Positions 1-64,000 of a stretch of DNA of 64,000 bases are shown here, in pieces. The DNA is taken from NCBI GenBank assembly GCA_016869675.1, contig VGDP01000009.1, forward strand, positions 1 to 64,000. Reading direction: 5' to 3'. The position numbers were made by a program, and so were the translations under genes. A model generated the notes under the pieces. The model did no database searches and had not been told where the DNA came from. It saw only the letters and a program-made list of their open reading frames with translations. Within the stretch, counting starts at the first letter, position 1. Each line of letters opens with the position of its first letter. Origin of the DNA: Alphaproteobacteria bacterium (lineage in GTDB: Bacteria > Pseudomonadota > Alphaproteobacteria > SP197).

Positions 1-1431
1 CTTGGCCGCCTCCTTCAGGTCCGCCGCCGCCTGGGCCTGCTGGAACAGCTTGTCCGCCTCCGGGTTGCAGAACCAGGCATTGTTCCAGCCGTTCGGCGGA
101 TGACGGTCGCAGCGATAGCTCTGGGCCGTCCATTGCGGGGTCTGCTCGCCCCAGATGAGGTCGTTGATCGCGACGTCGTCGGGCATGCCGGGATTCCACT
201 TGTCCAAATACGCGAGCCACTCCATGACGTTGAGTTCGGTCTCGATGCCGACCTTCTTCAGGTCACGCTGGATCCACTTCTCCACCAGTTCGCCGAAGCC
301 GTACTTCGGCAGTTCGAAGCTGATGGTGAGACTTTCCGCGCCCGCCGCTTTCAGCAGGGCCTTGGCGCCCTCCGGATCGTATTTGTAGCTGACGTAGTTC
401 GGATCGTGGGCATAGGTGCCGGCGTTGAGCATGCCGTAGGCCGGCCGCGCGTAGCCCTTCAGCACGTCGCGGGCGATGCCTTCGCGGTCGATCGCCATGT
501 TGATGGCCTGACGCACCCGCGCGTCCTTGAGCGCGGGGTGGCGCGTATTCAGGCTGAGATACCAGAGCGTCGGCGCATTCTCGTTCTTGGTGATGACATA
601 GCCTTCGTCGACCAGGTCCTCGATCTCGTCCCAGACTGGGTCCTGAATGATGTTGATTTCGCCGGCCCGGAAGGCGGCCATGCGGGTGGCTGGATCCTCG
701 AGTTCGCGGAAGATGATGCGGTCGGCCTTGGCCTTCTCGCCCCAATACTCATCGTTGCGCACGAGTTCGACCTTCACGCCAGGCTCGCGTTCGACGAACT
801 TGAACGGCCCGGTGCCCGTGGGATGCAGCGCCAGCTCCTCGCCGTAATTCTTGATGGCCTCGGGGCTGACAATGTACATCTGCGGGCAGTCTTCCATGCC
901 GAGCCTGAGCCAATCGTTGTTCGGATTGTTCAGGGTGACGCGCACGGTGTGCTCGTCCACCGCCTCGACCGACTTGATCTCGGTCGGCGAGTAGCCGATG
1001 AAGCCGAAATAGCCGGCCGCGGTCTCGTTGTAATGCGGCGCATTCGGATCGAGGAAGCGGTCGAAGTTGAACTTGACCGCGTCAGCGTTGAACGGCGTAC
1101 CGTCGTGGAACTTCACGCCCTTGCGCAGATGGAACGTGAAGACCGTGTTGTCGTCGGATATTTCCCAGGACTCCGCGAGCTGGCCCTTGAGCTTGGTTGG
1201 CGCCTCCGTCGTCTTCAGCTCGATTTCGACCAGCGCCTCGTAGATCTGATAGTTGATGAACTTCGCCAACCAGCCGCAGGAGACGTGCGGATCGAGCACG
1301 CTTGCGGCCGCCGGCAATCCCCAGATGACGGTGCCTTGGGCTGCCGCAGGCGGCGCCGCGGTGATCGATGTTGCGATGAGAGCGGCGAACGCCGCGCCCA
1401 GAATGGAACTCAAACGCCTGGCAATGCGCAT
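1..1431 (-). CDS. Peptide-type (family 5) ABC transporter substrate-binding protein, 3' end outside window
   Basis: Periplasmic solute-binding component of an ABC importer of the dipeptide/oligopeptide/nickel class (SBP_bac_5). The visible 477 codons begin with a signal peptide (about residues 1-31, ending in AAAQ). The family features follow: a start like WGLPAAASVLDPH, the segment FTFHLRKGVKFHDGTPFNAD, TGTGPFKFVER, and DARVRQAINMAIDRE. The frame is open to the first base of the window, so the C-terminal part (family members are usually 500-540 residues) is missing. I chose the ATG at 1431 because a purine-rich AAGGGGTGGAG lies just upstream and the signal peptide begins there. Substrate cannot be told from the sequence. 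No permease or ATPase gene is visible here; they could lie beyond the left edge. Confidence 0.9.
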   Translation of the reverse strand, partial: MRIARRLSSILGAAFAALIATSITAAPPAAAQGTVIWGLPAAASVLDPHVSCGWLAKFINYQIYEALVEIELKTTEAPTKLKGQLAESWEISDDNTVFTFHLRKGVKFHDGTPFNADAVKFNFDRFLDPNAPHYNETAAGYFGFIGYSPTEIKSVEAVDEHTVRVTLNNPNNDWLRLGMEDCPQMYIVSPEAIKNYGEELALHPTGTGPFKFVEREPGVKVELVRNDEYWGEKAKADRIIFRELEDPATRMAAFRAGEINIIQDPVWDEIEDLVDEGYVITKNENAPTLWYLSLNTRHPALKDARVRQAINMAIDREGIARDVLKGYARPAYGMLNAGTYAHDPNYVSYKYDPEGAKALLKAAGAESLTISFELPKYGFGELVEKWIQRDLKKVGIETELNVMEWLAYLDKWNPGMPDDVAINDLIWGEQTPQWTAQSYRCDRHPPNGWNNAWFCNPEADKLFQQAQAAADLKEAAK

Positions 1432-1583
1432 TTTCTCCACCCCTTGTCGTTGCCGGCAATCTAGCATGGTCCACGGCCGATGCGAAAAGATGGAAAATTC
1501 GGCCGGCGCTGGCGGATCATTCGAAGCGGTCGATGCGGGACTAAAAAAGTCCCACGGTCTCGATCTTGGGAGGAGCGAGCATC

Positions 1584-2285
1584 ATGAAGCGGATTATCAC
1601 GCTGGGGGCGGCGGGCCTGGGGCTCGCGCTCCTGGTCGCGGCGTAGGCCCGCACCGACGGCCAGCTGCACCTGTACAACTGGGGCGAGTACATCAACGCC
1701 GAGGTGCTCGACAAGTTCGCCAAGAAGGAGGGCGTCGAGGTCTCGCTCGACACCTACGGCTCGAACGAGGAGATGCTGGCCAAAATCCAGGCCGGCGCCT
1801 CGGGCTACGACCTGGTGTGGCCGTCGGTGCACATGAATGACATCATGCTGCAGCTAGGCCTGCTACAGGAGACCGGCGTCGACCAGATGCCCGGGTTCGA
1901 GAACATCGACCCGGCGTTCCTGCGCACCCAGAACGACCCCAACGCCGCGTACTGCCTGCCCTACGCCTGGGGCACGGTGGGCATCTTCTACAACAAGCAG
2001 TACATCCCCGCGATGGCGTCGTGGCGCGAGTTCTTCGACTACGCCGCGGCCAACCCGGGCAAGGTGACCATGCTCGACGACATGCGCGAGGTGCTGGGCG
2101 TCGGCCTGATCATGAACGGCTTCTCGGTCAACATCGGCGCGCGCGAACTGCTGCCCGACAACATGAAGAACAACCCGAACATCAACCCGCCGCCCGAGAC
2201 CATGGAGCGGCTGCAGATCTTCGTCGACCTGGGCAACGACCTGAAGCTCTACGACCGGGCCTGGACCCGCATCAAGACGAACTGA
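1584..2285 (+). pseudogene. Decayed PotD-like spermidine/putrescine-type binding protein
   Basis: Relic of a periplasmic polyamine-type ABC binding protein. A good AGGAGCG ribosome site precedes ATG 1584 and a signal peptide, but codon 21 is TAG (1644-1646), exactly where the signal peptide ends. Beyond it the same frame stays open to 2285 and reads as PotD: LYNWGEYI near the mature start, YDLVWPSVHMNDIM, YCLPYAWGTVGIFYNKQ, TMLDDMREVLGVGL, then the usual C-terminal LYDRAWTRIKTN. Only 233 codons span what is about 340 in the family; the piece between GFSVN and LLPDNMKNNP is missing, so an in-frame internal deletion of roughly 110 residues accompanies the stop. No potABC genes adjoin it. An intact polyamine-type binding protein lies at 56127-57251. 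Confidence 0.85.
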
Positions 2286-2304
2286 CGGCCCGGCCCTCGC
2301 TTTC

Positions 2305-2339
2305 GCCGCCCCTTCGCCCCGCTCGGGCGAGGGGGCGGC
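2305..2339. terminator. Strong hairpin between converging genes
   Basis: A 15-bp stem (2305-2319 pairing with 2325-2339, one mismatch, 5-base loop) sits between the end of the PotD relic and the stop codon of the convergent gene at 2340. It is nearly pure G and C and has no T-tract, so factor-independent termination is only a guess from position and symmetry. Confidence 0.45.
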
Positions 2340-3419
2340 TCACACGTCCTTGCCGGTGTAGCCCTTGAACGCGGGCTCGCCCGGCTTCTGCTTCGGCGGC
2401 ATCGAGATGCGGAACTTGCAGTGGCTGTCGCCGCGCGTCTTGATCGCCTCGAACTGCACGCGCATGTCCGGGTGGTAGCGCCGGTAGTACGTCGGGTGCA
2501 GCTCGTAGTCGTAGATGTAGCCGAGGTCGAGCGCGCGCTTTCCCAGCCCGGCCCACGCCGCGGCGTAGGGGCACCACGAGCAGTCCTGGTGCCAGGTGCC
2601 CTCGGTCAGCACGCCGGGGTCGAACTGCCAGATCGAGACGAGCTGGCCGTCCCAGTGGTCCATGAGCGTCTTGACGTCGAGCGGCCAGCCGGCAGCCAGG
2701 TGCGCCGCTTTCTGGCGGTCGGCGCGTTCGTGCGCCAGCGCGCGCACCAGTTCGCGCACCGTCGCCTCGCCCGTCATGTCGAACGCCTTGGTCGCTTCGT
2801 CGGCGCAGAAGTAGTAGAGCGCACCGTTGTTCATGGAGGTGCGCCGGGCCAGCGCGACGCCCGCGTCCGCGTCGTCGAACACGCACGAATGGACCGGCGC
2901 CGGTTTGCCCGAGGGCGCGTTGGGCACGCCGAGCGTGATGGTCCACGGGTGCGCCAGATCGAGCGTGGCGGTGTCCGCTGCGATCTCGGCGCCCAGCGCG
3001 TCGGCGATGCCGGGCAGCACGCCGCCGTAGACCCGCCGCGCCAGGCGCACGCCGTCGTCGTACTCGCGCCAACGCCCCCAATCGGGCGAATCGCGGAACG
3101 TGATCGTCACGCGCCGGTCGTCGCCCATGATGGTGCCGCTGCCCGTCTCGGTCAGCAGATGCAGGTCCGCCATGTCCCAGTGGGTGACGATGCTGCGCGC
3201 GGTGATCGCCTGCTTCGCCGCCTCGAGCGCGTCGCGGATCAACTGCCCGCGGTACTGGCCGTAGCGCCGGAGCGCGCACACGACCACCGCCTCGCCCTCG
3301 GCGCCGAAACGGTCGGCCGGCCCGCCAGCGAAGTGGCGCGCGAACATCGCCTGGAAGCGCAGCAGATCCTGGCAGCTGCCGACCACGCCCGCCCGATCGA
3401 CCTTCTCGTCGAAACCCAT
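2340..3419 (-). CDS. ATC-hydrolase-like protein (L-2-amino-thiazoline-4-carboxylic acid hydrolase family)
   Basis: A 359-residue soluble protein without signal peptide. The last 90 residues carry what I read as the signature of the ATC hydrolase family: a CSWCPY motif, then a long helix, GYIYDYELHP, and a closing GDSHCKFRI strand. In that family GDxxCxFR closes the domain. The N-terminal two thirds (with HWDMADLHLLTETGSG and a conserved-looking MNNGALYYFC) I do not recognise. Characterised members hydrolyse ring amides; a cysteine-related substrate is known only for a few, so the reaction here is open. It lies 26 bp downstream of gshB on the same strand, so the two are probably co-transcribed, which would fit a role in thiol or sulfur-amino-acid chemistry (inference). 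Confidence 0.55.
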   Translation of the reverse strand: MGFDEKVDRAGVVGSCQDLLRFQAMFARHFAGGPADRFGAEGEAVVVCALRRYGQYRGQLIRDALEAAKQAITARSIVTHWDMADLHLLTETGSGTIMGDDRRVTITFRDSPDWGRWREYDDGVRLARRVYGGVLPGIADALGAEIAADTATLDLAHPWTITLGVPNAPSGKPAPVHSCVFDDADAGVALARRTSMNNGALYYFCADEATKAFDMTGEATVRELVRALAHERADRQKAAHLAAGWPLDVKTLMDHWDGQLVSIWQFDPGVLTEGTWHQDCSWCPYAAAWAGLGKRALDLGYIYDYELHPTYYRRYHPDMRVQFEAIKTRGDSHCKFRISMPPKQKPGEPAFKGYTGKDV

Positions 3420-3445
3420 GGTGTCCCCCCGTCACGCCCTCGCGC

Positions 3446-4393
3446 CTACGCCCGGCCCTTCTTCTTCTCGATCGCGTCCCAGATGCGCGCCTCGAGCTTG
3501 ACGCCGTCGAAGCGGTTGATCTCCTGCAGGCCGGTCGGCGAGGTGACGTTGATCTCGGTCAGATAGCCGCCGATCACGTCGATGCCGGTGAACAGCAGGC
3601 CCCGCGCCTTCAGCGCCGGGCCGATCGCCTCGCAGATCTCGCGTTCGCGCTTGGTCAGCGTCGTCTTCTCGGGCTGGCCACCCACATGCATGTTCGACCG
3701 GCTCTCGCCTTCGGCCGGCACGCGGTTGATGGCGCCCACCGGCTCGCCGTCGATCAGGATGATGCGCTTGTCGCCGGCGCGCACCTCGGGCACGTAGCGC
3801 TGCACCATGATCGGTTCGCGGTAGAACTGGGTGAACAGCTCGAGCAGGGCGTTGAAGTTCTCGTCGCCGGGGCGGACGTGAAAGACGCCGGCGCCGCCGT
3901 TGCCGAACAGCGGCTTCAGGATGATGTCGGCGTGCGCGGCGCGGAACGCGCGCACCTCGTCCCAGTTCGACGTGATGAGCGTCGGCGGCATGACGCCGTC
4001 GAAATGGGTGACGAACAGCTTCTCGGGCGCGTTGCGCACGCTGACCGGATCGTTGACCACCAGCGTCTTGGGGTGCACGTGCTCGAGCAGATGGGTCGCC
4101 GTGATGTACGCCATGTCGACCGGCGGGTCCTGGCGCATCAGCACCACGTCCATCACGGCCAGGTCGATGCGCTCGAACGGCCCCAGGTCGGCGTGACGCC
4201 CCTTCTCGCGCCGCACCACCAGCTTGCGCGCGTTGGCGCAGACGCGCCCTTCGCGCAAGACCAGGTCGCGCGGCAGGTAGTGGTAAAGCAGGTGGCCGCG
4301 CGCCTGGGCTTCGAGCGCGAGCACGAAGGTCGAATCGGCGTCGATGTTGATCGACTCGATGGGGTCCATCTGGATCGCGACGGCGAGGCTCAA
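3446..4393 (-). CDS. gshB: Glutathione synthetase
   Basis: ATP-dependent ligase joining gamma-glutamylcysteine and glycine in the cytoplasm. Length (315 residues) is normal for the bacterial enzyme. The N-terminal GshB domain begins [15 protein letters not shown], and the ATP-grasp domain follows with [14 protein letters not shown] (glycine-rich loop at residues 164-169), a [20 protein letters not shown] strand, and the metal/ATP end [17 protein letters not shown]. All family landmarks are present and the frame is clean. It is the first gene of a likely two-gene unit with the ATC-hydrolase-like gene downstream. In many alphaproteobacteria gshB sits near yraN and rsmI, and both lie 2-3 kb away here. 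Confidence 0.97.
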
Positions 4394-4488
4394 CGGTTCC
4401 TCCTCACGAAGCGCAACGGCGGTTCGCGGATCAATAGGCGAGGGCGGCGTCCCGGGTCACGAGGAAACGCGCCAGCGCCGACCGCGGG

Positions 4489-5091
4489 TCAGGCGCGCGG
4501 TTCGTCGCCCTTCAGCCGCACATGGCTGACCACGCGCTCGACGTAGCGGATGGCGCGCGCGTGCGCGATCACGGCGTCGAGTTCGGCCTGGTCCTGGGCG
4601 ATACCGATCAGGTAGACGACCTGGTTGACCACCTCGACGTTGTAGTTGATCGACAGGATGGCGCTGTCGAACAGCAGGTCTGCGCGCAGTTCGCTGGCGA
4701 TCGCGACATCCCGCAGGTAGTTGCCGAGCCCGCCCTTCTCGGTCACCTGGATCTCGTTCAACACTTCCTTGACGCCGGCGGCCTGCCAGGCAAGCCGCAC
4801 AGCCTCGACCCGGTCCTCGGGCTTGGGCATGTGGCCGGTCAGCAGCACGCGGCCCTCGACCACGTCGATGCCGACGGCGCTGAACAGCTTCTCGTCGGCC
4901 TGGAACAGGTAGTGGTTGATCTCGGTGCGGATTGCCAGGTCGTCGATGGCGGCGCCGACCGAACGTTCCTGGGCCGCGGCGACGCCGGTGGTCGCCGCGC
5001 CGCCGATGATGATGCCGGCCGGCGTGCAGCCCTGGACGGCGGCGGCGAGGGCCAGCGTGACCGCGAGAACCATCGGCAGGGGCAACGGCAC
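4489..5091 (-). CDS. BON-domain outer-membrane lipoprotein (DolP/OsmY type)
   Basis: A 200-residue exported lipoprotein: a short signal peptide ends in the lipobox AVQGC (Cys at residue 22), followed by a small glycine/alanine linker. Two BON domains come next, about residues 47-115 (DDLAIRTEINHYLF ... GRVLLTGHMPKPEDR) and 125-193 (RDVAIASELRADLLFD ... QVVYLIGIAQDQAEL). BON pairs of this kind bind anionic phospholipid and act in outer-membrane integrity; the E. coli counterpart is DolP. The start at 5091 is the only one that keeps the signal peptide. The gene is transcribed away from the 5404 gene and is separated from gshB by 95 bp. Confidence 0.9.
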   Translation of the reverse strand: MPLPLPMVLAVTLALAAAVQGCTPAGIIIGGAATTGVAAAQERSVGAAIDDLAIRTEINHYLFQADEKLFSAVGIDVVEGRVLLTGHMPKPEDRVEAVRLAWQAAGVKEVLNEIQVTEKGGLGNYLRDVAIASELRADLLFDSAILSINYNVEVVNQVVYLIGIAQDQAELDAVIAHARAIRYVERVVSHVRLKGDEPRA

Positions 5092-5403
5092 GAGCGGGAC
5101 CCCGGAAAGGTCAGGGAACGAGTCGCGAAATCATACCATAAGCGGGCGCGTAGGCCACGCCCGGCCGGGAATGACGGCCCTCGACGGGACGTTGATGAAG
5201 CGAATCGATGCAACGGTCCGGTCCCAGTGTCGGTTCCTTTGACAACGCGATGGGTCCTGGCTCGAGCCCACTATGGTTAACATGCAATGAATCAATGGGT
5301 TATGGCCGTAGGCACGAAGTTTGCTCGGGTCGATCCCGAAGATCGGGCCGGTGCCCGCTCGGCGGCTGACGACGTTGCTTCAACAAGACAGTCGCAGGGG
5401 GGT
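5092..5403. other. 312-bp divergent intergenic region
   Basis: This gap separates the BON lipoprotein (leftward) from the PEP-CTERM-like gene (rightward) and should hold both promoters. A TTGACA hexamer lies at 5239-5244, but no -10 hexamer sits at a normal distance, so I do not call a promoter. An in-frame ATG at 5287 would lengthen the right-hand gene by 39 codons, but it would bury the signal peptide. No RNA gene or repeat was seen. Confidence 0.4.
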
Positions 5404-6066
5404 GTGACGGTGGTACGAACGATAGCTGCCCTGGCGACCGCCGGTGTTCTCGCCGTGCTCGCCACGCCCGCCTTGGCGATCCCGGTGCCGGTCACCGTCG
5501 TCGATACATTCACCGCGCCCAACCTGACCACGCCATGTCCCACCACGCCGACGGGCGACGGTACGCGGTTGTGCAGCAACCGGACGAGCACGACGTTCGC
5601 CCATTCCTTCGTTGACGAGCTGGCCGGTTTCGGCTTCGGGATTGGCGACATCCTGTCGGCGGTCTCCGCCACCATTTCGCTGCGCTTCTGGGACAACAAC
5701 GGCCTGGACGAGGCCTTCGTGATCAGATTCGACGGGCCGGCCGTTGCCTCGTTCAACGTCAACAACGTGGCCAACGGCGGTGCGGCGACCATCTCGACGC
5801 GCAACAAGACCTTCGCCGCGGGCGAACTAGCGGCGTTGCTGGATGGTGCGCTGAACGGCACGGTCACGCGCAGCTCGGACGCGCTCGTGTTCATGGACTC
5901 GACCGTGACCGTGGACCTGACCGTCAACCAGGTCGTGCAGGCGATCCCCGCGCCGGCTGGCATGGGGCTGCTGGGCGCGGGCCTGGTTGCGGCCGGCCTG
6001 ATGACGCGTCGGCGCGCGCGTAGCCCCTCGGATCGACATCCGATCAGGGGCGCCAAGCGTCCATGA
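5404..6066 (+). CDS. Secreted protein with PEP-CTERM-like sorting tail
   Basis: About 220 residues. I chose the GTG start at 5404 because a run of six G lies just before it and it places a normal signal peptide (TIAALATAGVLAVLATPALA) at the N-terminus; an upstream ATG at 5287 in the same frame is possible. The mature part is threonine- and asparagine-rich beta-type sequence without a domain I can name. The C-terminus has the three-part layout of a PEP-CTERM/exosortase signal: IPAPAG, a hydrophobic stretch GLLGAGLVAAGLM, then TRRRARS. It continues about 20 residues past the basic cluster, longer than usual. No exosortase gene is in the window. Its end overlaps the convergent yraN by 23 bp. Confidence 0.7.
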   Translation: MTVVRTIAALATAGVLAVLATPALAIPVPVTVVDTFTAPNLTTPCPTTPTGDGTRLCSNRTSTTFAHSFVDELAGFGFGIGDILSAVSATISLRFWDNNGLDEAFVIRFDGPAVASFNVNNVANGGAATISTRNKTFAAGELAALLDGALNGTVTRSSDALVFMDSTVTVDLTVNQVVQAIPAPAGMGLLGAGLVAAGLMTRRRARSPSDRHPIRGAKRP

Positions 6067-6403
6067 CGTGGCGCGGCCAGCGCCAGGGTGCCACCACGAC
6101 CAGATCGAAGCGTACGTCGAGCCCGGCCAGATCGCGCCGGCGCGCCAGGAACGCCTCGGCGGCGCGCGCGATTCGTGCCTGCTGGCGCGCGCCCACCGGC
6201 CCGTTGGGGCCAACGGCGGCATGCGCCTTGACCTCGACGAACACCACCACGCGGCCGCGCCGCGCGATCAGGTCGATCTCGCCGAACGGGTTCTTCTCGC
6301 GCCGGGCCAGGATGGTGTAGCCGGCCAGACCGAGCCGGAGCGCGGCCAGACGTTCGCCGCGCCGGCCACGCGCCTCGGCGGCGACGCGGCGGGCCCGTGT
6401 CAT
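6044..6403 (-). CDS. yraN: YraN/UPF0102 family nuclease-fold protein
   Basis: A 119-residue protein of the UPF0102 family, which has a restriction-endonuclease-like fold related to Holliday-junction resolvases; its biological role is not settled. The core reads EKNPFGEIDLIARR followed by VVVFVEVKAHAAVG, giving the D...E-x-K pattern of PD-(D/E)xK nucleases. It begins 4 bp inside the stop of rsmI, so the two are translationally coupled, an arrangement common in alphaproteobacteria. Its last 23 bp overlap the end of the oppositely directed secreted-protein gene. Confidence 0.93.
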   Translation of the reverse strand: MTRARRVAAEARGRRGERLAALRLGLAGYTILARREKNPFGEIDLIARRGRVVVFVEVKAHAAVGPNGPVGARQQARIARAAEAFLARRRDLAGLDVRFDLVVVAPWRWPRHVMDAWRP

Positions 6404-7302
6404 CGCCGGCGCGCCAGCGCCCGCGCGTAGATCGCGCGCCGCGGCCGGCCGCTGAGGCCCGCGACCTCGGCCGCCGCCGCAGCCGGCGACAGGCGCGCGA
6501 GCGCGTCGTCAAGCGCCGCGTCGATGGCCGCGTCGTCCCAAGGCGTGGCCTCGGCCGGCGGGCCGACCACCACCACGATCTCGCCGCGTGGTGGCGCCTC
6601 GGCGAAGCGCACGGCAAGCGCGTCGAGCCGGCCGCGTACGACCGTCTCGTGCAGCTTGGTCAGTTCGCGCGCGACCGCCGTCGGGCGCGGCCCGAGCACG
6701 TGCGCCATGTCGGCCAGCGCGGAGCCGAGCCGCGGACCCGTCTCGTAGATCACCAGCGTGGCCCGCACGGCCGCGAGTTCGGCCAGCGCGGTCCAGCGCG
6801 CCGCCGCCTTGGGCGGCAGGAAGCCTACGAACAGGAACCGGTCGGTCGGCAGGCCGGCGACCACGAGCGCCGCCAGCGCCGCCGAGGCGCCCGGCACCGG
6901 GATCACCGCGACGCCCGCCGCGATGGCCGCCTCGACCAGCTTGAAACCGGGGTCCGAGACCAGCGGCGTGCCGGCGTCGGAGACCAGCGCGATGCGCGCG
7001 CCCTCGGACAGGCGCGCGATCAGGCCGGGCCGGACGCGGCGCGCGTTGTGCTCGTGGTAGGGCGTCATGGGCGTGGCGACGACATGGCGTTCGAGCAAGC
7101 GGCGGGTGATTCGCGTGTCCTCGCACGCGATCACGTCGACGCCGCGCAGGACCTGGAGAGCGCGCAACGTCACGTCGCCCAGATTGCCGATCGGCGTCGC
7201 GACCAGGTAGAGGCCCGGCGTGAGTTTACGGGACGGCTCGGCCTCGCTAGGCTCGGAGCCCTGGCCCGGGTCGGAGGACCCCGTCGATGCGTCTTGCTGC
7301 AT
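6400..7302 (-). CDS. rsmI: 16S rRNA (cytidine1402-2'-O)-methyltransferase
   Basis: Methylates the ribose of C1402 in 16S rRNA with S-adenosylmethionine. The tetrapyrrole-methylase fold is clear: PGLYLVATPIGNLGDVTLRA near the N-terminus, then VIACEDTRITRRLLERH, IALVSDAGTPLVSDPG, PGASAALAALVVAGLPTDRF and FYGF-like FLFVGFLPPK. I chose the ATG at 7302 (301 residues, close to the usual 280-300); the frame stays open further upstream, but only through the divergent lipoprotein gene. This start overlaps that gene's start by 16 bp, so their promoters lie inside each other's coding sequence or the real start is slightly further in. yraN follows with a 4-bp overlap. Confidence 0.95.
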   Translation of the reverse strand: MQQDASTGSSDPGQGSEPSEAEPSRKLTPGLYLVATPIGNLGDVTLRALQVLRGVDVIACEDTRITRRLLERHVVATPMTPYHEHNARRVRPGLIARLSEGARIALVSDAGTPLVSDPGFKLVEAAIAAGVAVIPVPGASAALAALVVAGLPTDRFLFVGFLPPKAAARWTALAELAAVRATLVIYETGPRLGSALADMAHVLGPRPTAVARELTKLHETVVRGRLDALAVRFAEAPPRGEIVVVVGPPAEATPWDDAAIDAALDDALARLSPAAAAAEVAGLSGRPRRAIYARALARRR

Positions 7303-8657
7303 GGCTCGTCGCCGCCGTCCTGCTCGCCGCGTGCCAGCCCGCCAAGGTATCGCCGCCGCCGCCGGGCCAGCAAGCCGAGACTTCGATCCCGCCGACCTTC
7401 GAGCCGGCGCCGGGCCAGCAAGCCGAGACTTCGATCCCGCCGACCTTCGAGCCGGCGCCGGCCCCATCGGTGACCACGACGACCGCGCCGGCCGAGCCGC
7501 TGGCCGCGCCGGCGCCGACGGGCCCGGCCACGGTCGCGCTGCTGCTGCCGCTGAGTGGCGAGCGCGCCGTGCTGGGCCGCGATCTTCTGGACGCGGCGAC
7601 GCTGGCACTGTTCGACCTGGGGCGCGACGATCTCTTGCTGTTGCCCAAGGATACCGGCGGCGCGCCGGCTCAGGCGGCCGCGATGGCCACGGCCGCTCTG
7701 GCCGAGGGCGCCCACCTGGTGCTGGGCCCCGTGGTCGCGCCCGAGGTCGGCGCGGTGGCGCCGGTCGCCACGGCGGCCGGCGTGCCCATGGTCGCCTTTT
7801 CGTCGGACCGTCGCGTCGCGGCCGACGGTGTCTTCGTCTTCGGCCTGGCGCCCGAGGACCAGATCGACCAGGTGGTCGCCTACGCCGCCGGCCAAGGGCG
7901 CACGCGCTTCGCCGCGCTGGCGCCGGACACCGACACCGGGCGCATCATGGTGCGCGCGTTGGCCGCGTCGACCGCGCTGCGTGGCGTCCTGATGGCCCAG
8001 CCCGGCTACTACGAGCCGGGCGCCATCGACCAGAACGGGGCGGTCGGCGCCTTCGCCAACATGGGCACGCGCGGTTCCGCCATCGCGCTGCAGCGCGCGT
8101 CGCTGGAGGGTCGCGACGACAAGGCGGCGCACGTCGCGCGCGTGCGCCTGGACCAGGCGGCCGGCCTTGGTGAATTGGGCTACGACGCGGTGCTGTTGCC
8201 CGACGCCGGATCCAGCCTGCGTTCGGTGGCGGCGTTGCTGCCGTTCTTCGACATCGCGGCGCCCGGCGTCCAGGTGCTGGGCACCGCGGATTGGGACGAC
8301 CCCAAGACCCTGGCCGAGCCGGGCCTGACCGGTGCGTGGTTCGCCGCACCCGACCCGGCGCTCAAGACCGCGTTCGCCCAGCGCTTCGAGGCGGCCTTCG
8401 GGCGCAAGCCGCGGGCGCGCGCGAGCCTGGCCTACGACGCGATCGCGCTGGCTGGCGCGCTGGTGGCGACCGCGCCCGAGGCGCCCTTCACCACGGACCG
8501 GTTGACGCGGCCCAGCGGCTTCGCCGGGATCGACGGCGTGTTCCGCTTCCACGCCGACGGCACGTCGCAACGCACGTTCGCGATCTACGAGGTGCGCGAA
8601 GGCACGGCGCAGCTCATCGCGCCGGCCGCCACCTCGTTCGGGACGCCGACGCAGTAG
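7287..8657 (+). CDS. LpoA/LppC-like periplasmic lipoprotein (penicillin-binding protein activator family)
   Basis: A 456-residue lipoprotein with lipobox LLAAC (Cys at residue 16). A proline/threonine-rich linker follows, and then a periplasmic binding-protein fold of type I (from TVALLLPLSG at about residue 75 to the end), as in LpoA and amino-acid receptor proteins. LpoA activates peptidoglycan synthase PBP1A in E. coli; alphaproteobacterial members lack the TPR half, as here. The linker contains an exact 48-bp tandem duplication (two copies of GQQAETSIPPTFEPAP). It is divergent from rsmI with overlapping starts, a pairing seen in many proteobacteria. TAG stop. Confidence 0.85.
   Translation: MRLAAWLVAAVLLAACQPAKVSPPPPGQQAETSIPPTFEPAPGQQAETSIPPTFEPAPAPSVTTTTAPAEPLAAPAPTGPATVALLLPLSGERAVLGRDLLDAATLALFDLGRDDLLLLPKDTGGAPAQAAAMATAALAEGAHLVLGPVVAPEVGAVAPVATAAGVPMVAFSSDRRVAADGVFVFGLAPEDQIDQVVAYAAGQGRTRFAALAPDTDTGRIMVRALAASTALRGVLMAQPGYYEPGAIDQNGAVGAFANMGTRGSAIALQRASLEGRDDKAAHVARVRLDQAAGLGELGYDAVLLPDAGSSLRSVAALLPFFDIAAPGVQVLGTADWDDPKTLAEPGLTGAWFAAPDPALKTAFAQRFEAAFGRKPRARASLAYDAIALAGALVATAPEAPFTTDRLTRPSGFAGIDGVFRFHADGTSQRTFAIYEVREGTAQLIAPAATSFGTPTQ
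7364..7459 (+). repeat. Exact 48-bp tandem duplication inside the LpoA-like gene
   Basis: Two identical 48-bp units, 7364-7411 and 7412-7459, encode GQQAETSIPPTFEPAP twice in the linker after the lipobox. The length is a multiple of three, so the frame is kept. The absence of any mismatch suggests a recent slippage or unequal-exchange event, or an assembly artefact. Confidence 0.95.
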
Positions 8658-8687
8658 GCGTCATCGACCGAACGCGGCCGAAGCGAT

Positions 8688-9845
8688 TCACACCAAGTGC
8701 GCGATGACGCTGTTGAGCACGGCGCGGCCCCGGGCCGTCGCTCGGATGCCGGCGGCGTCCGCCACCACGAAGCCCCCGGCCACCAGCGGCGCCAGACGAT
8801 CGGCGCGAAGGGCGTCGTCGAGCGCGCGGCCGGTGGCGCGCGCGAAGCGATCGCGCGCGATGCCTTCGTCCAGGCGCAGGCCCATCAGCAGCGCCTCCTC
8901 GACCGCGTCGTCGGGGTCGAGGACGGTCGTGGACTCGGTGCCGTGGCCGTGCGCGGCGACGAGCGCGCGCCACGTCTCGGGCAGGCGGGCGCGCACGATG
9001 GCGCGGCGGCCCGCGCCCTCACCGATGCGGCCGTGCGCGCCGGGGCCGAGGCCGATCCAATCGCCGGCGAGCCAGTAGATCAGGTTGTGCCGGCATTCCT
9101 CGCCGGGACGCGCGTGGTTCGACACCTCGTAGGCGCGGAAGCCGGCGCCAGCCAGGATGTCCTGCGTCGTTTCCCACAGGGTGATCGCCACGTCCTCGTC
9201 GAGCGTGGGCAACGCGCCCTGGCGGTGCAGGCCGTGGAAGTGCGTGCCGGGCTCGATGGTCAACTGGTAGGCCGAGACGTGCGTCGTGCCGAAGGCGAGC
9301 GCGCGCGCGAGCTCGGCGCGCCAGGCATCCGGCGTCTGGCCGGGCCGGGCGTAGATCAGATCGAGCGAGGCGCGCGGGAAGATCGCGCACGCCAGGTCGA
9401 CGGCGCGCGCGGCCTCGGACGCCGAATGATGCCGGCCGAGGAGACGCAGCGCGTCGTCGTCGAGCGCCTGGACGCCGATGGAGACGCGGTTGACGCCGGC
9501 GGCGCGGAAGCCCGTGAACCGCGCGGCCTCGACCGAGGTCGGGTTGGCCTCAAGCGTGACCTCGACGTCGTCGGCCAAGGCGAAACGCGCGGCGATGGTG
9601 TCGAGTACGGCGCCGACGATCGCCGGGTCCATCAGCGACGGCGTGCCGCCGCCGAAGAACACGGTCGCCACCGCGCGCTCTGATGCCTCCTTCGATGCCG
9701 CATGGTCCAGCTCGGCCAGCAACGCAGCGCGCCAGCCCGCCTGGTCGATCGCCGCGCGCACGTGGCTGTTGAAATCGCAGTAGGGGCACTTGGCCAGGCA
9801 GAACGGCCAGTGAACGTAGACCCCGATCGGGTCAGGCGCGGCCAA
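8688..9845 (-). CDS. hemW: HemW-type radical SAM heme chaperone
   Basis: A radical-SAM protein long annotated as oxygen-independent coproporphyrinogen oxidase but shown in the HemW group to be a heme chaperone. The cluster motif CLAKCPYCDF (Cys 16, 20, 23) has the CxxxCxxC spacing and follows VYVHWPFC. Then come FFGGGTPSLM and a NRVSIGVQALDD segment, and a C-terminal HemN-type domain. I chose a TTG start at 9845, giving 385 residues, because it is the nearest start codon before the conserved YVHWPF; a longer open frame exists only by running through rdgB. This start overlaps the end of rdgB by 14 bp. The extra residues CN typical of true HemN (CxxxCxxCxC) are not present, which favours HemW. 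Confidence 0.93.
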   Translation of the reverse strand: MAAPDPIGVYVHWPFCLAKCPYCDFNSHVRAAIDQAGWRAALLAELDHAASKEASERAVATVFFGGGTPSLMDPAIVGAVLDTIAARFALADDVEVTLEANPTSVEAARFTGFRAAGVNRVSIGVQALDDDALRLLGRHHSASEAARAVDLACAIFPRASLDLIYARPGQTPDAWRAELARALAFGTTHVSAYQLTIEPGTHFHGLHRQGALPTLDEDVAITLWETTQDILAGAGFRAYEVSNHARPGEECRHNLIYWLAGDWIGLGPGAHGRIGEGAGRRAIVRARLPETWRALVAAHGHGTESTTVLDPDDAVEEALLMGLRLDEGIARDRFARATGRALDDALRADRLAPLVAGGFVVADAAGIRATARGRAVLNSVIAHLV

Positions 9846-10431
9846 GATGCGCCACCAGCTTGGCGAACGCGCGCGCGCGGTGATTGAAGCGCCGCTTCTC
9901 CTCGGGCGCCATCTCGGCGAAGGTGCGGCCCTCGCCATCGGGTTCGAAGACGGGGTCGTAGCCGAAGCCATTGGCGCCGCGCGGCGGCGACACCAGGACA
10001 CCATCGACCGTGCCTTCGAACAGGTCGACGCCACCGCCGGGAAGCGCCAACGCGAGCGTGGCGACGAAGCGCGCGCGGCGGTCGGCGCGTCCGGCCAGTT
10101 CCCGCTCGATGCGCGCGAAGGCGGCCGCGTAGTCACGTGCCGGCCCGGCCCAGCGCGCCGTGTGCACGCCCGGCTGGCCGCCCAGCGCCGCGATCATCAG
10201 GCCCGAATCGTCGGCCAGCGCCGGCAGGCCCGTGGCATCGGCGGCGGCGCGCGCCTTCAGCGTGGCGTTCGCGGCGAAGGTATCGCCGGTCTCCGCGGGC
10301 TGGGCCAAGCCGAGTTCGGACGCGCCAACCGGCACGACGCCGAGCGGCGCCAGCAGATCGACGATCTCGCGCACCTTGCCCGGGTTGTGGCTGGCAACGA
10401 CGAGCCGATCGCCGGCCCTGAGCCGCGTCAT
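9832..10431 (-). CDS. rdgB: XTP/dITP diphosphatase (non-canonical purine NTP pyrophosphatase)
   Basis: Removes inosine and xanthosine triphosphates from the nucleotide pool. The 199-residue protein has the family landmarks [13 protein letters not shown] at residues 11-23, [24 protein letters not shown] with the metal-binding acid pair, [10 protein letters not shown], and [17 protein letters not shown] at the C-terminus. It starts inside the stop of rph (ATGA overlap) and its end overlaps the start of hemW, so rph-rdgB-hemW form a tightly coupled operon, the common alphaproteobacterial order. Confidence 0.97.
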
Positions 10432-11168
10432 GGTGTCGTAGCGGTGGCCGCGTCGATGGCCACGCGCTGCGCCGCGACCAGGCGCGCGATGCCGGCGCGC
10501 GCGAGCGCGATCAGCTCGGCCAACTGCGCCTCGGTGAAGGGGTGGGCCTCGGCGGTCGCCTGCACCTCGATCAGCGCGCCCGCGCCGGTCAGCACGAAGT
10601 TGGCGTCGGCCTCGGCGCCGGAATCCTCGGCGTAGTCGAGGTCGAGCACGGCCTGGCCGCCGACGATGCCGCAGCTGATCGCCGCCACATGATCGGCGAT
10701 CGGCAGCGCGGCCAGGGCCTTGGCTGCGACCAGGCGCGCGCAGGCGCGGTGCAGCGCGACGAAGGCGCCGGTGATCGCCGCCGTGCGCGTACCCCCGTCG
10801 GCCTGCAGCACGTCGCAGTCGATCTTGATCTGCCGCTCTCCCAGGAGGTCGAGCCGCGTCACCGCGCGCAAACTGCGGCCGATCAGGCGCTGGATCTCGT
10901 GGGTGCGACCACCCTGGCGGCCGCGCGCGGCCTCACGCTCGGTGCGGGTGTGAGTGGAGCGCGGCAGCATGCCGTACTCGGCCGTCACCCAGCCCTTGCC
11001 GCTGTTGCGCAGGAACGGCGGCACCCGTTCCTCGACGCTGGCGGTGCATAGCACGTGCGTGTCGCCGAAGCGCGCGAGGCAGCTTCCTTCGGCGTGCTTG
11101 GCCCAGCCGGCTTCAAGCCGGACGGCGCGGAGTTCATCGGGCGCTCGGCCCGAGGGGCGGAGGGTCAT
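10428..11168 (-). CDS. rph: Ribonuclease PH
   Basis: Phosphorolytic 3'-5' exoribonuclease trimming tRNA precursors. 246 residues from ATG 11168. The N-terminus [14 protein letters not shown] corresponds to the family's RPSGR start. Then come [72 protein letters not shown] (phosphate/active-site region) and [13 protein letters not shown]. The frame stays open 58 codons upstream, but those residues are unlike the family. It is the first gene of rph-rdgB-hemW. Genes rph and hrcA usually face away from each other in alphaproteobacteria; here a transglutaminase-like gene lies between them. Confidence 0.97.
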
Positions 11169-11238
11169 GGCTCGAATCCTGGATGGGGCGCGCAACCTAG
11201 CGCCGCGACCCCGACCCGTCAAAGCCGGCCGCGCCAAG

Positions 11239-12042
11239 CTAGAATGGCGCGAGCGCGAACGGCGGATCGCCCATGCCCGAGGCATCGGTCGCGGCCCCGA
11301 TGAGCGCCGCCAGAGCATCACCGCGCGCCAGCCATGCCGCATCCAGATGCGGCGGGTTCGACGCGGACTCGCGCCGCGAGTCCCAATCCGACGTCAACCG
11401 GTCGCGAAGCGCGAGATGGTCGCGCGCGAGGTTGACCCACAGGAACCAGACGCCGCCGTCCGCGCCGTGGCCGCACGCCTCAGCCACGATGGCGCCGGCG
11501 CGGTACGCGCGCCACGCTTCGTCGGCGGTCAGGAACGCGTCGTCCGGCAGGTCGGCGGGGTCGAAGGCGATGCCCAGGTGGCGACGGTGGGCCTCGTCGG
11601 GCTGCGCGTCGGCGCGTGCCCAGGGCGGACCCGTCGGTCGGTACTCGCAGATCCAGTGGTCCTCGAGGCGACCCGGCGTGAAGTAGCGCGCGAAGCCGCA
11701 GCGCACACGCACCGCTACGTCGTGCCGACGGAGGAACGCGCACGTGAGCAGGGCGAAATCGCGGCAGGTGCCGACATCGCGCAGGCCCGGCGGCCGGGCC
11801 TGGCCGAGCGGCCGGTCCGCGCGCGCCATGAGGCGGTCGAGGCGCGCCGCCACAGGCAGCGTGGCACGCGAGACCGTGTCGCAGTCGGCCTCCGTCACGC
11901 CGTAGAGGTCCAGATGGGCGTCGTGCACCAACAGGCCGCGCACCGCCGCGAGGATGGCGCCGATGTCCCCGTCCAGAGCCGCGATGGCGGGACCGTGGCG
12001 ACCCGGATCAAGGAACCCTTCAATACGCCGGTAGACGTTCAT
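11239..12042 (-). CDS. Transglutaminase-like (cysteine-protease-fold) protein
   Basis: A 267-residue cytoplasmic protein with the transglutaminase-like catalytic core: Cys in [15 protein letters not shown], His in DHWICEY, and an Asp downstream in [11 protein letters not shown]. Most relatives are annotated only as transglutaminase domain proteins and are thought to be peptidases or amidases rather than cross-linking enzymes. I chose the ATG at 12042 because it begins the recognisable N-terminus and leaves a 102-bp divergent gap to hrcA; a longer frame would run antisense through hrcA. The gene is followed 70 bp later by rph on the same strand. The TAG stop is at 11239-11241. Confidence 0.8.
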
Positions 12043-12078
12043 GGTGCCTGAGGTCGCGGCGCAGTGGTCCTGGCGGCG

Positions 12079-12107
12079 TTGACGGGGCCGAGGGGCCCAC
12101 TTAAATA
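12079..12107 (+). promoter_or_regulatory. Sigma-70-like promoter of hrcA
   Basis: TTGACG (12079-12084), a 17-bp spacer and TAAATA (12102-12107) match the -35/-10 consensus with ideal spacing. Transcription would begin near 12114, about 30 bases before the hrcA ATG. No CIRCE inverted repeat (TTAGCACTC / GAGTGCTAA) was found nearby. Confidence 0.6.
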
Positions 12108-12144
12108 CATCGGAGTATCGTTTGAAGTCCGTCGAATCGTTGCC

Positions 12145-13188
12145 ATGGCCGCCCTGAACGAGCTGAACAAGCGATCGCTCGACATCTTCCGCCAGATCGT
12201 CGAGGCGTACGTGGCCACCGGCGAACCGATGGGCTCGCGCACGCTGTCGCGACGCCTGAACGGCAAGCTGTCGCCGGCGACGATCCGCAACGTCATGGCG
12301 GACCTCGAGGATCTGGGCCTGCTGCGCGCGCCGCACACCTCGGCGGGGCGCGTGCCGACGGATTCCGGCCTGCGCCTGTTCGTCGACGGTCTGATGGAGG
12401 TGGGCAACCTGAGTCCCGACGAGCAGGAGACCATCGAGCGCCACTGCCAGGGCGCAGGCCGGACCACCGCGGAGTTGCTCACCGAGGCGACCACCATGCT
12501 GTCGGGCCTGTCGAGCTGCGCCGGTGTGGTCGTGGCGCCCAAGCACGACGCCAGCAAAGTCAGCCACGTGGAGTTCGTGCCGCTGTCCGGCCAACAGGCC
12601 CTGGTGGTGCTGGTCGGCGAGGGCGGCGTCGTCGAGAACCGCGTCATCGACCTGCCGCGCGGGCTGCTGCCCTCGGCCCTGGTGCAGGCGACCAACTACC
12701 TGAACGCACGTCTGGTCGGGCGCGCGCTGGACGACGTACGCTCCCTGGTGCAGCGCGAGCTGGACGACCACACGGCCGAGCTGGATGCCCTGACCGCGCG
12801 GGTGGTCGCCGCCGGCCTAGCGACGCGCGCCGGCGAGGGTGACGAAGGCACCCTGATCGTACGCGGCCACGCCAACCTGCTGAAGGATCTGGCGGCGGTC
12901 CAGGACCTGGACCGCATCCGCAACCTGTTTCAGATCCTGGAGACCAAGCGCGATCTGATGCGCCTGGTCGAGCTGGCCCAGGACGCCGAGGGCGTGCGCA
13001 TCTTCATCGGCGCCGAGCACGCGCTGTTCGGCCTGACCGAGTGTTCGACGGTGGTGGCGCCGTTCCACGACCGCCACGGCCGCATGGTCGGCGCGATCGG
13101 CGTCATCGGCCCGACCCGGTTGAACTACGGCCGCATCATCCCCATGGTCGATTACACCGCGCGCGCGGTCGGCCGCTTGGTGTCGTGA
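12145..13188 (+). CDS. hrcA: Heat-inducible transcription repressor HrcA
   Basis: A 347-residue winged-helix repressor that binds CIRCE operators of chaperonin genes and needs GroEL for folding. I chose ATG 12145 because MAALNELNKRSLDIFRQIVE is the typical start; the frame is open 27 codons further up. The DNA-binding domain ends with SPATIRNVMADLEDLGLL and the marker HTSAGRVPTDSGLRLFVD, and the GAF-like domain closes with VIGPTRLNYGRIIPMVDYTA. No CIRCE element occurs in this window, so its target is probably groESL elsewhere. It leads the hrcA-grpE pair (37-bp gap), itself followed by dnaK-dnaJ. Confidence 0.98.
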   Translation: MAALNELNKRSLDIFRQIVEAYVATGEPMGSRTLSRRLNGKLSPATIRNVMADLEDLGLLRAPHTSAGRVPTDSGLRLFVDGLMEVGNLSPDEQETIERHCQGAGRTTAELLTEATTMLSGLSSCAGVVVAPKHDASKVSHVEFVPLSGQQALVVLVGEGGVVENRVIDLPRGLLPSALVQATNYLNARLVGRALDDVRSLVQRELDDHTAELDALTARVVAAGLATRAGEGDEGTLIVRGHANLLKDLAAVQDLDRIRNLFQILETKRDLMRLVELAQDAEGVRIFIGAEHALFGLTECSTVVAPFHDRHGRMVGAIGVIGPTRLNYGRIIPMVDYTARAVGRLVS

Positions 13189-13225
13189 GCGCCGCGCACC
13201 CCACCCGTCAGAGCCACGGACCGTC

Positions 13226-13834
13226 ATGAACGAGAGCAAGATCGAGCAACCCGGCGGCACGCCCGAGGCCGCCCCGCCCACGGGTGAAGCGGCGGCGACG
13301 ACCGACGCCCCGCCGCCCGCCAACGATGCACCCGCGCCCGAGGCGCGCATCGCCGCGCTCGAGGCCGAGGTCGCCCAGCTGCGCGACCAGGCGTTGCGCG
13401 CCATCGCCGAGACCGAGAACGTGCGGCGGCGGTCCGAGCGTGAGCGCGAGGACGCCGGGCGCTACGCCGTGTCCCGCTTCGCCGGGGCGCTGCTGGACGT
13501 CGCCGACAGCCTGAGCCAGGCGCTGGCCTCGGCCTCCGCCGAGCCCGCCGCGGCGGCCCTGCGCCAGGGCGTCGAACTGACCGAACGCACGCTGCTCGGC
13601 GCCTTCGAGAAGTACGGCGTCAAACGGTTCGACCCCAAGGGCGAGCCGTTCGACCCCAACCTGCACCAGGCCGTCTTCGAGGTGGAGACGGCGGACCAGC
13701 CGGCCGGCACCGTGGCCCAGGTGCTGCGCACCGGCTTCATGCTGCACGGCCGCCTGCTGCGCCCCGCCATGGTGGCGGTGACCAAGAACGGCCCGGCGCG
13801 CGCCGCGGTCATCGCCGTCGATACAATCGCTTGA
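13226..13834 (+). CDS. grpE: Nucleotide exchange factor GrpE
   Basis: Releases ADP from DnaK. The 202-residue protein has an acidic/alanine-rich disordered N-terminus (residues 1-40), then a long coiled coil ([20 protein letters not shown]), the segment [18 protein letters not shown], and the C-terminal beta-wing domain with [13 protein letters not shown] and [20 protein letters not shown]. All parts are in place and the length is normal. It lies 37 bp after hrcA and 148 bp before dnaK; the latter gap holds a separate heat-shock promoter. Confidence 0.98.
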
Positions 13835-13842
13835 CGGAGACG

Positions 13843-13871
13843 CTTGCGGCGGCGGCCCGGCGCGCCCATAT
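13843..13871 (+). promoter_or_regulatory. RpoH (sigma-32)-type heat-shock promoter of dnaK
   Basis: CTTGCG at 13843-13848, a 17-bp spacer and CCATAT at 13866-13871 (within CCCATATAA) fit the alphaproteobacterial RpoH pattern CTTG-N17/18-CYTAT or CCATAT. It begins 9 bp after the grpE stop and lies about 110 bases before the dnaK ATG, leaving a long leader. Confidence 0.6.
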
Positions 13872-13982
13872 AACCGTGCGATCCATGGGGCCAATCCGCG
13901 GGTGCGGCCCCCATCACGAGATCCCGGGGGCTCCGGCGATGCTGAAGCAAGGTCGCCTGGGCTCGCCATGCGAGGAGAAACC

Positions 13983-15914
<1,932 letters not shown>

Positions 15915-15973
15915 CCGATCGAGGGCGGACGCGTGCCGTCCGATCGGGATAGAAGGACACTGTAGGTCGGATC

Positions 15974-15996
15974 GGCGCGGCCATCATGGCCGCGCC
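15974..15996 (+). terminator. Perfect 11-bp hairpin between dnaK and dnaJ
   Basis: GGCGCGGCCAT (15974-15984) and ATGGCCGCGCC (15986-15996) form a perfect inverted repeat with one base between the arms (so the real loop opens the closing pairs). It lies in the 105-bp dnaK-dnaJ gap, 23 bases before the dnaJ ATG, with no T-tract. It could attenuate readthrough or protect the dnaK message end. Confidence 0.5.
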
Positions 15997-16019
15997 GTCC
16001 CGCGTTTCGGGGCGGCTCG

Positions 16020-17141
16020 ATGGCGAAGCAGGACTACTACCAGACGCTGGGGGTCGAGCGCGGCGCCGACGCGGCCGCGCTGAAGTCGGCGTACCGCAAG
16101 ATGGCCATGAAGTATCACCCGGACCGCAATCCCGGTGACGCCGACGCCGAGCGCAGGTTCAAGGAAGTCAGCGAGGCGTACGAGGTCCTGAAGGACGACC
16201 AGAAGCGCGCCGCCTACGACCAGTACGGCCACGCCGCGTTCGACGGCGCCGGCCAGGCGGGCGGTGCCGGCGTCGACTTCTCGTCGACCTTCGCCGACAT
16301 GTTCGACGACCTGTTCGGCGAGCTGGGCGGCCGGAGTCGCGGGCGCGGCGGCCAGCGGCGTGGCGGCGACCTGCGTTACAACCTGGAGATCTCGCTCGAG
16401 GACGCGTTCAAGGGCAAGCAGACCAAGGTCCGCGTGCCCACGGCGGTGGTGTGCGAGTCGTGCACCGGCAGCGGCTCGGCCGATGGCGCCCAGCCAAGCG
16501 CCTGCCCGACCTGCGGCGGCACCGGCAAGCTGCGCGCCCAGCAGGGCTTCTTCACCATCGAGCGCACCTGCGCCACGTGCGGTGGCGCCGGCCGCGTGAT
16601 CCGTGATCCCTGCCGATCCTGCGGCGGCTCGGGCCGGGTGCAGCGGGACAAGACGCTGCAGGTGCAGATCCCCCCAGGCGTGGAGGACGGCACGCGCATC
16701 CGGCTCTCGGGCGAAGGCGAGGCCGGCCTGCGCGGCGCCCCGCCCGGCGATCTGTACATCTTCCTGGCGGTCAAGCCGCACCGAGTGTTCCAGCGCGAAG
16801 GCGTGACGATCCTGTGCCGCGTGCCGATCCCCATGACCACAGCGGCGCTGGGCGGCGCAATCGAAGTACCGACCATCGACGGCGCGCGCGCGCGGGTCAC
16901 CATCCCAGCGGGCACCCAGTCGGGCCACCAGTTCCGCCTGAAGGGCAAGGGCATGGTGCCCATGCGAGGCCAGGGGCGCGGCGACATGATCGTGCAGGCG
17001 ACCATCGAGACGCCGGTCAACCTGAGCGCCAAGCAGAAGGAGCTGCTGAAGGAATTCGACAAGGCGGGCAAGCACACCAGCCCCGAATCGGAAGGCTTTT
17101 TCGCCAAGGTCAAGGATCTGTGGAACGACCTGCGCGAGTAG
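16020..17141 (+). CDS. dnaJ: Chaperone protein DnaJ (Hsp40)
   Basis: Co-chaperone that delivers substrate and stimulates DnaK ATPase. 373 residues. The J domain ([16 protein letters not shown] ... [10 protein letters not shown]) has the HPD motif, and a glycine-rich linker follows. The zinc domain has four CxxCxGxG-type repeats ([36 protein letters not shown]). The C-terminal substrate domains end at [17 protein letters not shown]. The ATG at 16020 gives the standard N-terminus. TAG stop. Transcription is likely shared with dnaK through the hairpin at 15974. Confidence 0.99.
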
Positions 17142-17208
17142 CGCGCCGGGTCGCAATTCGCCGTCGCAGGACGTTAATGGTAGATTGCCCGTCACACAGG
17201 ACGCAGCC

Positions 17209-17428
17209 ATGACCGAATCACACAATCAGGCCAGCCGGGACAGGGTGCGCAGCTATCGCCGGCGCATGCGCGCGCGGCCTGCGCCAAGTCCGGATGTGGC
17301 TGCCCGATACGCGTACGCCCGCGTTCAAGGCCGAGGCGCGGCGGAAATCCCGGCTCGTCGCGCGAAGCCGGCGGGCAGGGGAGGACTAGGCGTTCGTCGA
17401 CGCCATCTCGGAGTTCAACGAAGGTTGA
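17209..17428 (+). pseudogene. Broken MazE-type (DUF3018) antitoxin
   Basis: Relic of the antitoxin of a type II toxin-antitoxin pair. ATG 17209 starts MTESHNQASRDRVRSYRRRM, the usual helix of the DUF3018/MazE-like group. Near 17276-17283 one base is missing: in the next frame the sequence continues GLRQVRMWLPDTRTPAFKA and ends ISEFNEG with TGA at 17426-17428. A second lesion, TAG at 17387-17389 (in ...AGED-stop-AFVDAIS), also breaks the continuation; relatives I recall have Gln there, so CAG to TAG is plausible. Its stop overlaps the toxin start by 3 bp, the normal arrangement of the intact pair. Confidence 0.8.
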
Positions 17429-17748
17429 AGCGGGGCGAGATCTGGACCGTTTCCGCCACGGGCTACGCCGGAAAACCTCGGCCAGCCGTGATTGCTTAAG
17501 GCGACGATTTCGCGAATTCGGACTCGGTGACCATTTGTCCTCTGACATCCGATCCGACCCTCGCCCCATTGATCCGTATTCCGATCGACCCTAGTGACGC
17601 GAACGGCCTTAGGTCGAGGTCGCAGCTCATGGTCGACAAGATCACAAAGGTGCGGCGATCGAACCTGGGACGACGTGTCGGCCGCCTTGCAGCACCCGAG
17701 ATGCGAGCCATGAACCGCGCGATGCTGGTGTTTCTTGGGTTGGATTGA
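17425..17748 (+). pseudogene. Broken MazF/PemK-type toxin
   Basis: Relic of a MazF-family mRNA interferase. From TTG 17425 it reads KRGEIWTVSATGYAGKPRPA, which is the family's first strand with the RP loop. It then meets TAA at 17497-17499, where relatives carry VQ or VQGDD (CAA to TAA likely). After the stop the same frame continues unbroken to 17748 through SVTICPLTSDPTLAPLIRI, SQLMVDKITKV (containing the conserved DKI), LGRRVGRL and MNRAMLVFLGLD. Except for the stop the toxin body is complete at 108 codons. Together with the broken antitoxin it is a dead or silenced TA pair. Confidence 0.85.
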
Positions 17749-17891
17749 GTGAGCGCGCCGAACGCTCGGCGTCTAGGAGACCGCTCGCCGCGGAATGGCC
17801 TCGGCCCACGCCGGGCAACGCCATGGCCCTTTCGCCAAGCGCGCGACTGCGCCATCATCGCGGCCACGACGCCCACGCCCGAGGAAGCGCC

Positions 17892-19019
17892 ATGAGCCAG
17901 ATCGCCCGTACCGGGCCGCTCGCCGCGTTCGACACGGATCCCGCGCGCTCGCGCACGCTGCCCGGCTCCTACTACCACGACCCCGCCATCTTCCGGCGCG
18001 AGACGACCGCGCTCTTCCACGCCACGTGGCAGTACGTCGGCCACGTCGCGATGCTGCCCGATCCCGGCAGCTACATCGTGCGCGACATCTTGGACCAGAG
18101 CGTCGCGCTCGTACGCGGCGCCGACGGCGTGATCCGCGCCTTCTTCAACGTCTGCCAGCACCGCGCCCACCGCCTGCTGGAAGGCGAGGGCAACGTCAAG
18201 GCGGTCATCACGTGCCCCTATCACGCGTGGAGTTACGGGCTCGACGGTGCCTTGCGCACGGCGCGCGGTGCCGAGCGCATGGCGCGCTTCGACCAGGGCG
18301 CGTTCTGCCTGACCGCGGTGCCGCTGGGCGAGATGCTGGGCTTCCTGTTTGTCAACCTGGACGGCAAGGCCCCGGCCTTCGAGACCGTGACCGGCGCGTT
18401 GAAGGCCGAGATCGCTGCGTACTCGCCCAACGCGGCGCGGCTCCTGTGCGCGCACCGCAACGAGTTCCCGCTCAAGGCCAACTGGAAGAACTCGGTCGAG
18501 AACTACGACGAGTGCTTCCACTGCCCGGTGCAGCACCAGTCCCTCATCGCCGAGGCGCTCGACTACGCGTCCTACCGGGTGGTGACCCACGAGCATCACC
18601 ACAGCCACACCAGCCGCGCGCCCGACAAGCGTCGCTATACGACCGTCACCGAGGGCGCGGCGAAGCCCGACGCCTTCGCGAGCTGGCTGCTGTTTCCCAA
18701 CTGGTGCATCGAGGCGTACCCGGGCGGCAACCTGACGGTGTTCCACCACGTGCCGATCGGGCCCGAGCAGACGGTGCAGCGCTGCGAGTGGTACTTCCCG
18801 CACGCCACGTCGACGGCGGTCGAGCGCGAGGTGATCGAATTCGTCGACGTGGTGCGTGCCGAGGACATTCCGATCTGCGAGAGCGTGCAGAACGGCCTGC
18901 ACAGCCTGGGCTACCGACGCGGCGCGTTCGTGGTCGACGCGGCGCGCTCCGAGGTGAGCGAGCACGCGGTGCACGACTTCCAGCTCAAGGTGCTACGCGC
19001 GCTGGGCAAGGCGGGCTGA
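17892..19019 (+). CDS. Rieske non-heme iron oxygenase, alpha subunit (betaine/carnitine-type)
   Basis: A 375-residue ring-hydroxylase-type alpha subunit. The Rieske [2Fe-2S] site is CQH (Cys 88, His 90) and CPYHAW (Cys 108, His 111). The mononuclear iron site sits in NYDECFHCPVQH, with His 210 and His 215 and an acidic bridge at Asp 206/Glu 207. The pattern and length are closest to the GbcA/CntA/stachydrine demethylase group, which remove methyl or oxidise quaternary amines; the substrate is inferred. I chose ATG 17892; the frame is open 49 codons upstream, without recognisable sequence. No reductase gene is adjacent; dapB follows 12 bp later and is probably co-transcribed. Confidence 0.85.
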   Translation: MSQIARTGPLAAFDTDPARSRTLPGSYYHDPAIFRRETTALFHATWQYVGHVAMLPDPGSYIVRDILDQSVALVRGADGVIRAFFNVCQHRAHRLLEGEGNVKAVITCPYHAWSYGLDGALRTARGAERMARFDQGAFCLTAVPLGEMLGFLFVNLDGKAPAFETVTGALKAEIAAYSPNAARLLCAHRNEFPLKANWKNSVENYDECFHCPVQHQSLIAEALDYASYRVVTHEHHHSHTSRAPDKRRYTTVTEGAAKPDAFASWLLFPNWCIEAYPGGNLTVFHHVPIGPEQTVQRCEWYFPHATSTAVEREVIEFVDVVRAEDIPICESVQNGLHSLGYRRGAFVVDAARSEVSEHAVHDFQLKVLRALGKAG

Positions 19020-19031
19020 CGCCGTGACGCC

Positions 19032-19835
19032 ATGACCGTCCGCCTGGGCATCGCGGGCGCCGCTGGGCGCATGGGCCAGATGCTGGTGCACGAGGCGGTG
19101 GGCCGATCGGACTGCCGTGTCACCAGCGCGAGCGAGGGGCCCGCGTCCCCGGCGCTCGGCCAGGACGCGGGAACGGCGGCGGGCGTCGCGCCGCTGGGCG
19201 TCGCCATCGGCGCCGACGCGGAGGCCTTCGTGCGGGGGTGCGACGCGGTGCTGGATTTCACGGTGCCGGCGGCGACCGCGCGCCATGCGGTGTTGGCGGC
19301 CCGGCACGGCGTGGCGCTGGTCGCCGGGACGACCGGGCTCAACGCCGAGCAGGAACGCGCTATTGCCGAGGCGGCGCGCACGACCGTCGTGGTGCGCGCG
19401 GCCAACTTCAGCCTGGGCGTGAACCTGCTGCTCGGCCTGGTTGAGCGCGCCGCGCGCAGCCTGGATGCCGCGTGGGACATCGAGATTGTCGAGATGCACC
19501 ACCGCCACAAGGTCGACGCGCCCTCGGGCACGGCGCTGGCGCTGGGCCAGGCCGCGGCGCGCGCGCGCGGCATTTACCTGGATGTGACGTCTGAACGCGG
19601 CCGTGACGGCCTGACGGGCGCGCGCAAGCCTGGCGCCATCGGCTTCGCGAGCTTGCGCGGCGGCGACGTAGCGGGCGAGCACACGGTGCTGTTCGCGGCC
19701 GAGGGCGAACGGCTGGAACTGATCCACAAGGCGACGACGCGGGCGATCTTCGCGCGCGGCGCGCTGGCCGCCGCGCTGTGGACGCCGGGGCGCCCCCCCG
19801 GGCTCTACGCCATGAAGGACGTGCTGGGGCTCTGA
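19032..19835 (+). CDS. dapB: 4-hydroxy-tetrahydrodipicolinate reductase
   Basis: NAD(P)H-dependent step of the lysine/diaminopimelate pathway. 267 residues. The nucleotide-binding loop is GIAGAAGRMGQ at the N-terminus; VLDFTVPAATARHAV and ALVAGTTGLNAEQ follow. The catalytic segment is EMHHRHKVDAPSGTALALG with the conserved His pair and Lys. The C-terminus has FASLRGGDVAGEHTVLFAAEGE. Length and order are normal. Its last 31 bp overlap the end of the convergent DUF2244 gene. Confidence 0.97.
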   Translation: MTVRLGIAGAAGRMGQMLVHEAVGRSDCRVTSASEGPASPALGQDAGTAAGVAPLGVAIGADAEAFVRGCDAVLDFTVPAATARHAVLAARHGVALVAGTTGLNAEQERAIAEAARTTVVVRAANFSLGVNLLLGLVERAARSLDAAWDIEIVEMHHRHKVDAPSGTALALGQAAARARGIYLDVTSERGRDGLTGARKPGAIGFASLRGGDVAGEHTVLFAAEGERLELIHKATTRAIFARGALAAALWTPGRPPGLYAMKDVLGL

Positions 19836-20302
19836 ACCAGGCGCCGCAGCGCCGCGCGCAGCGTGCGCGCCAGATCGCCCCGCTCGGACGACATCAGGAA
19901 GCCGCCCACGGTCACGCCGCGGCCATGGGAGACCAGCCGGAGCTGGCTGTCGTGGCGCACCGGGTCGTCGATCTCGACCCGCAGCCAATGCGGCGGAGCG
20001 ATGCGCACGTCGTCCACCCGGCCCCACGGATCGACGCGGCGGACGACCAGCTCGTGCTCGGTCAGGCGCAGGCGCTCGGTACGCCGCGCGCTGAGCATCG
20101 AGAGCTTGAGCGCGCCGTAGAGCAGCGCCACGTCCAACCCGAAGAACCCGGCGACGGGCCACGCCCCGATCAGCCAGAAGCCGACTCCCAGGGCCGCGCA
20201 CGCCACGCCGAACGCGCCGACCAGCAGGCGCAGACCGAGCGGCGTGAGCGAGCGGTGCGGCCGCAGCACGGCGTCGAACAGCGGAGCCGCCATTGTGGTC
20301 AT
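19805..20302 (-). CDS. DUF2244 integral membrane protein
   Basis: A 165-residue inner-membrane protein of the DUF2244 family, common beside nth and cytochrome genes in alphaproteobacteria; function unknown. Two adjacent hydrophobic segments (about residues 23-43 and 46-66: LRLLVGAFGVACAALGVGF, then AGFFGLDVALLYGALKL) follow the typical opener FDAVLRPHRSLTPLGL. A soluble beta-rich domain then ends with the family motif GRGVTVGGFLMSSERGDLA. It is divergent from nth (35-bp gap) and converges on dapB. Confidence 0.88.
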   Translation of the reverse strand: MTTMAAPLFDAVLRPHRSLTPLGLRLLVGAFGVACAALGVGFWLIGAWPVAGFFGLDVALLYGALKLSMLSARRTERLRLTEHELVVRRVDPWGRVDDVRIAPPHWLRVEIDDPVRHDSQLRLVSHGRGVTVGGFLMSSERGDLARTLRAALRRLVQSPSTSFMA

Positions 20303-20337
20303 GGCCCGATCATAACGGGCCGCCTAAAATCGTCACC

Positions 20338-20973
20338 ATGAAACCCGCCGCGATCGACCACGTCTTCGCCCGGCTCGCCGAACGGATCCCGGCACCCGAG
20401 ACCGAACTGGAATACGAGGATCCCTTCACCCTGCTCGTCGCCGTGGTGCTGTCGGCCCAGGCGACCGACAAGAGCGTGAATGCCGCCACGCCCGCCCTGT
20501 TCAAGGCGGCGCCGACACCGGCGGCCATGGTGGCGCTGGGGGTGGATGGCGTGAAGCCGCTGATCGCCACCATCGGGCTCTACAACACCAAGGCCAGGAA
20601 CGTGGTCGCGCTGTCCCAGGCGCTGATCGATCGCCACGGCGGGCGGGTGCCCGAACGGCGCGAGGATCTGGAGAAACTGCCCGGGGTCGGGCGCAAGACC
20701 GCCTCGGTCGTGCTGAACGCGGCGTTCGGCCAGCCGACCATCGCGGTCGACACCCACGTCTTCCGTGTTGCCAACCGCACCGGTCTAGCGCCCGGGAAGA
20801 CACCGTTGGCGGTCGAGCTGGCGCTAGAGAAGAAGGTCCCGGCCGCCTGGAAGCGCCACGCCCATCACTGGCTGATCCTGCACGGCCGCTACACGTGCCT
20901 GGCGCGCAAGCCCAAGTGCGCGGACTGCGTCATCGCCGACCTGTGCCGCTACAAGGCGAAGACCGCCGCCTGA
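20338..20973 (+). CDS. nth: Endonuclease III
   Basis: DNA glycosylase/AP lyase for oxidised pyrimidines. 211 residues from ATG 20338. The helix-hairpin-helix motif LPGVGRKTASVVL holds the catalytic Lys 120, and VDTHVFRVANR holds the catalytic Asp 138. A C-terminal [4Fe-4S] cluster is formed by Cys 187, 194, 197 and 203 (CLARKPKCADCVIADLC). All catalytic residues are present. A small hairpin follows the stop. Confidence 0.97.
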   Translation: MKPAAIDHVFARLAERIPAPETELEYEDPFTLLVAVVLSAQATDKSVNAATPALFKAAPTPAAMVALGVDGVKPLIATIGLYNTKARNVVALSQALIDRHGGRVPERREDLEKLPGVGRKTASVVLNAAFGQPTIAVDTHVFRVANRTGLAPGKTPLAVELALEKKVPAAWKRHAHHWLILHGRYTCLARKPKCADCVIADLCRYKAKTAA

Positions 20974-20985
20974 CCTCCTCCATCT

Positions 20986-21005
20986 GAGGTGTCCACGGGC
21001 ACCTC
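20986..21005 (+). terminator. Small hairpin after nth
   Basis: GAGGTG (20986-20991) and CACCTC (21000-21005) form a 6-bp stem with an 8-base loop 13 bp after the nth stop; a short TTTA follows at 21011. It is a weak terminator candidate. Confidence 0.3.
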
Positions 21006-21120
21006 GAGGCTTTACGCGCCCTTAATGGCGCGCGACGCATTGTCGCCTGCGACAACCCTTCGGGCGCGGGCAGGACCGCGCCGGACGGGCCCCATGACCC
21101 CCTCGCCCCAGGAGCTGACC

Positions 21121-21302
21121 ATGATTCCTGTCCGTACCCTGACGGTCGCGATCGTCACGCCACTGCCCTTCGTTACGCGGAGTATCACCTGGGCATTGAG
21201 GATGGCTGCTAAGAGGCCAAGCTGGTCGCCGCCAACGGCGACAAGCTGGAGGTCTACCTCGATCCGATCTCGGGCGAGGTGGTGAAGACGGTCGCCGACT
21301 GA
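21121..21302 (+). pseudogene. Truncated PepSY-domain protein remnant
   Basis: Remains of a small secreted PepSY protein. ATG 21121, after an AGGAGCT ribosome site, opens a hydrophobic start in one frame. The recognisable domain end lies in another: RYAEYHLGIEDGC, then TAA at 21210-21212, then EAKLVAANGDKLEVYLDPIS and a TGA at 21300-21302. PepSY relatives usually read DGCYEVEV here, so the TAA probably replaced a Tyr codon. Start and domain differ in frame and the whole is about 60 codons rather than about 100, so a deletion removed the middle. It lies just before a sensor kinase, as small PepSY genes often do. Confidence 0.6.
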
Positions 21303-21330
21303 CCCCGCCTTCGGGTCGCGGCCGCCGACC

Positions 21331-24037
<2,707 letters not shown>

Positions 24038-24061
24038 TGTGTCGTACCAGAGGGCCGCTGG

Positions 24062-24826
24062 CTATGTCGAAGCCGGCGCCTTGCCCGGGCCGTGGACCAG
24101 GTGGGCGAAAAACGCGACGCCGACGATCGGGCCGACGAAGTTGAGCACCGGCAGGGTCATCAGGAACGCGATCGCGGCGCCCGCCACGATCCAGCGCCAG
24201 CGCGCGGCGCGCCAGCGCGCCACCGCCGCCTGGCCGACCTCGCGGCGGTAGACCACCGCCTCGAAGTACTCGCGCCCGAACAGATAGCCGTTGACCAGGT
24301 AGAACATCACGATGTTGAGCGGCGGCAGGAACGACAGCGCGATGTAGAACGGCAGCGCCAACAGGTTCACACCGATGACCATGGCGGTCAGGTTGAAGCC
24401 GGCTGCGATGGCCTGGCGGAAGCTCTGGCTGGGCGCCGGCAGGGCTGGGTAGTGCAGCGCCTCGACCGCGTCGACCACCTTGTCGAGGAACAGGCCCGCG
24501 ACGTTCTGCGCCACGACGACGAAACCGAGCCACAGGACGGCGATGAACAGCAATATGCCGAGCACGCCGATCAGCGCCTCGAGCAGCCAGACGATGCCGT
24601 CGACCAACCACTCGGCCGGGGCACCCAGCCAGCCCAGGCCGAAATCGGCGCCCATCCACGATCCCACGTCGACGCCGGTCCACGCCCACCAAAGCAAGGC
24701 TCCGATCACCACGTAGACCAGGCCGCTGATCATCGCGACCAGCGCCACGATGCCGCGCACGCGGGGCTCCAGGATGTCGCCAAGGGCGAGGCCGAAGGCG
24801 CGGATCATCGGCGGCCGTGCGCTCAA
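24062..24826 (-). CDS. EI24/CysZ-like integral membrane protein
   Basis: A 254-residue multi-pass inner-membrane protein of the EI24 (CysZ-like) family. It opens with IRAFGLALGDILEP, then a long hydrophobic helix, a Trp/Gly-rich periplasmic stretch, a pair of helices from WLLEALIGVLGILLFIAVLW, the segment ALSFLPPLNIVMFYLVNGYL with GREYFE, and a last helix ending near FAHLVHG. CysZ of E. coli is a sulfate permease; alphaproteobacterial members are untested. It starts inside the stop of the amidase (4-bp overlap), so the pair is coupled. Met 7 is an alternative start. Confidence 0.85.
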   Translation of the reverse strand: MSARPPMIRAFGLALGDILEPRVRGIVALVAMISGLVYVVIGALLWWAWTGVDVGSWMGADFGLGWLGAPAEWLVDGIVWLLEALIGVLGILLFIAVLWLGFVVVAQNVAGLFLDKVVDAVEALHYPALPAPSQSFRQAIAAGFNLTAMVIGVNLLALPFYIALSFLPPLNIVMFYLVNGYLFGREYFEAVVYRREVGQAAVARWRAARWRWIVAGAAIAFLMTLPVLNFVGPIVGVAFFAHLVHGPGKAPAST

Positions 24827-26238
24827 CTCGGGTCGAGCGGCACGCGGTCGGCCAGCCCGGTCGCGTCCTCGAACAGCCTGGCGGCGGCGAGGACGCGCGC
24901 CTCAGCGCGCGGCGGGCCGACGATCTGCAGGCCGATGGGCAGGCCGGTCGCCGTGAAGCCGCACGGCACCGAGATCGCCGGGCAGCCGGCGAGCGTGATC
25001 GCGCCGGGCAGGATCAGCCAGTCCACGTAGTTGTCGAAGCGCCGGCCGTCGACCTCGGTCACCCAGGGGATGGTCTTGTCGAACGGCGGCACCATGGCCG
25101 CGGGCGTGACCAGCAGGTCGTAGGTCTTGAAGAACGCGAACACCCGGTGGAACAGCGCGCCGCGCTCGCGCTCGGCCCGGCCGATCGCCTCGACCGACAG
25201 CGTCTGGCCCTTCTCGATGTTCCAGATGATCTCGGGCTTCAGCTTGTCCCGGTGGTTGGCGTACTCAGCCGCCATGCTCATGGCGAATCCGGCGGCGCGC
25301 AGTGTCTGGAAGATCGCGTCAGCGCCCGAGAAATCGGGGCACGCCGCGTCCAGCCTGGCGCCCATGGCCTCGAACCGGCGCGCCGCCTCGGCGCACACCC
25401 GGCGCACCTCGGGGTCGATCGGCAGGAAGCCGAGATCGGGGCTGAAGGCGACGCGCTTGGGCGGCCGCGCCTTGGCCACCGCCGCCTGGAACGACGTGGC
25501 GGGACGCGGCAGCGAGCGCGGGTCCTCGGGCACCTCGCCGACCATGGCATCCAACATCAGGGCACAATCGCCCACGTTGCGCGCCATGGGCCCGGCCACC
25601 GACATCATGCCGAACGGCATGCCTTCGGGCCCGGTGGGCACGCGGCCCGACGACGGCCGGAAGCCGATCACGCCGCAGAACGAGGCCGGCGTGCGCAAAC
25701 TGCCGCCGAGGTCCGAGCCGGTGGCCAGCCACACCTGCCCGGCGGCGAGCGCCGCGGCCGAGCCGCCCGAGGACCCGGCGCATGTCTTCGACAGGTCCCA
25801 CGGGTTGCCGGTGACGCCGAACACCTGGTTGTAGGTCTGGGCGCCGGCGCCGAATTCGGGCGTGTTCGACTTGCCCACCACGATGGCGCCGTTGGCCTCG
25901 AGCATCTCGACCAGGATGTCGGAGCGTTCAGGCACCACGTCGGCGTAGATCGGCGAGCCCTGGGTGGTGCGCACGCCGGCCACGGCATCCAGATCTTTGA
26001 CCGCGATGGGCAGGCCGTGCAGCGCCGCCGCGCCACGGCCCTTGGGCGCCTTGCCCGCCATCATGCGCCGGGCGTGGTCGCGCGCGCGGCCCAGGCAGAG
26101 CGTCGGCATGGCGTTGAGCGGACGATCGGTGGCGGCGATGCGCTTCTCGGCCGCATCGATCAGGTCGAGCGGCGTCACCTCGCCCTTCTTGAGCAGGGCG
26201 ACGGCGGCGCGCGCGGTCAGGCAATGGAGCTCGGTCAT
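24823..26238 (-). CDS. Amidase-signature family hydrolase
   Basis: A 471-residue amidase-signature enzyme, cleaving an amide of unknown identity. The Ser-cisSer-Lys triad is present: Lys in LPIAVKDLDAV, cis-Ser in TCAGSSGGSAAALAAG, and the nucleophile Ser in ATGSDLGGSLRTPA. The C-terminus has AGCPAISVPCGFT and GLPIGLQIVGPP. It resembles aryl/acylamidases more than GatA, and no gatB or gatC is near. I chose ATG 26238 over the GTG three codons upstream. It is coupled to the EI24-like gene downstream. Confidence 0.93.
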   Translation of the reverse strand: MTELHCLTARAAVALLKKGEVTPLDLIDAAEKRIAATDRPLNAMPTLCLGRARDHARRMMAGKAPKGRGAAALHGLPIAVKDLDAVAGVRTTQGSPIYADVVPERSDILVEMLEANGAIVVGKSNTPEFGAGAQTYNQVFGVTGNPWDLSKTCAGSSGGSAAALAAGQVWLATGSDLGGSLRTPASFCGVIGFRPSSGRVPTGPEGMPFGMMSVAGPMARNVGDCALMLDAMVGEVPEDPRSLPRPATSFQAAVAKARPPKRVAFSPDLGFLPIDPEVRRVCAEAARRFEAMGARLDAACPDFSGADAIFQTLRAAGFAMSMAAEYANHRDKLKPEIIWNIEKGQTLSVEAIGRAERERGALFHRVFAFFKTYDLLVTPAAMVPPFDKTIPWVTEVDGRRFDNYVDWLILPGAITLAGCPAISVPCGFTATGLPIGLQIVGPPRAEARVLAAARLFEDATGLADRVPLDPS

Positions 26239-26326
26239 GGCGCGCACTATGGGAGGGCGGTCCGTCGCCGTCCACCCCGAACGATGCTAGCGTGCGCCCC
26301 TGACACTCGACGAATTTCGGCGATCG

Positions 26327-26596
26327 ATGGATGGCGCGGCGCCGCCCGATGGGTTGGACGCGGCGCTGCGCGCGCTGTGGTGGGACGCCAAGGATGACTG
26401 GGCCAAGGCCCACGGCGCGGCACAAGAAGGCAAAGACGCCCGCGCCGAGCGGGTGCACGCCTACCTGCACCGCAAGGAAGGCGACCCGTCCAACGCCCGC
26501 TACTGGTACTCCCGTGCCGGCGTCGAGCCCGCCACGGGCGCGCTGGACGCGGAGTGGCAGGCGCTGGCACGCGCGTTCCTCCGCCCAGCCTCCTGA
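26327..26596 (+). CDS. Small conserved hypothetical protein
   Basis: An 89-residue soluble protein. The core LRALWWDAKDDWAKAHGAA followed by RVHAYLHRKEGD and ARYWYSRAGVEP matches a small protein I recall from many alphaproteobacteria, with a TPR-like helix pair; function unknown. The ATG at 26327 is used here, but the sequence before it (LTLDEFRRS, from a CTG at 26300) also looks like the conserved N-terminus, so a non-ATG upstream start is possible. It is divergent from the amidase and 45 bp before the PfkB kinase. Confidence 0.65.
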   Translation: MDGAAPPDGLDAALRALWWDAKDDWAKAHGAAQEGKDARAERVHAYLHRKEGDPSNARYWYSRAGVEPATGALDAEWQALARAFLRPAS

Positions 26597-26641
26597 CGCA
26601 TCGCTTGCCCCTGCGCACGGCTGCGCCTACAACCTCGCGCC

Positions 26642-27637
26642 ATGGAAAGCTCCCGCATCGACGTTCTGGGCATCGGCAACGCCATCGTCGACGTGCTGGT
26701 GCGCATCAACGACGACTTCCTGACCGACCGCGACCTCGCCAAGGGATCGATGCAGCTGATCGACGCCGACCGCGCGCTGGCGCTTTACGGCGCGATCGGC
26801 GGGGCGACCGAGGTCTCGGGCGGTTCGGCGGCCAACACCGTGGTCGGCGTCTCGGCGCTGGGCGGGGCCGCCACCTATATCGGCAAGGTGGGCGACGACG
26901 AACTCGGCCGCTTCTTCGCCAAGGACCTGCGCGCCGCCGGCGTCGCCTTCCACACGCGGCCCACGACCGACGGCGCGCCTACGGCACGGTCCTTCGTGCT
27001 GGTCAGCCCGGACGCCCAGCGCACCATGTGCACGTTCCTCGGCGCCTCGGTGGGGATCGAGCCGGACGATGTGATCGAAGCGGATGTCGCCGCCGCGCGC
27101 GTCGTCTACCTGGAAGGCTACCTGTGGGACGCGCCGCGCGCGTGCGCGACCTTCGCCCGGGCGGCCGCGCTGGCGCGCCAGCACTGCCGGCGTGTGGCCT
27201 TCACGCTCTCGGACCCGTTCTGCGTCGCGCGCCACCGCGAGGATTTCCTGCGCCTGGTGCGCGAGGACGTGGACATCCTGTTCGCCAACGAGGCGGAGAT
27301 CACCGCGCTCTACCAGGTAGACGACTTCGACCATGCCCTGCAGCGCGTGCGCGGCCACTGCGACATCGCCGCCCTGACGCGCAGCGAGCGTGGTTCGGTG
27401 GTGCTGTCGCGGGCCGAGGTGCACATGATCGACGCCCATCCGGCGGGCGCGGTCGTCGATACCACCGGCGCCGGCGATCTGTACGCCGGCGGCTTCCTGG
27501 CCGGGCTGACGGCGGGGCGCGACTTGGGCACGTGCGGCCGGCTGGGCAGCCTGGCGGCCGGCGAGGTGATCGGCCACCTGGGCGCACGCCCCGCGGCGGA
27601 CCTGGCGGCGCTGGCGGCACCGTTGCTGCGCCCATGA
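26642..27637 (+). CDS. PfkB-family sugar/nucleoside kinase (adenosine kinase-like)
   Basis: A 331-residue ribokinase-fold kinase. The N-terminus VLGIGNAIVDVLVRINDDFL and the substrate-side motif GGSAANTVVGVSALGG are typical of the adenosine-kinase-like branch, as is GKVGDDELGRFFAKDL. The C-terminal PfkB signature VVDTTGAGDLYAGGFL contains the catalytic Asp. Adenosine salvage to AMP is the likely role, not proven. It overlaps the next gene by 4 bp (ATGA), opening a three-gene run with the flavin-reductase-like and CDF-like genes. Confidence 0.92.
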   Translation: MESSRIDVLGIGNAIVDVLVRINDDFLTDRDLAKGSMQLIDADRALALYGAIGGATEVSGGSAANTVVGVSALGGAATYIGKVGDDELGRFFAKDLRAAGVAFHTRPTTDGAPTARSFVLVSPDAQRTMCTFLGASVGIEPDDVIEADVAAARVVYLEGYLWDAPRACATFARAAALARQHCRRVAFTLSDPFCVARHREDFLRLVREDVDILFANEAEITALYQVDDFDHALQRVRGHCDIAALTRSERGSVVLSRAEVHMIDAHPAGAVVDTTGAGDLYAGGFLAGLTAGRDLGTCGRLGSLAAGEVIGHLGARPAADLAALAAPLLRP

Positions 27638-28254
27638 TCTTCTACGAACCCGCGACGCGCGACCGCCGCCTGCTGCCCCACGACCCGTTCAAGGCGCTGG
27701 TGGCACCGCGCCCGATCGGCTGGATCTCCACGGTCAACGCCGAGGGCCGCGCCAACTTGGCGCCGTTCAGCTTCTTCAACGCGGTGGCGAGCGAGCCGCC
27801 CATGGTGATGTACTGCACGGGCGGCGCCGCGTCGGCCGACCGCGTCAAGGACAGCCAACGCAACGCCCAGGCGACCGGCGAGTTCGTGGTCAACATCGTG
27901 CCCTTCGCCCTGAAGGAGGCGATGAGCGACACTTCGGCCACGCTGCCGCCCGAGATCGACGAGTTCGAGAAGGTCGGCCTGGCCAGGCTGCCCTCGCGCC
28001 TGGTGCGGCCGCCGCGCGTGGCCGGCGCGCCGGCGCACTTGGAGTGCCGGACCGAGCGGGTCCTGTCCCTGCCGACCATGCCGGGCACCGCGCCCAACTT
28101 CATGACCATCGGCTTCGTCGTCGGCGTGCACATCGACCCTTCGTGCATCGTCGAGGGACGGGTGGACGTGCGCCGCTACCGCCCGGTCGCCCGGCTCGGC
28201 TATTTCGACTACACGGCGGTCGACGACGTCTTCGCCATGACGATGCCGCCCTGA
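27634..28254 (+). CDS. Flavin-reductase-like FMN-binding protein
   Basis: A 206-residue protein of the flavin reductase-like split-barrel family. FMN-binding landmarks are VAPRPIGWISTVNAEGRANL, APFSFFNAVASEPPMVMYC and GEFVVNIVPFALKEAM. This subgroup is often annotated only as flavin reductase; its partner enzyme is unknown. ATG 27634 overlaps the stop of the PfkB gene, and its own stop overlaps the next ATG by one base (TGATG), so the three are translated as a unit. Confidence 0.88.
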   Translation: MIFYEPATRDRRLLPHDPFKALVAPRPIGWISTVNAEGRANLAPFSFFNAVASEPPMVMYCTGGAASADRVKDSQRNAQATGEFVVNIVPFALKEAMSDTSATLPPEIDEFEKVGLARLPSRLVRPPRVAGAPAHLECRTERVLSLPTMPGTAPNFMTIGFVVGVHIDPSCIVEGRVDVRRYRPVARLGYFDYTAVDDVFAMTMPP

Positions 28255-28832
28255 TGGCGTCGTTCCGGGCGGCCGTCTGTTTCGTCGCGGCGGCCAATCT
28301 GAGCTACTTCGGCGTCGAGTTCGCGGCGGCTCTGGCCATCGGATCGGTCGCGCTGTTCGCCGACAGCATCGATTTTCTCGAGGACGCGGCGGTCAACCTG
28401 CTGATCCTGCTGGCGCTGGGGTGGAGCGCGCGGCAGCGCGCCCGCCTCGGCATGGTGCTGGCGGGCCTGTTGCTGGCGCCGGCCGTGGCGACGCTGTGGA
28501 CCGCGTGGCACAAGCTGGGCACACCGCTGCCGCCGGATCCCTTGTCGCTGAGCCTGGTCGGCCTGGGGGCGCTGGCGGTCAACCTGACCTGCGCCCTCGT
28601 CCTGGCCCGCCATCGGCGGAATAGCACCAGCCTAGCGCGCGCGGCGTTCCTGTCGGCGCGCAACGACGCCGTGGCCAACCTGGCGATCATGGGCACCGGC
28701 CCCGTCACCGCCTGGACGGGCTCGGCCTGGCCCGATCTGGCGGTCGGCCTGGCGATCGCCGCGCTCAACGCCGACGCCGCCCGCGAGGTCTGGCAGGCGG
28801 CGCGCGCCGAGGGCCGCGCGGCCAAACCCTGA
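28254..28832 (+). CDS. Short cation-diffusion-facilitator-like membrane protein
   Basis: A 192-residue membrane protein resembling the transmembrane half of cation efflux (CDF) proteins. The motif ANLSYFGVEFAAALAIGSVA with ALFADSIDFLEDAAVNLLI parallels the first two CDF helices and their metal-site Asp pair; SARNDAVANLAIM parallels the HxxxD helix, but with Asn-Asp where His is usual. The cytoplasmic C-terminal domain of true CDFs is absent. This short form is common in alphaproteobacteria and may transport Co/Zn/Cd (inference). It closes the PfkB unit. Confidence 0.75.
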   Translation: MASFRAAVCFVAAANLSYFGVEFAAALAIGSVALFADSIDFLEDAAVNLLILLALGWSARQRARLGMVLAGLLLAPAVATLWTAWHKLGTPLPPDPLSLSLVGLGALAVNLTCALVLARHRRNSTSLARAAFLSARNDAVANLAIMGTGPVTAWTGSAWPDLAVGLAIAALNADAAREVWQAARAEGRAAKP

Positions 28833-28920
28833 CGCGATCAAGGGCATTGACCGGGCTGAGGCCCCGGACCATGCTCCGGCCATTCCACGACCCTTCCCGA
28901 TCCTGATCGGAGTCACGTTC

Positions 28921-30039
28921 ATGCTCATCGGAGTGCCCAAGGAAATCAAGAACCACGAGTACCGGGTCGGTTTGACCCCGACGAGCGTGCGCGAGCTGGT
29001 GCACCACGGTCACAAGGTCATCGTGCAGAAGGGCGCGGGCAAGGAGATCGGGCTGGTGGACAAGGCCTACGTGGTGGCCGGCGCCTCCATTGTGGACACC
29101 GCCGAGGAGATCTTTGCCAAGGCCGAGATGGTGGTGAAGGTCAAGGAACCGCAGCCAAGCGAATGCTCGATGCTGCGCCCCGGCCAGGTTCTGTTCACCT
29201 ACCTGCATCTGGCGCCGGACCCCGAGCAGACCAAGCTGCTGGTCGCCTCGGGCGCCATCGGCATCGCCTACGAGACGGTCACCGACCGCAACGGCCGCCT
29301 GCCCCTGCTGGCGCCCATGAGCGAGGTCGCGGGCCGCATGTCGATCCAGGCGGGCGCGCATTGCCTGGAGAAGGCCCAAAAGGGCGCGGGCGTGCTGCTG
29401 GGCGGCGTACCGGGCGTGCAGCCGGCCAAGGTCGTGGTGCTGGGCGGCGGCGTGGTCGGCACCAACGCCGCGCGCATGGCCATTGGCATGGAGGCCGACG
29501 TGGTCATCCTGGACAAGTCGATCGACCGCCTGCGCCAGCTCGATGAGCTGTTCGGGTCGCGACTCGACACGGTCTACGCCACCGTCGACAACATCGAACA
29601 ACATGTGCTGGATGCGGACCTGGTGATCGGCGCGGTGCTGGTACCAGGGGCCTCGGCGCCCAAGCTGGTCACCGAGACGATGGTCAAGGCCATGCGGCTC
29701 GGCTCGGTGCTGGTCGACGTGGCGATCGACCAGGGCGGCTGCTTCGAGACCAGCCGGGCGACAACCCACGCCAAGCCGACTTACATCGTCCACGGCGTCG
29801 TCCACTACTGCGTCGCCAACATGCCGGGTGGCGTCGCGCGCACCTCGACCTTCGCGCTGAACAACGCGACGCTGCCGTTCACGGTGGCGCTGGCCAACAA
29901 GGGCTACAAGAAGGCCCTGGCCGACGACCCGTATCTGCTGGAGGGGCTCAACGTCCACCGCGGCAAGGTCACCTACAAGGCCGTGGCGGACGCGCTGGGC
30001 TACACCCACCAGGACCCGCGCAAGGCCATCGCCGCCTGA
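28921..30039 (+). CDS. ald: Alanine dehydrogenase
   Basis: NAD-dependent, reversible conversion of alanine to pyruvate and ammonia. 372 residues, the normal length. It starts [20 protein letters not shown]. Other landmarks are the catalytic region [14 protein letters not shown] and [16 protein letters not shown], the Rossmann loop [33 protein letters not shown] and [19 protein letters not shown]. It sits alone after an 88-bp gap, and the convergent repeat element at 30060 follows, probably ending its transcript. In a nitrogen-scavenging context it would feed ammonia or balance pyruvate. Confidence 0.98.
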
Positions 30040-30059
30040 CCGGCGGCGATGCCTCGTTT

Positions 30060-30166
30060 GTCACCCCCGGGCGCCGCATGTACGGCGAGCCGGGGGCCCA
30101 GGGCCATTGCCCGGACTCTGTCCTGCGGAATCCCCGGTTAAGGCCTGCGGTCGGCCCGGGGATGAC
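30060..30166. repeat. Dispersed palindromic repeat, copy A
   Basis: A 107-bp element made of two imperfect stem-loop arms: GTCACCCCCGGGCGCCGC... (30060-30100) and a right arm ending GGCCCGGGGATGAC (30126-30166). It matches copies at 32020 and 42246 in arm sequence, layout and length. It lies between ald and a convergent gene, 21 bp after the ald stop. Confidence 0.85.
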
Positions 30167-30199
30167 GGACAGGGTGACCCCGCTATCCCTGAATCCGCT

Positions 30200-30881
30200 C
30201 TAGGTGCGCTTGGGGCCGAACAGGCGGTCGGCCAGGCCGCCCGCGCCGGCGGGTGGACGCTGGCCGGAACGCTGGCTGCTGGCGATGGCGCGGTCGGTAA
30301 GGCTCGCGAAGTCGAGCGCCTGGGCGGGCGTCGCTTCGGGCGCCGGCCGTTCGGCGTAGGCGGCGAGCCGTGCGAGGTCGGGCGCCGGTGCGGCCGTCGT
30401 CCCCGGCGCCGGACCGCCGAGCCGGGCCTCGAGGCGCGTGAGCGTGGCGCCGAGGCTAGCCATATCCGTCTCGCGTCGCTGGTCGGCTTCGACCATGCGG
30501 GCCATCAGTTCGAGCATCTTGACCTGGCGACTGTCCGCTTCGTCGAGCCGGTGCACCAGCGCGCCGATCTGGGCGGCGGGGCGCAGCATGATCTCGACGT
30601 GCTGGACCAGGCCGTGGAGCGCGTCGGTCAGGCCCGGGCGCGGCCGGCTCGGCGGGGACCAGGGTGCGCTCGGCGGGGACCAGGGTGCGCTCGGCGGCAC
30701 GCTGAACCATGGCACGCAGCGCCTGTTCCCGTTCCTTGACGGTCGCGACACGCCCCGCGAGGTCGGCGGCGGGCTCGGACGTCGTGGCGGTTGAATCCGG
30801 CACGCCCTGGGGCGCGCAGCTGGACAGCTCGGCGTTCGCGGCGGCGGCCAGCACATAGTCGACCCAGGCGCCCATGGTCAT
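30200..30881 (-). pseudogene. Hypothetical coiled-coil-type protein, frameshifted
   Basis: No recognised family. The N-terminal half (from ATG 30881 or 30875: GAWVDYVLAAAANAELSSC, then VATVKEREQALRAMVQ) is in one frame. The C-terminal half (TDALHGLVQHVEIMLRPA, heptad-like, to LADRLFGPKRT, TAG at 30200) is in the next frame. The switch must fall near 30620-30655, at the downstream edge of a 21-bp tandem duplication encoding ERTLVPA twice. If repaired, the product would be about 225 residues, with helical coiled coil in the middle and a proline/alanine-rich tail. The indel beside a fresh duplication suggests mutation or an assembly error at the repeat. Confidence 0.5.
30650..30691 (-). repeat. 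Exact 21-bp tandem duplication
   Basis: Two identical 21-bp units (30650-30670 and 30671-30691) encode ERTLVPA twice on the minus strand. The unit keeps frame, but the reading frame of the host gene is lost just downstream. Confidence 0.95.
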
Positions 30882-31076
30882 GCGCCGGCGCCGCGCGGCC
30901 TTGGCCTCGCGCGCGCCTCGCGCGATACACCACGGATCGACCAGGGATTACGTTCGTCGGACACGAGGAGTCGCTTGTAGTGCACGCGTGTTATACAGGC
31001 TCGCCCCGCCGCGCGGGAGCGTTAGCGAATCGCGGCCCTGGCGCTGGACGCGCCACGACCCTATCCTGAGCGCTCC

Positions 31077-31991
31077 ATGAAGGTCGCCGCGCCATCGGGC
31101 AACGACACGGTTCGCGGGGCGCTGTGGCTAATCGGCAGTTGCGTGTTCTTCGCGTCGATGAACGCGATGATCCGGCACTTGTCGGCCGAGCTCGACAGCT
31201 TCGAGATCGTGTTCTTCCGCAACTTCATCGGCCTCCTTGTGATGACGCCGTGGCTGATGCGCTTCGGCTTCGGCGCGCTGCGCACCAACCGACTGAGTGC
31301 CCTGGTGGGGCGCTCGATCATCGGCTTCATCTCGATGTTGCTGTGGTTCTGGTCGCTCGGCCACCTGCAGCTCGATCACGCGGTGTCGCTCAGCTTCACG
31401 GCGCCGCTGTTCGCGACGGTCGCCGCGGCGGTGATCCTAAAGGAGCGCCTGCGGCTTCGCCGCATGGTGGCGTTGGCCATCGGCTTCGGCGGCGTGCTGG
31501 TGATCCTGCGTCCCGGCGCTGTGCTGTTCGAAGTGGCGTCCCTGGCGGCGATCGCGTCCTCGGCGTTCATGGCGCTTTCCATCGTGCTGGTGAAGTCGCT
31601 GACCGACACGGAATCGCCGGGGACGCTGGTGTTCTACCAAGTGCTGCTGATCACGCCGGTGTCGTTCGTGCCGGCCGTGTTCGTCTGGCAATGGCCGAGC
31701 GCGGAGGCGTGGGTCTGGCTGATCCTGCTCGGCACCTTCGCGTCGGTCGGGCACTACCTGTTCACGCGCGCCTTCGCCATGGCCGAGGCCACCGCCCTGA
31801 TGCCGTTCGACTACGTGCGCCTGCCCATGGTGGCGTTCATCGGCTACATGGCGTTCGGTGAGCGCCCCGACCTGTGGACTTGGCTGGGCGCCGCGATCAT
31901 CCTGGCCAGTTCGGTCTACGTCGCCCACCGCGAGGCGATGGCCAGGCGCGCGGCGGCGAACGCCGTCACCGCGCCCCAGGCCGGGGATTGA
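31077..31991 (+). CDS. DMT-superfamily (EamA) transporter
   Basis: A 304-residue inner-membrane protein with about ten hydrophobic helices in two EamA repeats, the architecture of RhaT/YdcZ-like metabolite exporters. The first repeat contains EIVFFRNFIGLLVMTPWLM and SLSFTAPLFATVAAAVILKE; the second has GTFASVGHYLFTRAFAMAEA and PFDYVRLPMVAFIGYMAFGE, both typical. Substrate is unknown. ATG 31077 follows a 195-bp gap from the divergent hypothetical gene; the dispersed repeat B follows its stop. Confidence 0.92.
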   Translation: MKVAAPSGNDTVRGALWLIGSCVFFASMNAMIRHLSAELDSFEIVFFRNFIGLLVMTPWLMRFGFGALRTNRLSALVGRSIIGFISMLLWFWSLGHLQLDHAVSLSFTAPLFATVAAAVILKERLRLRRMVALAIGFGGVLVILRPGAVLFEVASLAAIASSAFMALSIVLVKSLTDTESPGTLVFYQVLLITPVSFVPAVFVWQWPSAEAWVWLILLGTFASVGHYLFTRAFAMAEATALMPFDYVRLPMVAFIGYMAFGERPDLWTWLGAAIILASSVYVAHREAMARRAAANAVTAPQAGD

Positions 31992-32019
31992 CGTCGGGTT
32001 CCGTTGAATCGGCAATACT

Positions 32020-32125
32020 GTCGTTCCCGGGCGCCGCGCAAGCGGCGAATCGGGAACCCAGGGCAACTGCTTCGTCTCTGGCCCCTGGATCCCGGATTCC
32101 GACCTACGGCCGGCCCGGGGACGAC
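32020..32125. repeat. Dispersed palindromic repeat, copy B
   Basis: A 106-bp element with left arm GTCGTTCCCGGGCGCCGCGC... (32020-32060) and right arm ending GGCCCGGGGACGAC at 32125, in the same orientation as copy A. It occupies the gap between the EamA gene and the convergent YkvA gene. Confidence 0.9.
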
Positions 32126-32157
32126 AATTGGGGAACGCCGGATACGGTCGCGACGCC

Positions 32158-32502
32158 TCAGACTGCGCGCCAGCGGTCGAGCAGGTCGCGTGCGCGGTCG
32201 CGGTGGTCGCGGCGGATGTGGCGGGCGAGCGTGGTGAGCGCCAGCGCGATGACCGAGGCATCGTCGGTGAAACCGATCCCCACGATCACGTCGGGAATGG
32301 CGTCGGTCGGCAGCACGAAATAGCCAAGCGCGCCGGCCAACACCGCCTTGGCGTACGCCGGCGTGCGCCGGTCGATGGCGCAGAAGTAGGCCGCCAGCGC
32401 GTCCTCGGCAAAGGGTACGCGGTGCAGGTTGCGGCGGATTGTGTCGCGCATCCGTTCCAGGCGCGGCAGCACCGTCGCCCTGGGGTCAGGGTTCGTGGCC
32501 AT
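32158..32502 (-). CDS. YkvA family (DUF1232) protein
   Basis: A 114-residue protein with the DUF1232 core [20 protein letters not shown] followed by [16 protein letters not shown], the invariant LxPxDxIPD motif. Function unknown; usually membrane-associated. I chose ATG 32502; a longer frame would extend 22 codons through phhB. It overlaps phhB by 17 bp, so the two are coupled. The C-terminus [12 protein letters not shown] is typical. Confidence 0.88.
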
Positions 32503-32806
32503 GGTCCCGCGCCGCCCGGTCGATGAAGCGTGCCAGCCGCACGTCACGGTCGCTGAGCCCAGCCACATCGTGGCTGGTGAGCGTGATGTCGACCCGGCCG
32601 TAGACGTTCGACCATTCCGGGTGATGGTTCATGCGCTCGGCCGCCAACGCGACACGCGCCATGAAGCCGAAGGCGGTGTTGAAGTCCTTGAACGCAAATG
32701 CGCGCCGGATCGCCTCGCGGCCCTCGACCAGGCGCCACGCCGGCAAGGCAGCCAGGGCCTCGGCCCGGGCCGCCGCGTCGAGCCGCGCCGGGCTTGCCTT
32801 CGTCAT
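32486..32806 (-). CDS. phhB: 4a-hydroxytetrahydrobiopterin (pterin-4a-carbinolamine) dehydratase
   Basis: Recycles the pterin cofactor of aromatic hydroxylases. 106 residues, the usual size. The active-site motif is [18 protein letters not shown], and [16 protein letters not shown] gives the second conserved segment (family TxHxxGGLTxxD). [17 protein letters not shown] is the first helix. I chose ATG 32806; thirty further codons upstream are open but unconserved. No phenylalanine hydroxylase gene is adjacent. Confidence 0.95.
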
Positions 32807-32886
32807 GGCTTGTCCGCCCGTGTTCAACACGTACGTAGATGTGGACACGCTAGGCGCACTTGGCAAGCCTCGGTAGAGTCCCGCCC

Positions 32887-33291
32887 ATGACGACAACCCG
32901 GCGCTTCGGACCGCCGCCCAGCGACGCCGACCTGCACGCCCTGGCCGATGGCGCCCTCGCCGCGCTACCGGCCGCGTTCCGGCGGCTGGTCCAGGGCGTC
33001 GCGATCCTGATCGAGGAGTTTCCCGCCGAGGACGTGATCGAGTCGATGGGCCTGGAAAGCGGCTACGACCTGCTGGGCCTTTACCAAGGCGTGTCGCTGG
33101 ATCAGAAGTCGGTCACGGGGGTCGCCCACGACGTCGACCGCATCCTGCTCTACCGCGCGCCGATCCTGCTCGCCTGGGCCGAAGGCGAAGACGCGCTCGA
33201 GGATCTGGTACGCAACACCCTGATCCACGAGATCGGCCATCACTTCGGGCTGTCCGACGACGACATGGCCCGGCTGGAGGGCGCGGTGTGA
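32887..33291 (+). CDS. Minigluzincin-type metallopeptidase family protein
   Basis: A 134-residue protein of the Zincin_1 (PF06262) group. The zinc site is [20 protein letters not shown]: HExxH with a downstream acid, as in minimal gluzincins. An IILFRxPI-like strand ([18 protein letters not shown]) comes before it. No signal peptide; role unknown. It is divergent from phhB by 80 bp and its stop overlaps the GTG start of the HerA-like gene by 4 bp, so the two are coupled. Confidence 0.88.
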
Positions 33292-34818
33292 CGATCGAGG
33301 AGTCGTCGATCCTGGTCGGGCGCGGCGAACGCGACGCGCGCCTCGAGCTCGCGCGCGCCAACCGCCACGGGCACTGGCAAGACCGAGACGCTGCAGGTGC
33401 TGGCCGAGGGCTTCGCGCGCGAGGGCGTGCCGGTGGTGCTGGCCGATGTGAAGGGCGACCTGGGCGGGCTCGCCGTGCCCGGCGCCGCCTCACCCAAGCT
33501 GACCGAACGGTTGCAGCGCCTAGGCATCGCGGACCTTGCCTTCGCGGGCTTTCCCGTCGTCGTCTGGGATGTGTTCGGCCAGGACGGCCATCCGTTGCGC
33601 GTGACCATCTCCGACCTGGGGCCGCTGCTGCTGGCGCGCCTGCTGGATCTCAACGACGTGCAGGCCGGCGTGCTGCAGATCGCCTTCCGCCTGGCCGACG
33701 ACGAAGGGCTGCTGCTGATCGACCTGGCCGACCTTCGCGCGGTGATCGCCCACGTGGCGGAACGAGCGGCCGAACTGTCCGCCACCTACGGCAATGTGGC
33801 GGCGGCCAGCGTCGGCGCGATCCAGCGCGCGCTGCTGACGCTTGAGGAGCAGGGCGGGGCCGCCTTCTTCGGTGAGCCTATGCTGGACATCGCGGATCTG
33901 ATGCTGAACGCGCCGGATGGTCGCGGCGCCATCAACATCCTGGCGGTGTCGCGCCTGATCCAGAACTCGCGCGCCTACAGCACGGTGCTGCTGTGGTTGC
34001 TGGCCGAGCTTTACGAGAACCTGCCCAAGATCTGCGACGCGCCGAAGCCGAAGCTAGTGGTGTTCTTCGACGAGTCGCACCTCATGTTCGACGGCGCGCC
34101 GAAGGCTCTGGGCGAGAAGGTCGAGCAGGTCGTGCGCCTGATCCGCTCGAAGGGGGTCGGGCTCTACTTCGTCACGCAGAACCCCATGGACGTGCCCGAT
34201 GCCGCGGGCGGCCAGCCCGGCAACCGGATGCAGCACGGCCTGCGTGCCTTAACAGCGAAGGAGCAGAAGGTGGTGCGCGCGGTGGCCGAGACCTTCCGCG
34301 CCGCGCCGGGCGCCGACCTGTCGCGCACCATCCTGGACCTCGGCGTCGGTGAGGGTGTCGTGTCGTTTCTAAAGGTTTCGGGCGCGCCAGGGGTGGCCGA
34401 ACGGGTCACCATCCTGCCGCCCACCTCGCGCATCGGCGCGCTGAGCGCAGACGAGCGCGCGGCGGTCATGGCGGCAAGTCCGGTGAAGGGCGTCTACGAC
34501 CAGACGGTCGACCGGGAGTCCGCCGCCGAGATCCTGGGCCGTGCGAAGCCCGCCCCGTCGGGCCCGTGGCGCCACCCGGATGGCGCGGCACCGCGCACGG
34601 ACCGGAACACGGATGCCGCGCCGGAGCGTACGCGCGGCCGAAACAGCTGGGCAACCGAGGGCCGCGACGGCGGCCTGCTCGACGATCTGCTGACCGGCGG
34701 CCACGGTCGGCGTCAGAGCGTCGGCGAGGCGCTGGCCAAGAGCGTCGTCCATTCGGTCGGCAGCCAGGTGGGCCGCGCCATCGTGCGCGGCGTGCTTGGC
34801 TCGCTGCTGAAACGCTAG
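33288..34818 (+). pseudogene. HerA/DUF853-like ATPase with deletion through Walker A
   Basis: A cytoplasmic HerA/FtsK-type P-loop ATPase (DUF853 family). The GTG start at 33288 reads [20 protein letters not shown] and ARANRHG, as in relatives. The next bases jump frame: the following codons of the conserved Walker A GATGTGKT appear only as GTGKTETLQVLAEGF in the second frame, which stays open to 34818. The lost piece is about 20 bp between two copies of CGCCACGGG, one of which survives at 33365-33374. The remainder is complete: LADVKGDLGGLAVPG, VVFFDESHLMFDGAPKAL (Walker B), GVGLYFVTQNPMDVPD, and the end SQVGRAIVRGVLGSLLKR. A translated product would lack ATP binding. Confidence 0.85.
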
Positions 34819-34827
34819 AGGCGGCCG

Positions 34828-35790
34828 ATGACCACGCTGCTGACCGGAGCGACCGGGTTTGTCGGTTCGGCGGTACCGCGGTGTCTGGTTGCGGCGGGGC
34901 ACGACGTGCGCGTGCTGGCGCGCGCGGGCGCCGACCGCCGGCACCTGGAGGGCGTGCCGTGCGCGGTCGTCACCGGCGATCTTGCCGATCCGGCCTCGCT
35001 GGTGCGCGCGGCGCGCGGCTGCACGGCGTTGTTCGACGTCGCCGCCGACTACCGACTGTGGGTGCGCGACGTGGCCGCCATGGAGCGCGTCAACGTCGAT
35101 GGCTCGGTCGCGCTGTTGCGCGCCGCCGCTGAGGCCAGCGTGCGTCGCGTCACGTACACAAGCACGGTGGCGACCCTGCGCCTGGACCACGAAGGAGCGG
35201 CGGTCGACGAGACGGCGAACGCCTAACTCCACGAGATGATCGGGCCGTACAAGCACTCGAAGCACCGCGCGGCGAACGCGGTGGCGGCGCGCGCGACCGG
35301 GCTGGACGTCGTCACCGTGATGCCGACCGCGCCGATCGGGCCGCGCGACGCCAAGCCGACGCCCACGGGACGCATGGTCGTCGAGGCCGCGCGCGGCCGC
35401 ATGCCCTCATTTGTCGAGACCGGGCTCAACGTCGTGCATGCGGACGACGTGGCCGAGGGGCACTTGCGGGCGCACCAGCAAGGGCGGCGGGGCGAGACCT
35501 ACATCCTGGGCGGCGAGAACCTGCGGCTGAGCGCCATTCTCGCGGCGATCGCAGCGCTGGTCGGGCGCCGCGCGCCGCGCGTGAACCTGCCCCACTGGTC
35601 GGTACTGCCGGCCGCGGCCGTCGCCGAAGGCCTGGCGCATTGCCGTCTGCTGCGCGAGCCGCTCATCACCTTCGATGGGCTGCGCATGGCGCGCCACATG
35701 ATGTACTTTTCGAGCGACAAGGCAGGCCGCGAGCTGGGCTATGCCCCCCCCCGCCCGGCCTCCGACGCGCTGGCCGACGCCGTCGCCTGA
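34828..35790 (+). pseudogene. hpnA: HpnA-type hopanoid-associated sugar epimerase, interrupted by TAA
   Basis: NAD-dependent epimerase/dehydratase of the extended SDR family, of the HpnA group found with hopanoid genes. The Rossmann start is TTLLTGATGFVGSAVPRCL. Group-specific segments are FDVAADYRLWVRDVAAMERV, TYTSTVATLRLD, then TAA at 35224-35226 (codon 133), then LHEMIGPYKHSKHRAANAV with the catalytic YxxxK, PTAPIGPRDAKPTPTGRMVV, and ETYILGGENLRLSAILA. The frame is the same on both sides and total length (320) is normal. One base change explains the loss. The stop lies before the catalytic Tyr, so an unsuppressed product is inactive; reinitiation at ATG 35236 would lack the NAD-binding half. 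Confidence 0.85.
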
Positions 35791-35884
35791 TACCGCCAAG
35801 CCGGATACCTGGGCTGACACCGGCCCCTTGCGCCGCGCCACTGTCCGCCGTATGAGGCCGGACCCACACCCCGGGAGCACGGCG

Positions 35885-37087
35885 ATGGACAACCTCAAGA
35901 CGATCCGCAACGGGACCAAGTCCCATCCCGTGTTCTCGGCCGCCGAGATGAACGGCCGGCTCGCGCACCTGCGCGCCCACATGGCCGCCGATGGCATCCA
36001 GGCGTGCCTGTTCACCTCGTACCACAACGTCAACTACTACGATCATTTCCTCTACTGCTCGTTCGGCCGGCCCTACGGCCTGGTGGTGACCGAACGCGAC
36101 GTGACTGCGATCGTCGCCAACATCGACTACGGCCAGCCATGGCGGCGCGGCTTCGGCGCGACGCTGACCTACACCGATTGGCAGCGCGACAACTTCTTCC
36201 GCGCGGTGCAGCGGCTGATCCCGGCCAAGGGCAAGGTCGGCATCGAGACCGACCACATCAGCGTCGAGAACCGCGACAAGCTGGCCGCGGCGCTGGCCGG
36301 TGCGGCGCTCGTAGACGTGGCCAAGCCGTGCATGCGCCTGCGCATGGTCAAGTCGGACGAGGAGATCGCGCTGATCCGCCAGGGTGCGCGCATCGCCGAC
36401 CTGGGCGGCGCCGCGTGCGTCGAGGCGATCGGCGACGGCGTGCCCGAGCACGAGGTCGCCCTGCACGCCACCCAGGCCATGGTGCGCGAGATCGCGCGCA
36501 CCTACCCGGACACCGACATCATGGACACCTGGACCTGGTTCCAGTCGGGCATCAACACCGACGGGGCGCACAACCCGGTGACCACGCGGCGCATCCGCAA
36601 GGGCGACATCCTAAGCCTGAACTGCTTCCCCATGATCGCCGGCTACTACACGGCGCTGGAGCGCACGCTGTTTTTCGACCATTGCGACGCGGCGTCGCGC
36701 CGCTATTGGGAGATCAACGTCGAGTTGCACCGGCACGGCCTGGAGCTGATCCGGCCGGGCGCGCGCTGCAAGGACATCGCGCTCGCGTTGAACGAGATCT
36801 ACCGTGCCCACGGGGTGCTGGACGCGCGTACCTTCGGCTACGGCCATTCGTTCGGCACGCTCAGCCACTATTACGGTCGCGAGGCCGGCCTGGAGCTGCG
36901 CGAGGACATCGAGACCGTGATCGAGCCGAACATGGTCGTGTCCATGGAGCCGATGATCACCATCCCCAACGGCCAGCCAGGCGCCGGCGGCTATCGCGAG
37001 CACGACATCCTGGTGGTGACCAAGGCGGGCGCCGACAACATCACCGGTTTCCCCTTCGGGCCCGAGCGCAACATCGTCACAAAGTAG
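35885..37087 (+). CDS. Creatinase (creatine amidinohydrolase)
   Basis: Hydrolyses creatine to sarcosine and urea. The 400-residue sequence follows Pseudomonas creatinase closely throughout: LFTSYHNVNYYDHFLYCSFG, IDYGQPWRRGF, YTDWQRDNFFRAVQ, DTWTWFQSGINTDGAHNPVT (catalytic His 229, equivalent to His 232), NCFPMIAGYYTALERTLFF (Glu 259), RTFGYGHSFGTLSHYYGREA and VVSMEPMITIPNG. It has the pita-bread (M24) fold but lacks the metal ligands of aminopeptidases. I chose ATG 35885, after GGGAGCACGGCG. A sarcosine/dimethylglycine dehydrogenase-like gene lies 1.9 kb downstream, past a convergent antiporter. Confidence 0.96.
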   Translation: MDNLKTIRNGTKSHPVFSAAEMNGRLAHLRAHMAADGIQACLFTSYHNVNYYDHFLYCSFGRPYGLVVTERDVTAIVANIDYGQPWRRGFGATLTYTDWQRDNFFRAVQRLIPAKGKVGIETDHISVENRDKLAAALAGAALVDVAKPCMRLRMVKSDEEIALIRQGARIADLGGAACVEAIGDGVPEHEVALHATQAMVREIARTYPDTDIMDTWTWFQSGINTDGAHNPVTTRRIRKGDILSLNCFPMIAGYYTALERTLFFDHCDAASRRYWEINVELHRHGLELIRPGARCKDIALALNEIYRAHGVLDARTFGYGHSFGTLSHYYGREAGLELREDIETVIEPNMVVSMEPMITIPNGQPGAGGYREHDILVVTKAGADNITGFPFGPERNIVTK

Positions 37088-38864
37088 TCGACCGCAGTCG
37101 ACGCCACGCGCTGCGTAGCACGGCGGCCGCGCGGCGCAGCCGCAGCGTCGCGCGTTCCCACGCCGAGCCTTCCGGCAGGTGCAAGCCGGCGCGCGTGACC
37201 GTGCCGCCCTCCAGGCCGCGTACCACCAGGTCGATAGGCCCGATGGTCACGGCGTCGCCGAGCTCGGGCGCGTCCTCGAGCCGCTCGGCCAGGAAGTCGG
37301 CGACCGTCAGGTGTCGCTCGGCCTCGGGCACCGCGAGGCCGTAGAGCTCGGCCAGCGCGCCGAGCCGCGTCGTGCCGTTGACCGCGAACTCACCACCGTC
37401 GGGCTCGGCTGCGCCGCCCTCGGCGAACAGCCGGTCGAGCCGGTGCACGCGTTCCGGCGCGGCCAGCAGGTAGACGTAATCGCCGGCGCCGGGCCGGCAC
37501 GCCGTCGCCGGGTCCAGCACCTGGCCGTTGCGCACGGCCAGCACCAGGCGCGTGTCCGAGGGGAGCGCACCGCGCGCCTCGACCACGGAGCCGCGCCGCA
37601 CCGGATAGCCTACCAGCTCCCGCCCCGTCTGGCCGGGGATGTCCAGCTCGACCCGGCTGACCTCGGGCTCGCTGCCGGCCAGCGCCACGCCCAGCGCGCG
37701 CGCGGCGGGCCGGATCGACCAGCCCTGCACCACCAGCGACACCAGCACCACGAAGAACGCCACGTTGAAGTAGGCCTCGGCGCCCGGCACGGCGGCGAGC
37801 GTCGGGATCGCCGCTAGGTAGATGCTGACCGCGCCGCGCAGGCCGACCCAGGTGACGAAGCCCCACTCGCGCAGACTGAAGCGGAACGGCAGCAGACACA
37901 GCGCCACCGCGACGGGGCGCGCGAGCACGATCAGGAACAGGGCGATCGCCACGCCCGGCAGGGCGTAGTCGATCAGGGTCGTCGGCGTGACCAAGAGGCC
38001 GAGCACCAGGAACATGACGATCTGGCTGAGCCATGTGAGGCCCTGGTGCAGGCTGAGGATCGCCGGGAAGCCCTTGACCGGTCGGTTGCCCACCACGAGA
38101 CCGGCCAGGTAGACCGCCAGGAAGCCGCTGCCGTGGGCCGCCGCGGCCAGGCCAAACAGGGTCACGACGCCGGCCAGCGCGAGCAGCGGGTGCAGGCCCG
38201 CGGGCAGGTCGAGCCGGTTGAGCAGCCAGACCAGCGCGAAGCCGCCGCCCAGGCCCACCGCCGTGCCGATCAGGCCCTGGCGCGCCAGGAACGCCAACGC
38301 GCCCGACGCCGGATCGCCGCCGGCCAGGATCAGCTCGGTCAGCAGCACGACTAGGAACACGGCGAACGGATCGTTGGTGGCGGATTCGATCTCGAGCACG
38401 GCGCCCACTCGGCGCGTCAGCCGCAAGCCGCCGGCGTGGAGCAGGAACAAGACGGCGGCCGCGTCGGTCGACGCGACGATGGCGCCCAGGAGCAGCGCCT
38501 CGATCCAGCCGAGGTCGAAGACCCACACGGCGAACGCGCCGACCAGCGCGCCCGTGACCCCGACGCCGACCGTGGCCAGCCCGAGCGCCGGGACCAGGAC
38601 GCCGCGGAACTGCGCCATCTTGGTGCGCAGGCCGCCGTCGAACAGGATGATCGCCAGCGCCGCCGAGCCGACTAGATAGGTCAGGCTCATGTCGTTGAAC
38701 ACGATGCCGCCCGGCCCGTCCTCGCCGGCGACCATGCCGACGATCAGGAATAGGAACAGCAGCGGCGCGCCGAACCGCCGCGCGACCAGGCTCGACAGAA
38801 TGCCCGCGAGGCCCAGCAGGGCGCCCAGCAGCAGGGCCGTGTCGAGCACGGCGATCACGGTCAT
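37077..38864 (-). CDS. NhaP2/CvrA-type K+(Na+)/H+ antiporter
   Basis: A 595-residue monovalent-cation/proton antiporter (CPA1, NhaP2 group). About twelve membrane helices span residues 1-395, with the ion-path segments ALLLGAIVASTDAAAVLFLL and EIESATNDPFAVFLVVLL. A cytoplasmic TrkA-C domain (about 410-480, VELDIPGQTGRELVGYPVRR) and a CorC/HlyC-like or second regulatory domain (about 500-590) follow. I chose ATG 38864 (MTVIAVLDTALLLGALLG), as 13 upstream residues look unconserved. Its end overlaps the convergent creatinase end by 11 bp. Confidence 0.93.
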   Translation of the reverse strand: MTVIAVLDTALLLGALLGLAGILSSLVARRFGAPLLFLFLIVGMVAGEDGPGGIVFNDMSLTYLVGSAALAIILFDGGLRTKMAQFRGVLVPALGLATVGVGVTGALVGAFAVWVFDLGWIEALLLGAIVASTDAAAVLFLLHAGGLRLTRRVGAVLEIESATNDPFAVFLVVLLTELILAGGDPASGALAFLARQGLIGTAVGLGGGFALVWLLNRLDLPAGLHPLLALAGVVTLFGLAAAAHGSGFLAVYLAGLVVGNRPVKGFPAILSLHQGLTWLSQIVMFLVLGLLVTPTTLIDYALPGVAIALFLIVLARPVAVALCLLPFRFSLREWGFVTWVGLRGAVSIYLAAIPTLAAVPGAEAYFNVAFFVVLVSLVVQGWSIRPAARALGVALAGSEPEVSRVELDIPGQTGRELVGYPVRRGSVVEARGALPSDTRLVLAVRNGQVLDPATACRPGAGDYVYLLAAPERVHRLDRLFAEGGAAEPDGGEFAVNGTTRLGALAELYGLAVPEAERHLTVADFLAERLEDAPELGDAVTIGPIDLVVRGLEGGTVTRAGLHLPEGSAWERATLRLRRAAAVLRSAWRRLRSTTL

Positions 38865-38992
38865 CCGGCCTGGATCCTCTGAGCCGGTGGGCAGTCCCGC
38901 CACTATAGCCGAGCCGCGCGACCCTGCCCACGGCCGCGCTCGATTCCCGCGACGGCTTGCTCTAGAAGGGCCGGAACCGGGGGCGAGGGGCC

Positions 38993-41900
38993 GTGACCGA
39001 CAGGCAGGCGAGGATCGTCATCATCGGCGGCGGCGCCGTCGGCTGCTCGGTCGCCTACCATCTGGCGCGCCGGGGCGAGCGTGACGTGCTGCTGGTCGAG
39101 AAGGCGGCGCTGACCCACGGCGCCACGTGGCACGCCGCGGGCCTGGTCGGCCAATTGCGCGGCAAGCGCAACCTGACGCGCCTGATGGAGGACAGCGTCG
39201 CCGTGTTCGACCGGCTCGAGGCCGAGACCGGCCAGGCGATCGACTAACGCAAGGTGGGCTCGCTGCGCTTGGCCTCGAGCCCCGAACGTTGGAGCGAGAT
39301 CTGCCGCTCGCTCAGCCAGGCGCGCTCGTTCGGCTTCGAGGCGCACGAGGTCGCGGTCGCCGAGGCTAAGCGCCTGTTCCCCTATCTGGCGACCGAGGGC
39401 ATCGTCGGCGCGGTGTTCATCCCGTCCGACGGCTACGTCGATCCCAATGGCCTGACCCAGGCCTATGCGAAGGGCGCGCGCGCCGGCGGCGTGCGCATCC
39501 TGGAAGGCGTCGCCGTGACGGGCGCCGAGACGGCGGGGCGGCGCGTCACGGCGCTGGTCACCGACGACGGCACGATCCGCTGCGAGACGGTCGTCGTGTG
39601 CGCCGGTCTGTGGGCGCGCAAGGTCGGCGCGCTGCTGGGCGTCGCGCTGGCCGCCGGCGTGGTGCAGCACCAGTACCTGGTGACCGGCAAGAGCTTGAAG
39701 GTGCCCTCGACGATCCCGACCCTGCGCGACCCGGACCACAACGTCTATCTGAAGCCCGACGTGGGCGGCTTCGCCTTCGGCGGCTGGGAGCACGACGCGC
39801 CACCGTGCTTCGATCAGGACCCGCCGTTCGCCTTCGGCCGCACCCTGTTCGACAGCGATTTCGACCGCTTCGCCGCGATCGCCCAGGGGGCGGCCACGCG
39901 GGTCCCGGCCATCGACGAGGCCGGCGTGCAGACCCTGATCAACGGGCCCATACCGGTGTCCGCCGACGGCGAGCCGATCATGGGTCTGGCGCCCGAGCGC
40001 GACAACGTGTTCGTGGCGTGCGGCTTCACCGCCGGCATCGCCGCGTCGGGCGGCGCCGGGCTGGCCATGGCCAACTGGATCGTCGATGGCGATCCGGGCA
40101 TGGACCTGTGGTCGTTCGACGCGCGCCGCTTCGGCCCGCTGCACGCCGGGCGATGGTTCCTGGAGGCGCGCGCGGTCGAGGCGTACGGCCGCTACTACGC
40201 GATCCACTGGCCCAACGAGGAAATGGAGAGCGCGCGCGACGTGCGCCTGAGCCCGCTGCACGGCGCGCTGGCGGCGCACGGCGCCGTGTGCGGCGCCAAG
40301 TTCGGCTGGGAGCGGCCCAACTGGTTCGCCGCGCGCGATCCATCCGGCGCCGTCGAGGCCCACGACCGCCCGTCGTTTGAGGGCCGGCCCAACTGGTTCG
40401 ACGCCGTGGGCGCCGAACACCGCGCGGTGCGCGAGCGCGTCGCCCTGATCGACCAGACCTCGTTCACCAAGTTCGAGGTGGCGGGGCCCGGCGCGCTCGG
40501 CTTCCTGCAGCGCGTGGCGGCCAACGACGTGGCCGCGACCGACGGCCGCAACGTCGTCTACACCCAGTTGTGCAACGAGCGCGGCGGCATCGAGGCCGAC
40601 CTGACGGTCATGCGGCTGGAGGAAGACCGCTTCATGGTCGTGACCGGCGCGGGCTTCGGCGTACGCGACCGCGCATGGCTGACGGCCCACATGCCGCGCG
40701 ACGGCACGGTGAGTCTGCGCGACGTCAGCGGCGCTCTTGCCGTGATCAACCTGTGCGGGCCGCGCTCGCGCGAGGTGCTGGCACGCGTGGCCGAGGAACC
40801 GGTCGACGATGCGGCGCTGCCGTTCCGCGCGGCGCGCACGCTGACGCTGGGTTCGGCGCGCGCCCTCGCCGCCCGTATCGGCTATGTGGGCGAGCGCGGC
40901 TACGAGATCTACGTGCCCGTCGAGGTTGCGCTGCACCTGCACGACGCCTTGTGCGCCGCCGGTGCGCCCTTCGGCATCGCCGACGCGGGCTATCGCGCGA
41001 TCGAGAGCCTGCGCCTGGAGAAGGGCTACCTCTACTGGAGCGCCGAGCTGAGCCCCGACGTGAACCCCTACGAGGCAGGACTCGGCTTCTGCGTCGCGCT
41101 GGACAAGGGCGAGTTCGTGGGCCGTGCGGCGCTCGCACGCCTGCGCGCCGAAGGGCCACGCCGCGTGCTGTGCTCGTTCACGCTGGAGCCCGACGCGCCG
41201 GTGATCGGGGGCGAGGCGATCGTGCGAGACGGACGCGTGCTGGGCACCACCACAAGCGCGGGCTACGGCTACACCGTCGGCCGGGCCATTGCGTTCGGCT
41301 ACCTGCCGCGCGAGGAGGTGCGCCACGCTGACTTCGAGATCGAGGCCTACGGCCGGCGCGTCGCGGTCACGCGGCTCGGCAGCCTGACCAACCGGGTCTA
41401 CCGGCTGGAGGCCGACGGCGCGCGCTGGTGCCTGCGCGTGCCGGGCAAGGGCACCGAGGCCTACATCGACCGCAAGGTCGAGGTGGTCAACGCCCGCGCC
41501 GCCGCCACGGCGGGTGTCAGCCCCGAGGTGCTGTTCTTCGACGAGTCCGACGGCCTGATGGTGACGCGCTTCATCGACGGCATCACTACCATGACACCGG
41601 CCACGTTCCCGACCACGCCGGGGGCGCCGACACGCGCGGGTCGGGCGTTCCGCGACCTGCATCGGTCGGGCGTGGCGTTCGCGTTCCGCTTCGAGCTGTT
41701 CAGCATAATCGATGGCTATCTCGCGCACCTGGCCAAGCTCGGCGCGCGTCTGCCCGACGGCTATCACGACGTGGTGCGCGAGGCCGAGGGCGTGCGCGCC
41801 GCGCTGGCCGCCCATCCGGTGCCGCTGGCACCCTGCCATTGCGATCCGCTGTGCGAGAACTTCCTGGACGACGGGGCGCGCATGTGGATCGTCGACTGGG

Positions 41901-42214
41901 AGTATTCCGGCATGAACCATCCCATGTGGGATCTGGGCGACCTGTCGGTCGAGGCCGGCTTCGGTCCGGCCCAGGACCAGGAGATGCTGCGCGCCTATTT
42001 CGGCACTACGCCCAGCGCGTTCGATACCGGGTGCGTGGTCATCTACAAGGCGATGTGCGACCTGTTGTGGACCCTGTGGGGTCTGATCCAGGACGCCAAC
42101 AAGAACCCGGTCGACGATTTCTGGGCCTACGCCAACAACCGCTTCGTGCGCTGCAAGGCGCTGATGGCGGACCCGGTGTTCGCCGGCCACGTGGCCGCCG
42201 TGCGTGCGGGATAG
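38993..42214 (+). pseudogene. Fused FAD/GcvT dehydrogenase (dimethylglycine/sarcosine type) and choline-kinase-like protein, with early TAA
   Basis: A single frame of 1073 codons apart from one TAA at codon 85 (39245-39247). Residues 1-370 are a DAO-type FAD domain (IIGGGAVGCSVAYHLARRG; His in THGATWHAAGLVGQLR, the covalent-FAD position of the DMGDH family). About 375-430 is the FAO_M linker, about 435-690 the GcvT folate-binding domain (AVINLCGPRSREVLARV, IGYVGERGYEIYVPVE), and about 700-793 the GcvT C-terminal barrel. At about 794 (near 41373) it passes directly into a choline/ethanolamine-kinase-like phosphotransferase lacking its first 25 or so residues (SLTNRVYRLEADGARWCLRV, LAPCHCDPLCENFLDD, WIVDWEYSGMNHPMWDLGDL). 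Relatives have Tyr or Trp where the TAA is. It looks like two neighbours fused by deletion, then hit by a stop. Confidence 0.85.
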
Positions 42215-42245
42215 GCCACTCCCAAGGTTGCCGGGATTCCCCCCC

Positions 42246-42351
42246 GTCATCCCTGGGCCGGCCGAAGGCCGGAACCGGGGACCCAGGGACGACGGACCGG
42301 GCGGTTGCTCTGGATTCCCGGTTCGCCGCTCGCGCGGCGCCCGGGAATGAC
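42246..42351. repeat. Dispersed palindromic repeat, copy C (inverted)
   Basis: A 106-bp element in the opposite orientation to copies A and B: left arm GTCATCCCTGGGCCGGCCGA..., right arm ending CGGCGCCCGGGAATGAC at 42351; the reverse complement of this right arm matches the left arm of copy B. It again lies between converging genes. Confidence 0.9.
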
Positions 42352-42403
42352 AGAGGAGCAAGGGTCCATTCCCCTGAGAAGGTGGCGCTCGATCCTCGCC
42401 CGG

Positions 42404-42829
42404 TCACGGCTTGACCAGCACGAACACCCGTTCTGGCCCGGCAGTGTGGACGGTCAGGCCGCGCGCTGCGGCGAACCGGCCGATGCCACGCAGCGAGGCG
42501 TCGTTGGTCAGGGTGTAGGCATCGACCAAGAGCGCGCCGCCGGGGCGCACCACGCGCCACGCCGCGCGCAAGTGATCGTGCAGGCGCTCCTCGTTAAGGC
42601 CATCGGGTCGGTGAGCGACGTGCGCCACGTCGGCCATGACGCCACGTCGCGCAAGAAGATCGAGCGCGTCGCGGGGCGCGAGCCCGAGGGTACGGACCGA
42701 TCCGGCGACACCGGCACCGCGCACGCGGTCGAGGAATGTGGCAAACTCGCGCGCATCGTCCGCCGGCCAGCCATCGAGCGCAGCCACGACCGCATCGAGC
42801 CCCGCCGCGCGCGCGGCGCGCGCCAGCAT
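42404..42829 (-). CDS. Class I SAM-methyltransferase-like protein, apparently 5'-truncated
   Basis: 141 residues from ATG 42829. The second half is a methyltransferase-24-like end: LHDHLRAAWRVVRPGGALLV, DAYTLTNDASLRGIGRFAAA, GPERVFVLVKP. The first residues (MLARAARAAGLDAVVAALDGW) match the helix after the SAM loop, but the loop itself (an EVGxWxGxS-type motif) is not in the coding part. A fragment GDSVAT of that loop can be read in frame upstream, inside the end of the glycosyltransferase gene. So the gene probably lost its start when it was joined to the glycosyltransferase; SAM binding is doubtful. It overlaps that gene by one base (TGATG). Confidence 0.55.
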   Translation of the reverse strand: MLARAARAAGLDAVVAALDGWPADDAREFATFLDRVRGAGVAGSVRTLGLAPRDALDLLARRGVMADVAHVAHRPDGLNEERLHDHLRAAWRVVRPGGALLVDAYTLTNDASLRGIGRFAAARGLTVHTAGPERVFVLVKP

Positions 42830-43575
42830 CACGGTCGCCACGCTATCGCCGGCGGCCCCACCATGCGTGCCGCCAGCAGCGCCTGGCGCGCGCGGTCCAC
42901 GCCGTAGTGGACCGTGGCCCGCCCGGTGCCGCGCCCGGGCTCGGCCGCGACCAGCCCACGCAGGACCGTGCGGTGCTCCCACTCGCCGCCCGGTCCTGCG
43001 GGCTGCGACCAGCGCCACAGCACATCGGCGCAGCGCAGCGTGTCGATCAGCAGGCAATTGGTATCCACCAAGCCGCCGCGCGCGGCGAACGCGCCCGTGT
43101 CGGGCCCGACCGAATACCAGCGGTCCTCGCCCAGGTCCGCGCCGGTGGCCGCGTCGAAGAAGCGCCGCCGCGACCACGCCCAGCCGTGATCGGCGATCGC
43201 GGCCACGAGGCTCGACAGATGGTCCGGCGCGTACCAATTGTCGTCGTCGAGGTAGGCGACAAAGCGGCTGTGGGCGGGGATGCTCAGGGCCGAACGCAGG
43301 CTGCCGCCGCAGCGCACGTCGATCAGGCCGCCGTTGACGCACGCCGTGGAGTAGCCGGGGTCGACGACCGTCACGGCCATGCGCGGCGGGCACGCCCGTG
43401 CGAGGCCGTCGAGCACGGCCGGATCGCCGGCGCGCTTGTCGATGCCGATCAGGATCTGGACACGCCCGTCGAAGTCCTGGGCGAACACCGAGCGCACGGC
43501 GCGTTCGAGCGTCGGGCGCAGGACGGTCGGGATCACGACCGCCGCGTCGAACGGCGCTGGGTTCGAGCCGCTCAC
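42829..43575 (-). CDS. Family 2-type glycosyltransferase
   Basis: A 248-residue GT-A-fold glycosyltransferase, cytoplasmic. The N-terminus has DAAVVIPTVLRPTLERAVRS (nucleotide-sugar strand), and the metal motif is FVAYLDDDNWYAPDHLSSLV, with DDDN at residues 110-113. The acceptor half has VDTNCLLIDTLRCADVLWRW and WEHRTVLRG. Donor and acceptor are unknown; it may decorate a surface glycan. Its start overlaps the end of the MFS gene (4 bp), and its end runs into the truncated methyltransferase. Confidence 0.82.
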   Translation of the reverse strand: MSGSNPAPFDAAVVIPTVLRPTLERAVRSVFAQDFDGRVQILIGIDKRAGDPAVLDGLARACPPRMAVTVVDPGYSTACVNGGLIDVRCGGSLRSALSIPAHSRFVAYLDDDNWYAPDHLSSLVAAIADHGWAWSRRRFFDAATGADLGEDRWYSVGPDTGAFAARGGLVDTNCLLIDTLRCADVLWRWSQPAGPGGEWEHRTVLRGLVAAEPGRGTGRATVHYGVDRARQALLAARMVGPPAIAWRP

Positions 43576-44837
43576 TCGTCAGGCAGCTTGTGGGGATGGT
43601 GTTCGGGCGGGGCGCGCGGATCCATCTCGGGTGCGCCGTAGGTGCCGGGGGGCAGCGGCACGGCCACGTAGTCACCCTGCTCGCGCGCTCTCTTGGCGCG
43701 GCGGATGGCCATGGGGATCAGCAGGAACAGCGCGACCGCGCCGAGCCCCGCCGCCATGAACCAGAACAGGCCGCGGTCGCCCAGACCGTTCATGACTAGG
43801 CCGGCGACCATCGGGCCGGCGACCGCGCCGACGCCCCACGCGAACAGCAGGCCGGCGCTGGCGGCGACGAAGTCCTAGCGCTCGATGTAGTCGTTGGTCT
43901 GGCCGACGCCCGGCGCGTAGAGCGGCGCGGTGACGCCTTCGAGCACGAACAGGAGCCCGAGCAACAGCAGGAACGGCGGCGCGTCGAGCAGCGCGACCGT
44001 GGCGGCCAACTTGGCGCCGCCGCCCGAGCACGCGACCATCAGCGGCCGGCGACCCAGGTGATCCGCCACCATGCCCACCGGGTACTGGATGAGCAGCCCG
44101 GCGACGGTCGAGGCGCTTTAGATGATCGCGAGCTGCGAGGTGCTGAAACCGCCGCGTTCCGTGTAGGCCGACAACAGACCGTTGAACGCCGTCATGACCA
44201 GGCCGGTGCCGAAGCACGTCACGACGCCCGAGGGTGAAATGGAGAGCAAGCGGATGATACCGAAGTGCGCGCGATAGCCGATCTCGGGGTTGCCGACGCG
44301 GGTCAGGGCCATGGGCACCAGCGCCGTGGTCAGCAGCATGGCCACCAGGCCGAACAGGATGGTGACGCCGAGCCGTTCCTCGAAGTGCAGCGCCAGCGGG
44401 CTGACGTTGGTGGCGGCCAACGACACCACTATGTACAGCGCGAAGATCCGCCCGCGCGTGTCCTCCGTCGCCTTGTCGTTCAGCCAGCTCTCGACGATGA
44501 CGAACAGGCCGGCGAAGGCGTAACCCAGCACCGCGCGCAGGCCGATCCACGAATAGGGATCGGTGAGGATCAGATGGGCGAACGCGGTGTTGGCGGCCAG
44601 CGCAGCGAACATCGCGAAGGCGCGGATGTGCCCAGCGCGGTCGATGATGCGGTGGCCGGTGAGCGTGCCGGCCAGGAACCCGACGAAGTAGGCCGAGGTG
44701 ACCAGGCCGATCACCTCGTTCGGCACATCGCGCCGGGCCATCTCCAGCGAGGCCAAGGGCGACAGGATGCCGAGACCGCCTTCCATGAAGACGACCGCCA
44801 GCAGCACCTGGACGACCGGCCGCACCGCCGACAGCAT
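43572..44837 (-). pseudogene. MFS transporter (YcaD-like), two in-frame stops
   Basis: A 422-codon major-facilitator gene in one frame. It starts MLSAVRPVVQVLLAVVFMEG and has the motif HRIIDRAGHIRAFAMFAALA. It stops at TAA codon 240 (44118-44120) in QLAII-stop-SASTVAGLL, continues with IQYPVGMVADHLGRRPLMVA (the inter-domain loop), stops again at TAG codon 321 (43875-43877) in NDYIER-stop-DFVAASAGLL, then runs on to LPDE. The flanking sequence is otherwise intact and well conserved, so both lesions look recent. A truncated 239-residue product would have only the first half. The YcaD-like group exports or imports unknown small solutes. Confidence 0.85.
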
Positions 44838-44965
44838 GCCCGCCCCCCCCCGCGAGAGGCGCTCACAGTCTCAGGGAACGAACCGGCGCACAAGATCGGG
44901 CCCGCGCGGTGCTGGTCCCTGCCTGCCCTTCCTGGGCCGCTCGGCGGCCACCTCAGGGCGGACGG

Positions 44966-47509
44966 CTACTCGGCCGCGTCGGGAACCACGTCGGTGCCGG
45001 CCAGCGCGATGCCCGTGGCGCGCGCGGTCGCCAGGGTGATCGCGGCGAGATCCTCGGGCTCCAGGTTGTGCACGTCGGTCTTGCCGGTGCAGCGCGCCAT
45101 GATCGAGGCCTCGGCGGTGAGCGCCTTGATGAACGAGAGCGCGCGATCGGTGCGGTCTGCCGGGCTCAGGTCGCCGTAGAAGCGGACCTTGGCGCCGTCG
45201 TCGTGGCCGCCGGCGGCGATCGCCATGGCCACGCCGAGCGCCGCGGCGTTGGCGCCGAGCGCGACGAGCTTGGCGCCGTCCGTGCCCGAACGCACGCCGC
45301 CGTGCATGACGAGGTCCATGTCCTCCTCGCGCCCCAGGCCGCGCAGGATGCGGATCGCGTCGCGCAGCACGGCGAGATCGGGGTACTGGCCGAGTTCTGC
45401 CCAAGGCGTGGCCAGATCGCCGGCCGCCAGCAGCACCAGCAGGTCGAAGCTCTTGTCGAGGGCGAAGGGGATGGCGGCCGCCAGATCCTCGCGCGCGACC
45501 GCCAAGCCGAGCACCTGGTAGTCGCGCGCGCGCTTCGGCTGGAACGGCGCGAAGCGACCACGGCTGGCGTAAACAACGCCGACGGCCGCGCCGTCAGGCG
45601 CGTCCTCGCCGGCCACCGCCACCTGTAGCCACGCGGCGCGGCCGGGGTTGCGCCGGCCCAGGTACGCGATGCCCGCGTCGGCGACGCCCTGCATGATCGC
45701 GTCGAACGCCTCGGCACCCGCGTCATCCAGGCCGGCGACCACGAACGGCGCGGCCAGCGCCACGCGCGCCGCTAGCGGCCGCGCCACGTTGCACGCGTCG
45801 CGGTAGGGATCGATCACCAGGCGCGACAGGTTGGCCGGCAGGAACACTAGGTCGTCCAGCGTCGGCTTGTGGCCGGGGCCGAACGGGTCCTCGCGCGAGG
45901 CGAGCCGTTTGGCCAGCATGGCGGCCTGAGTCGCGCCGTCGGCCGGTTCGGTGCGCGCCATGACGAAGATGTCCTCGCGCGTGCGCACGCTGTAGTCGGA
46001 GGCGCCGGTCTCGGCGTCGCAGCGGTAGCAGCGCGCGGCCTCGGCCTTGGCGGTGACCGCGTCGTAGGTCGATTCGATCTCGGGGAACGCGCCGGGGTTG
46101 TGGCCCAGCCCGTGGAACGCCTGGTCGTGGCGCGGGTAGACCTCCCAGTTGGCATCCTGGGCGATGGGCACGCGCCGGGTGTGGAACGGCGTGCGGTAGG
46201 GCAGCGGGTCGGCGCGGCCATCCAGGTGCGCCTGGATGAAATAGGCGGCGCGGTGGCCGTGCATCATGGCCATGACGATGGTCGAACCGCCGAAGGCGCC
46301 GTCGCCGGCGGCGAACACCTTGGGATCCGCCGTGCGCATGGTGGCGAAGTCGGCGCGCACGCGATCGCCCGCCATCAGGCCGCGCGCGCGCAAATCCTCA
46401 TTGTCGCCCTTCTGGCCGACTGCGACGATGACCAGGCCGCAGGGGATGTCGTGGTCGCTGCCCGACACCACCTCGGGCTGGCGGCGGCCGTCGGGGCCGG
46501 GCGCGCCCATGCGCGTGCGCACGCAGCGCACGCCGAAGTCGTTGCCGGCGGTCACCGCCACGGGGACGGTGTTGTAGATGATCTCGATGCCTTCCTTGAC
46601 CGCGCCGTGAAGCTCGTCCTTGCGCGCGGGAAGCTCGTGCGGCCCGCGCCGGTAGAGCACCTTGACTTCCTTGCAGCCGGGCAGCCGGCGCGCCACGCGG
46701 CAGGCGTCCATGGCGACGTCGCCGCCGCCCACGACCACCACAGTTTCGGGCATGGGCGGGCGTTCGCCGCCGTTGACCCGGCGCAGGAAGCCGACGCCGT
46801 CGACGATGCGCGCGTCGGCGGCGCCGGGGATGTCCATGGCCTTGCCCCACCACGCGCCGATGGTCAGCAGCACGGCGTCGTGGCGCGCCTTGAGCGCGTC
46901 CAGGGTCACGTCGCGCCCGAGCGCGGTGTTGAGGTGCAGCGTGATGCCCGGGCAGTGGGCGAGCATCCGGTCGAGATCCTCGTCAATGACGCCGGCGGGT
47001 AGGCGGAACGCCGGGATGCCCCATGTCATCATGCCGCCCGGCCGGTCGTTCATCTCGTAGACGTGGACCGCGAACCCGGCCTCGGCCAGATCCTGGGCGG
47101 CGGTCAGCCCGGCCGGGCCGGAGCCGACGATGCCGACCGTCTGCTTGCGCGTCACGGGGACGACGGGCAGGCGGTGCGTCCGCCCCAGCCTGTCCATGAC
47201 GTAACGCTTCAGGTTGCGGATCGCGATCGGGCCGTCGCTGTCGGTGCGCCGGCACGCCGGTTCGCACGGCGCGTCGCACACGCGCCCGCAGATCGAGCTG
47301 AACGGGTTGGTCGCGGTGATCGCCTCGAACGCTTCCTCGACCTTACCTTCCCAGATGTAGGCCAGATAGGACGGCGCGTCGGTACCGACCGGGCACGCCA
47401 CCTGGCACGGCGCCGGCACGAAGTGCTTGTCGGTCACGTCGTCGGGGTAGACGGCGGGCGACGGCCCCGGATTGATGCGGTGGATGTCGTAGACGTTCGT
47501 CTCGGTCAT
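44966..47509 (-). CDS. GltD-like FAD/Fe-S oxidoreductase with extra C-terminal FMN-barrel-like region
   Basis: 847 residues. Residues about 30-110 are the Fer4-type domain of glutamate-synthase small subunits (CQVACPVGTDAPSYLA, CGRVCDAPCEPACRR). From about 122 comes the FAD/NAD(P)H module (VGIVGSGPAGLTAAQDLAEA, GGMMTWGIPAFRLP, VVVVGGGDVAMDACRVARRL, FAAGDGAFGGSTIVMAMMHG). After about 500 (CYRCDAETGA) a further 350 residues follow, ending in a region like the C-terminal half of a glutamate-synthase FMN barrel (VMHGGVRSGTDGAKLVALGA, ASIMARCTGKTDVHNLEPED) but without its cysteine cluster. It should supply electrons from NAD(P)H to the GlxCD protein encoded 25 bp upstream in the same operon. Ordinary GltD is about 480 residues. 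Confidence 0.85.
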   Translation of the reverse strand: MTETNVYDIHRINPGPSPAVYPDDVTDKHFVPAPCQVACPVGTDAPSYLAYIWEGKVEEAFEAITATNPFSSICGRVCDAPCEPACRRTDSDGPIAIRNLKRYVMDRLGRTHRLPVVPVTRKQTVGIVGSGPAGLTAAQDLAEAGFAVHVYEMNDRPGGMMTWGIPAFRLPAGVIDEDLDRMLAHCPGITLHLNTALGRDVTLDALKARHDAVLLTIGAWWGKAMDIPGAADARIVDGVGFLRRVNGGERPPMPETVVVVGGGDVAMDACRVARRLPGCKEVKVLYRRGPHELPARKDELHGAVKEGIEIIYNTVPVAVTAGNDFGVRCVRTRMGAPGPDGRRQPEVVSGSDHDIPCGLVIVAVGQKGDNEDLRARGLMAGDRVRADFATMRTADPKVFAAGDGAFGGSTIVMAMMHGHRAAYFIQAHLDGRADPLPYRTPFHTRRVPIAQDANWEVYPRHDQAFHGLGHNPGAFPEIESTYDAVTAKAEAARCYRCDAETGASDYSVRTREDIFVMARTEPADGATQAAMLAKRLASREDPFGPGHKPTLDDLVFLPANLSRLVIDPYRDACNVARPLAARVALAAPFVVAGLDDAGAEAFDAIMQGVADAGIAYLGRRNPGRAAWLQVAVAGEDAPDGAAVGVVYASRGRFAPFQPKRARDYQVLGLAVAREDLAAAIPFALDKSFDLLVLLAAGDLATPWAELGQYPDLAVLRDAIRILRGLGREEDMDLVMHGGVRSGTDGAKLVALGANAAALGVAMAIAAGGHDDGAKVRFYGDLSPADRTDRALSFIKALTAEASIMARCTGKTDVHNLEPEDLAAITLATARATGIALAGTDVVPDAAE

Positions 47510-47534
47510 GACAGGAGCCGGGAAGGGCGAGGGT

Positions 47535-49466
47535 TCAGACGCCGGCGCGGCAGCCGGGTTCGTAGGGCAGGCGCGTGATCGCCGCGGCCTCGGGCGTCAG
47601 CGCGACCAGGTCGTCGCGGCTGAGCTGGCGCACATGGTCGTGGCCAAGCGCGCGGGTCACGGCCGCGAGCTGCCAGCGCACCGATTCCAGGTAGCGGTGG
47701 ATGTTGTGCGCCTCGACGGGGACGTTGTAGCGCCGCTCGTGCTGCGGGTCCTGGGTGGCGATGCCGACCACGCACTGGCCGACGTGGCACTGCAGGCAGG
47801 CGATGCAGCCGCCCGCGATGATCGCGCCGGTGCCGACCGCGACCGCGCTGGCGCCCAGCGCCAGCGCCTTGGCCGCGTCGACGCCGTCCTTGATGCCGCC
47901 CATCAGCACAATCGGCATCTTGCCGGCGGCGCCGATCTTGGCCAGCGCGTCCAGCGCCTCCTGGATCGCGCTGAGCGTCGGGATGCCGACGTACTCGAGC
48001 ACCTCGTTGCCGGCAGCGCCGGTCGAGCCCTGCAGGCCGTCCAGCTCGACGAAGTCGAAGCCGTCCTTGTAGGCGATCTTGATGTCGTCGCTGACGCGCC
48101 CGGCGCCCAGCTTGACCGAGACCGGGATGCGGTAGCCGGTCGCCTCGCGGAACTCCTCGACCTTGATCACCAGATCGTCGGCGCCCAGCACGTCCGGATG
48201 GCGCGAGGGCGAGCGCAGGTCGATGCCTTCGGGGATGCCGCGGATGCGCGCGATCTCCTTGGTCACCTTCTTGGCCATGAGCTGGCCGCCCAGCCCCGGC
48301 TTGGCGCCCTGGGAGATGTATATCTCCAGCCCGTTGGCCCGGCGCATGTCGTGGATGTTCCAGCCCAGCCGGCCCGACAGGCACTGGTAGATGATCTGCT
48401 TGGCGGCCTCGCGCTGCTCGTCGCTCATGCCGCCTTCGCCGGTGTTCTCGGAGATGTCCGAGAGCCGCGAGGCGATGGCCAGCGCGATCTTGGTCGACTT
48501 GCTGAGCGCGCCGTAGCTCATGGGCGCGATCATCACCGGCATCGAGAGCTTGAGCGGCGTGCCGCCGTTGCGCCCGCCGAGCTCGATGGCCAGGCCCACC
48601 TTGTCGATCACCGCCGCGTCGGGCGCGATGGCCAGGTCCTTGCGGAACGCCAGGTCGTTGATGTGCGGCAGCGGCCGCCCGGCGCCGTAGCCACGGATGC
48701 GGTAGCGGCCGATCTGCGCCTTGACGCCGATGTCCTCGTGCACCTTAGTGTTCCAGTAGCCGTCGCGGCCCGCCGCGGCGGTGTAAGGGATCACGCGCAC
48801 GCGCGGCTCGGTGCGCGGGTAGCGCAGGTTCTTGCCGGCGTTGACGATCTTCTGGAACGCGCCTTTGAAGGAGATCGCGTAGCGGTCGAGGAAGGCGCGC
48901 AGGTCCTGGTCCTCGGCCGCGTCCAGATCGGTCAGCTTGGCGTCGGTGCCCAGCGCCACGACGCGGCCGCCCACGTAGATTGTGCCGCCGGTCATGTCCT
49001 GGCCGACCTTGTCGCCGGAATCGCCCAGGATGACGATGCGTCCGCCGTACATCATGTAGCCGGCCATGAAGTTGGCGTTGCCGCCGCACAGCAGCGTGCC
49101 CGCCTTCATGACCTGGCCGGCGCGGCTGCCGACGTTGCCCTTGACCACCACCTCGGCGCCGCGGATGGCGACGCCGGTGATCGCCGAGGCGTTGCCGTTC
49201 ACCACCACCGAGCCCTTGAGCATGTTGTCGGCCAGGCCCCAGCCGACGTTGTTGTCGACGACAAAGCGCGGCCCGTCGGTCAGCCCGGCACAGAAATAGC
49301 CGGCCGAGCCGCGCACGCGCACCGTGACTGGATGCACGAGCCCGACGCCGATGTGATGGCGGGCGTCCGGGTTGAGGACCTCGATGTCCTCACCCGCCGC
49401 GCCCAGCTCGCGGATCCGCTCGTTCGCGTCGCGGACCGAAAGGGACGCTAGGTCGATCGATGCCAT
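47535..49466 (-). CDS. Fused GlxC-GlxD: GXGXG domain plus FMN-binding glutamate-synthase domain
   Basis: 643 residues. The first 215 are a glutamate-synthase GXGXG beta-helix (VTVRVRGSAGYFCAGLTDGP, GNVGSRAGQVMKAGTLLCGG, DMTGGTIYVGGRVVALG). The remainder is the FMN/Fe-S catalytic barrel (MPVMIAPMSYGALSKSTKIA, TGEGGMSDEQREAAKQIIYQ, SQGAKPGLGGQLMAKKVTKE, CIACLQCHVGQCVVGIATQ). In Rhizobium glxBCD and in N-methylglutamate synthase these are two proteins; here they are one frame with no break. It partners the amidotransferase upstream (19-bp overlap) and the GltD-like protein downstream, making glutamate or N-methylglutamate. Which amine is used cannot be told. Confidence 0.88.
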   Translation of the reverse strand: MASIDLASLSVRDANERIRELGAAGEDIEVLNPDARHHIGVGLVHPVTVRVRGSAGYFCAGLTDGPRFVVDNNVGWGLADNMLKGSVVVNGNASAITGVAIRGAEVVVKGNVGSRAGQVMKAGTLLCGGNANFMAGYMMYGGRIVILGDSGDKVGQDMTGGTIYVGGRVVALGTDAKLTDLDAAEDQDLRAFLDRYAISFKGAFQKIVNAGKNLRYPRTEPRVRVIPYTAAAGRDGYWNTKVHEDIGVKAQIGRYRIRGYGAGRPLPHINDLAFRKDLAIAPDAAVIDKVGLAIELGGRNGGTPLKLSMPVMIAPMSYGALSKSTKIALAIASRLSDISENTGEGGMSDEQREAAKQIIYQCLSGRLGWNIHDMRRANGLEIYISQGAKPGLGGQLMAKKVTKEIARIRGIPEGIDLRSPSRHPDVLGADDLVIKVEEFREATGYRIPVSVKLGAGRVSDDIKIAYKDGFDFVELDGLQGSTGAAGNEVLEYVGIPTLSAIQEALDALAKIGAAGKMPIVLMGGIKDGVDAAKALALGASAVAVGTGAIIAGGCIACLQCHVGQCVVGIATQDPQHERRYNVPVEAHNIHRYLESVRWQLAAVTRALGHDHVRQLSRDDLVALTPEAAAITRLPYEPGCRAGV

Positions 49467-50359
49467 GTGCGGTAGGTGCCCGGGGGCGGTTCGAAGGTGT
49501 TGAGCGGACGGCCGGGGAACAGCCGGTTGAGCGACACTTCCTCGGAGGCGATGGCGATGATGTCGTCGCTCTCGAACATCACCATGGGTTTGGCCGCCAG
49601 GCGGTCCTTGGCGTAGCCGATCTCGTCCTTGGTCGAGACCAGGAACGAGAACGTGCCGTCGAGATCCTCGATCGAGCGTTCCAGCGCCTGCTCGAGCTTC
49701 CAGCCCTGGCTCAGCTTGTCGGCCAGGTAGACGGCGATCAGCTCGCTGTCGTTGTCGGTGTTGAAGGTGAACCCGCGCTTCTCCAGCCGGCGGCGCATCT
49801 TCCAGTAGTTGGTGATCTGGCCGTTGTGCACGATCGCCACGTCGGCGAAGCCGGTGGCCCAGAACGGGTGCGAGGCGTCGGGCGAGACGTCGGATTCGGT
49901 GGCCAGCCGCACATGGCCAATGCCATGGCTGCCGTGGAACTTCTCGACCGCGTAAGTGTTGTCGACGTCGCGCGCACCGCCGATGTCCTTGACGATGTCG
50001 AGTGATTCGCCCAGCGAGAAGACCTTGGCCGCGTGCTCCATGTCGTAGGCGAATGACTGTAGATCGCCGCGGAACTGCACGACGCAGGCGTAGGTGACGC
50101 CGATGGTCGTCTCCTCGACGATGCGCGACTGGTGCGCCTGCAGCTTGTCCTTGATGCGCGCGACGGTGCGCGCCGCCTCGTCGCCCTCGCCGATGAAGAA
50201 GCGCAGGCGGTAATGGCCTTCCTGCGGTTCGTAGTAGAGCGCGAAGCCGGTGGAATCGGGGCCGCGGTGCTGGCAGCCATTGAGCATCTCAATCAACGCC
50301 TTGCCGACCTCGGCGTCGGAACCGTGCTTCTTGAACATGATGCCGGCGATGCCGCACAT
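49448..50359 (-). CDS. GlxB-type class II glutamine amidotransferase
   Basis: A 303-residue N-terminal-nucleophile glutaminase. I chose ATG 50359 because it puts the catalytic Cys at position 2 (MCGIAGIMFKKHGSD), as required after Met removal. Other landmarks are LNGCQHRGPDSTGFALYY, HGIGHVRLATESDVSPDASH, VAIVHNGQITNYWKMRRRLE and FNTDNDSELIAVYLADKLSQ. It corresponds to GlxB/MgsA, the small detached glutaminase of Glx-type glutamate synthases. It is the first gene of the operon; a promoter candidate lies at 50395-50423. TAG stop. Confidence 0.92.
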   Translation of the reverse strand: MCGIAGIMFKKHGSDAEVGKALIEMLNGCQHRGPDSTGFALYYEPQEGHYRLRFFIGEGDEAARTVARIKDKLQAHQSRIVEETTIGVTYACVVQFRGDLQSFAYDMEHAAKVFSLGESLDIVKDIGGARDVDNTYAVEKFHGSHGIGHVRLATESDVSPDASHPFWATGFADVAIVHNGQITNYWKMRRRLEKRGFTFNTDNDSELIAVYLADKLSQGWKLEQALERSIEDLDGTFSFLVSTKDEIGYAKDRLAAKPMVMFESDDIIAIASEEVSLNRLFPGRPLNTFEPPPGTYRTWHRST

Positions 50360-50394
50360 GACCGCTTCTCCCGACGGGGACGACGTGTGCGGAG

Positions 50395-50423
50395 AAGGTA
50401 GCAACGCCCGCGCAGGGAATCAA
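50395..50423 (-). promoter_or_regulatory. Sigma-70-like promoter of the Glx operon
   Basis: Read on the minus strand: TTGATT (50423-50418), 17-bp spacer, TACCTT (50400-50395). The expected start is about 30 bases before the glxB ATG. It matches the consensus partly (four of six at -35, three to four at -10). Confidence 0.4.
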
Positions 50424-50511
50424 CCCCATGCAACGGAGTTTAATGTGGGGAAACTCAGCCAGCAGACCCGCGGTGCCCGCTCGCCTCGGCGCCGGCATCG
50501 CGCGCCAGACG

Positions 50512-51864
50512 TTAGAAATAGTGGGGAGATTTAAAGGAAAGCGCGCCGATTCCGATGTAGGCCGGGTCGAAATCGTCGGCCGCGAGCACGGAACGGTCGC
50601 CCTGGGCCAGGGTCAGGTGCAGCGCGATCGCGGCCAGCCCGACGCCCAGGCTCTGGGTCACCTGCTGGGCGACACCGACCAGGCCGGTCGCCCGGCTCAT
50701 CTGTTCGGGCGGCGTGTCGGCTTTGCAGAGCGTGTTCAGCGCGGTGAACTGCAGCGAGCGGAAGAAGCCGCCGATCAGCAGCACCACGATGATCAGCCCA
50801 TGGGCCGTCGTCGGCTCGAACAGGGTGTAACCCATCAGCAGGGCGCCGCTGACCACGGTGTTGACCAGCGGCACCCGGCGGAAGCCGAAGCGGCGCAGGA
50901 TGGGCGCGGCCAGCATCTTCATGGTCAGCGCGCCGGCCGCGCCGGCGAAGGTGATCAGGCCCGAGGCGAACGGCGTCAGGACGAGGCCGAGCTGCAGCAT
51001 CATGGGCAACAGGAACGGGATTGCGCCGATACTGACGCGGAAACACAGGCCGCCCAGCATGGCGGCGCGGAACGTCGGGATGCGCATGAGCGTCAGGTCG
51101 ATCACCGGGTGCGCGTGGCGCTGCGCGTGGGCCACGTAGAGGCCGAGCTCAATGATACCGCCGCCAAGCAGGGCCGCGGTCAGTGCGCCGGGCAGGATGC
51201 CGCGCCCCAGCGATTCGAGCCCCAGCATGGCGCCGGCCAGCCCGGTGCCGACCAGCGTGAACCCGGTCCAGTCCATGGGCCGCGCCTCGGCGCCGTAGCG
51301 TTCGCGGATCAGCCACGAGACCAGGACGAAGCCGATCACGCCGATCGGCACGTTGACGAAGAAGATCCAGCGCCATGAAGCGTAGGTCGCCATCATGCCG
51401 CCGAGCGGCGGACCGATCACCGGCCCAACCAGCGCCGGCAGGGTCATGAACGCCATGGCGCGCAGCAACCCGGCCTTGGGCACCGTGCATAGCAGAATCA
51501 GTCGGCCGACCGGTACCATCATGGCGCCGCCCATCCCTTGGACGATCCGCGCGGCTACGAGCGCTTCTAGGGAATCAGCCAATCCGCACGCTACCGAGCC
51601 GACCGTGAACACCAGGATCGCGGCGCGGAACACCGCGCGGCCGCCGAACCGATCGGCCACCCAGCCGGAGACAGGGATGAACAATGCCAGGCTCAGCAGG
51701 TAGGAGGTGACGGCCAGGCTGAGCGCCAGCGGGTCCTCGCCAAGCGAGGCGGTGATCGCCGGCAGCGCCGTGGTGATGATCGAGGCGTCCAGCGTCTCCA
51801 TGAACAGCGCGCAGGTCACCAGGAGGGAGACCGCGCGGGCGCCGGGGGTCCGTTCAGGCGCCAC
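50512..51864 (-). CDS. DHA2-type MFS drug/metabolite exporter, C-terminus shortened
   Basis: 450 residues of the 14-helix EmrB/QacA group. Motifs: LFMETLDASIITTALPAI (the DHA2 opener), LSLALFIPVSGWVADRFGGR (motif A), ARIVQGMGGAMMVPVGRLIL, and VGPVIGPPLGGMMATYASWRWIFFV split over helices 5-6 (motif C). It ends abruptly after IGIGALSFKSPHYF with TAA, about 20 residues short of the usual last helix. A frameshift or small deletion near 50530 is likely; function may survive. The GTG start at 51864 overlaps the original end of the metallo-beta-lactamase gene by 11 bp, so it closes that operon. No emrA is adjacent. Confidence 0.85.
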   Translation of the reverse strand: MAPERTPGARAVSLLVTCALFMETLDASIITTALPAITASLGEDPLALSLAVTSYLLSLALFIPVSGWVADRFGGRAVFRAAILVFTVGSVACGLADSLEALVAARIVQGMGGAMMVPVGRLILLCTVPKAGLLRAMAFMTLPALVGPVIGPPLGGMMATYASWRWIFFVNVPIGVIGFVLVSWLIRERYGAEARPMDWTGFTLVGTGLAGAMLGLESLGRGILPGALTAALLGGGIIELGLYVAHAQRHAHPVIDLTLMRIPTFRAAMLGGLCFRVSIGAIPFLLPMMLQLGLVLTPFASGLITFAGAAGALTMKMLAAPILRRFGFRRVPLVNTVVSGALLMGYTLFEPTTAHGLIIVVLLIGGFFRSLQFTALNTLCKADTPPEQMSRATGLVGVAQQVTQSLGVGLAAIALHLTLAQGDRSVLAADDFDPAYIGIGALSFKSPHYF

Positions 51865-51900
51865 GAGGCCGCCGTCGGTCGAGATAGCCGTCGATCAGGT

Positions 51901-51988
51901 CGATGAACCGCGCGCGCCCGAAGCTGGGCCGTCAATCGGGATGCGCTTCGTTCCAATAGCCGATGAACCGCGCGCGCCCGAAGCTGGG
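51901..51988 (-). repeat. 28-bp direct repeat, 60 bp apart, in the MBL gene end
   Basis: CGATGAACCGCGCGCGCCCG followed by AAGCTGGG occurs at 51901-51928 and exactly again at 51961-51988, period 60 bp. Each copy codes for PSFGRARFI on the minus strand. The first copy in the gene direction is followed by GYWNEAHPD and a TGA, the second by a normal-looking tail. Confidence 0.9.
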
Positions 51989-52629
51989 GTCGTGACCGGC
52001 GTGCACGACGCGCCCCGGCAGGTCGCGCTGGCGCTCCATGGTGCGCACGTAGGCGGCGATGTCGCAGCCCTCCACGGTGTCGATCAGCGGCCCGTCGTAG
52101 AGCGCGTCGCCCGAGAAGAGCGTGCTGGTGGCCGCCTCCCACAGGCCGATCGAGCCGGGCGAGTGGCCGGGCAGGTGCAGCACTTGGAACCGGCGGTCGC
52201 CGGTCTCGACAACGTCGCCGTCTTCGACGACACGGGTCGGCGCGGCGCCCGGCACGCCGCAGCCGGCCGGGTCGTAGCCGGCGTGCGGCAGCGCGGTGAC
52301 GAACAGCGCCGGGATCCGGTAGCCGTCGGTCTCGATCGGCTTGAGCCAGCGGTGATCGGCTCGTCGAACTCGTGCAGCGAACCGATGTGATCTAGGTGGG
52401 TGTGGGTGGCGACGGCCGTCACCGGCTTCTCCAGCAGGTGCGCAGCGGCCTGGCGCAGGCCGGCGATGCCCATGCCGGTGTCGATCATCAGATCGCGGTC
52501 GCGTCCGCGCACGTGCCAGATGTTGCAGCGCACGAGCGAGACGGTGTGGGGTTCCCAGATCAGCGTGATCGCGTCGTCGACGCGGCGGAACGAGAACCAG
52601 CGTTCGGCAACGGGCAGGTCGGGCGTCAT
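51932..52629 (-). pseudogene. MBL-fold metallo-hydrolase, frameshifted and tail-duplicated
   Basis: A metallo-beta-lactamase-fold hydrolase. From ATG 52629: WEPHTVSLVRCNIWHVRGRD, DLMIDTGMGIAGLRQAA and the metal motif VATHTHLDHIGSLHEFDE (HxHxDH). Near 52355-52362 the frame shifts by one; the rest reads in another frame: WLKPIETDGYRIPALFV, VLHLPGHSPGSIGLWE, LFSGDALYDGPLIDT (metal Asp) and VHAGHDPSFGRARFI. It then meets TGA at 51932 inside a 60-bp duplicated segment. Past that TGA the same frame gives PSFGRARFIDLIDGYLDRR and a stop at 51854, the likely ancestral end. So it bears two lesions. It starts inside the rsmD stop (4-bp overlap). Confidence 0.8.
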
Positions 52630-53219
52630 GACGGATCCTCGCTGGCGGACTGGGGCGCGTCGGCGTCACGACGCAGGAAGACGAGCGCCGTGGCGCCGTA
52701 ACGCCGCCGATCGAGCACGGTGTAGCCGGCGGGCGGCGCCACGTCCTCGCGCGCGCCGACCTCAACCACGGCGAGCGCGCCCGGCGCCAGCCAAGCGCCG
52801 GCGGCCAGCGCCGCGAGGGCGGGCGCGACGAGGCCCTGGCGGTAGGGTGGGTCGAGGAAGGCCAGCGCCGCCGGCGGGCCGACGCGCCCCCCCGGTAGCG
52901 TCGCGTCGCGCGCCAGCACCGTAACCTCGGTTCCGGCGCGCAGCGTCTGGATGTTGCGTTCGAGCGCGCGCAGCGCGGCGCGGTCGTGCTCGATGAACAC
53001 CACGTGGCCGGCGCGCCGGCTCAGCGCCTCGAGCCCGAGCGCGCCGGTGCCGGCGAACAAGTCGAGCACCCGCGCGCCCACGAGCCCGCCGGGCACGTGA
53101 CCGCCGTGCGCCAGGATGTTGAACAGCGCCTCGCGCACGCGGTCCGCGGTCGGGCGCACCGCGAGGCCGGGCGGCGTCACCAGCCGCCGCCCCCTATGCC
53201 GGCCGCCGACGACGCGCAC
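52626..53219 (-). CDS. rsmD: 16S rRNA (guanine966-N2)-methyltransferase
   Basis: Methylates G966 of 16S rRNA. 197 residues from GTG 53219, chosen because relatives begin at RVVGGRHRGRRL; an ATG 10 codons upstream is also open. SAM fold: VRPTADRVREALFNILA, VLDLFAGTGALGLEALSRRA (motif I), and the catalytic motif LAFLDPPYRQG ((D/N)PPY). The start overlaps rluB by 26 bp and the end overlaps the MBL gene, inside a five- or six-gene leftward operon. Confidence 0.95.
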   Translation of the reverse strand: MRVVGGRHRGRRLVTPPGLAVRPTADRVREALFNILAHGGHVPGGLVGARVLDLFAGTGALGLEALSRRAGHVVFIEHDRAALRALERNIQTLRAGTEVTVLARDATLPGGRVGPPAALAFLDPPYRQGLVAPALAALAAGAWLAPGALAVVEVGAREDVAPPAGYTVLDRRRYGATALVFLRRDADAPQSASEDPS

Positions 53220-53967
53220 CCGCGGCCTCCGCGCCAGCGCTCGTCCCAAGCTGGTCGCGCAGCACGCGGGGCGGCACGGCGCGCGCCGAGCCGGGCGCCA
53301 GCTCGCCTAGCTGGAACGGACCGTAGGACACGCGGATCAGCCGGCTGACCCGGTGCCCCAGATGCTCGAGCACGCGGCGCACCTCGCGGTTCTTGCCCTC
53401 GCGTAAGGACACGGTCAGCCAGGCGTTGTCGCCCTGCCGCCGGTCGACCTTGGCCTCGATTCCACCGTAGGCGATGCCGGCGATGGTGATGCCCTGGGCC
53501 AGCGCCGCCAGCCGCGCCGGATCGGGCGCGCCGAAGACGCGCACGCGGTAGCGCCGCACCCAGCCGGTCGAGGGCAGTTCGAGCCAGCGCGCCAGCGCGC
53601 CGTCGTTGGTCAGCAGCAGCAGGCCCTCGGAGTTGAGATCGAGGCGGCCGACCGAGACGACGCGCGGCAGATCCTCGGGCAGGGCGTCGAACACGGTGGG
53701 CCGGCCGCGGTCGTCGCGGTGCGAGACCAGGAGCCCGCGCGGCTTGTGATAGCGCCAGAGCCGGGTCGGCGCGGCGCCCTCCACCGGCCGGCCGTCGACC
53801 GTGACGCCGTCCAGGTCGTCGAGCAACACGGCGGGAGTATCCAGCACGCGCCCCTTCACCGCGACGCGGCCCTCGGCGATCCAGCGTTCTACAGCGCGCC
53901 GCGAGCCCAGCCCAGCGCGCGCCAGCAGCTTGGCGATGCGCTGGCCGCACGGCGCTTCAGCCGCCAC
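53194..53967 (-). CDS. rluB: 23S rRNA pseudouridine synthase of the RluB/RsuA family
   Basis: Converts uridine to pseudouridine in rRNA (RluB acts at position 2605). 257 residues from GTG 53967: an S4 domain (QRIAKLLARAGLGSRRAVER), then the RsuA catalytic motif VVSVGRLDLNSEGLLLLTND with the catalytic Asp, GKNREVRRVLEHLGHRVSRL and RVSYGPFQLGEL. The C-terminus is a short basic tail. GTG was chosen because it follows the puuD stop closely; the open frame upstream lies inside puuD. RluB versus RluE/RluF cannot be fully settled from sequence alone. Confidence 0.88.
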   Translation of the reverse strand: MAAEAPCGQRIAKLLARAGLGSRRAVERWIAEGRVAVKGRVLDTPAVLLDDLDGVTVDGRPVEGAAPTRLWRYHKPRGLLVSHRDDRGRPTVFDALPEDLPRVVSVGRLDLNSEGLLLLTNDGALARWLELPSTGWVRRYRVRVFGAPDPARLAALAQGITIAGIAYGGIEAKVDRRQGDNAWLTVSLREGKNREVRRVLEHLGHRVSRLIRVSYGPFQLGELAPGSARAVPPRVLRDQLGTSAGAEAAGARRRRPA

Positions 53968-54673
53968 CGGCGGCCCTGACGAACGCCGTGAACAGGGCGC
54001 GATCCCCGGCGCTGAGTTCGAACTCCGGGTGCCATTGCACGCCGATGCACCAGGTCGCGGACGGCGTCTCAATCCCTTCGATCACGCCGTCGGGTGCCGT
54101 GGCGTTGACCAGGACGCCGGCCGGCACGGTGGCCACCGCCTGATGGTGCGCCGAGTTGACCGCCAGTTCGCCCACGCCGACCACGCGGCGCAACAGCGTG
54201 CCCGGCGCGATGGCGACCGAGTGGCCGGGCTGGTCGCGCGGGTTGGGTTGTTCGTGGGCGAGCGCGTCCGGCACCGCGTCGGGGATGTTCTGGATCAGCG
54301 TGCCGCCCAGCGCCACCGCCAGCAGTTGCTGGCCGCCGCAGATGCCGAGCAACGGCAGGTCGAGCGACAGCGCGCCCTTCGTCGCGGCCAGCTCGAACGC
54401 CGTGCGCCCGTCCTTGGTGGTGACCGTGGTGTGGCGCTCGCCTGCGCCGAACAGGGCCGGGTCCACGTCGAAGGCGCCGCCGGTGACGACAAGGCCGTCG
54501 AGGCGCGCCAGGTACGCCTCGGCCAAGTCGGGGTCGTGGGGCAGCGCCACCGGCAGGCCGCCGGCCGCCGCCACCGCGGCGAAGTAGTTGCGGCGCAGCG
54601 CGTACCACGGGAATCTGGAATAGCCGCCCGGTTCCTCGGAATCGAGGGTCAGGCCGATCAGCGGGCGCGGCAT
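53957..54673 (-). CDS. Class I glutamine amidotransferase-like hydrolase (PuuD/peptidase C26 type)
   Basis: A 238-residue peptidase C26 protein, the group of gamma-glutamyl-GABA hydrolase PuuD. The start PRPLIGLTLDSEEPGGYSRF with YALRRNYFAAVAAAGGLPVA is typical. The nucleophile elbow is PLLGICGGQQLLAVALGGTL (catalytic Cys), and the His/Glu pair is in CIGVQWHPEFE. PuuD cleaves gamma-glutamyl-GABA in putrescine breakdown; with a polyamine-type binding protein 1.5 kb away that role is attractive but inferred. It begins one base after the BKACE stop and overlaps rluB by 11 bp. Confidence 0.88.
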   Translation of the reverse strand: MPRPLIGLTLDSEEPGGYSRFPWYALRRNYFAAVAAAGGLPVALPHDPDLAEAYLARLDGLVVTGGAFDVDPALFGAGERHTTVTTKDGRTAFELAATKGALSLDLPLLGICGGQQLLAVALGGTLIQNIPDAVPDALAHEQPNPRDQPGHSVAIAPGTLLRRVVGVGELAVNSAHHQAVATVPAGVLVNATAPDGVIEGIETPSATWCIGVQWHPEFELSAGDRALFTAFVRAAGGG

Positions 54674-54674
54674 G

Positions 54675-55505
54675 TCAGGCGGCCTTGAGCCCGAGGATGG
54701 CGCGCGCCTCGGCGCAGTTGGCGGGCCGCGCATCGTGGCGCGCGGCGAGTTCGGCCGCCAGCGAGACCAGCTCGGCGTTGCTGGCGGCCAAGCGCGTCGC
54801 GTCGAAGCGCACGTTATCCTCGAGCCCGGTGCGCACGTGGCCGCCGAGTTCGAGCGCCCAGCCGGCGACCTCGGCCTGGTGCCGGCCGATGCCGGCGGCG
54901 GTCCAGGTGGCGCCGGGCAGCACGTCGCGCAGCTCGGCCACCAGGAACTCGAGCACCCGGCGCCGCGCCGGCAGCGCGCCACAGATGCCCATGACGAATT
55001 GCACGTGGGCCGGCGTCTGCAGGAGGCCGCGGTCGGCCAGGGCACGCGCGTTGTACAGCATGGCCAGGTCGAACACCTCAACCTCGGGCTTGATGCCGTT
55101 GGCGATCATCGTGCCGGCCAGCTCGTCGATCAGGGCCGGGTGGTTCTCGTAGATCATGGTCGGGAAGTTGACCGAGCCGGTGGCCAACGAGGCCATGTCG
55201 GGCTTGAGCGAGAGCGCGCTGCCGCGCGCCGCCGCGTCGCGCCCGCGCCCGCCGGTCGAGAACTGCACGATCATGCCTGGGCAGTGCTTGCGCACGCCGG
55301 CCTGCACCTCGGCGAACAGGACCGGGTCGGACGACGGCTTCTGGTCCTTGTCGCGCACGTGGATGTGCACCAGCGCGGCACCGGCCTCGTAAGCGGCGTG
55401 GGTCGATTCGATCTGCTCGGCGGGGACCACCGGCACCGCCGGGTTCTGCGCCTTGGTGGGCACCGAGCCGGTGATGGCGACGGTGATGACGGCCGGGCGG
55501 GTCAT
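54675..55505 (-). CDS. BKACE family (DUF849) beta-keto acid cleavage enzyme
   Basis: A 276-residue TIM-barrel zinc enzyme of the BKACE family; the founding member Kce cleaves 3-keto-5-aminohexanoate with acetyl-CoA. Landmarks: VITVAITGSVPTKAQNP (the ITGA-like start), GAALVHIHVRDKDQKPSSDP with the metal His pair HIH, IVQFSTGGRGRD, KPDMASLATGSVNFP, EVEVFDLAML and FVMGICGALP. Several members degrade carnitine-derived or beta-keto amino acids, so the substrate is open. First gene of the leftward operon, 105 bp from divergent tadA. Confidence 0.93.
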   Translation of the reverse strand: MTRPAVITVAITGSVPTKAQNPAVPVVPAEQIESTHAAYEAGAALVHIHVRDKDQKPSSDPVLFAEVQAGVRKHCPGMIVQFSTGGRGRDAAARGSALSLKPDMASLATGSVNFPTMIYENHPALIDELAGTMIANGIKPEVEVFDLAMLYNARALADRGLLQTPAHVQFVMGICGALPARRRVLEFLVAELRDVLPGATWTAAGIGRHQAEVAGWALELGGHVRTGLEDNVRFDATRLAASNAELVSLAAELAARHDARPANCAEARAILGLKAA

Positions 55506-55609
55506 GGGTTGCTGTCCTGGGTTGGCGCGGCGATCTTTGGCGCAAGGCCGGGCGGCGCGCAACCCTTCGCCGCTTGACCGGCGCCGTCGCGCCGCCGCAC
55601 GGTCGCGCC

Positions 55610-56056
55610 ATGGTGGGTCCCATGGCGGCGGCGTTTGAGGAGGCCGAGGCGGCGTTCGCGCGCGGCGAGGTGCCGGTGGGCTGCGTCGTGGTCGATGGCG
55701 CCAGCGGCGCGATCCTGGCGCGCGCCGGCAACCGCACGGTCGAACTGGCCGATCCCACGGCTCACGCCGAGATGCTGGCGCTGCGCGCGGCGTGCGCGGT
55801 GTGTGGGCAACCGCGCCTGCCCGATTGCGATCTCTACGTGACGCTGGAACCTTGCGCCATGTGCGCGGCTGCCATCGGTTTTGCCCGCGTGCGGCGCCTG
55901 GTCTACGGCGCCGACGACCCCAAGATGGGCGGCGTGCGCCACGGCGCGCGCGTCTTCGCCCAGCCCACGTGCCACCATCGCCCCGAGATCCTGGACGGCA
56001 TCGACGCCACCCGGGCGCGCGACCTGCTGCGCCGCTTCTTCCTCGAACGGCGTTGA
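55610..56056 (+). CDS. tadA: tRNA-specific adenosine deaminase
   Basis: Deaminates A34 of tRNA-Arg(ACG) to inosine. 148 residues from ATG 55610 (a second ATG at 55622 is equally possible). Zinc and catalysis: PTAHAEMLALRAA (His 52, Glu 54) and TLEPCAMCAAAIGFARV (Cys 82, Cys 85). DPKMGGVRHGARVFAQPTCH and the C-terminal RARDLLRRFFLERR fit TadA. It stands alone on the plus strand between two leftward genes. Confidence 0.94.
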   Translation: MVGPMAAAFEEAEAAFARGEVPVGCVVVDGASGAILARAGNRTVELADPTAHAEMLALRAACAVCGQPRLPDCDLYVTLEPCAMCAAAIGFARVRRLVYGADDPKMGGVRHGARVFAQPTCHHRPEILDGIDATRARDLLRRFFLERR

Positions 56057-56126
56057 ACCGGACGCTGGAAAAGGCAAGGGGCGGGTCGGCGACTCGCCCC
56101 TCACGATCGCAGTGCTCGTGGCCGTC

Positions 56127-57251
56127 CTAGTACCCGGCCTTCACTTCCTCGAACATGGCGATGTACTTCTCGCGCGTCTGCGGCTCCATCGCGGCGATGA
56201 ACACGCCCGACGAGAGGAACCCATCCACGTCGCGCGAGATGCCGACGCTTTCGTAGACCTCCGGCTCGACCATCTCGTAGGCCTTCAGGTTCGAGTGGCC
56301 GTAGCCCCAGTTCGTCATCTCGTAGGCGCCCGATTCCGGCGAGGCGAACGAATCGATGATGTCGTAAGCGGCGTCGCGGTCGCCCGCGCCGTTGGCGATC
56401 TTCACCATGCCGCACACCCAGGTCAGGATGCCTTCCTTGGGCGTCATCATGCGCACGTCGAGCCCTTGTTCGCGCATGCGCTTGAGCGAGGCGTTCCAGC
56501 CGTAGGTGGCGACCAGCTCGCCCGAGGCGAGGCCCTGGTCGACCAGCGAGACGTCGGTCCAGTAGAAGCGGAGCAATGGCCGCTGCTGGGCCAGCAGGTC
56601 GCGCGCGACCGCGAGCTGCTCGTCGTCCATGGCGTAGGCCGCGTCGCGGTAGCCGGCGACCAGGCCGGCCACAGGCACCGCGCCGTCGATCGAATCGAAC
56701 ATGCCGAGCCGGCCGGCGTAGCGTTCGTCCCACAGGATCTTCCACGTGTGGTCCGTCTGGTACGCCGGGTCGACCATGTCGGCGCGGTAGAGCACCGTCG
56801 AGTTGCCCCAGTCGATGGGCACGAACCACACGTCGTTCGCGGTGTTCATGCCGGGGATGTTCTTGAGCGTGGGCACCAAGTCCGGCCAGTTCTTCAGCCG
56901 GCCCGTGTCGATCGGCTCGAGCACGCCGGCGTCGCGCCAGCGCGGCACGCTGTAGGAGCACGGCGCGGCGGTGTCGGGGGTGAAGCCGGCGCGCAGCTTC
57001 TGTAGCGCCTCCTCCTCCTCGCCGAAGATCGCGTAATCGGGCACGCTGCCGTGCTTGGCCTGGTACGAGGCCATGAACGCCGGATCGTCGTAGCCGGCCC
57101 AGGTGAAGTGGGTGGCCAGCCCTTCGGCCGCCGCGGGGCGCGAGACCAGCGGCACGGTGACCATGGCGAGGCCGGCGGCGGCGAGCGCCCGGTTGAGTTC
57201 GCGCCGGCTGGCGCCGGCGCCTAGCAACGACGTGCGGGGTCGTGCGGACAT
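56127..57251 (-). CDS. Polyamine-type ABC substrate-binding protein with Tat-like leader
   Basis: A 374-residue periplasmic binding protein of the spermidine/putrescine class (PotD/PotF). The leader contains a twin-arginine element SRRELNRALAAAGLAMVTVP and ends VSRPAAA, suggesting Tat export. The mature protein has FTWAGYDDPAFMASYQAKHG, DVWFVPIDWGNSTVLYRAD, ILWDERYAGRLGMFDSIDG, LVDQGLASGELVATYGWNAS and FLSSGVFIAAMEPQTREKYI. I chose ATG 57251; an upstream one would overlap the palindrome at 57284. No permease or ATPase genes are adjacent. Compare the decayed homologue at 1584. Confidence 0.9.
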   Translation of the reverse strand: MSARPRTSLLGAGASRRELNRALAAAGLAMVTVPLVSRPAAAEGLATHFTWAGYDDPAFMASYQAKHGSVPDYAIFGEEEEALQKLRAGFTPDTAAPCSYSVPRWRDAGVLEPIDTGRLKNWPDLVPTLKNIPGMNTANDVWFVPIDWGNSTVLYRADMVDPAYQTDHTWKILWDERYAGRLGMFDSIDGAVPVAGLVAGYRDAAYAMDDEQLAVARDLLAQQRPLLRFYWTDVSLVDQGLASGELVATYGWNASLKRMREQGLDVRMMTPKEGILTWVCGMVKIANGAGDRDAAYDIIDSFASPESGAYEMTNWGYGHSNLKAYEMVEPEVYESVGISRDVDGFLSSGVFIAAMEPQTREKYIAMFEEVKAGY

Positions 57252-57283
57252 GAGCGATCCTCTCTCTGAGAGGTGGGACATAC

Positions 57284-57298
57284 TGTATACTATATACA
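57284..57298 (-). promoter_or_regulatory. TGTATA-CTA-TATACA palindrome, candidate GntR-type operator
   Basis: A perfect 6+3+6 inverted repeat, TGTATA (57284-57289) and TATACA (57293-57298), lies 33 bp upstream of the binding-protein ATG in an otherwise G/C-rich region. GntR/FadR-family regulators often bind such TGTATACA-like sites, and the AT-rich core could also contain the -10 region. No regulator gene is nearby. Confidence 0.5.
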
Positions 57299-57377
57299 TA
57301 CGAACCGGTCAAGCATGGCCACGGCCCGCACTCCGGGCCCGTCGGGGGGGGGCCGGTGCCCGCCCCCGGGGTTGGCG

Positions 57378-58166
57378 CTATTCGGCCGCCGCGACGTTGG
57401 CCGCCGCCGCGCGCGCCTTGAAGATCGTGTAGATCTTCTTGACCGGCACCTTGTTCGACCAGGCGCACGGCGCGCCCTCGGGCACCAGGAACGTGTCGCC
57501 TGCCTTGAACGTCTGATCGCCGCCCTTGCCGTCGCTGATTGTCACCTCGCCTTCCAGGATGTGCATCAGCTCGTAGCGTCCGAATGGCGCCACCTTGCGG
57601 GTGAACGGCGTGGTCGCCCACACGCCCACGGTCAGCTGTCCGCTGGCGTCCTCGAACCAGCTCTTGACCGTCTGGGTCGGCACGGGGCCGAAGAACATCG
57701 AGGTGTCGGCGATCTCCATGGGGCCGAGCGGCGCCTTGGTGTCGACCTTGATGACGTGCAGCGTCGACGGGTCCTTCGCCTTGGCGCCCGAGGCGTCGTC
57801 GAAAATGACGAAGAACTTGCGCACGTAGGTGGGCTGCTTCCACGCGCACACCAGCCCCTTGGGGATAATGAAGGTCTCGCCGGCCTTGATCGTGGTCTCG
57901 CGGCCGCCCTTCTCGACGATGGTGATTGTCCCCTCGAGCACGTGCATCAGCTCATTGACCGTGTAGGGCCCTTCCTTCGAGGTGAACGGCGTGCAATCCC
58001 ACACGCCGGCCGACAGGCCGAGTTCCTTGACCTCCAGGTAGGTGTGGCCGCGGTCCGCGGGCACCGGGCTCCCGGCGGCCAGGCTTTCCTTCTTGATCGA
58101 GTTCCAGGCATCCATCGTGCCCTGGGGGCCGAAGCCCTCGAACTTGACCGTGCATGCGTCCGTCAT
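57378..58166 (-). CDS. Double-cupin (cupin_3-like) protein
   Basis: 262 residues with two related cupin domains. The first (about 55-125) has LSAGVWDCTPFTSKEGPYTV, NELMHVLEGTITIVEKGG and AGETFIIPKGLVCAWKQP; the second (about 175-250) has LTVGVWATTPFTRKVAPFGR, YELMHILEGEVTISDGKGG and AGDTFLVPEGAPCAWSNK. The internal similarity points to duplication. Such E-x-x-H-x-L-E-G cupins resemble the EutQ/ureidoglycine class; no substrate can be named. It is on the same strand 126 bp upstream of the polyamine-type binding protein and 54 bp downstream of purD. Confidence 0.85.
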   Translation of the reverse strand: MTDACTVKFEGFGPQGTMDAWNSIKKESLAAGSPVPADRGHTYLEVKELGLSAGVWDCTPFTSKEGPYTVNELMHVLEGTITIVEKGGRETTIKAGETFIIPKGLVCAWKQPTYVRKFFVIFDDASGAKAKDPSTLHVIKVDTKAPLGPMEIADTSMFFGPVPTQTVKSWFEDASGQLTVGVWATTPFTRKVAPFGRYELMHILEGEVTISDGKGGDQTFKAGDTFLVPEGAPCAWSNKVPVKKIYTIFKARAAAANVAAAE

Positions 58167-58220
58167 GGCGATCTCCTGTCGCTGGGGGTTGGCCGAGCCT
58201 AGCCGGTCGGGGCCGCTCTG

Positions 58221-59489
58221 TCAGCCGCGTCCCACCGCGCGCCAGCCGATGTCGCGGCGACAGAAGCCGCCGGGCCATTGGACGCGGTCGACCGCCTGGT
58301 AGGCGCGCTCGCGCGTATCCGCGATGGTCGGCGCCAGCGCGGTGATGCCCAGGACGCGTCCGCCGTTGGCGACGATGGCGCCGTCCTTCCACGCCGTGCC
58401 GGCGTGGAAGACGGTGACGCCCTCGACCGCGCCGGCGGCATCGAGCCCGCCGATCGGCTCGCCCTTCGGGTAGGCGCCGGGGTAGCCGCGCGTCGCCATG
58501 ACCACGCATACGGCCGCCGCGTCGTGCCAGCGCAGGTCCAGGTGCCCGAGCTCGCCGTCGCGCGTGGCGAGCAGCGCCGGCAGCAGGTCGGACTTCAGCC
58601 GCGTCAGCAGCACCTGGCATTCCGGGTCGCCGAAGCGGGTGTTGTATTCTAGCAATTTCGGCCCCTCGGCCGTGATCATCAGCCCGGCGAACAGGACGCC
58701 GCGGAAGGGCGCGCCCTCGGCCGCCATGGCGGCGACGGTCGGGCGCACGATGCGGTCCAGCACGTCGCGGGTCATGGCGGCATCCATGACGGGCGCCGGC
58801 GAATAGGCGCCCATGCCGCCGGTGTTAGGGCCGGTGTCGCCGTCGCCGGCGGCCTTGTGGTCCTGGGCGGTGGCGAGCGGCAGCACGTGGACGCTGTCGA
58901 CCAGGCAGTGGAAGCTCGCTTCCTGGCCGATCAGCCGTTCCTCGAGCACGACGCGCGCGGCGGCCCCGCCCAGCCCCTGGCGCAGCTCGTCGATCGCCGC
59001 CCGGGTCTCCTCGACCGAGGCAGCCACCACCACGCCCTTGCCGGCGGCGAGCCCGTCGGCCTTGACCACGAAGGCTCGGCCGCGTTCCTCGACCCAGGCC
59101 TTGGCCAGGCCCGGATCGTCGAAGGTCGCGTAGGCCGCGGTCGGAATGCCGTGGCGCGCGCACAGGTCCTTCATGAACGCCTTGGAGCCTTCCAGCCGCG
59201 CCGCGGCGGCGTTGGGCCCCAACGCGCGTATGCCGGCGGCCTCGAGCCGATCGACCAGGCCCGCGACCAGCGGCGCCTCGGGGCCGACCACGACGAAGTC
59301 GATGGCCTGGTCGTGGGCCAGCGCGACGAGACCGTCGATGTCCTCGGCGCCGACAGCGGCGCAGGTGGCCACGTCGGCGATGCCTGCGTTGCCTGGCGCG
59401 CAGTAAAGCGCGTCGCACAGCGGCGACGCCGCGATCGCCCAGCACAGCGCGTGTTCGCGTCCGCCGCCGCCGACCACCAATACCCGCAT
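58221..59489 (-). CDS. purD: Phosphoribosylamine-glycine ligase (GAR synthetase)
   Basis: Second step of purine synthesis. 422 residues, the usual length. N-domain MRVLVVGGGGREHALCWAIA and GNAGIADVATCAAVGAEDID; VVGPEAPLVAGLVDRLEAAG; ATP-grasp core VVKADGLAAGKGVVVA and EERLIGQEASFHCLVDSVHV; the signature PNTGGMGAYSPAPVMDAAM and GVLFAGLMITAEGPKLLEYN. It is divergent from xseA across 50 bp. Confidence 0.98.
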   Translation of the reverse strand: MRVLVVGGGGREHALCWAIAASPLCDALYCAPGNAGIADVATCAAVGAEDIDGLVALAHDQAIDFVVVGPEAPLVAGLVDRLEAAGIRALGPNAAAARLEGSKAFMKDLCARHGIPTAAYATFDDPGLAKAWVEERGRAFVVKADGLAAGKGVVVAASVEETRAAIDELRQGLGGAAARVVLEERLIGQEASFHCLVDSVHVLPLATAQDHKAAGDGDTGPNTGGMGAYSPAPVMDAAMTRDVLDRIVRPTVAAMAAEGAPFRGVLFAGLMITAEGPKLLEYNTRFGDPECQVLLTRLKSDLLPALLATRDGELGHLDLRWHDAAAVCVVMATRGYPGAYPKGEPIGGLDAAGAVEGVTVFHAGTAWKDGAIVANGGRVLGITALAPTIADTRERAYQAVDRVQWPGGFCRRDIGWRAVGRG

Positions 59490-59539
59490 CCGATCCCCCT
59501 TTCGGTCCCGCCGTTCGTATCATAGCCTTCGGGCGAACG

Positions 59540-61006
59540 ATGGCCGAAGCATTCGCGAACGTCCCCGAGTACACGGTCGGCGAACTGTCGAACGTGCTGA
59601 AGCGCACGGTCGAGGACCGCTTCGGCCGCGTGCGCGTGCGCGGCGAGATCTCGGGTTTCAAGCGCCACACCTCGGGCCACCTCTACTTCGCGCTCAAGGA
59701 CACCGAGGGCAAGGCGGTGCTGGACGCCGCGTGCTTCCGCAACGTCGCCCAGCGCCTGGCGATCCGGCCCGAGGACGGGCTCGAGGTGGTCGCCACCGGG
59801 CGCATCACCACCTACGGCGAGCGGTCGAAGTACCAGATCATCGTCGAGGCGATGGAGGCGGCCGGCATCGGCGCCTGGCTCGCGCTGCTCGAGGACCGGC
59901 GGAAGAAGCTGGACGCCGAGGGCCTGTTCGACCCAACGCGCCGCAAACCGCTGCCCTTCCTGCCCGAGGTGATCGGCGTCGTCACCTCGCCGACCGGGGC
60001 GGTGATCCGCGACATCCTGCACCGGCTGGCCGACCGCTTCCCGCGCCGGGTCCTGGTCTGGCCGGTGCTGGTGCAGGGCGAGGGCGCGGCTCTGCAGGTG
60101 GCGCGCGCCATCGACGGCTTCAACGCCCTGGCGCCCGGCGGGCCCGTGTCGCGCCCCGATGTCATCATCGTGGCGCGCGGCGGCGGCTCGATCGAAGACC
60201 TATGGGCCTTCAACGAGGAGGTCGTGGTGCGCGCGGCCGCCGCCTCGGCCATCCCGCTGATCTCGGCCATCGGTCACGAGACTGACACGACCCTGATCGA
60301 CTTCGCGGCAGATGTGCGCGCACCGACGCCCACGGCCGCGGCCGAGATGGCGGTGCCCGTGCGCGCCGAACTGGTGGGACGCACGCTCGACCTAGGTCGG
60401 CGCTTGGTGCTGGCGCTGGGTCGCGGGCTCGACCGTCGGCGTACCGAGGTCACGGGGCTGGGCCAGCGCCTGCCCGAACCGCAGCGCCTGGTCGAGGAAC
60501 GCGCCCAGCGCCTGGATCACGCGCTCTCCGGCCTGCGCCGCGTGGTCGCGCTCTGGCTTGGCGAGCGCGGCCGCCGCCTGGCCATCGTCGCGGGGCACCT
60601 GCGCCACCCGCGCGAGGTGGTCGAGGCCAAGCGCGCGCGCCTGGCCGAGGCCGCCGGCGCGCTGCGGCCGCGCGACTTCGCCCGCGAACTCGGCCGCCGC
60701 CAGGACGAGATCGGCCGGCTGGGCGCCCGCATGGCGGACGCGCTGGGGCGCCGCCTGGAGCGCGCGGGCGAGCGCGTCGCGGTCCAGGCGCGGCTCCTGG
60801 ACGGGCTCAGCTACCAGCAGGTGCTGGCGCGCGGCTTCGTGCTGGCGCGCGACCGCGCCGGGCAGCCAGTGATCAGCGCCGCCGCCGCGCCGCCCGGCAC
60901 GGCCTTGACCCTGACCTTCCACGACGGCGAGCGCGCCGCGACCGTGGACGGCGCGCGCGCCGCGCGACCCCCCGGTGTGCCCAAGCCCCAGGGCACGCTG
61001 CTCTAA
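59540..61006 (+). CDS. xseA: Exodeoxyribonuclease VII large subunit
   Basis: Large subunit of the single-strand-specific exonuclease. 488 residues: an N-terminal OB-fold (YTVGELSNVLKRTVEDRFGR, VRGEISGFKRHTSGHLYFAL), the catalytic region (IGVVTSPTGAVIRDILHRLA, VIIVARGGGSIEDLWAFNEE, ISAIGHETDTTLIDFAADVR), a long coiled coil, and the end LSYQQVLARGFVLARD. It ends in TAA overlapping the TAG of the convergent acyltransferase gene by 4 bp. The small subunit xseB is not in the window. This TAA is a natural stop (family proteins end at this point). Confidence 0.97.
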   Translation: MAEAFANVPEYTVGELSNVLKRTVEDRFGRVRVRGEISGFKRHTSGHLYFALKDTEGKAVLDAACFRNVAQRLAIRPEDGLEVVATGRITTYGERSKYQIIVEAMEAAGIGAWLALLEDRRKKLDAEGLFDPTRRKPLPFLPEVIGVVTSPTGAVIRDILHRLADRFPRRVLVWPVLVQGEGAALQVARAIDGFNALAPGGPVSRPDVIIVARGGGSIEDLWAFNEEVVVRAAAASAIPLISAIGHETDTTLIDFAADVRAPTPTAAAEMAVPVRAELVGRTLDLGRRLVLALGRGLDRRRTEVTGLGQRLPEPQRLVEERAQRLDHALSGLRRVVALWLGERGRRLAIVAGHLRHPREVVEAKRARLAEAAGALRPRDFARELGRRQDEIGRLGARMADALGRRLERAGERVAVQARLLDGLSYQQVLARGFVLARDRAGQPVISAAAAPPGTALTLTFHDGERAATVDGARAARPPGVPKPQGTLL

Positions 61007-61857
61007 TCCGGCCAGCGACGGTGGAGCCACAGCCAGTGGCCGGGGCGGGCGCGGATCCACGCCTCGAAGCGGGCGTTGATGGCGCCCAGCAGACCGATGA
61101 CCGTGTCGTGGCCGGCGAGCGGTGCTTCGATGGTCACGCGGAAGCGCCCTTGCGGCTCGCGGTCGACGCGCGCGGGGATCACGGGCAGGCCGTAACGCAG
61201 CGCCAGCTCGGCCACGGCCGGAGCGGTCATGGCCGGGCGACCGAAGAACGGCACCGCGACGCCGTCGTTCATCTTCTGGTCGGCCAGGAGCGCGATGGCT
61301 TCGCCCGCCCGCACCGCCCGGATGAGTTCGCGCGCGGCGGCCGCGCCCTTGGGGTGGTAGGCGCCGCGCACCGCCGCGCGCCGGCGTTGGATCAGGCGTT
61401 CGATCAGCGGGTTGTTGGCCTGGCGGTAGACCAGGTGCAGTGGCAGGCCGAGCTGGCCGGCGGCGAGCGGCAGGATCTCCCAGTTGCCGTAGTGCGCCGA
61501 GACGAAGACGAGCGCCGTGCCGGCAGCGCGGGCGGCCTCCAGGTGCTGCAGTCCGTCGATGACCACCGGGCCATCGGCCGCGCGCGTGTCGATGGCGCTG
61601 AGGAACGGGTACTCGGCGACCGTGCGGCCCAGGTTGTCCCACATGGCGCGAACGGTGGTCGCTCGGCCCGCCTCGTCCAGGTCGGGCAGGGCGCGGCGCA
61701 GGTTGCGCCGCGCCACGCGGCTGACCGGCAGCCGCGGCCCAAAGAGCCGCGCGATGGCGCCACCGAGCGCGCTGGCGGTCCGGCACGGCAGCACGCTGAG
61801 CAGCGCGAAGCCGGCCGCGACGAGCGCGGCCTCGAGGCCATAGCGCGTGCTCTTCAT
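61003..61857 (-). CDS. Lipid A acyltransferase (LpxL/HtrB family)
   Basis: A 284-residue inner-membrane acyltransferase adding a secondary acyl chain to lipid A. One N-terminal membrane segment (EAALVAAGFALLSVLPCRTA); the LPLAT motif LVFVSAHYGNWEILPLAAGQ with HxxxxE; YRQANNPLIERLIQRRR; ALLADQKMNDGVAVPFFG; and the C-terminal GHWLWLHRRWP. LpxL, LpxM or LpxP cannot be told apart. Its start overlaps the lpxK stop by 4 bp, so waaA-lpxK-lpxL-like form one leftward operon. Confidence 0.92.
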   Translation of the reverse strand: MKSTRYGLEAALVAAGFALLSVLPCRTASALGGAIARLFGPRLPVSRVARRNLRRALPDLDEAGRATTVRAMWDNLGRTVAEYPFLSAIDTRAADGPVVIDGLQHLEAARAAGTALVFVSAHYGNWEILPLAAGQLGLPLHLVYRQANNPLIERLIQRRRAAVRGAYHPKGAAAARELIRAVRAGEAIALLADQKMNDGVAVPFFGRPAMTAPAVAELALRYGLPVIPARVDREPQGRFRVTIEAPLAGHDTVIGLLGAINARFEAWIRARPGHWLWLHRRWPD

Positions 61858-62810
61858 GGGCTGGGCCGGGCGAGCAGGTGATCGAGCGCCGCTTCGTCGT
61901 GCCAGCGAAGCGTGACGGGGACAGGCGTCACCATGACGCGCGCGTCCTCGGGCAGGCGCACCCAGTCCTTCTCGGTGGTCACGGGTCGGGCGCCCAGCCG
62001 CGCCGCGTCCTCGACCAGGGTCATGATCTGGTCGACCGTGTAGACGTGATGGTCCGGGAACGCGCGGGTCGCGTCCAGGGTCACGCCGAGCCGGCGCAGC
62101 ATGGCGAAGAACTTCTCGGGCCGACCGATCCCGGCGAAGGCGAACACCGGGGCGCCTGCCAGGTCATCCAGGTCGGCCGCCGGTTCGATCGACGCGCGCA
62201 GCACGGCGCCGGCGAAGCCGGCCGGCGTGCCATCGCCGTCGATCACGACGAGCGCATCGGCGCGCGCGAGCGCCCGCGCCACCGGTTCGCGCAGCGGCCC
62301 GGCGGGGATGACGCGGCCGTTGCCAAAGCGGTAGCCGCCGTCGATCACCAGGAGACTGAGGTCCTTGACGACCGCCGGGTCCTGGAACCCGTCGTCGAGG
62401 ATCACGAGCGCGGCGCCCGCGGCCGCCGCGGCCGCGACGCCCGCGCGGCGGTCGCGCGCGATCCAGGCGGGTGCTGCGCGCGCCAGCAGGAGCGCCTCGT
62501 CGCCGACGGCGCGGGCGTCGTGGCGGCCCGGGTCGACGCGCAGGGGTCCGCGCTGGCACCCGCCGTAGCCGCGCCCCAGCACGTGCACGGCGCGCCCCCG
62601 CGCGGCCAGGCGCCGGGCCAGCGCGAGCGCCACGGGCGTCTTGCCCGCGCCACCCGCCACCACGTTGCCGACGCACACCACCGGCACCGGCGCGCGCCAC
62701 GGCCGGGTCAGCGCCCAGCGCAGCCGGCCGGCGCCGGCGTAGAGCGCGGCGGCCGGCGCCAGCAGCCGCACGGCCGCGCCGTCGTGACGCCAGAAGTCAG
62801 GGGCGCGCAT
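61854..62810 (-). CDS. lpxK: Tetraacyldisaccharide 4'-kinase
   Basis: Phosphorylates the lipid A disaccharide at 4'. 318 residues: VPVVCVGNVVAGGAGKTPVA (an unusual Walker A typical of LpxK), GRAVHVLGRGYGG, VGDEALLLARAAPAWIARDR, LVILDDGFQDPAVVKDLSLL (DDGFQ motif) and the C-terminal FPDHHVYT segment plus VTTEKDWVRLP. All conserved boxes are present. The start overlaps waaA by 14 bp; the end overlaps the acyltransferase by 4 bp. Confidence 0.97.
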   Translation of the reverse strand: MRAPDFWRHDGAAVRLLAPAAALYAGAGRLRWALTRPWRAPVPVVCVGNVVAGGAGKTPVALALARRLAARGRAVHVLGRGYGGCQRGPLRVDPGRHDARAVGDEALLLARAAPAWIARDRRAGVAAAAAAGAALVILDDGFQDPAVVKDLSLLVIDGGYRFGNGRVIPAGPLREPVARALARADALVVIDGDGTPAGFAGAVLRASIEPAADLDDLAGAPVFAFAGIGRPEKFFAMLRRLGVTLDATRAFPDHHVYTVDQIMTLVEDAARLGARPVTTEKDWVRLPEDARVMVTPVPVTLRWHDEAALDHLLARPSP

Positions 62811-64000
62811 CGTCGGTCATGGCGTCGATGAGCGGCTCGATCACCGCCATCGCGGCATCCAGCGCGCCGGCCCCGGCGTGGGCGGTCAATTCCGCCGCGC
62901 CACCCCAGCGCGCCGCGAACACGGGATCGAGCAGCAAGTGCACCAGCGCGCCGGCTAGGTCCTCGGCGTCGTTCACGCGGGCGCCGCCGCCCGCCTCCGT
63001 CAAGCCGCGCGCGAGTTCGGCGAAGTTGTCCATGTGCGGGCCGAACAGCACCGGCCGACCGAGCCGCGCGGGTTCCAGCGGGTTGTGCCCGCCGTGGCGG
63101 ATCAGCGAGCCACCGACTAAGGCGACGCGCGCCAAGCGGTAGAACAGACCGAGCTCGCCCAGCGTATCGGCCACGTAGACCGCGCCGTCCGGCCCCTCGC
63201 CCGCGCCGCGCCGCCGCGTCGCTAGGCCGTGGTCGGCGACGAGTCGCGCGACGGCCGCGCCGCGCTCCGGGTGGCGCGGCACCACGATGGTCAGGAGTCC
63301 CGGGATGTGGGGCGATGCGCGGACATGCGCGTTCGCGATCATCGCCTCCTCGCCCTCGTGGGTGCTGGCCGCGACCCACACTGCGCGCCCGGCCGTCGCC
63401 CGTTCCAGATCGGCGAGCGCGCGTTCGTCGCAGGGCAGCGGCGGCGCCGCGGCCTTCAGGTTGCCCACCGCCTGGACCGCCGGCGCGCCGAGGCGCTGGA
63501 ACCGCTGAGCATCCGCGCGGCTTTGCGCGAGCACGGCCCAGAACGCGCCCAGCACCGCGCGCGCGGTGCCTGGCGCCCACGACCAGCGGTGGAACGAGCG
63601 CTGCGACAGCCGTGCGTTGACCACCACGGCGGGAACCCCACGGGCGCGCAGGGCCGTGAGCGTGATGGGCCACAGCTCGGATTCGACCCACAACGCGAGA
63701 CCGGGCCGCCAGTGTTCGAGGAAGCGCACGACCGCGCCCGGCAGGTCGAGCGGCGCGAACTGGTGCAGCGCGCCCTGGGGCAACAGTTCCGCCAGCAGCC
63801 GGGCCGAGGTCACCGTGCCGCTGGTGACGAGCACCGTGCACGCCGGCCGGCGCGCGCGGCAGCGTTCGATCAGCGGCAGGACCGAAAGCGATTCGCCGAC
63901 GCTGGCGGCGTGGACCCAGATCAGCGGCCCAGTTGGGCGGGCGCTTCCGGCTTGGCCCAGGCGCTCGGCCACGCGCGCCGGGTCCTCCTTGCCCTGGCGC
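62797..64000 (-). CDS. waaA: 3-deoxy-D-manno-octulosonic acid (Kdo) transferase, 5' end outside window
   Basis: Adds Kdo to lipid IVA, the first LPS core step. About 400 residues are visible. The N-terminal part RQGKEDPARVAERLG runs to the last base, so the start (with the membrane anchor) lies beyond 64000; the GTG at 63972 is in frame but is not the likely start. Then come LIWVHAASVGESLSVLPLIE, WVESELWPITLTALRARGVP, VVNARLSQRSFHRW, WVAASTHEGEEAMI and GGSLIRHGGHNPLEPARLGR with FGPHMDNFAEL. It heads the waaA-lpxK-lpxL-like run seen here. Confidence 0.97.
   Translation of the reverse strand, partial: RQGKEDPARVAERLGQAGSARPTGPLIWVHAASVGESLSVLPLIERCRARRPACTVLVTSGTVTSARLLAELLPQGALHQFAPLDLPGAVVRFLEHWRPGLALWVESELWPITLTALRARGVPAVVVNARLSQRSFHRWSWAPGTARAVLGAFWAVLAQSRADAQRFQRLGAPAVQAVGNLKAAAPPLPCDERALADLERATAGRAVWVAASTHEGEEAMIANAHVRASPHIPGLLTIVVPRHPERGAAVARLVADHGLATRRRGAGEGPDGAVYVADTLGELGLFYRLARVALVGGSLIRHGGHNPLEPARLGRPVLFGPHMDNFAELARGLTEAGGGARVNDAEDLAGALVHLLLDPVFAARWGGAAELTAHAGAGALDAAMAVIEPLIDAMTDDARP

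What the first reader, a model, noticed from the sequence alone, without database searches (positions are those of the whole stretch)
17209..17748. MazEF toxin-antitoxin pair with three disabling lesions
The antitoxin has a one-base deletion and an amber stop, and the toxin has an ochre stop, yet everything between reads as a clean MazE/MazF pair. Loss of the toxin should come first or together with the antitoxin, because losing the antitoxin alone would be lethal. A small fossil of the order of TA decay sits next to the heat-shock operon.
Basis: partly seen in the sequence, partly recalled or inferred. Interest (0 to 1): 0.5.

Follow-up and report, generated by a model that had tools for sequence, protein, structure and literature searches.

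The report
Dead MazEF-like toxin-antitoxin gene pair
A small bacterial toxin gene and its antidote gene, lying between the dnaJ gene and a Rieske-type oxygenase gene in an alphaproteobacterium, are both broken by stop codons or a frame change; this looks like an ordinary example of how such pairs decay, and the order of the breaks cannot be read from this one genome.

Summary
Window 17209-17748 carries the remnant of a MazE-like (PF11455) / MazF-PemK (PF02452) operon (E 4.2e-15 and 1.4e-18). There are three disabling lesions: a frame change in mazE at about 17275, TAG at 17387-17389 in mazE, and TAA at 17497-17499 in mazF. The frame change is not a one-base deletion: the later mazE frame lies one base further on (net +1, or -2). 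It carries ribosomes from the mazE start into the mazF frame. The order of loss is not recoverable: no other genome of the genus is held, and 15 of 15 family relatives show no such pair at this site. mazF keeps 20 of 21 conserved columns, the exception being its stop; mazE has changed 4 of 14. TA decay is already described. Interest is low. Side lead: a type ISP restriction enzyme fused to a MazE tail.

The parts
17209..17274 (+). mazE remnant, N-terminal 22 codons (ATG start) in the first frame
   Evidence: Translation; resembles SRDKVRAYRERLRA of L011 by eye; my own MazE profile gives only 5.4 bits, E 0.25, for this piece alone (L016 frame 1)
17275..17276 (+). Point of frame change in mazE: net +1 (or -2), in a GC-rich palindromic stretch
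   Evidence: Frame arithmetic; palindrome 17257-17276
17276..17428 (+). mazE remnant, rest of the gene in the second frame (GLRQVRMWLPDTRTP...FVDAISEFNEG, TGA 17426-17428)
   Evidence: PF11455 E 4.2e-15; own-genome search G000:C9:17267-17416 with 1 TAG
17387..17389 (+). TAG inside the mazE frame
   Evidence: the relatives' column is Gln in 20 of 40
17425..17748 (+). mazF/pemK remnant, apparent TTG start overlapping the mazE stop, own TGA at 17746-17748
   Evidence: PF02452 E 1.4e-18; 1 TAA inside; 20 of 21 conserved columns kept; codons checked
17497..17499 (+). TAA inside mazF after 24 codons
   Evidence: the relatives' column is Gln in 39 of 42
17209..17499 (+). Open frame (96 aa) from the mazE start through shifted mazE into the first 24 mazF codons, a by-product of the frame change

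Best explanation
A MazE-like/MazF type II toxin-antitoxin operon came to lie between dnaJ and a Rieske oxygenase gene in this lineage (arrival, probably by transfer, is inferred from its absence at this site in relatives and its presence on plasmids) and has decayed. While alive it would have worked like other MazEF modules: MazF, an mRNA-cleaving ribonuclease, held inactive by bound MazE, with mazF translated from a TTG start overlapping the mazE stop. Now MazE is out of frame after 22 residues and has an internal TAG, and MazF stops after 24 residues, before its conserved Thr column and most of its fold, so neither protein should function. Shown: the two families, the lesions, the retained conserved columns, no such pair at this site in 15 of 15 family relatives. 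Inferred: loss of function, past activity, arrival by transfer. Not resolved: which lesion came first. Loss of MazF function first, or both at once through the mazE frame change, are both compatible.
For: Pfam matches over both curated cut-offs; stops found independently by whole-genome family searches. The neighbouring dnaK, dnaJ, Rieske, dapB and nth frames each have only their terminal stop, so a general run of sequencing errors is unlikely. TAG ends 13 and TAA 3 of 38 long high-GC3 open frames of the window, so neither codon looks reassigned. Intact copies exist: 38 of 62 PF11455 loci have both genes open, and 280 plasmid records have a MazF match, at up to 56% identity, with rows annotated 'PemK/MazF family toxin' and 'antitoxin MazE family protein' (12 of 280 seen). 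No MazE or MazF match in the dnaJ-dapB or dnaJ-Rieske interval of 15 family relatives. mazF GC3 is 0.69 against 0.90-0.95 in the five neighbours.
Against: No reads and no second strain were available, so a consensus error at one of the three places cannot be excluded. The low GC3 is no sign of decay: intact mazF of 6 relatives range from 0.68 to 0.88. MazF keeps every conserved residue except at the stop; in a neutral simulation on the L011 mazF, 13% of runs had no conserved change at the first stop, so this is unremarkable but gives no sign of long drift. mazE looks more worn than mazF (4/14 against 0/20 missense, Fisher p 0.02, chosen after looking; 0.13 if the stop is counted), which does not especially favour toxin-first.
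Confidence: 0.9

Rival explanations
1. Sequencing or assembly error in a functional pair: some or all of the three lesions are consensus errors.
For: 97-contig draft; the frame change sits in a GC-rich palindromic stretch; the mazF body is fully conserved at the 21 scored columns apart from the stop.
Against: Three lesions in 540 bases, two of them in-frame stop codons rather than length changes, while five neighbouring genes are clean; mazE also has 4 of 14 conserved columns changed, more than any of 40 intact MazE.
Confidence: 0.06
2. One-hit disarming (a version of the decay reading that concerns order): the mazE frame change came first and silenced both genes at once, because ribosomes starting at mazE no longer stop at the mazE/mazF overlap but run on in the mazF frame, giving at most a MazF with a foreign N-terminal extension. 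The two stops followed neutrally.
For: After the change the mazE start is in frame with mazF, with one open frame 17209-17499; the apparent mazF start is a TTG overlapping the mazE stop, so its translation was probably coupled (inference); mazE carries more missense change than mazF.
Against: Coupling is not demonstrated; a direct start at the TTG would free the toxin; other start-like codons lie in the same frame at 17245, 17266 and 17296; the asymmetry is weak and post hoc.
Confidence: 0.2
3. Toxin-first decay, as the reader proposed (again about order within the decay reading): the mazF stop arose first and mazE then drifted freely.
For: In the 62-locus survey MazE without MazF is common (14) and one open MazE has a broken MazF (L015); the only MazE with an internal stop beside a full-length MazF (L010) has Ala at the Thr column of that MazF. 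In the same genome a second, unrelated pair at G000:C23 has an open AbrB-type MazE and a frame-split MazF.
Against: mazE is at least as worn as mazF here; the survey was seeded on MazE and is blind to MazF alone; solitary MazE could also be retained genes with a role of their own rather than stages of decay.
Confidence: 0.5

Closest known systems
MazE-like (PF11455) / PemK-MazF (PF02452) type II toxin-antitoxin modules
   Same: Both families, gene order antitoxin-toxin, overlapping stop/start, conserved Arg, Thr and other columns of MazF
   Different: Both genes are interrupted here; not a working module
Relatives in the same bacterial family: L011 (G004) and, for MazF, L014 (G006)
   Same: 52% and 51% identity in MazF; L011 has the same TTGA overlap
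   Different: Other genomic sites; L011 has both genes open; L014 keeps only the C-terminal half of MazE, fused to a type ISP enzyme
Decaying chromosomal TA systems, e.g. ccdO157 of E. coli (Mine et al. 2009, not held, known here only through passages of PMC7167474 and PMC2654758)
   Same: Loss of chromosomal TA loci; PMC7167474 names deletion and accumulation of nonsense mutations
   Different: That work concerns one system across the E. coli species; here there is a single genome

Membership tests
MazF/PemK toxin family PF02452 | Match over the curated cut-off along the whole domain | tested here: met
   67.5 bits against 23.1, profile 1-107 of 109, stop masked
MazF/PemK toxin family PF02452 | Conserved catalytic Arg and Thr | tested here: met
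   R (42/42) and T (38/42) columns kept in the remnant's letters, though the Thr lies beyond the stop. Arg28/Thr51 of K. pneumoniae MazF are critical (PMC8086154 passages). The Arg correspondence is supported by the EndoA alignment; that alignment puts the EndoA Thr one column off, so the Thr correspondence rests on motif and recall
MazF/PemK toxin family PF02452 | Uninterrupted reading frame | tested here: not met
   TAA at 17497-17499
MazE-like antitoxin PF11455 | Match over the curated cut-off | tested here: met
   55.9 bits against 22, profile 12-62 of 65, stop masked
MazE-like antitoxin PF11455 | Uninterrupted reading frame | tested here: not met
   Frame change at about 17275 and TAG at 17387-17389
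Functional type II toxin-antitoxin module | Toxin arrests growth and antitoxin neutralises it | not testable with these tools
   No experiment; both frames are interrupted
Decay series with datable order | Sister strains that share subsets of the lesions | tested here: inconclusive
   No other genome of the genus held; 15 of 15 family relatives show no such pair at this site

The most novel reading that the evidence does not exclude
The mazE frame change was a one-hit event that removed the antitoxin and, by carrying ribosomes past the overlap into the mazF frame, the toxin as well, giving MazEF operons with overlapping genes a way to lose the antitoxin first without killing the cell.
Probability: 0.2. 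Interest if true: 0.35.

Novelty: new member of a known kind. Interest (0 to 1): 0.14.

Why it matters
As a single fossil it matters little: chromosomal TA modules are known to decay by nonsense mutations and deletions (PMC7167474 passages). It would gain value as one data point in a broad survey of decay order. The small survey here suggests a rule worth testing: among the loci that could be judged, none has a MazF with its conserved residues surviving without at least the C-terminal half of MazE. If overlapping genes allow one-hit disarming, the expected order 'toxin first' would not be compulsory.

Tried and rejected
Stop-codon reassignment: rejected. TAG ends 13 and TAA 3 of 38 long high-GC3 frames of the window, and the dnaJ TAG falls where DnaJ of one relative (L047) also ends (by eye). 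Low GC3 of mazF as a sign of decay: rejected, since intact mazF of 3 of 6 relatives are as low (0.68-0.70) and the other 3 are 0.81-0.88. TTG start as a lesion: rejected, shared with L011. Insertion marks: 3 short direct-repeat pairs and 1 overlapping palindrome in 17000-18000, none flanking the pair convincingly. Antitoxin more worn than toxin as evidence of antitoxin-first: only a hint. Papers: searches. Read as passages only: PMC7167474, PMC8086154, PMC2701414, PMC2654758, PMC4803016. PMC2666520 is not held. One search returned no paper. A search of the own genome for the C-terminal part of the G006 fusion found nothing and had no positive control.

Full report
WHAT IS THERE. Translating 17209-17760 in three frames gives, in the first frame, MTESHNQASRDRVRSYRRRMRA; in the second frame, GLRQVRMWLPDTRTPAFKAEARRKSRLVARSRRAGED, a TAG, then AFVDAISEFNEG and TGA; and again in the first frame, a 107-codon MazF-like stretch interrupted by TAA after 24 codons. 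Pfam on the stop-masked pieces gives PF11455 (MazE-like) at E 4.2e-15 and PF02452 (PemK/MazF) at E 1.4e-18, both over the curated cut-offs. Whole-genome family searches hit the same places and count the same stops. The pair is real and both genes are broken.

CORRECTION. GGC of GLR starts at 17276, 67 bases after the start at 17209, so the later frame lies one base further on (net +1 or -2).

HOW WORN IS IT. Against 42 full-length, stop-free MazF of related loci, the remnant keeps 20 of 21 columns that are at least 90% conserved; the exception is the stop itself, at a column that is Gln in 39 of 42. Both the conserved Arg (42/42) and Thr (38/42) letters are kept; Arg28 and Thr51 of K. pneumoniae MazF are critical for activity (PMC8086154, passages; the Thr correspondence is by motif and recall). 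MazE is more worn: 4 of 14 aligned conserved columns differ, against at most 3 in 40 intact MazE (one of the two with 3 is L015, whose MazF is broken). In a neutral simulation on the L011 genes, 13% of mazF runs reach the first stop with no conserved change and 21% of mazE runs with four or more, so neither figure is remarkable. The contrast 4/14 against 0/20 has p 0.02, but it was chosen after looking, and is 0.13 if the stop is counted.

WHERE IT LIES. The window is contig C9 of a 3.49 Mb, 97-contig genome. The 12 closest named records by the Rieske protein (63-73% identity) are all titled as metagenome-assembled genomes, 9 of the 12 as Alphaproteobacteria or Rhodospirillaceae. The genome has 15 relatives in its family and none in its genus in the held set. 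In 14 of the 15, dnaJ is followed by dapB within about 1.25 kb. In G004, dnaJ and the Rieske gene lie about 5 kb apart on one contig; from matching identities and spacing this appears to be record L047 (Baikal-deep-G51), where Rieske is followed by dapB. My MazE and MazF profiles found no match in these intervals in any of the 15 (for G004 the middle of the gap was read in L047 only). So the pair arrived, or was lost elsewhere, since the split from G004; arrival is the simpler reading. Plasmid records carry related pairs.

ORDER OF DECAY. I asked what related loci show. PF11455 was sought in 61 genomes (matches in 11) and in 385 genomes of the class (matches in 46); both counts include the own genome and the sets overlap. 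The matches gave 62 loci for classification, the window included: 38 with both genes open (35 by fixed thresholds, 3 judged by eye); 14 with no detectable MazF in 0.9 kb downstream (6 of these MazE near full length and open); 1 open MazE with a broken MazF (L015); 2 with only the C-terminal half of MazE beside a full-length MazF (L014, L188); 1 MazE with an internal TGA beside a full-length MazF whose Thr column is Ala (L010); 1 with a run of N (L177); 4 cut by a contig end (L005, L007, L012, L183); and the window. Among the 57 that could be judged, none has a MazF with its conserved residues standing without the C-terminal half of MazE. In MazE of the AbrB type the C-terminal part binds the toxin (PMC4803016 passage); that the same holds for PF11455 is inference. 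A caution for L010: in some MazFs the Thr-to-Ala change lowers activity only a little (PMC8086154 passage). The survey was seeded on MazE and cannot see MazF alone. It fits toxin-first or together in general, and it does not date the window's lesions.

SECOND PAIR. The only other PF02452 place found in this genome (E up to 10), G000:C23:7511-7818, is an open AbrB-type MazE (PF04014, E 5.4e-12) followed by a MazF split between two frames (PF02452 pieces E 1.2e-9 and 1.5e-6). So both PF02452 places of this genome, 2 of 2, are broken.

VERDICT. An ordinary TA pseudo-operon, correctly recognised, with one lesion misdescribed and an order-of-decay story that one genome cannot carry. Decay of chromosomal TA systems is an established observation (PMC7167474 and PMC2654758 passages).

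Noticed in passing
L193:5457-10660 (G006:C1, about 884456-889659): A full-length type ISP restriction-modification enzyme (Mrr nuclease, helicase, coupler, methylase, Type_ISP_C) is fused in frame, just after where other type ISP matches end, to the C-terminal half of a MazE (PF11455 28-63; 21.7 bits, just under the cut-off of 22), and an open MazF overlaps its stop. Of 33 matches listed in 385 genomes of the class, only G006's own spans both parts; the 60 plasmid rows seen of 230 all end before the MazE tail. If real, loss of the restriction enzyme would free the toxin (inference).
   Followed up: partly
L002:1250-1823 (G000:C23:7260-7833): Second MazEF of the window's genome: AbrB-type MazE open, MazF split between two frames.
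   Followed up: partly
L010 (G043:C1:4534136-4534327): MazE with an in-frame TGA at a column that is Trp in 40 of 40 intact MazE, beside a full-length MazF whose conserved Thr column is Ala, in a one-contig genome.
   Followed up: partly
L188 (G350:C105): Short open frame with an unrelated N-terminus and the C-terminal half of MazE, followed by a full-length MazF.
   Followed up: no
L176, L178, L179, L180 (genomes G368, G198, G291, G369): Near full-length open MazE-like genes with no MazF detected in 0.9 kb downstream, in three genomes of one genus and one of another family; possibly a conserved solitary antitoxin.
   Followed up: no

Follow-up and report, generated by a model that had tools for sequence, protein, structure and literature searches.

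The long reading frame at positions 38993-42214 of the window, by which we mean the whole 64,000-nucleotide stretch of an alphaproteobacterial genome analyzed here, is probably what remains of a gene pair, conserved in Alphaproteobacteria, that decayed recently and was fused by deletion. How would such a frame arise? In the ancestral pair, a gene for an FAD-GcvT oxidative demethylase would have preceded one for a choline-kinase-like phosphotransferase. A ~120-165-bp deletion would have taken the end of the first gene with its stop codon, the spacer, and the beginning of the second, the frame being kept by luck, and would have left the kinase with neither a start site of its own nor its N-terminal helix. 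A separate lesion, Trp to TAA at codon 85, would halt the first gene's translation at 84 residues and would therefore leave the flavin site and the remainder of the oxidoreductase no longer on one chain. In-frame fusion through deletion between neighboring genes is a known process: Mycobacterium tuberculosis carries deletion-born in-frame chimeric genes (ppe38-71 and others), some with a detectable chimeric protein (PMC7671302). The window resembles the ppe38-71-type chimeras in that a deletion between neighbors appears to have left one frame, and differs from them in that their protein product has been seen (PMC7671302), whereas the frame described here has a nonsense codon upstream.

Translation of this forward-strand frame is open up to its TAG stop at 42212-42214 apart from one TAA. 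The 5' piece (38993-39244) comprises 84 codons from a GTG start and holds a Rossmann motif, IVIIGGGAVG, and a flavin-site motif, ATWHAAGL; it matches positions 1-82 of 353 of the Pfam domain DAO. The in-frame TAA follows as codon 85 (39245-39247), and behind it the FAD-GcvT, dimethylglycine dehydrogenase-like protein continues (39248-41371) with the C-terminal part of the FAD domain, FAO_M, GCV_T, and a clipped GCV_T_C. The frame thus holds no complete DAO domain on one chain, as GxGxxG falls within codons 1-84 and the TAA separates it from the remainder. The junction, ..YGRR/VAVTRLGS.. (41354-41380; DFEIEAYGRRVAVTRLGSLTNRVYRLE in the window), is the deletion point, its position not resolvable at base level, and beyond it runs a choline/ethanolamine-kinase-like domain of the 3DXQ family with a clipped N-terminus (41372-42211).

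Six bases 3' of the TAA, a GTG at 39254 opens a frame of 986 residues (39254-42214) and is a possible restart. Pfam places on this frame DAO (88-353 of 353), FAO_M (1-56 of 56; 66.5 bits), GCV_T (1-254 of 255; 258.4 bits), and GCV_T_C (1-72 of 80, residues 637-706; 56.6 bits), the last three in the expected order and each above the Pfam cut-off. With zero gap after GCV_T_C there follows APH (4-231 of 239, residues 707-918), and Choline_kinase matches at 6-206 of 300. The sequence-only reading had proposed this arrangement, with FAD, FAO_M, GcvT, and GcvT-C domains running without a linker into a choline-kinase-like domain, and the Pfam assignments agree with it. Codon-position G+C is coding-like on either side of the TAA, and likewise on either side of the junction. 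An opposite-strand ORF (38903-42361) gave values of 0.92/0.52/0.71, a profile unlike that of the genome's genes, in which the third position is highest, and was rejected as a high-G+C shadow ORF. The AlphaFold2 model of the 986-residue frame, with an overall pLDDT of 57.7 and a shallow alignment of the first half, is usable for the kinase part only, where block pLDDT is mostly 70-95, that is, of high confidence. A G+C-rich palindromic stretch (CCGGCCGAAGGCCGGAACCGGG...GGATTCCCGGTTCGCCGC) lies 3' of the fused gene at 42230-42400 and resembles dispersed REP-like elements.

Residues 2-706 of the 39254 frame align with 128-836 of 4PAB and 88-814 of 1PJ5. With the dimethylglycine dehydrogenase and N,N-dimethylglycine oxidase structures (4PAB, 4P9S, 5L46, 1PJ5) the window shares the order DAO, FAO_M, GCV_T, GCV_T_C; it departs from them in its stop after the Rossmann part of the FAD domain, its clipped tail, and its fused kinase. 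Residues 704-986 align with 23-301 of 3DXQ (E 5e-121), a Mesorhizobium loti choline/ethanolamine kinase family protein (NP_106042.1) whose biochemistry was not worked out at the time of PMC4364537. P-loop, Brenner, and choline-kinase motifs are common to the window, 3DXQ, and LicA (4R77). Compared with 3DXQ, however, the window lacks residues 1-22, has Ser in place of a P-loop Gly, and has no start of its own.

How are the two genes arranged in relatives? A scan with one genome per species returned hundreds of kinase relatives, from which 80 loci were retained, and whole-genome searches added more. An FAD-GcvT gene lies directly upstream of the kinase gene, on the same strand, in 59 loci (58 distinct, L032 and L081 being the same). 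Order and strand are those of the window, but the relatives always have two separate ORFs (58/58 distinct adjacent pairs), and rhizobial and roseobacter plasmids annotate the pair as two genes, an 'FAD-dependent oxidoreductase' and a 'phosphotransferase' or 'choline/ethanolamine kinase family protein'. The fusion occurs in none of the roughly 90 kinase loci compared, and the window's genome is the only one of 385 from the class to have kinase and GcvT protein in one frame of ~1000 residues. A 784-residue frame in genome G246, considered as a second fusion, was checked at its locus and is no fusion. The same fusion was found in no other lineage across the 80 loci, the 385 class genomes, and the annotated plasmid records listed, and literature searches for a published demethylase-kinase fusion gave nothing relevant. 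The search of relatives that the sequence-only reading had recommended, for adjacent genes or the same fusion, thus recovered the pair, always separate, and the fusion nowhere else.

Where the kinase start can be placed in relatives, it lies anywhere from a 4-base overlap with the GcvT stop to about 170 bases beyond it. The closest pairs (L087, L118, L077, L107, L090) are 63-65% identical to the window in the GcvT half and 65-70% in the kinase; over all relatives, identity reaches 65% and 71%, respectively, and the match of the window to both genes is not a matter of chance. Between the aligned points on either side of the junction, relatives mostly have about 120-165 bp and the window has 0, a net in-frame loss. 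The window is short of ~15-17 residues at the GcvT end, of the stop and spacer, and of the first ~28-33 residues of the kinase; the deletion across two neighbors that had been suggested would remove exactly these parts and is thus supported. The conserved C-terminal tail LYDPxxxRLK, kept in relatives with the pair as (x)RGPRCLYDPKxxRLKx before the stop (for example, GPRCLYDPSNARLKT and then the stop), is gone from the window, and GCV_T_C ends at 72 of 80, as expected from the earlier remark that the GcvT C-terminal barrel is short of its last residues. About 28-33 residues precede the common RLGGLTN in relatives (for example, MTNDDTARARAAIGTLPPFEGLDPARAS), close to the ~25 that had been estimated as lost. 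In the window, GcvT sequence stands in place of the kinase's own start and of the ~25-30 N-terminal residues before the P-loop. A BLAST match of the kinase running upstream to 41312 was read as chance extension across GcvT sequence.

At the column of codon 85, each of the 49 aligned relatives has Trp and the window has TAA, and TGG to TAA requires two base changes. The TAA is a disabling lesion, and two marks of a pseudogene, a disabling lesion at a conserved site and partial domain loss, are found here: the invariant Trp has become a stop, and both domain ends are gone. Could the stop be read through, by suppression or an altered code, to give a true bifunctional demethylase-kinase of full length? 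Although the frame is open bar the TAA and both activities belong to one conserved cluster in relatives, both fused ends are truncated, and we regard such an enzyme as extremely improbable. A change of genetic code or suppression was rejected as its basis, because TAA, TAG, and TGA at Trp, Tyr, and Gln positions are beyond any single reassignment and the anticodons of the 42 tRNAs found are all ordinary, with no suppressor among them. The earlier suspicion that the first half may no longer be made full length is supported by the Trp in relatives and the lack of a suppressor among these tRNAs. The companion claim of a new bifunctional enzyme should be dropped: the fusion is in no other examined genome, the stop isolates the FAD site, and nonsense-interrupted genes are many.

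In-frame stops indeed interrupt many genes of this genome, some of them hopanoid genes. We surveyed 462 kb of it (the window, L147, and L170-L189) against 396 kb from four related genomes. Same-frame coding after a coding end was detected in 26/388 cases here versus 3/205 in the related genomes; by an approximate sorting by eye, ~10 of the 26 look to be normal gene boundaries, where a start codon closely follows the stop, or shadow frames. The credible nonsense codons number about 16 in 462 kb, counting one extra stop in squalene-hopene cyclase (SHC) that the scan filter missed, versus about one in 396 kb. Frameshift-like switches show a milder excess (3.2 versus 1.3 per 100 kb).

The SHC gene (L147 1501-3489; G000 contig C14, about 62500-64489) holds three in-frame stops, TAG, TAA, and TGA, and no frameshift; read through, it scores 738.9 bits against TIGR01507 (cut-off 431). 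In this family, Tyr would be expected at the TAG and TAA and Trp at the TGA. The gene for an HpnA-like hopanoid-associated sugar epimerase, hpnA (34828-35790, forward strand), has an in-frame TAA at 35224-35226, again with no frameshift, and scores 414.7 bits against TIGR03466 (cut-off 367.65) when read through. Both sets of lesions look recent because the read-through scores exceed the NCBIfam cut-offs, and hopanoid synthesis looks, to judge from these genes, to have been lost in this genome. An NF002962-like MFS transporter gene (43672-44837, reverse strand) has an in-frame TAA at 44118 and a TAG at 43875, and TAG occupies Gln positions in two further genes of the genome. A nucleosidase-like gene adjoining SHC has a TAG at L147 3738. 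Multiple stops per gene (SHC, MFS) and stops within the hopanoid pathway point to relaxed selection over scattered base errors; the excess as a whole may reflect recent relaxed selection or assembly quality.

Alternatively, the stop, the deletion, or both may be an artefact of assembly, or may stem from a mixture of strains in a metagenome-assembled genome, in which case the cells themselves would carry two normal genes. The assembly consists of 97 contigs, and sequencing errors are documented as a source of interrupted genes (PMC1852416). We nevertheless consider an artefact unlikely, as TGG to TAA demands two changes in a single codon, a frame-keeping loss of 120-165 bp is atypical of base-calling error, and the stops are not scattered but fall together in a handful of functionally linked genes. 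The genome's eight further full-length FAD-GcvT paralogues contain no stop, and because the nearest paralogues reach just 48% identity, collapse of a repeat is improbable. Repeat-mediated misassembly was rejected on the same low identity and because no direct repeat is present around the junction within the locus.

Might the chimera still be a kinase, made by restart at GTG 39254 as a 986-residue protein with an inactive oxidoreductase half and an active kinase? Its product would lack the flavin site because the FAD motifs lie in the first 84 residues. The frame from 39254 to 42214 is open and was kept by the deletion, the pathway partner genes are retained, and the kinase part is predicted with high confidence; the detectable chimeric proteins of M. 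tuberculosis (PMC7671302) offer a precedent. Motif residues are also kept: P-loop GSLTN (its second Gly replaced), Brenner motif CHCDPLCEN, and choline-kinase motif DWEYSGMNHPMWD / DWEYSGMNHPMWDLGDLSVE. However, of the 55 kinase columns that do not vary among the other 25 non-redundant sequences, the window departs at three (G4S, within the P-loop, D183H, and R221C), while sequences of comparable divergence depart at 0-1. Moreover, the fusion is in no relative, the N-terminal helix is gone, no ribosome-binding site with good spacing was seen in the sequence ahead of GTG 39254, and many other genes of the genome are nonsense-interrupted. On balance a surviving kinase is quite unlikely. That a flavin-free, truncated GcvT-type module translated from GTG 39254 replaces the kinase N-terminal helix, as a scaffold or substrate source, strikes us as very improbable.

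Decay of the gene pair, the reading we prefer, has its own difficulties. The 3.2 kb hold a single nonsense codon, a single in-frame deletion, and zero frameshifts; the catalytic motifs of the kinase are kept; the frame is kept, which random deletions manage in one third of cases; and the genome retains, at other places, intact genes for the transporter, second kinase, second FAD-GcvT protein, HAD, and amidotransferase. The GcvT half departs at 3/125 invariant columns (T579S, L635R, L639I), which is in the ordinary range. Decay, if real, would be recent, because the overall divergence of both halves and their codon-position G+C are ordinary. The lesions, the two-gene layout in relatives, and the nonsense excess in the surveyed part of the genome are direct observations; that no functional product is left, and the order of the lesions, we infer. 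Automatic annotation would call a 986-residue 'fusion protein' here, and caution is warranted.

The intact version seen in relatives suggests that the pair belongs to a widespread cluster. A glycine-betaine-type permease gene, a second choline-kinase-like gene, and at least one FAD-GcvT gene occur together in 30/57 kinase loci >14 kb. In L032, L077, L087, L107, L118, and others, the cluster comprises a betaine-type ABC transporter, two FAD-GcvT demethylases, and two choline-kinase-like proteins. Literature searches found no published function for it; a role in quaternary amine uptake and demethylation via a phosphorylated intermediate is plausible. In the window's genome, all of the following are intact: at C15, the second kinase and the permease, the latter with its ATPase and OpuAC binding protein; at C3, an FAD-GcvT paralogue; and at C4, the HAD and amidotransferase genes. 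An HAD hydrolase and a class-I amidotransferase sometimes join the alphaproteobacterial cluster. Upstream of the fused frame, at 35741-37087 on the forward strand, lies a gene for an M24 protein of creatinase/prolidase type (Pfam Creatinase_N, Peptidase_M24); should this prove to be a creatinase, the sarcosine that it forms would be of the FAD-GcvT substrate type.
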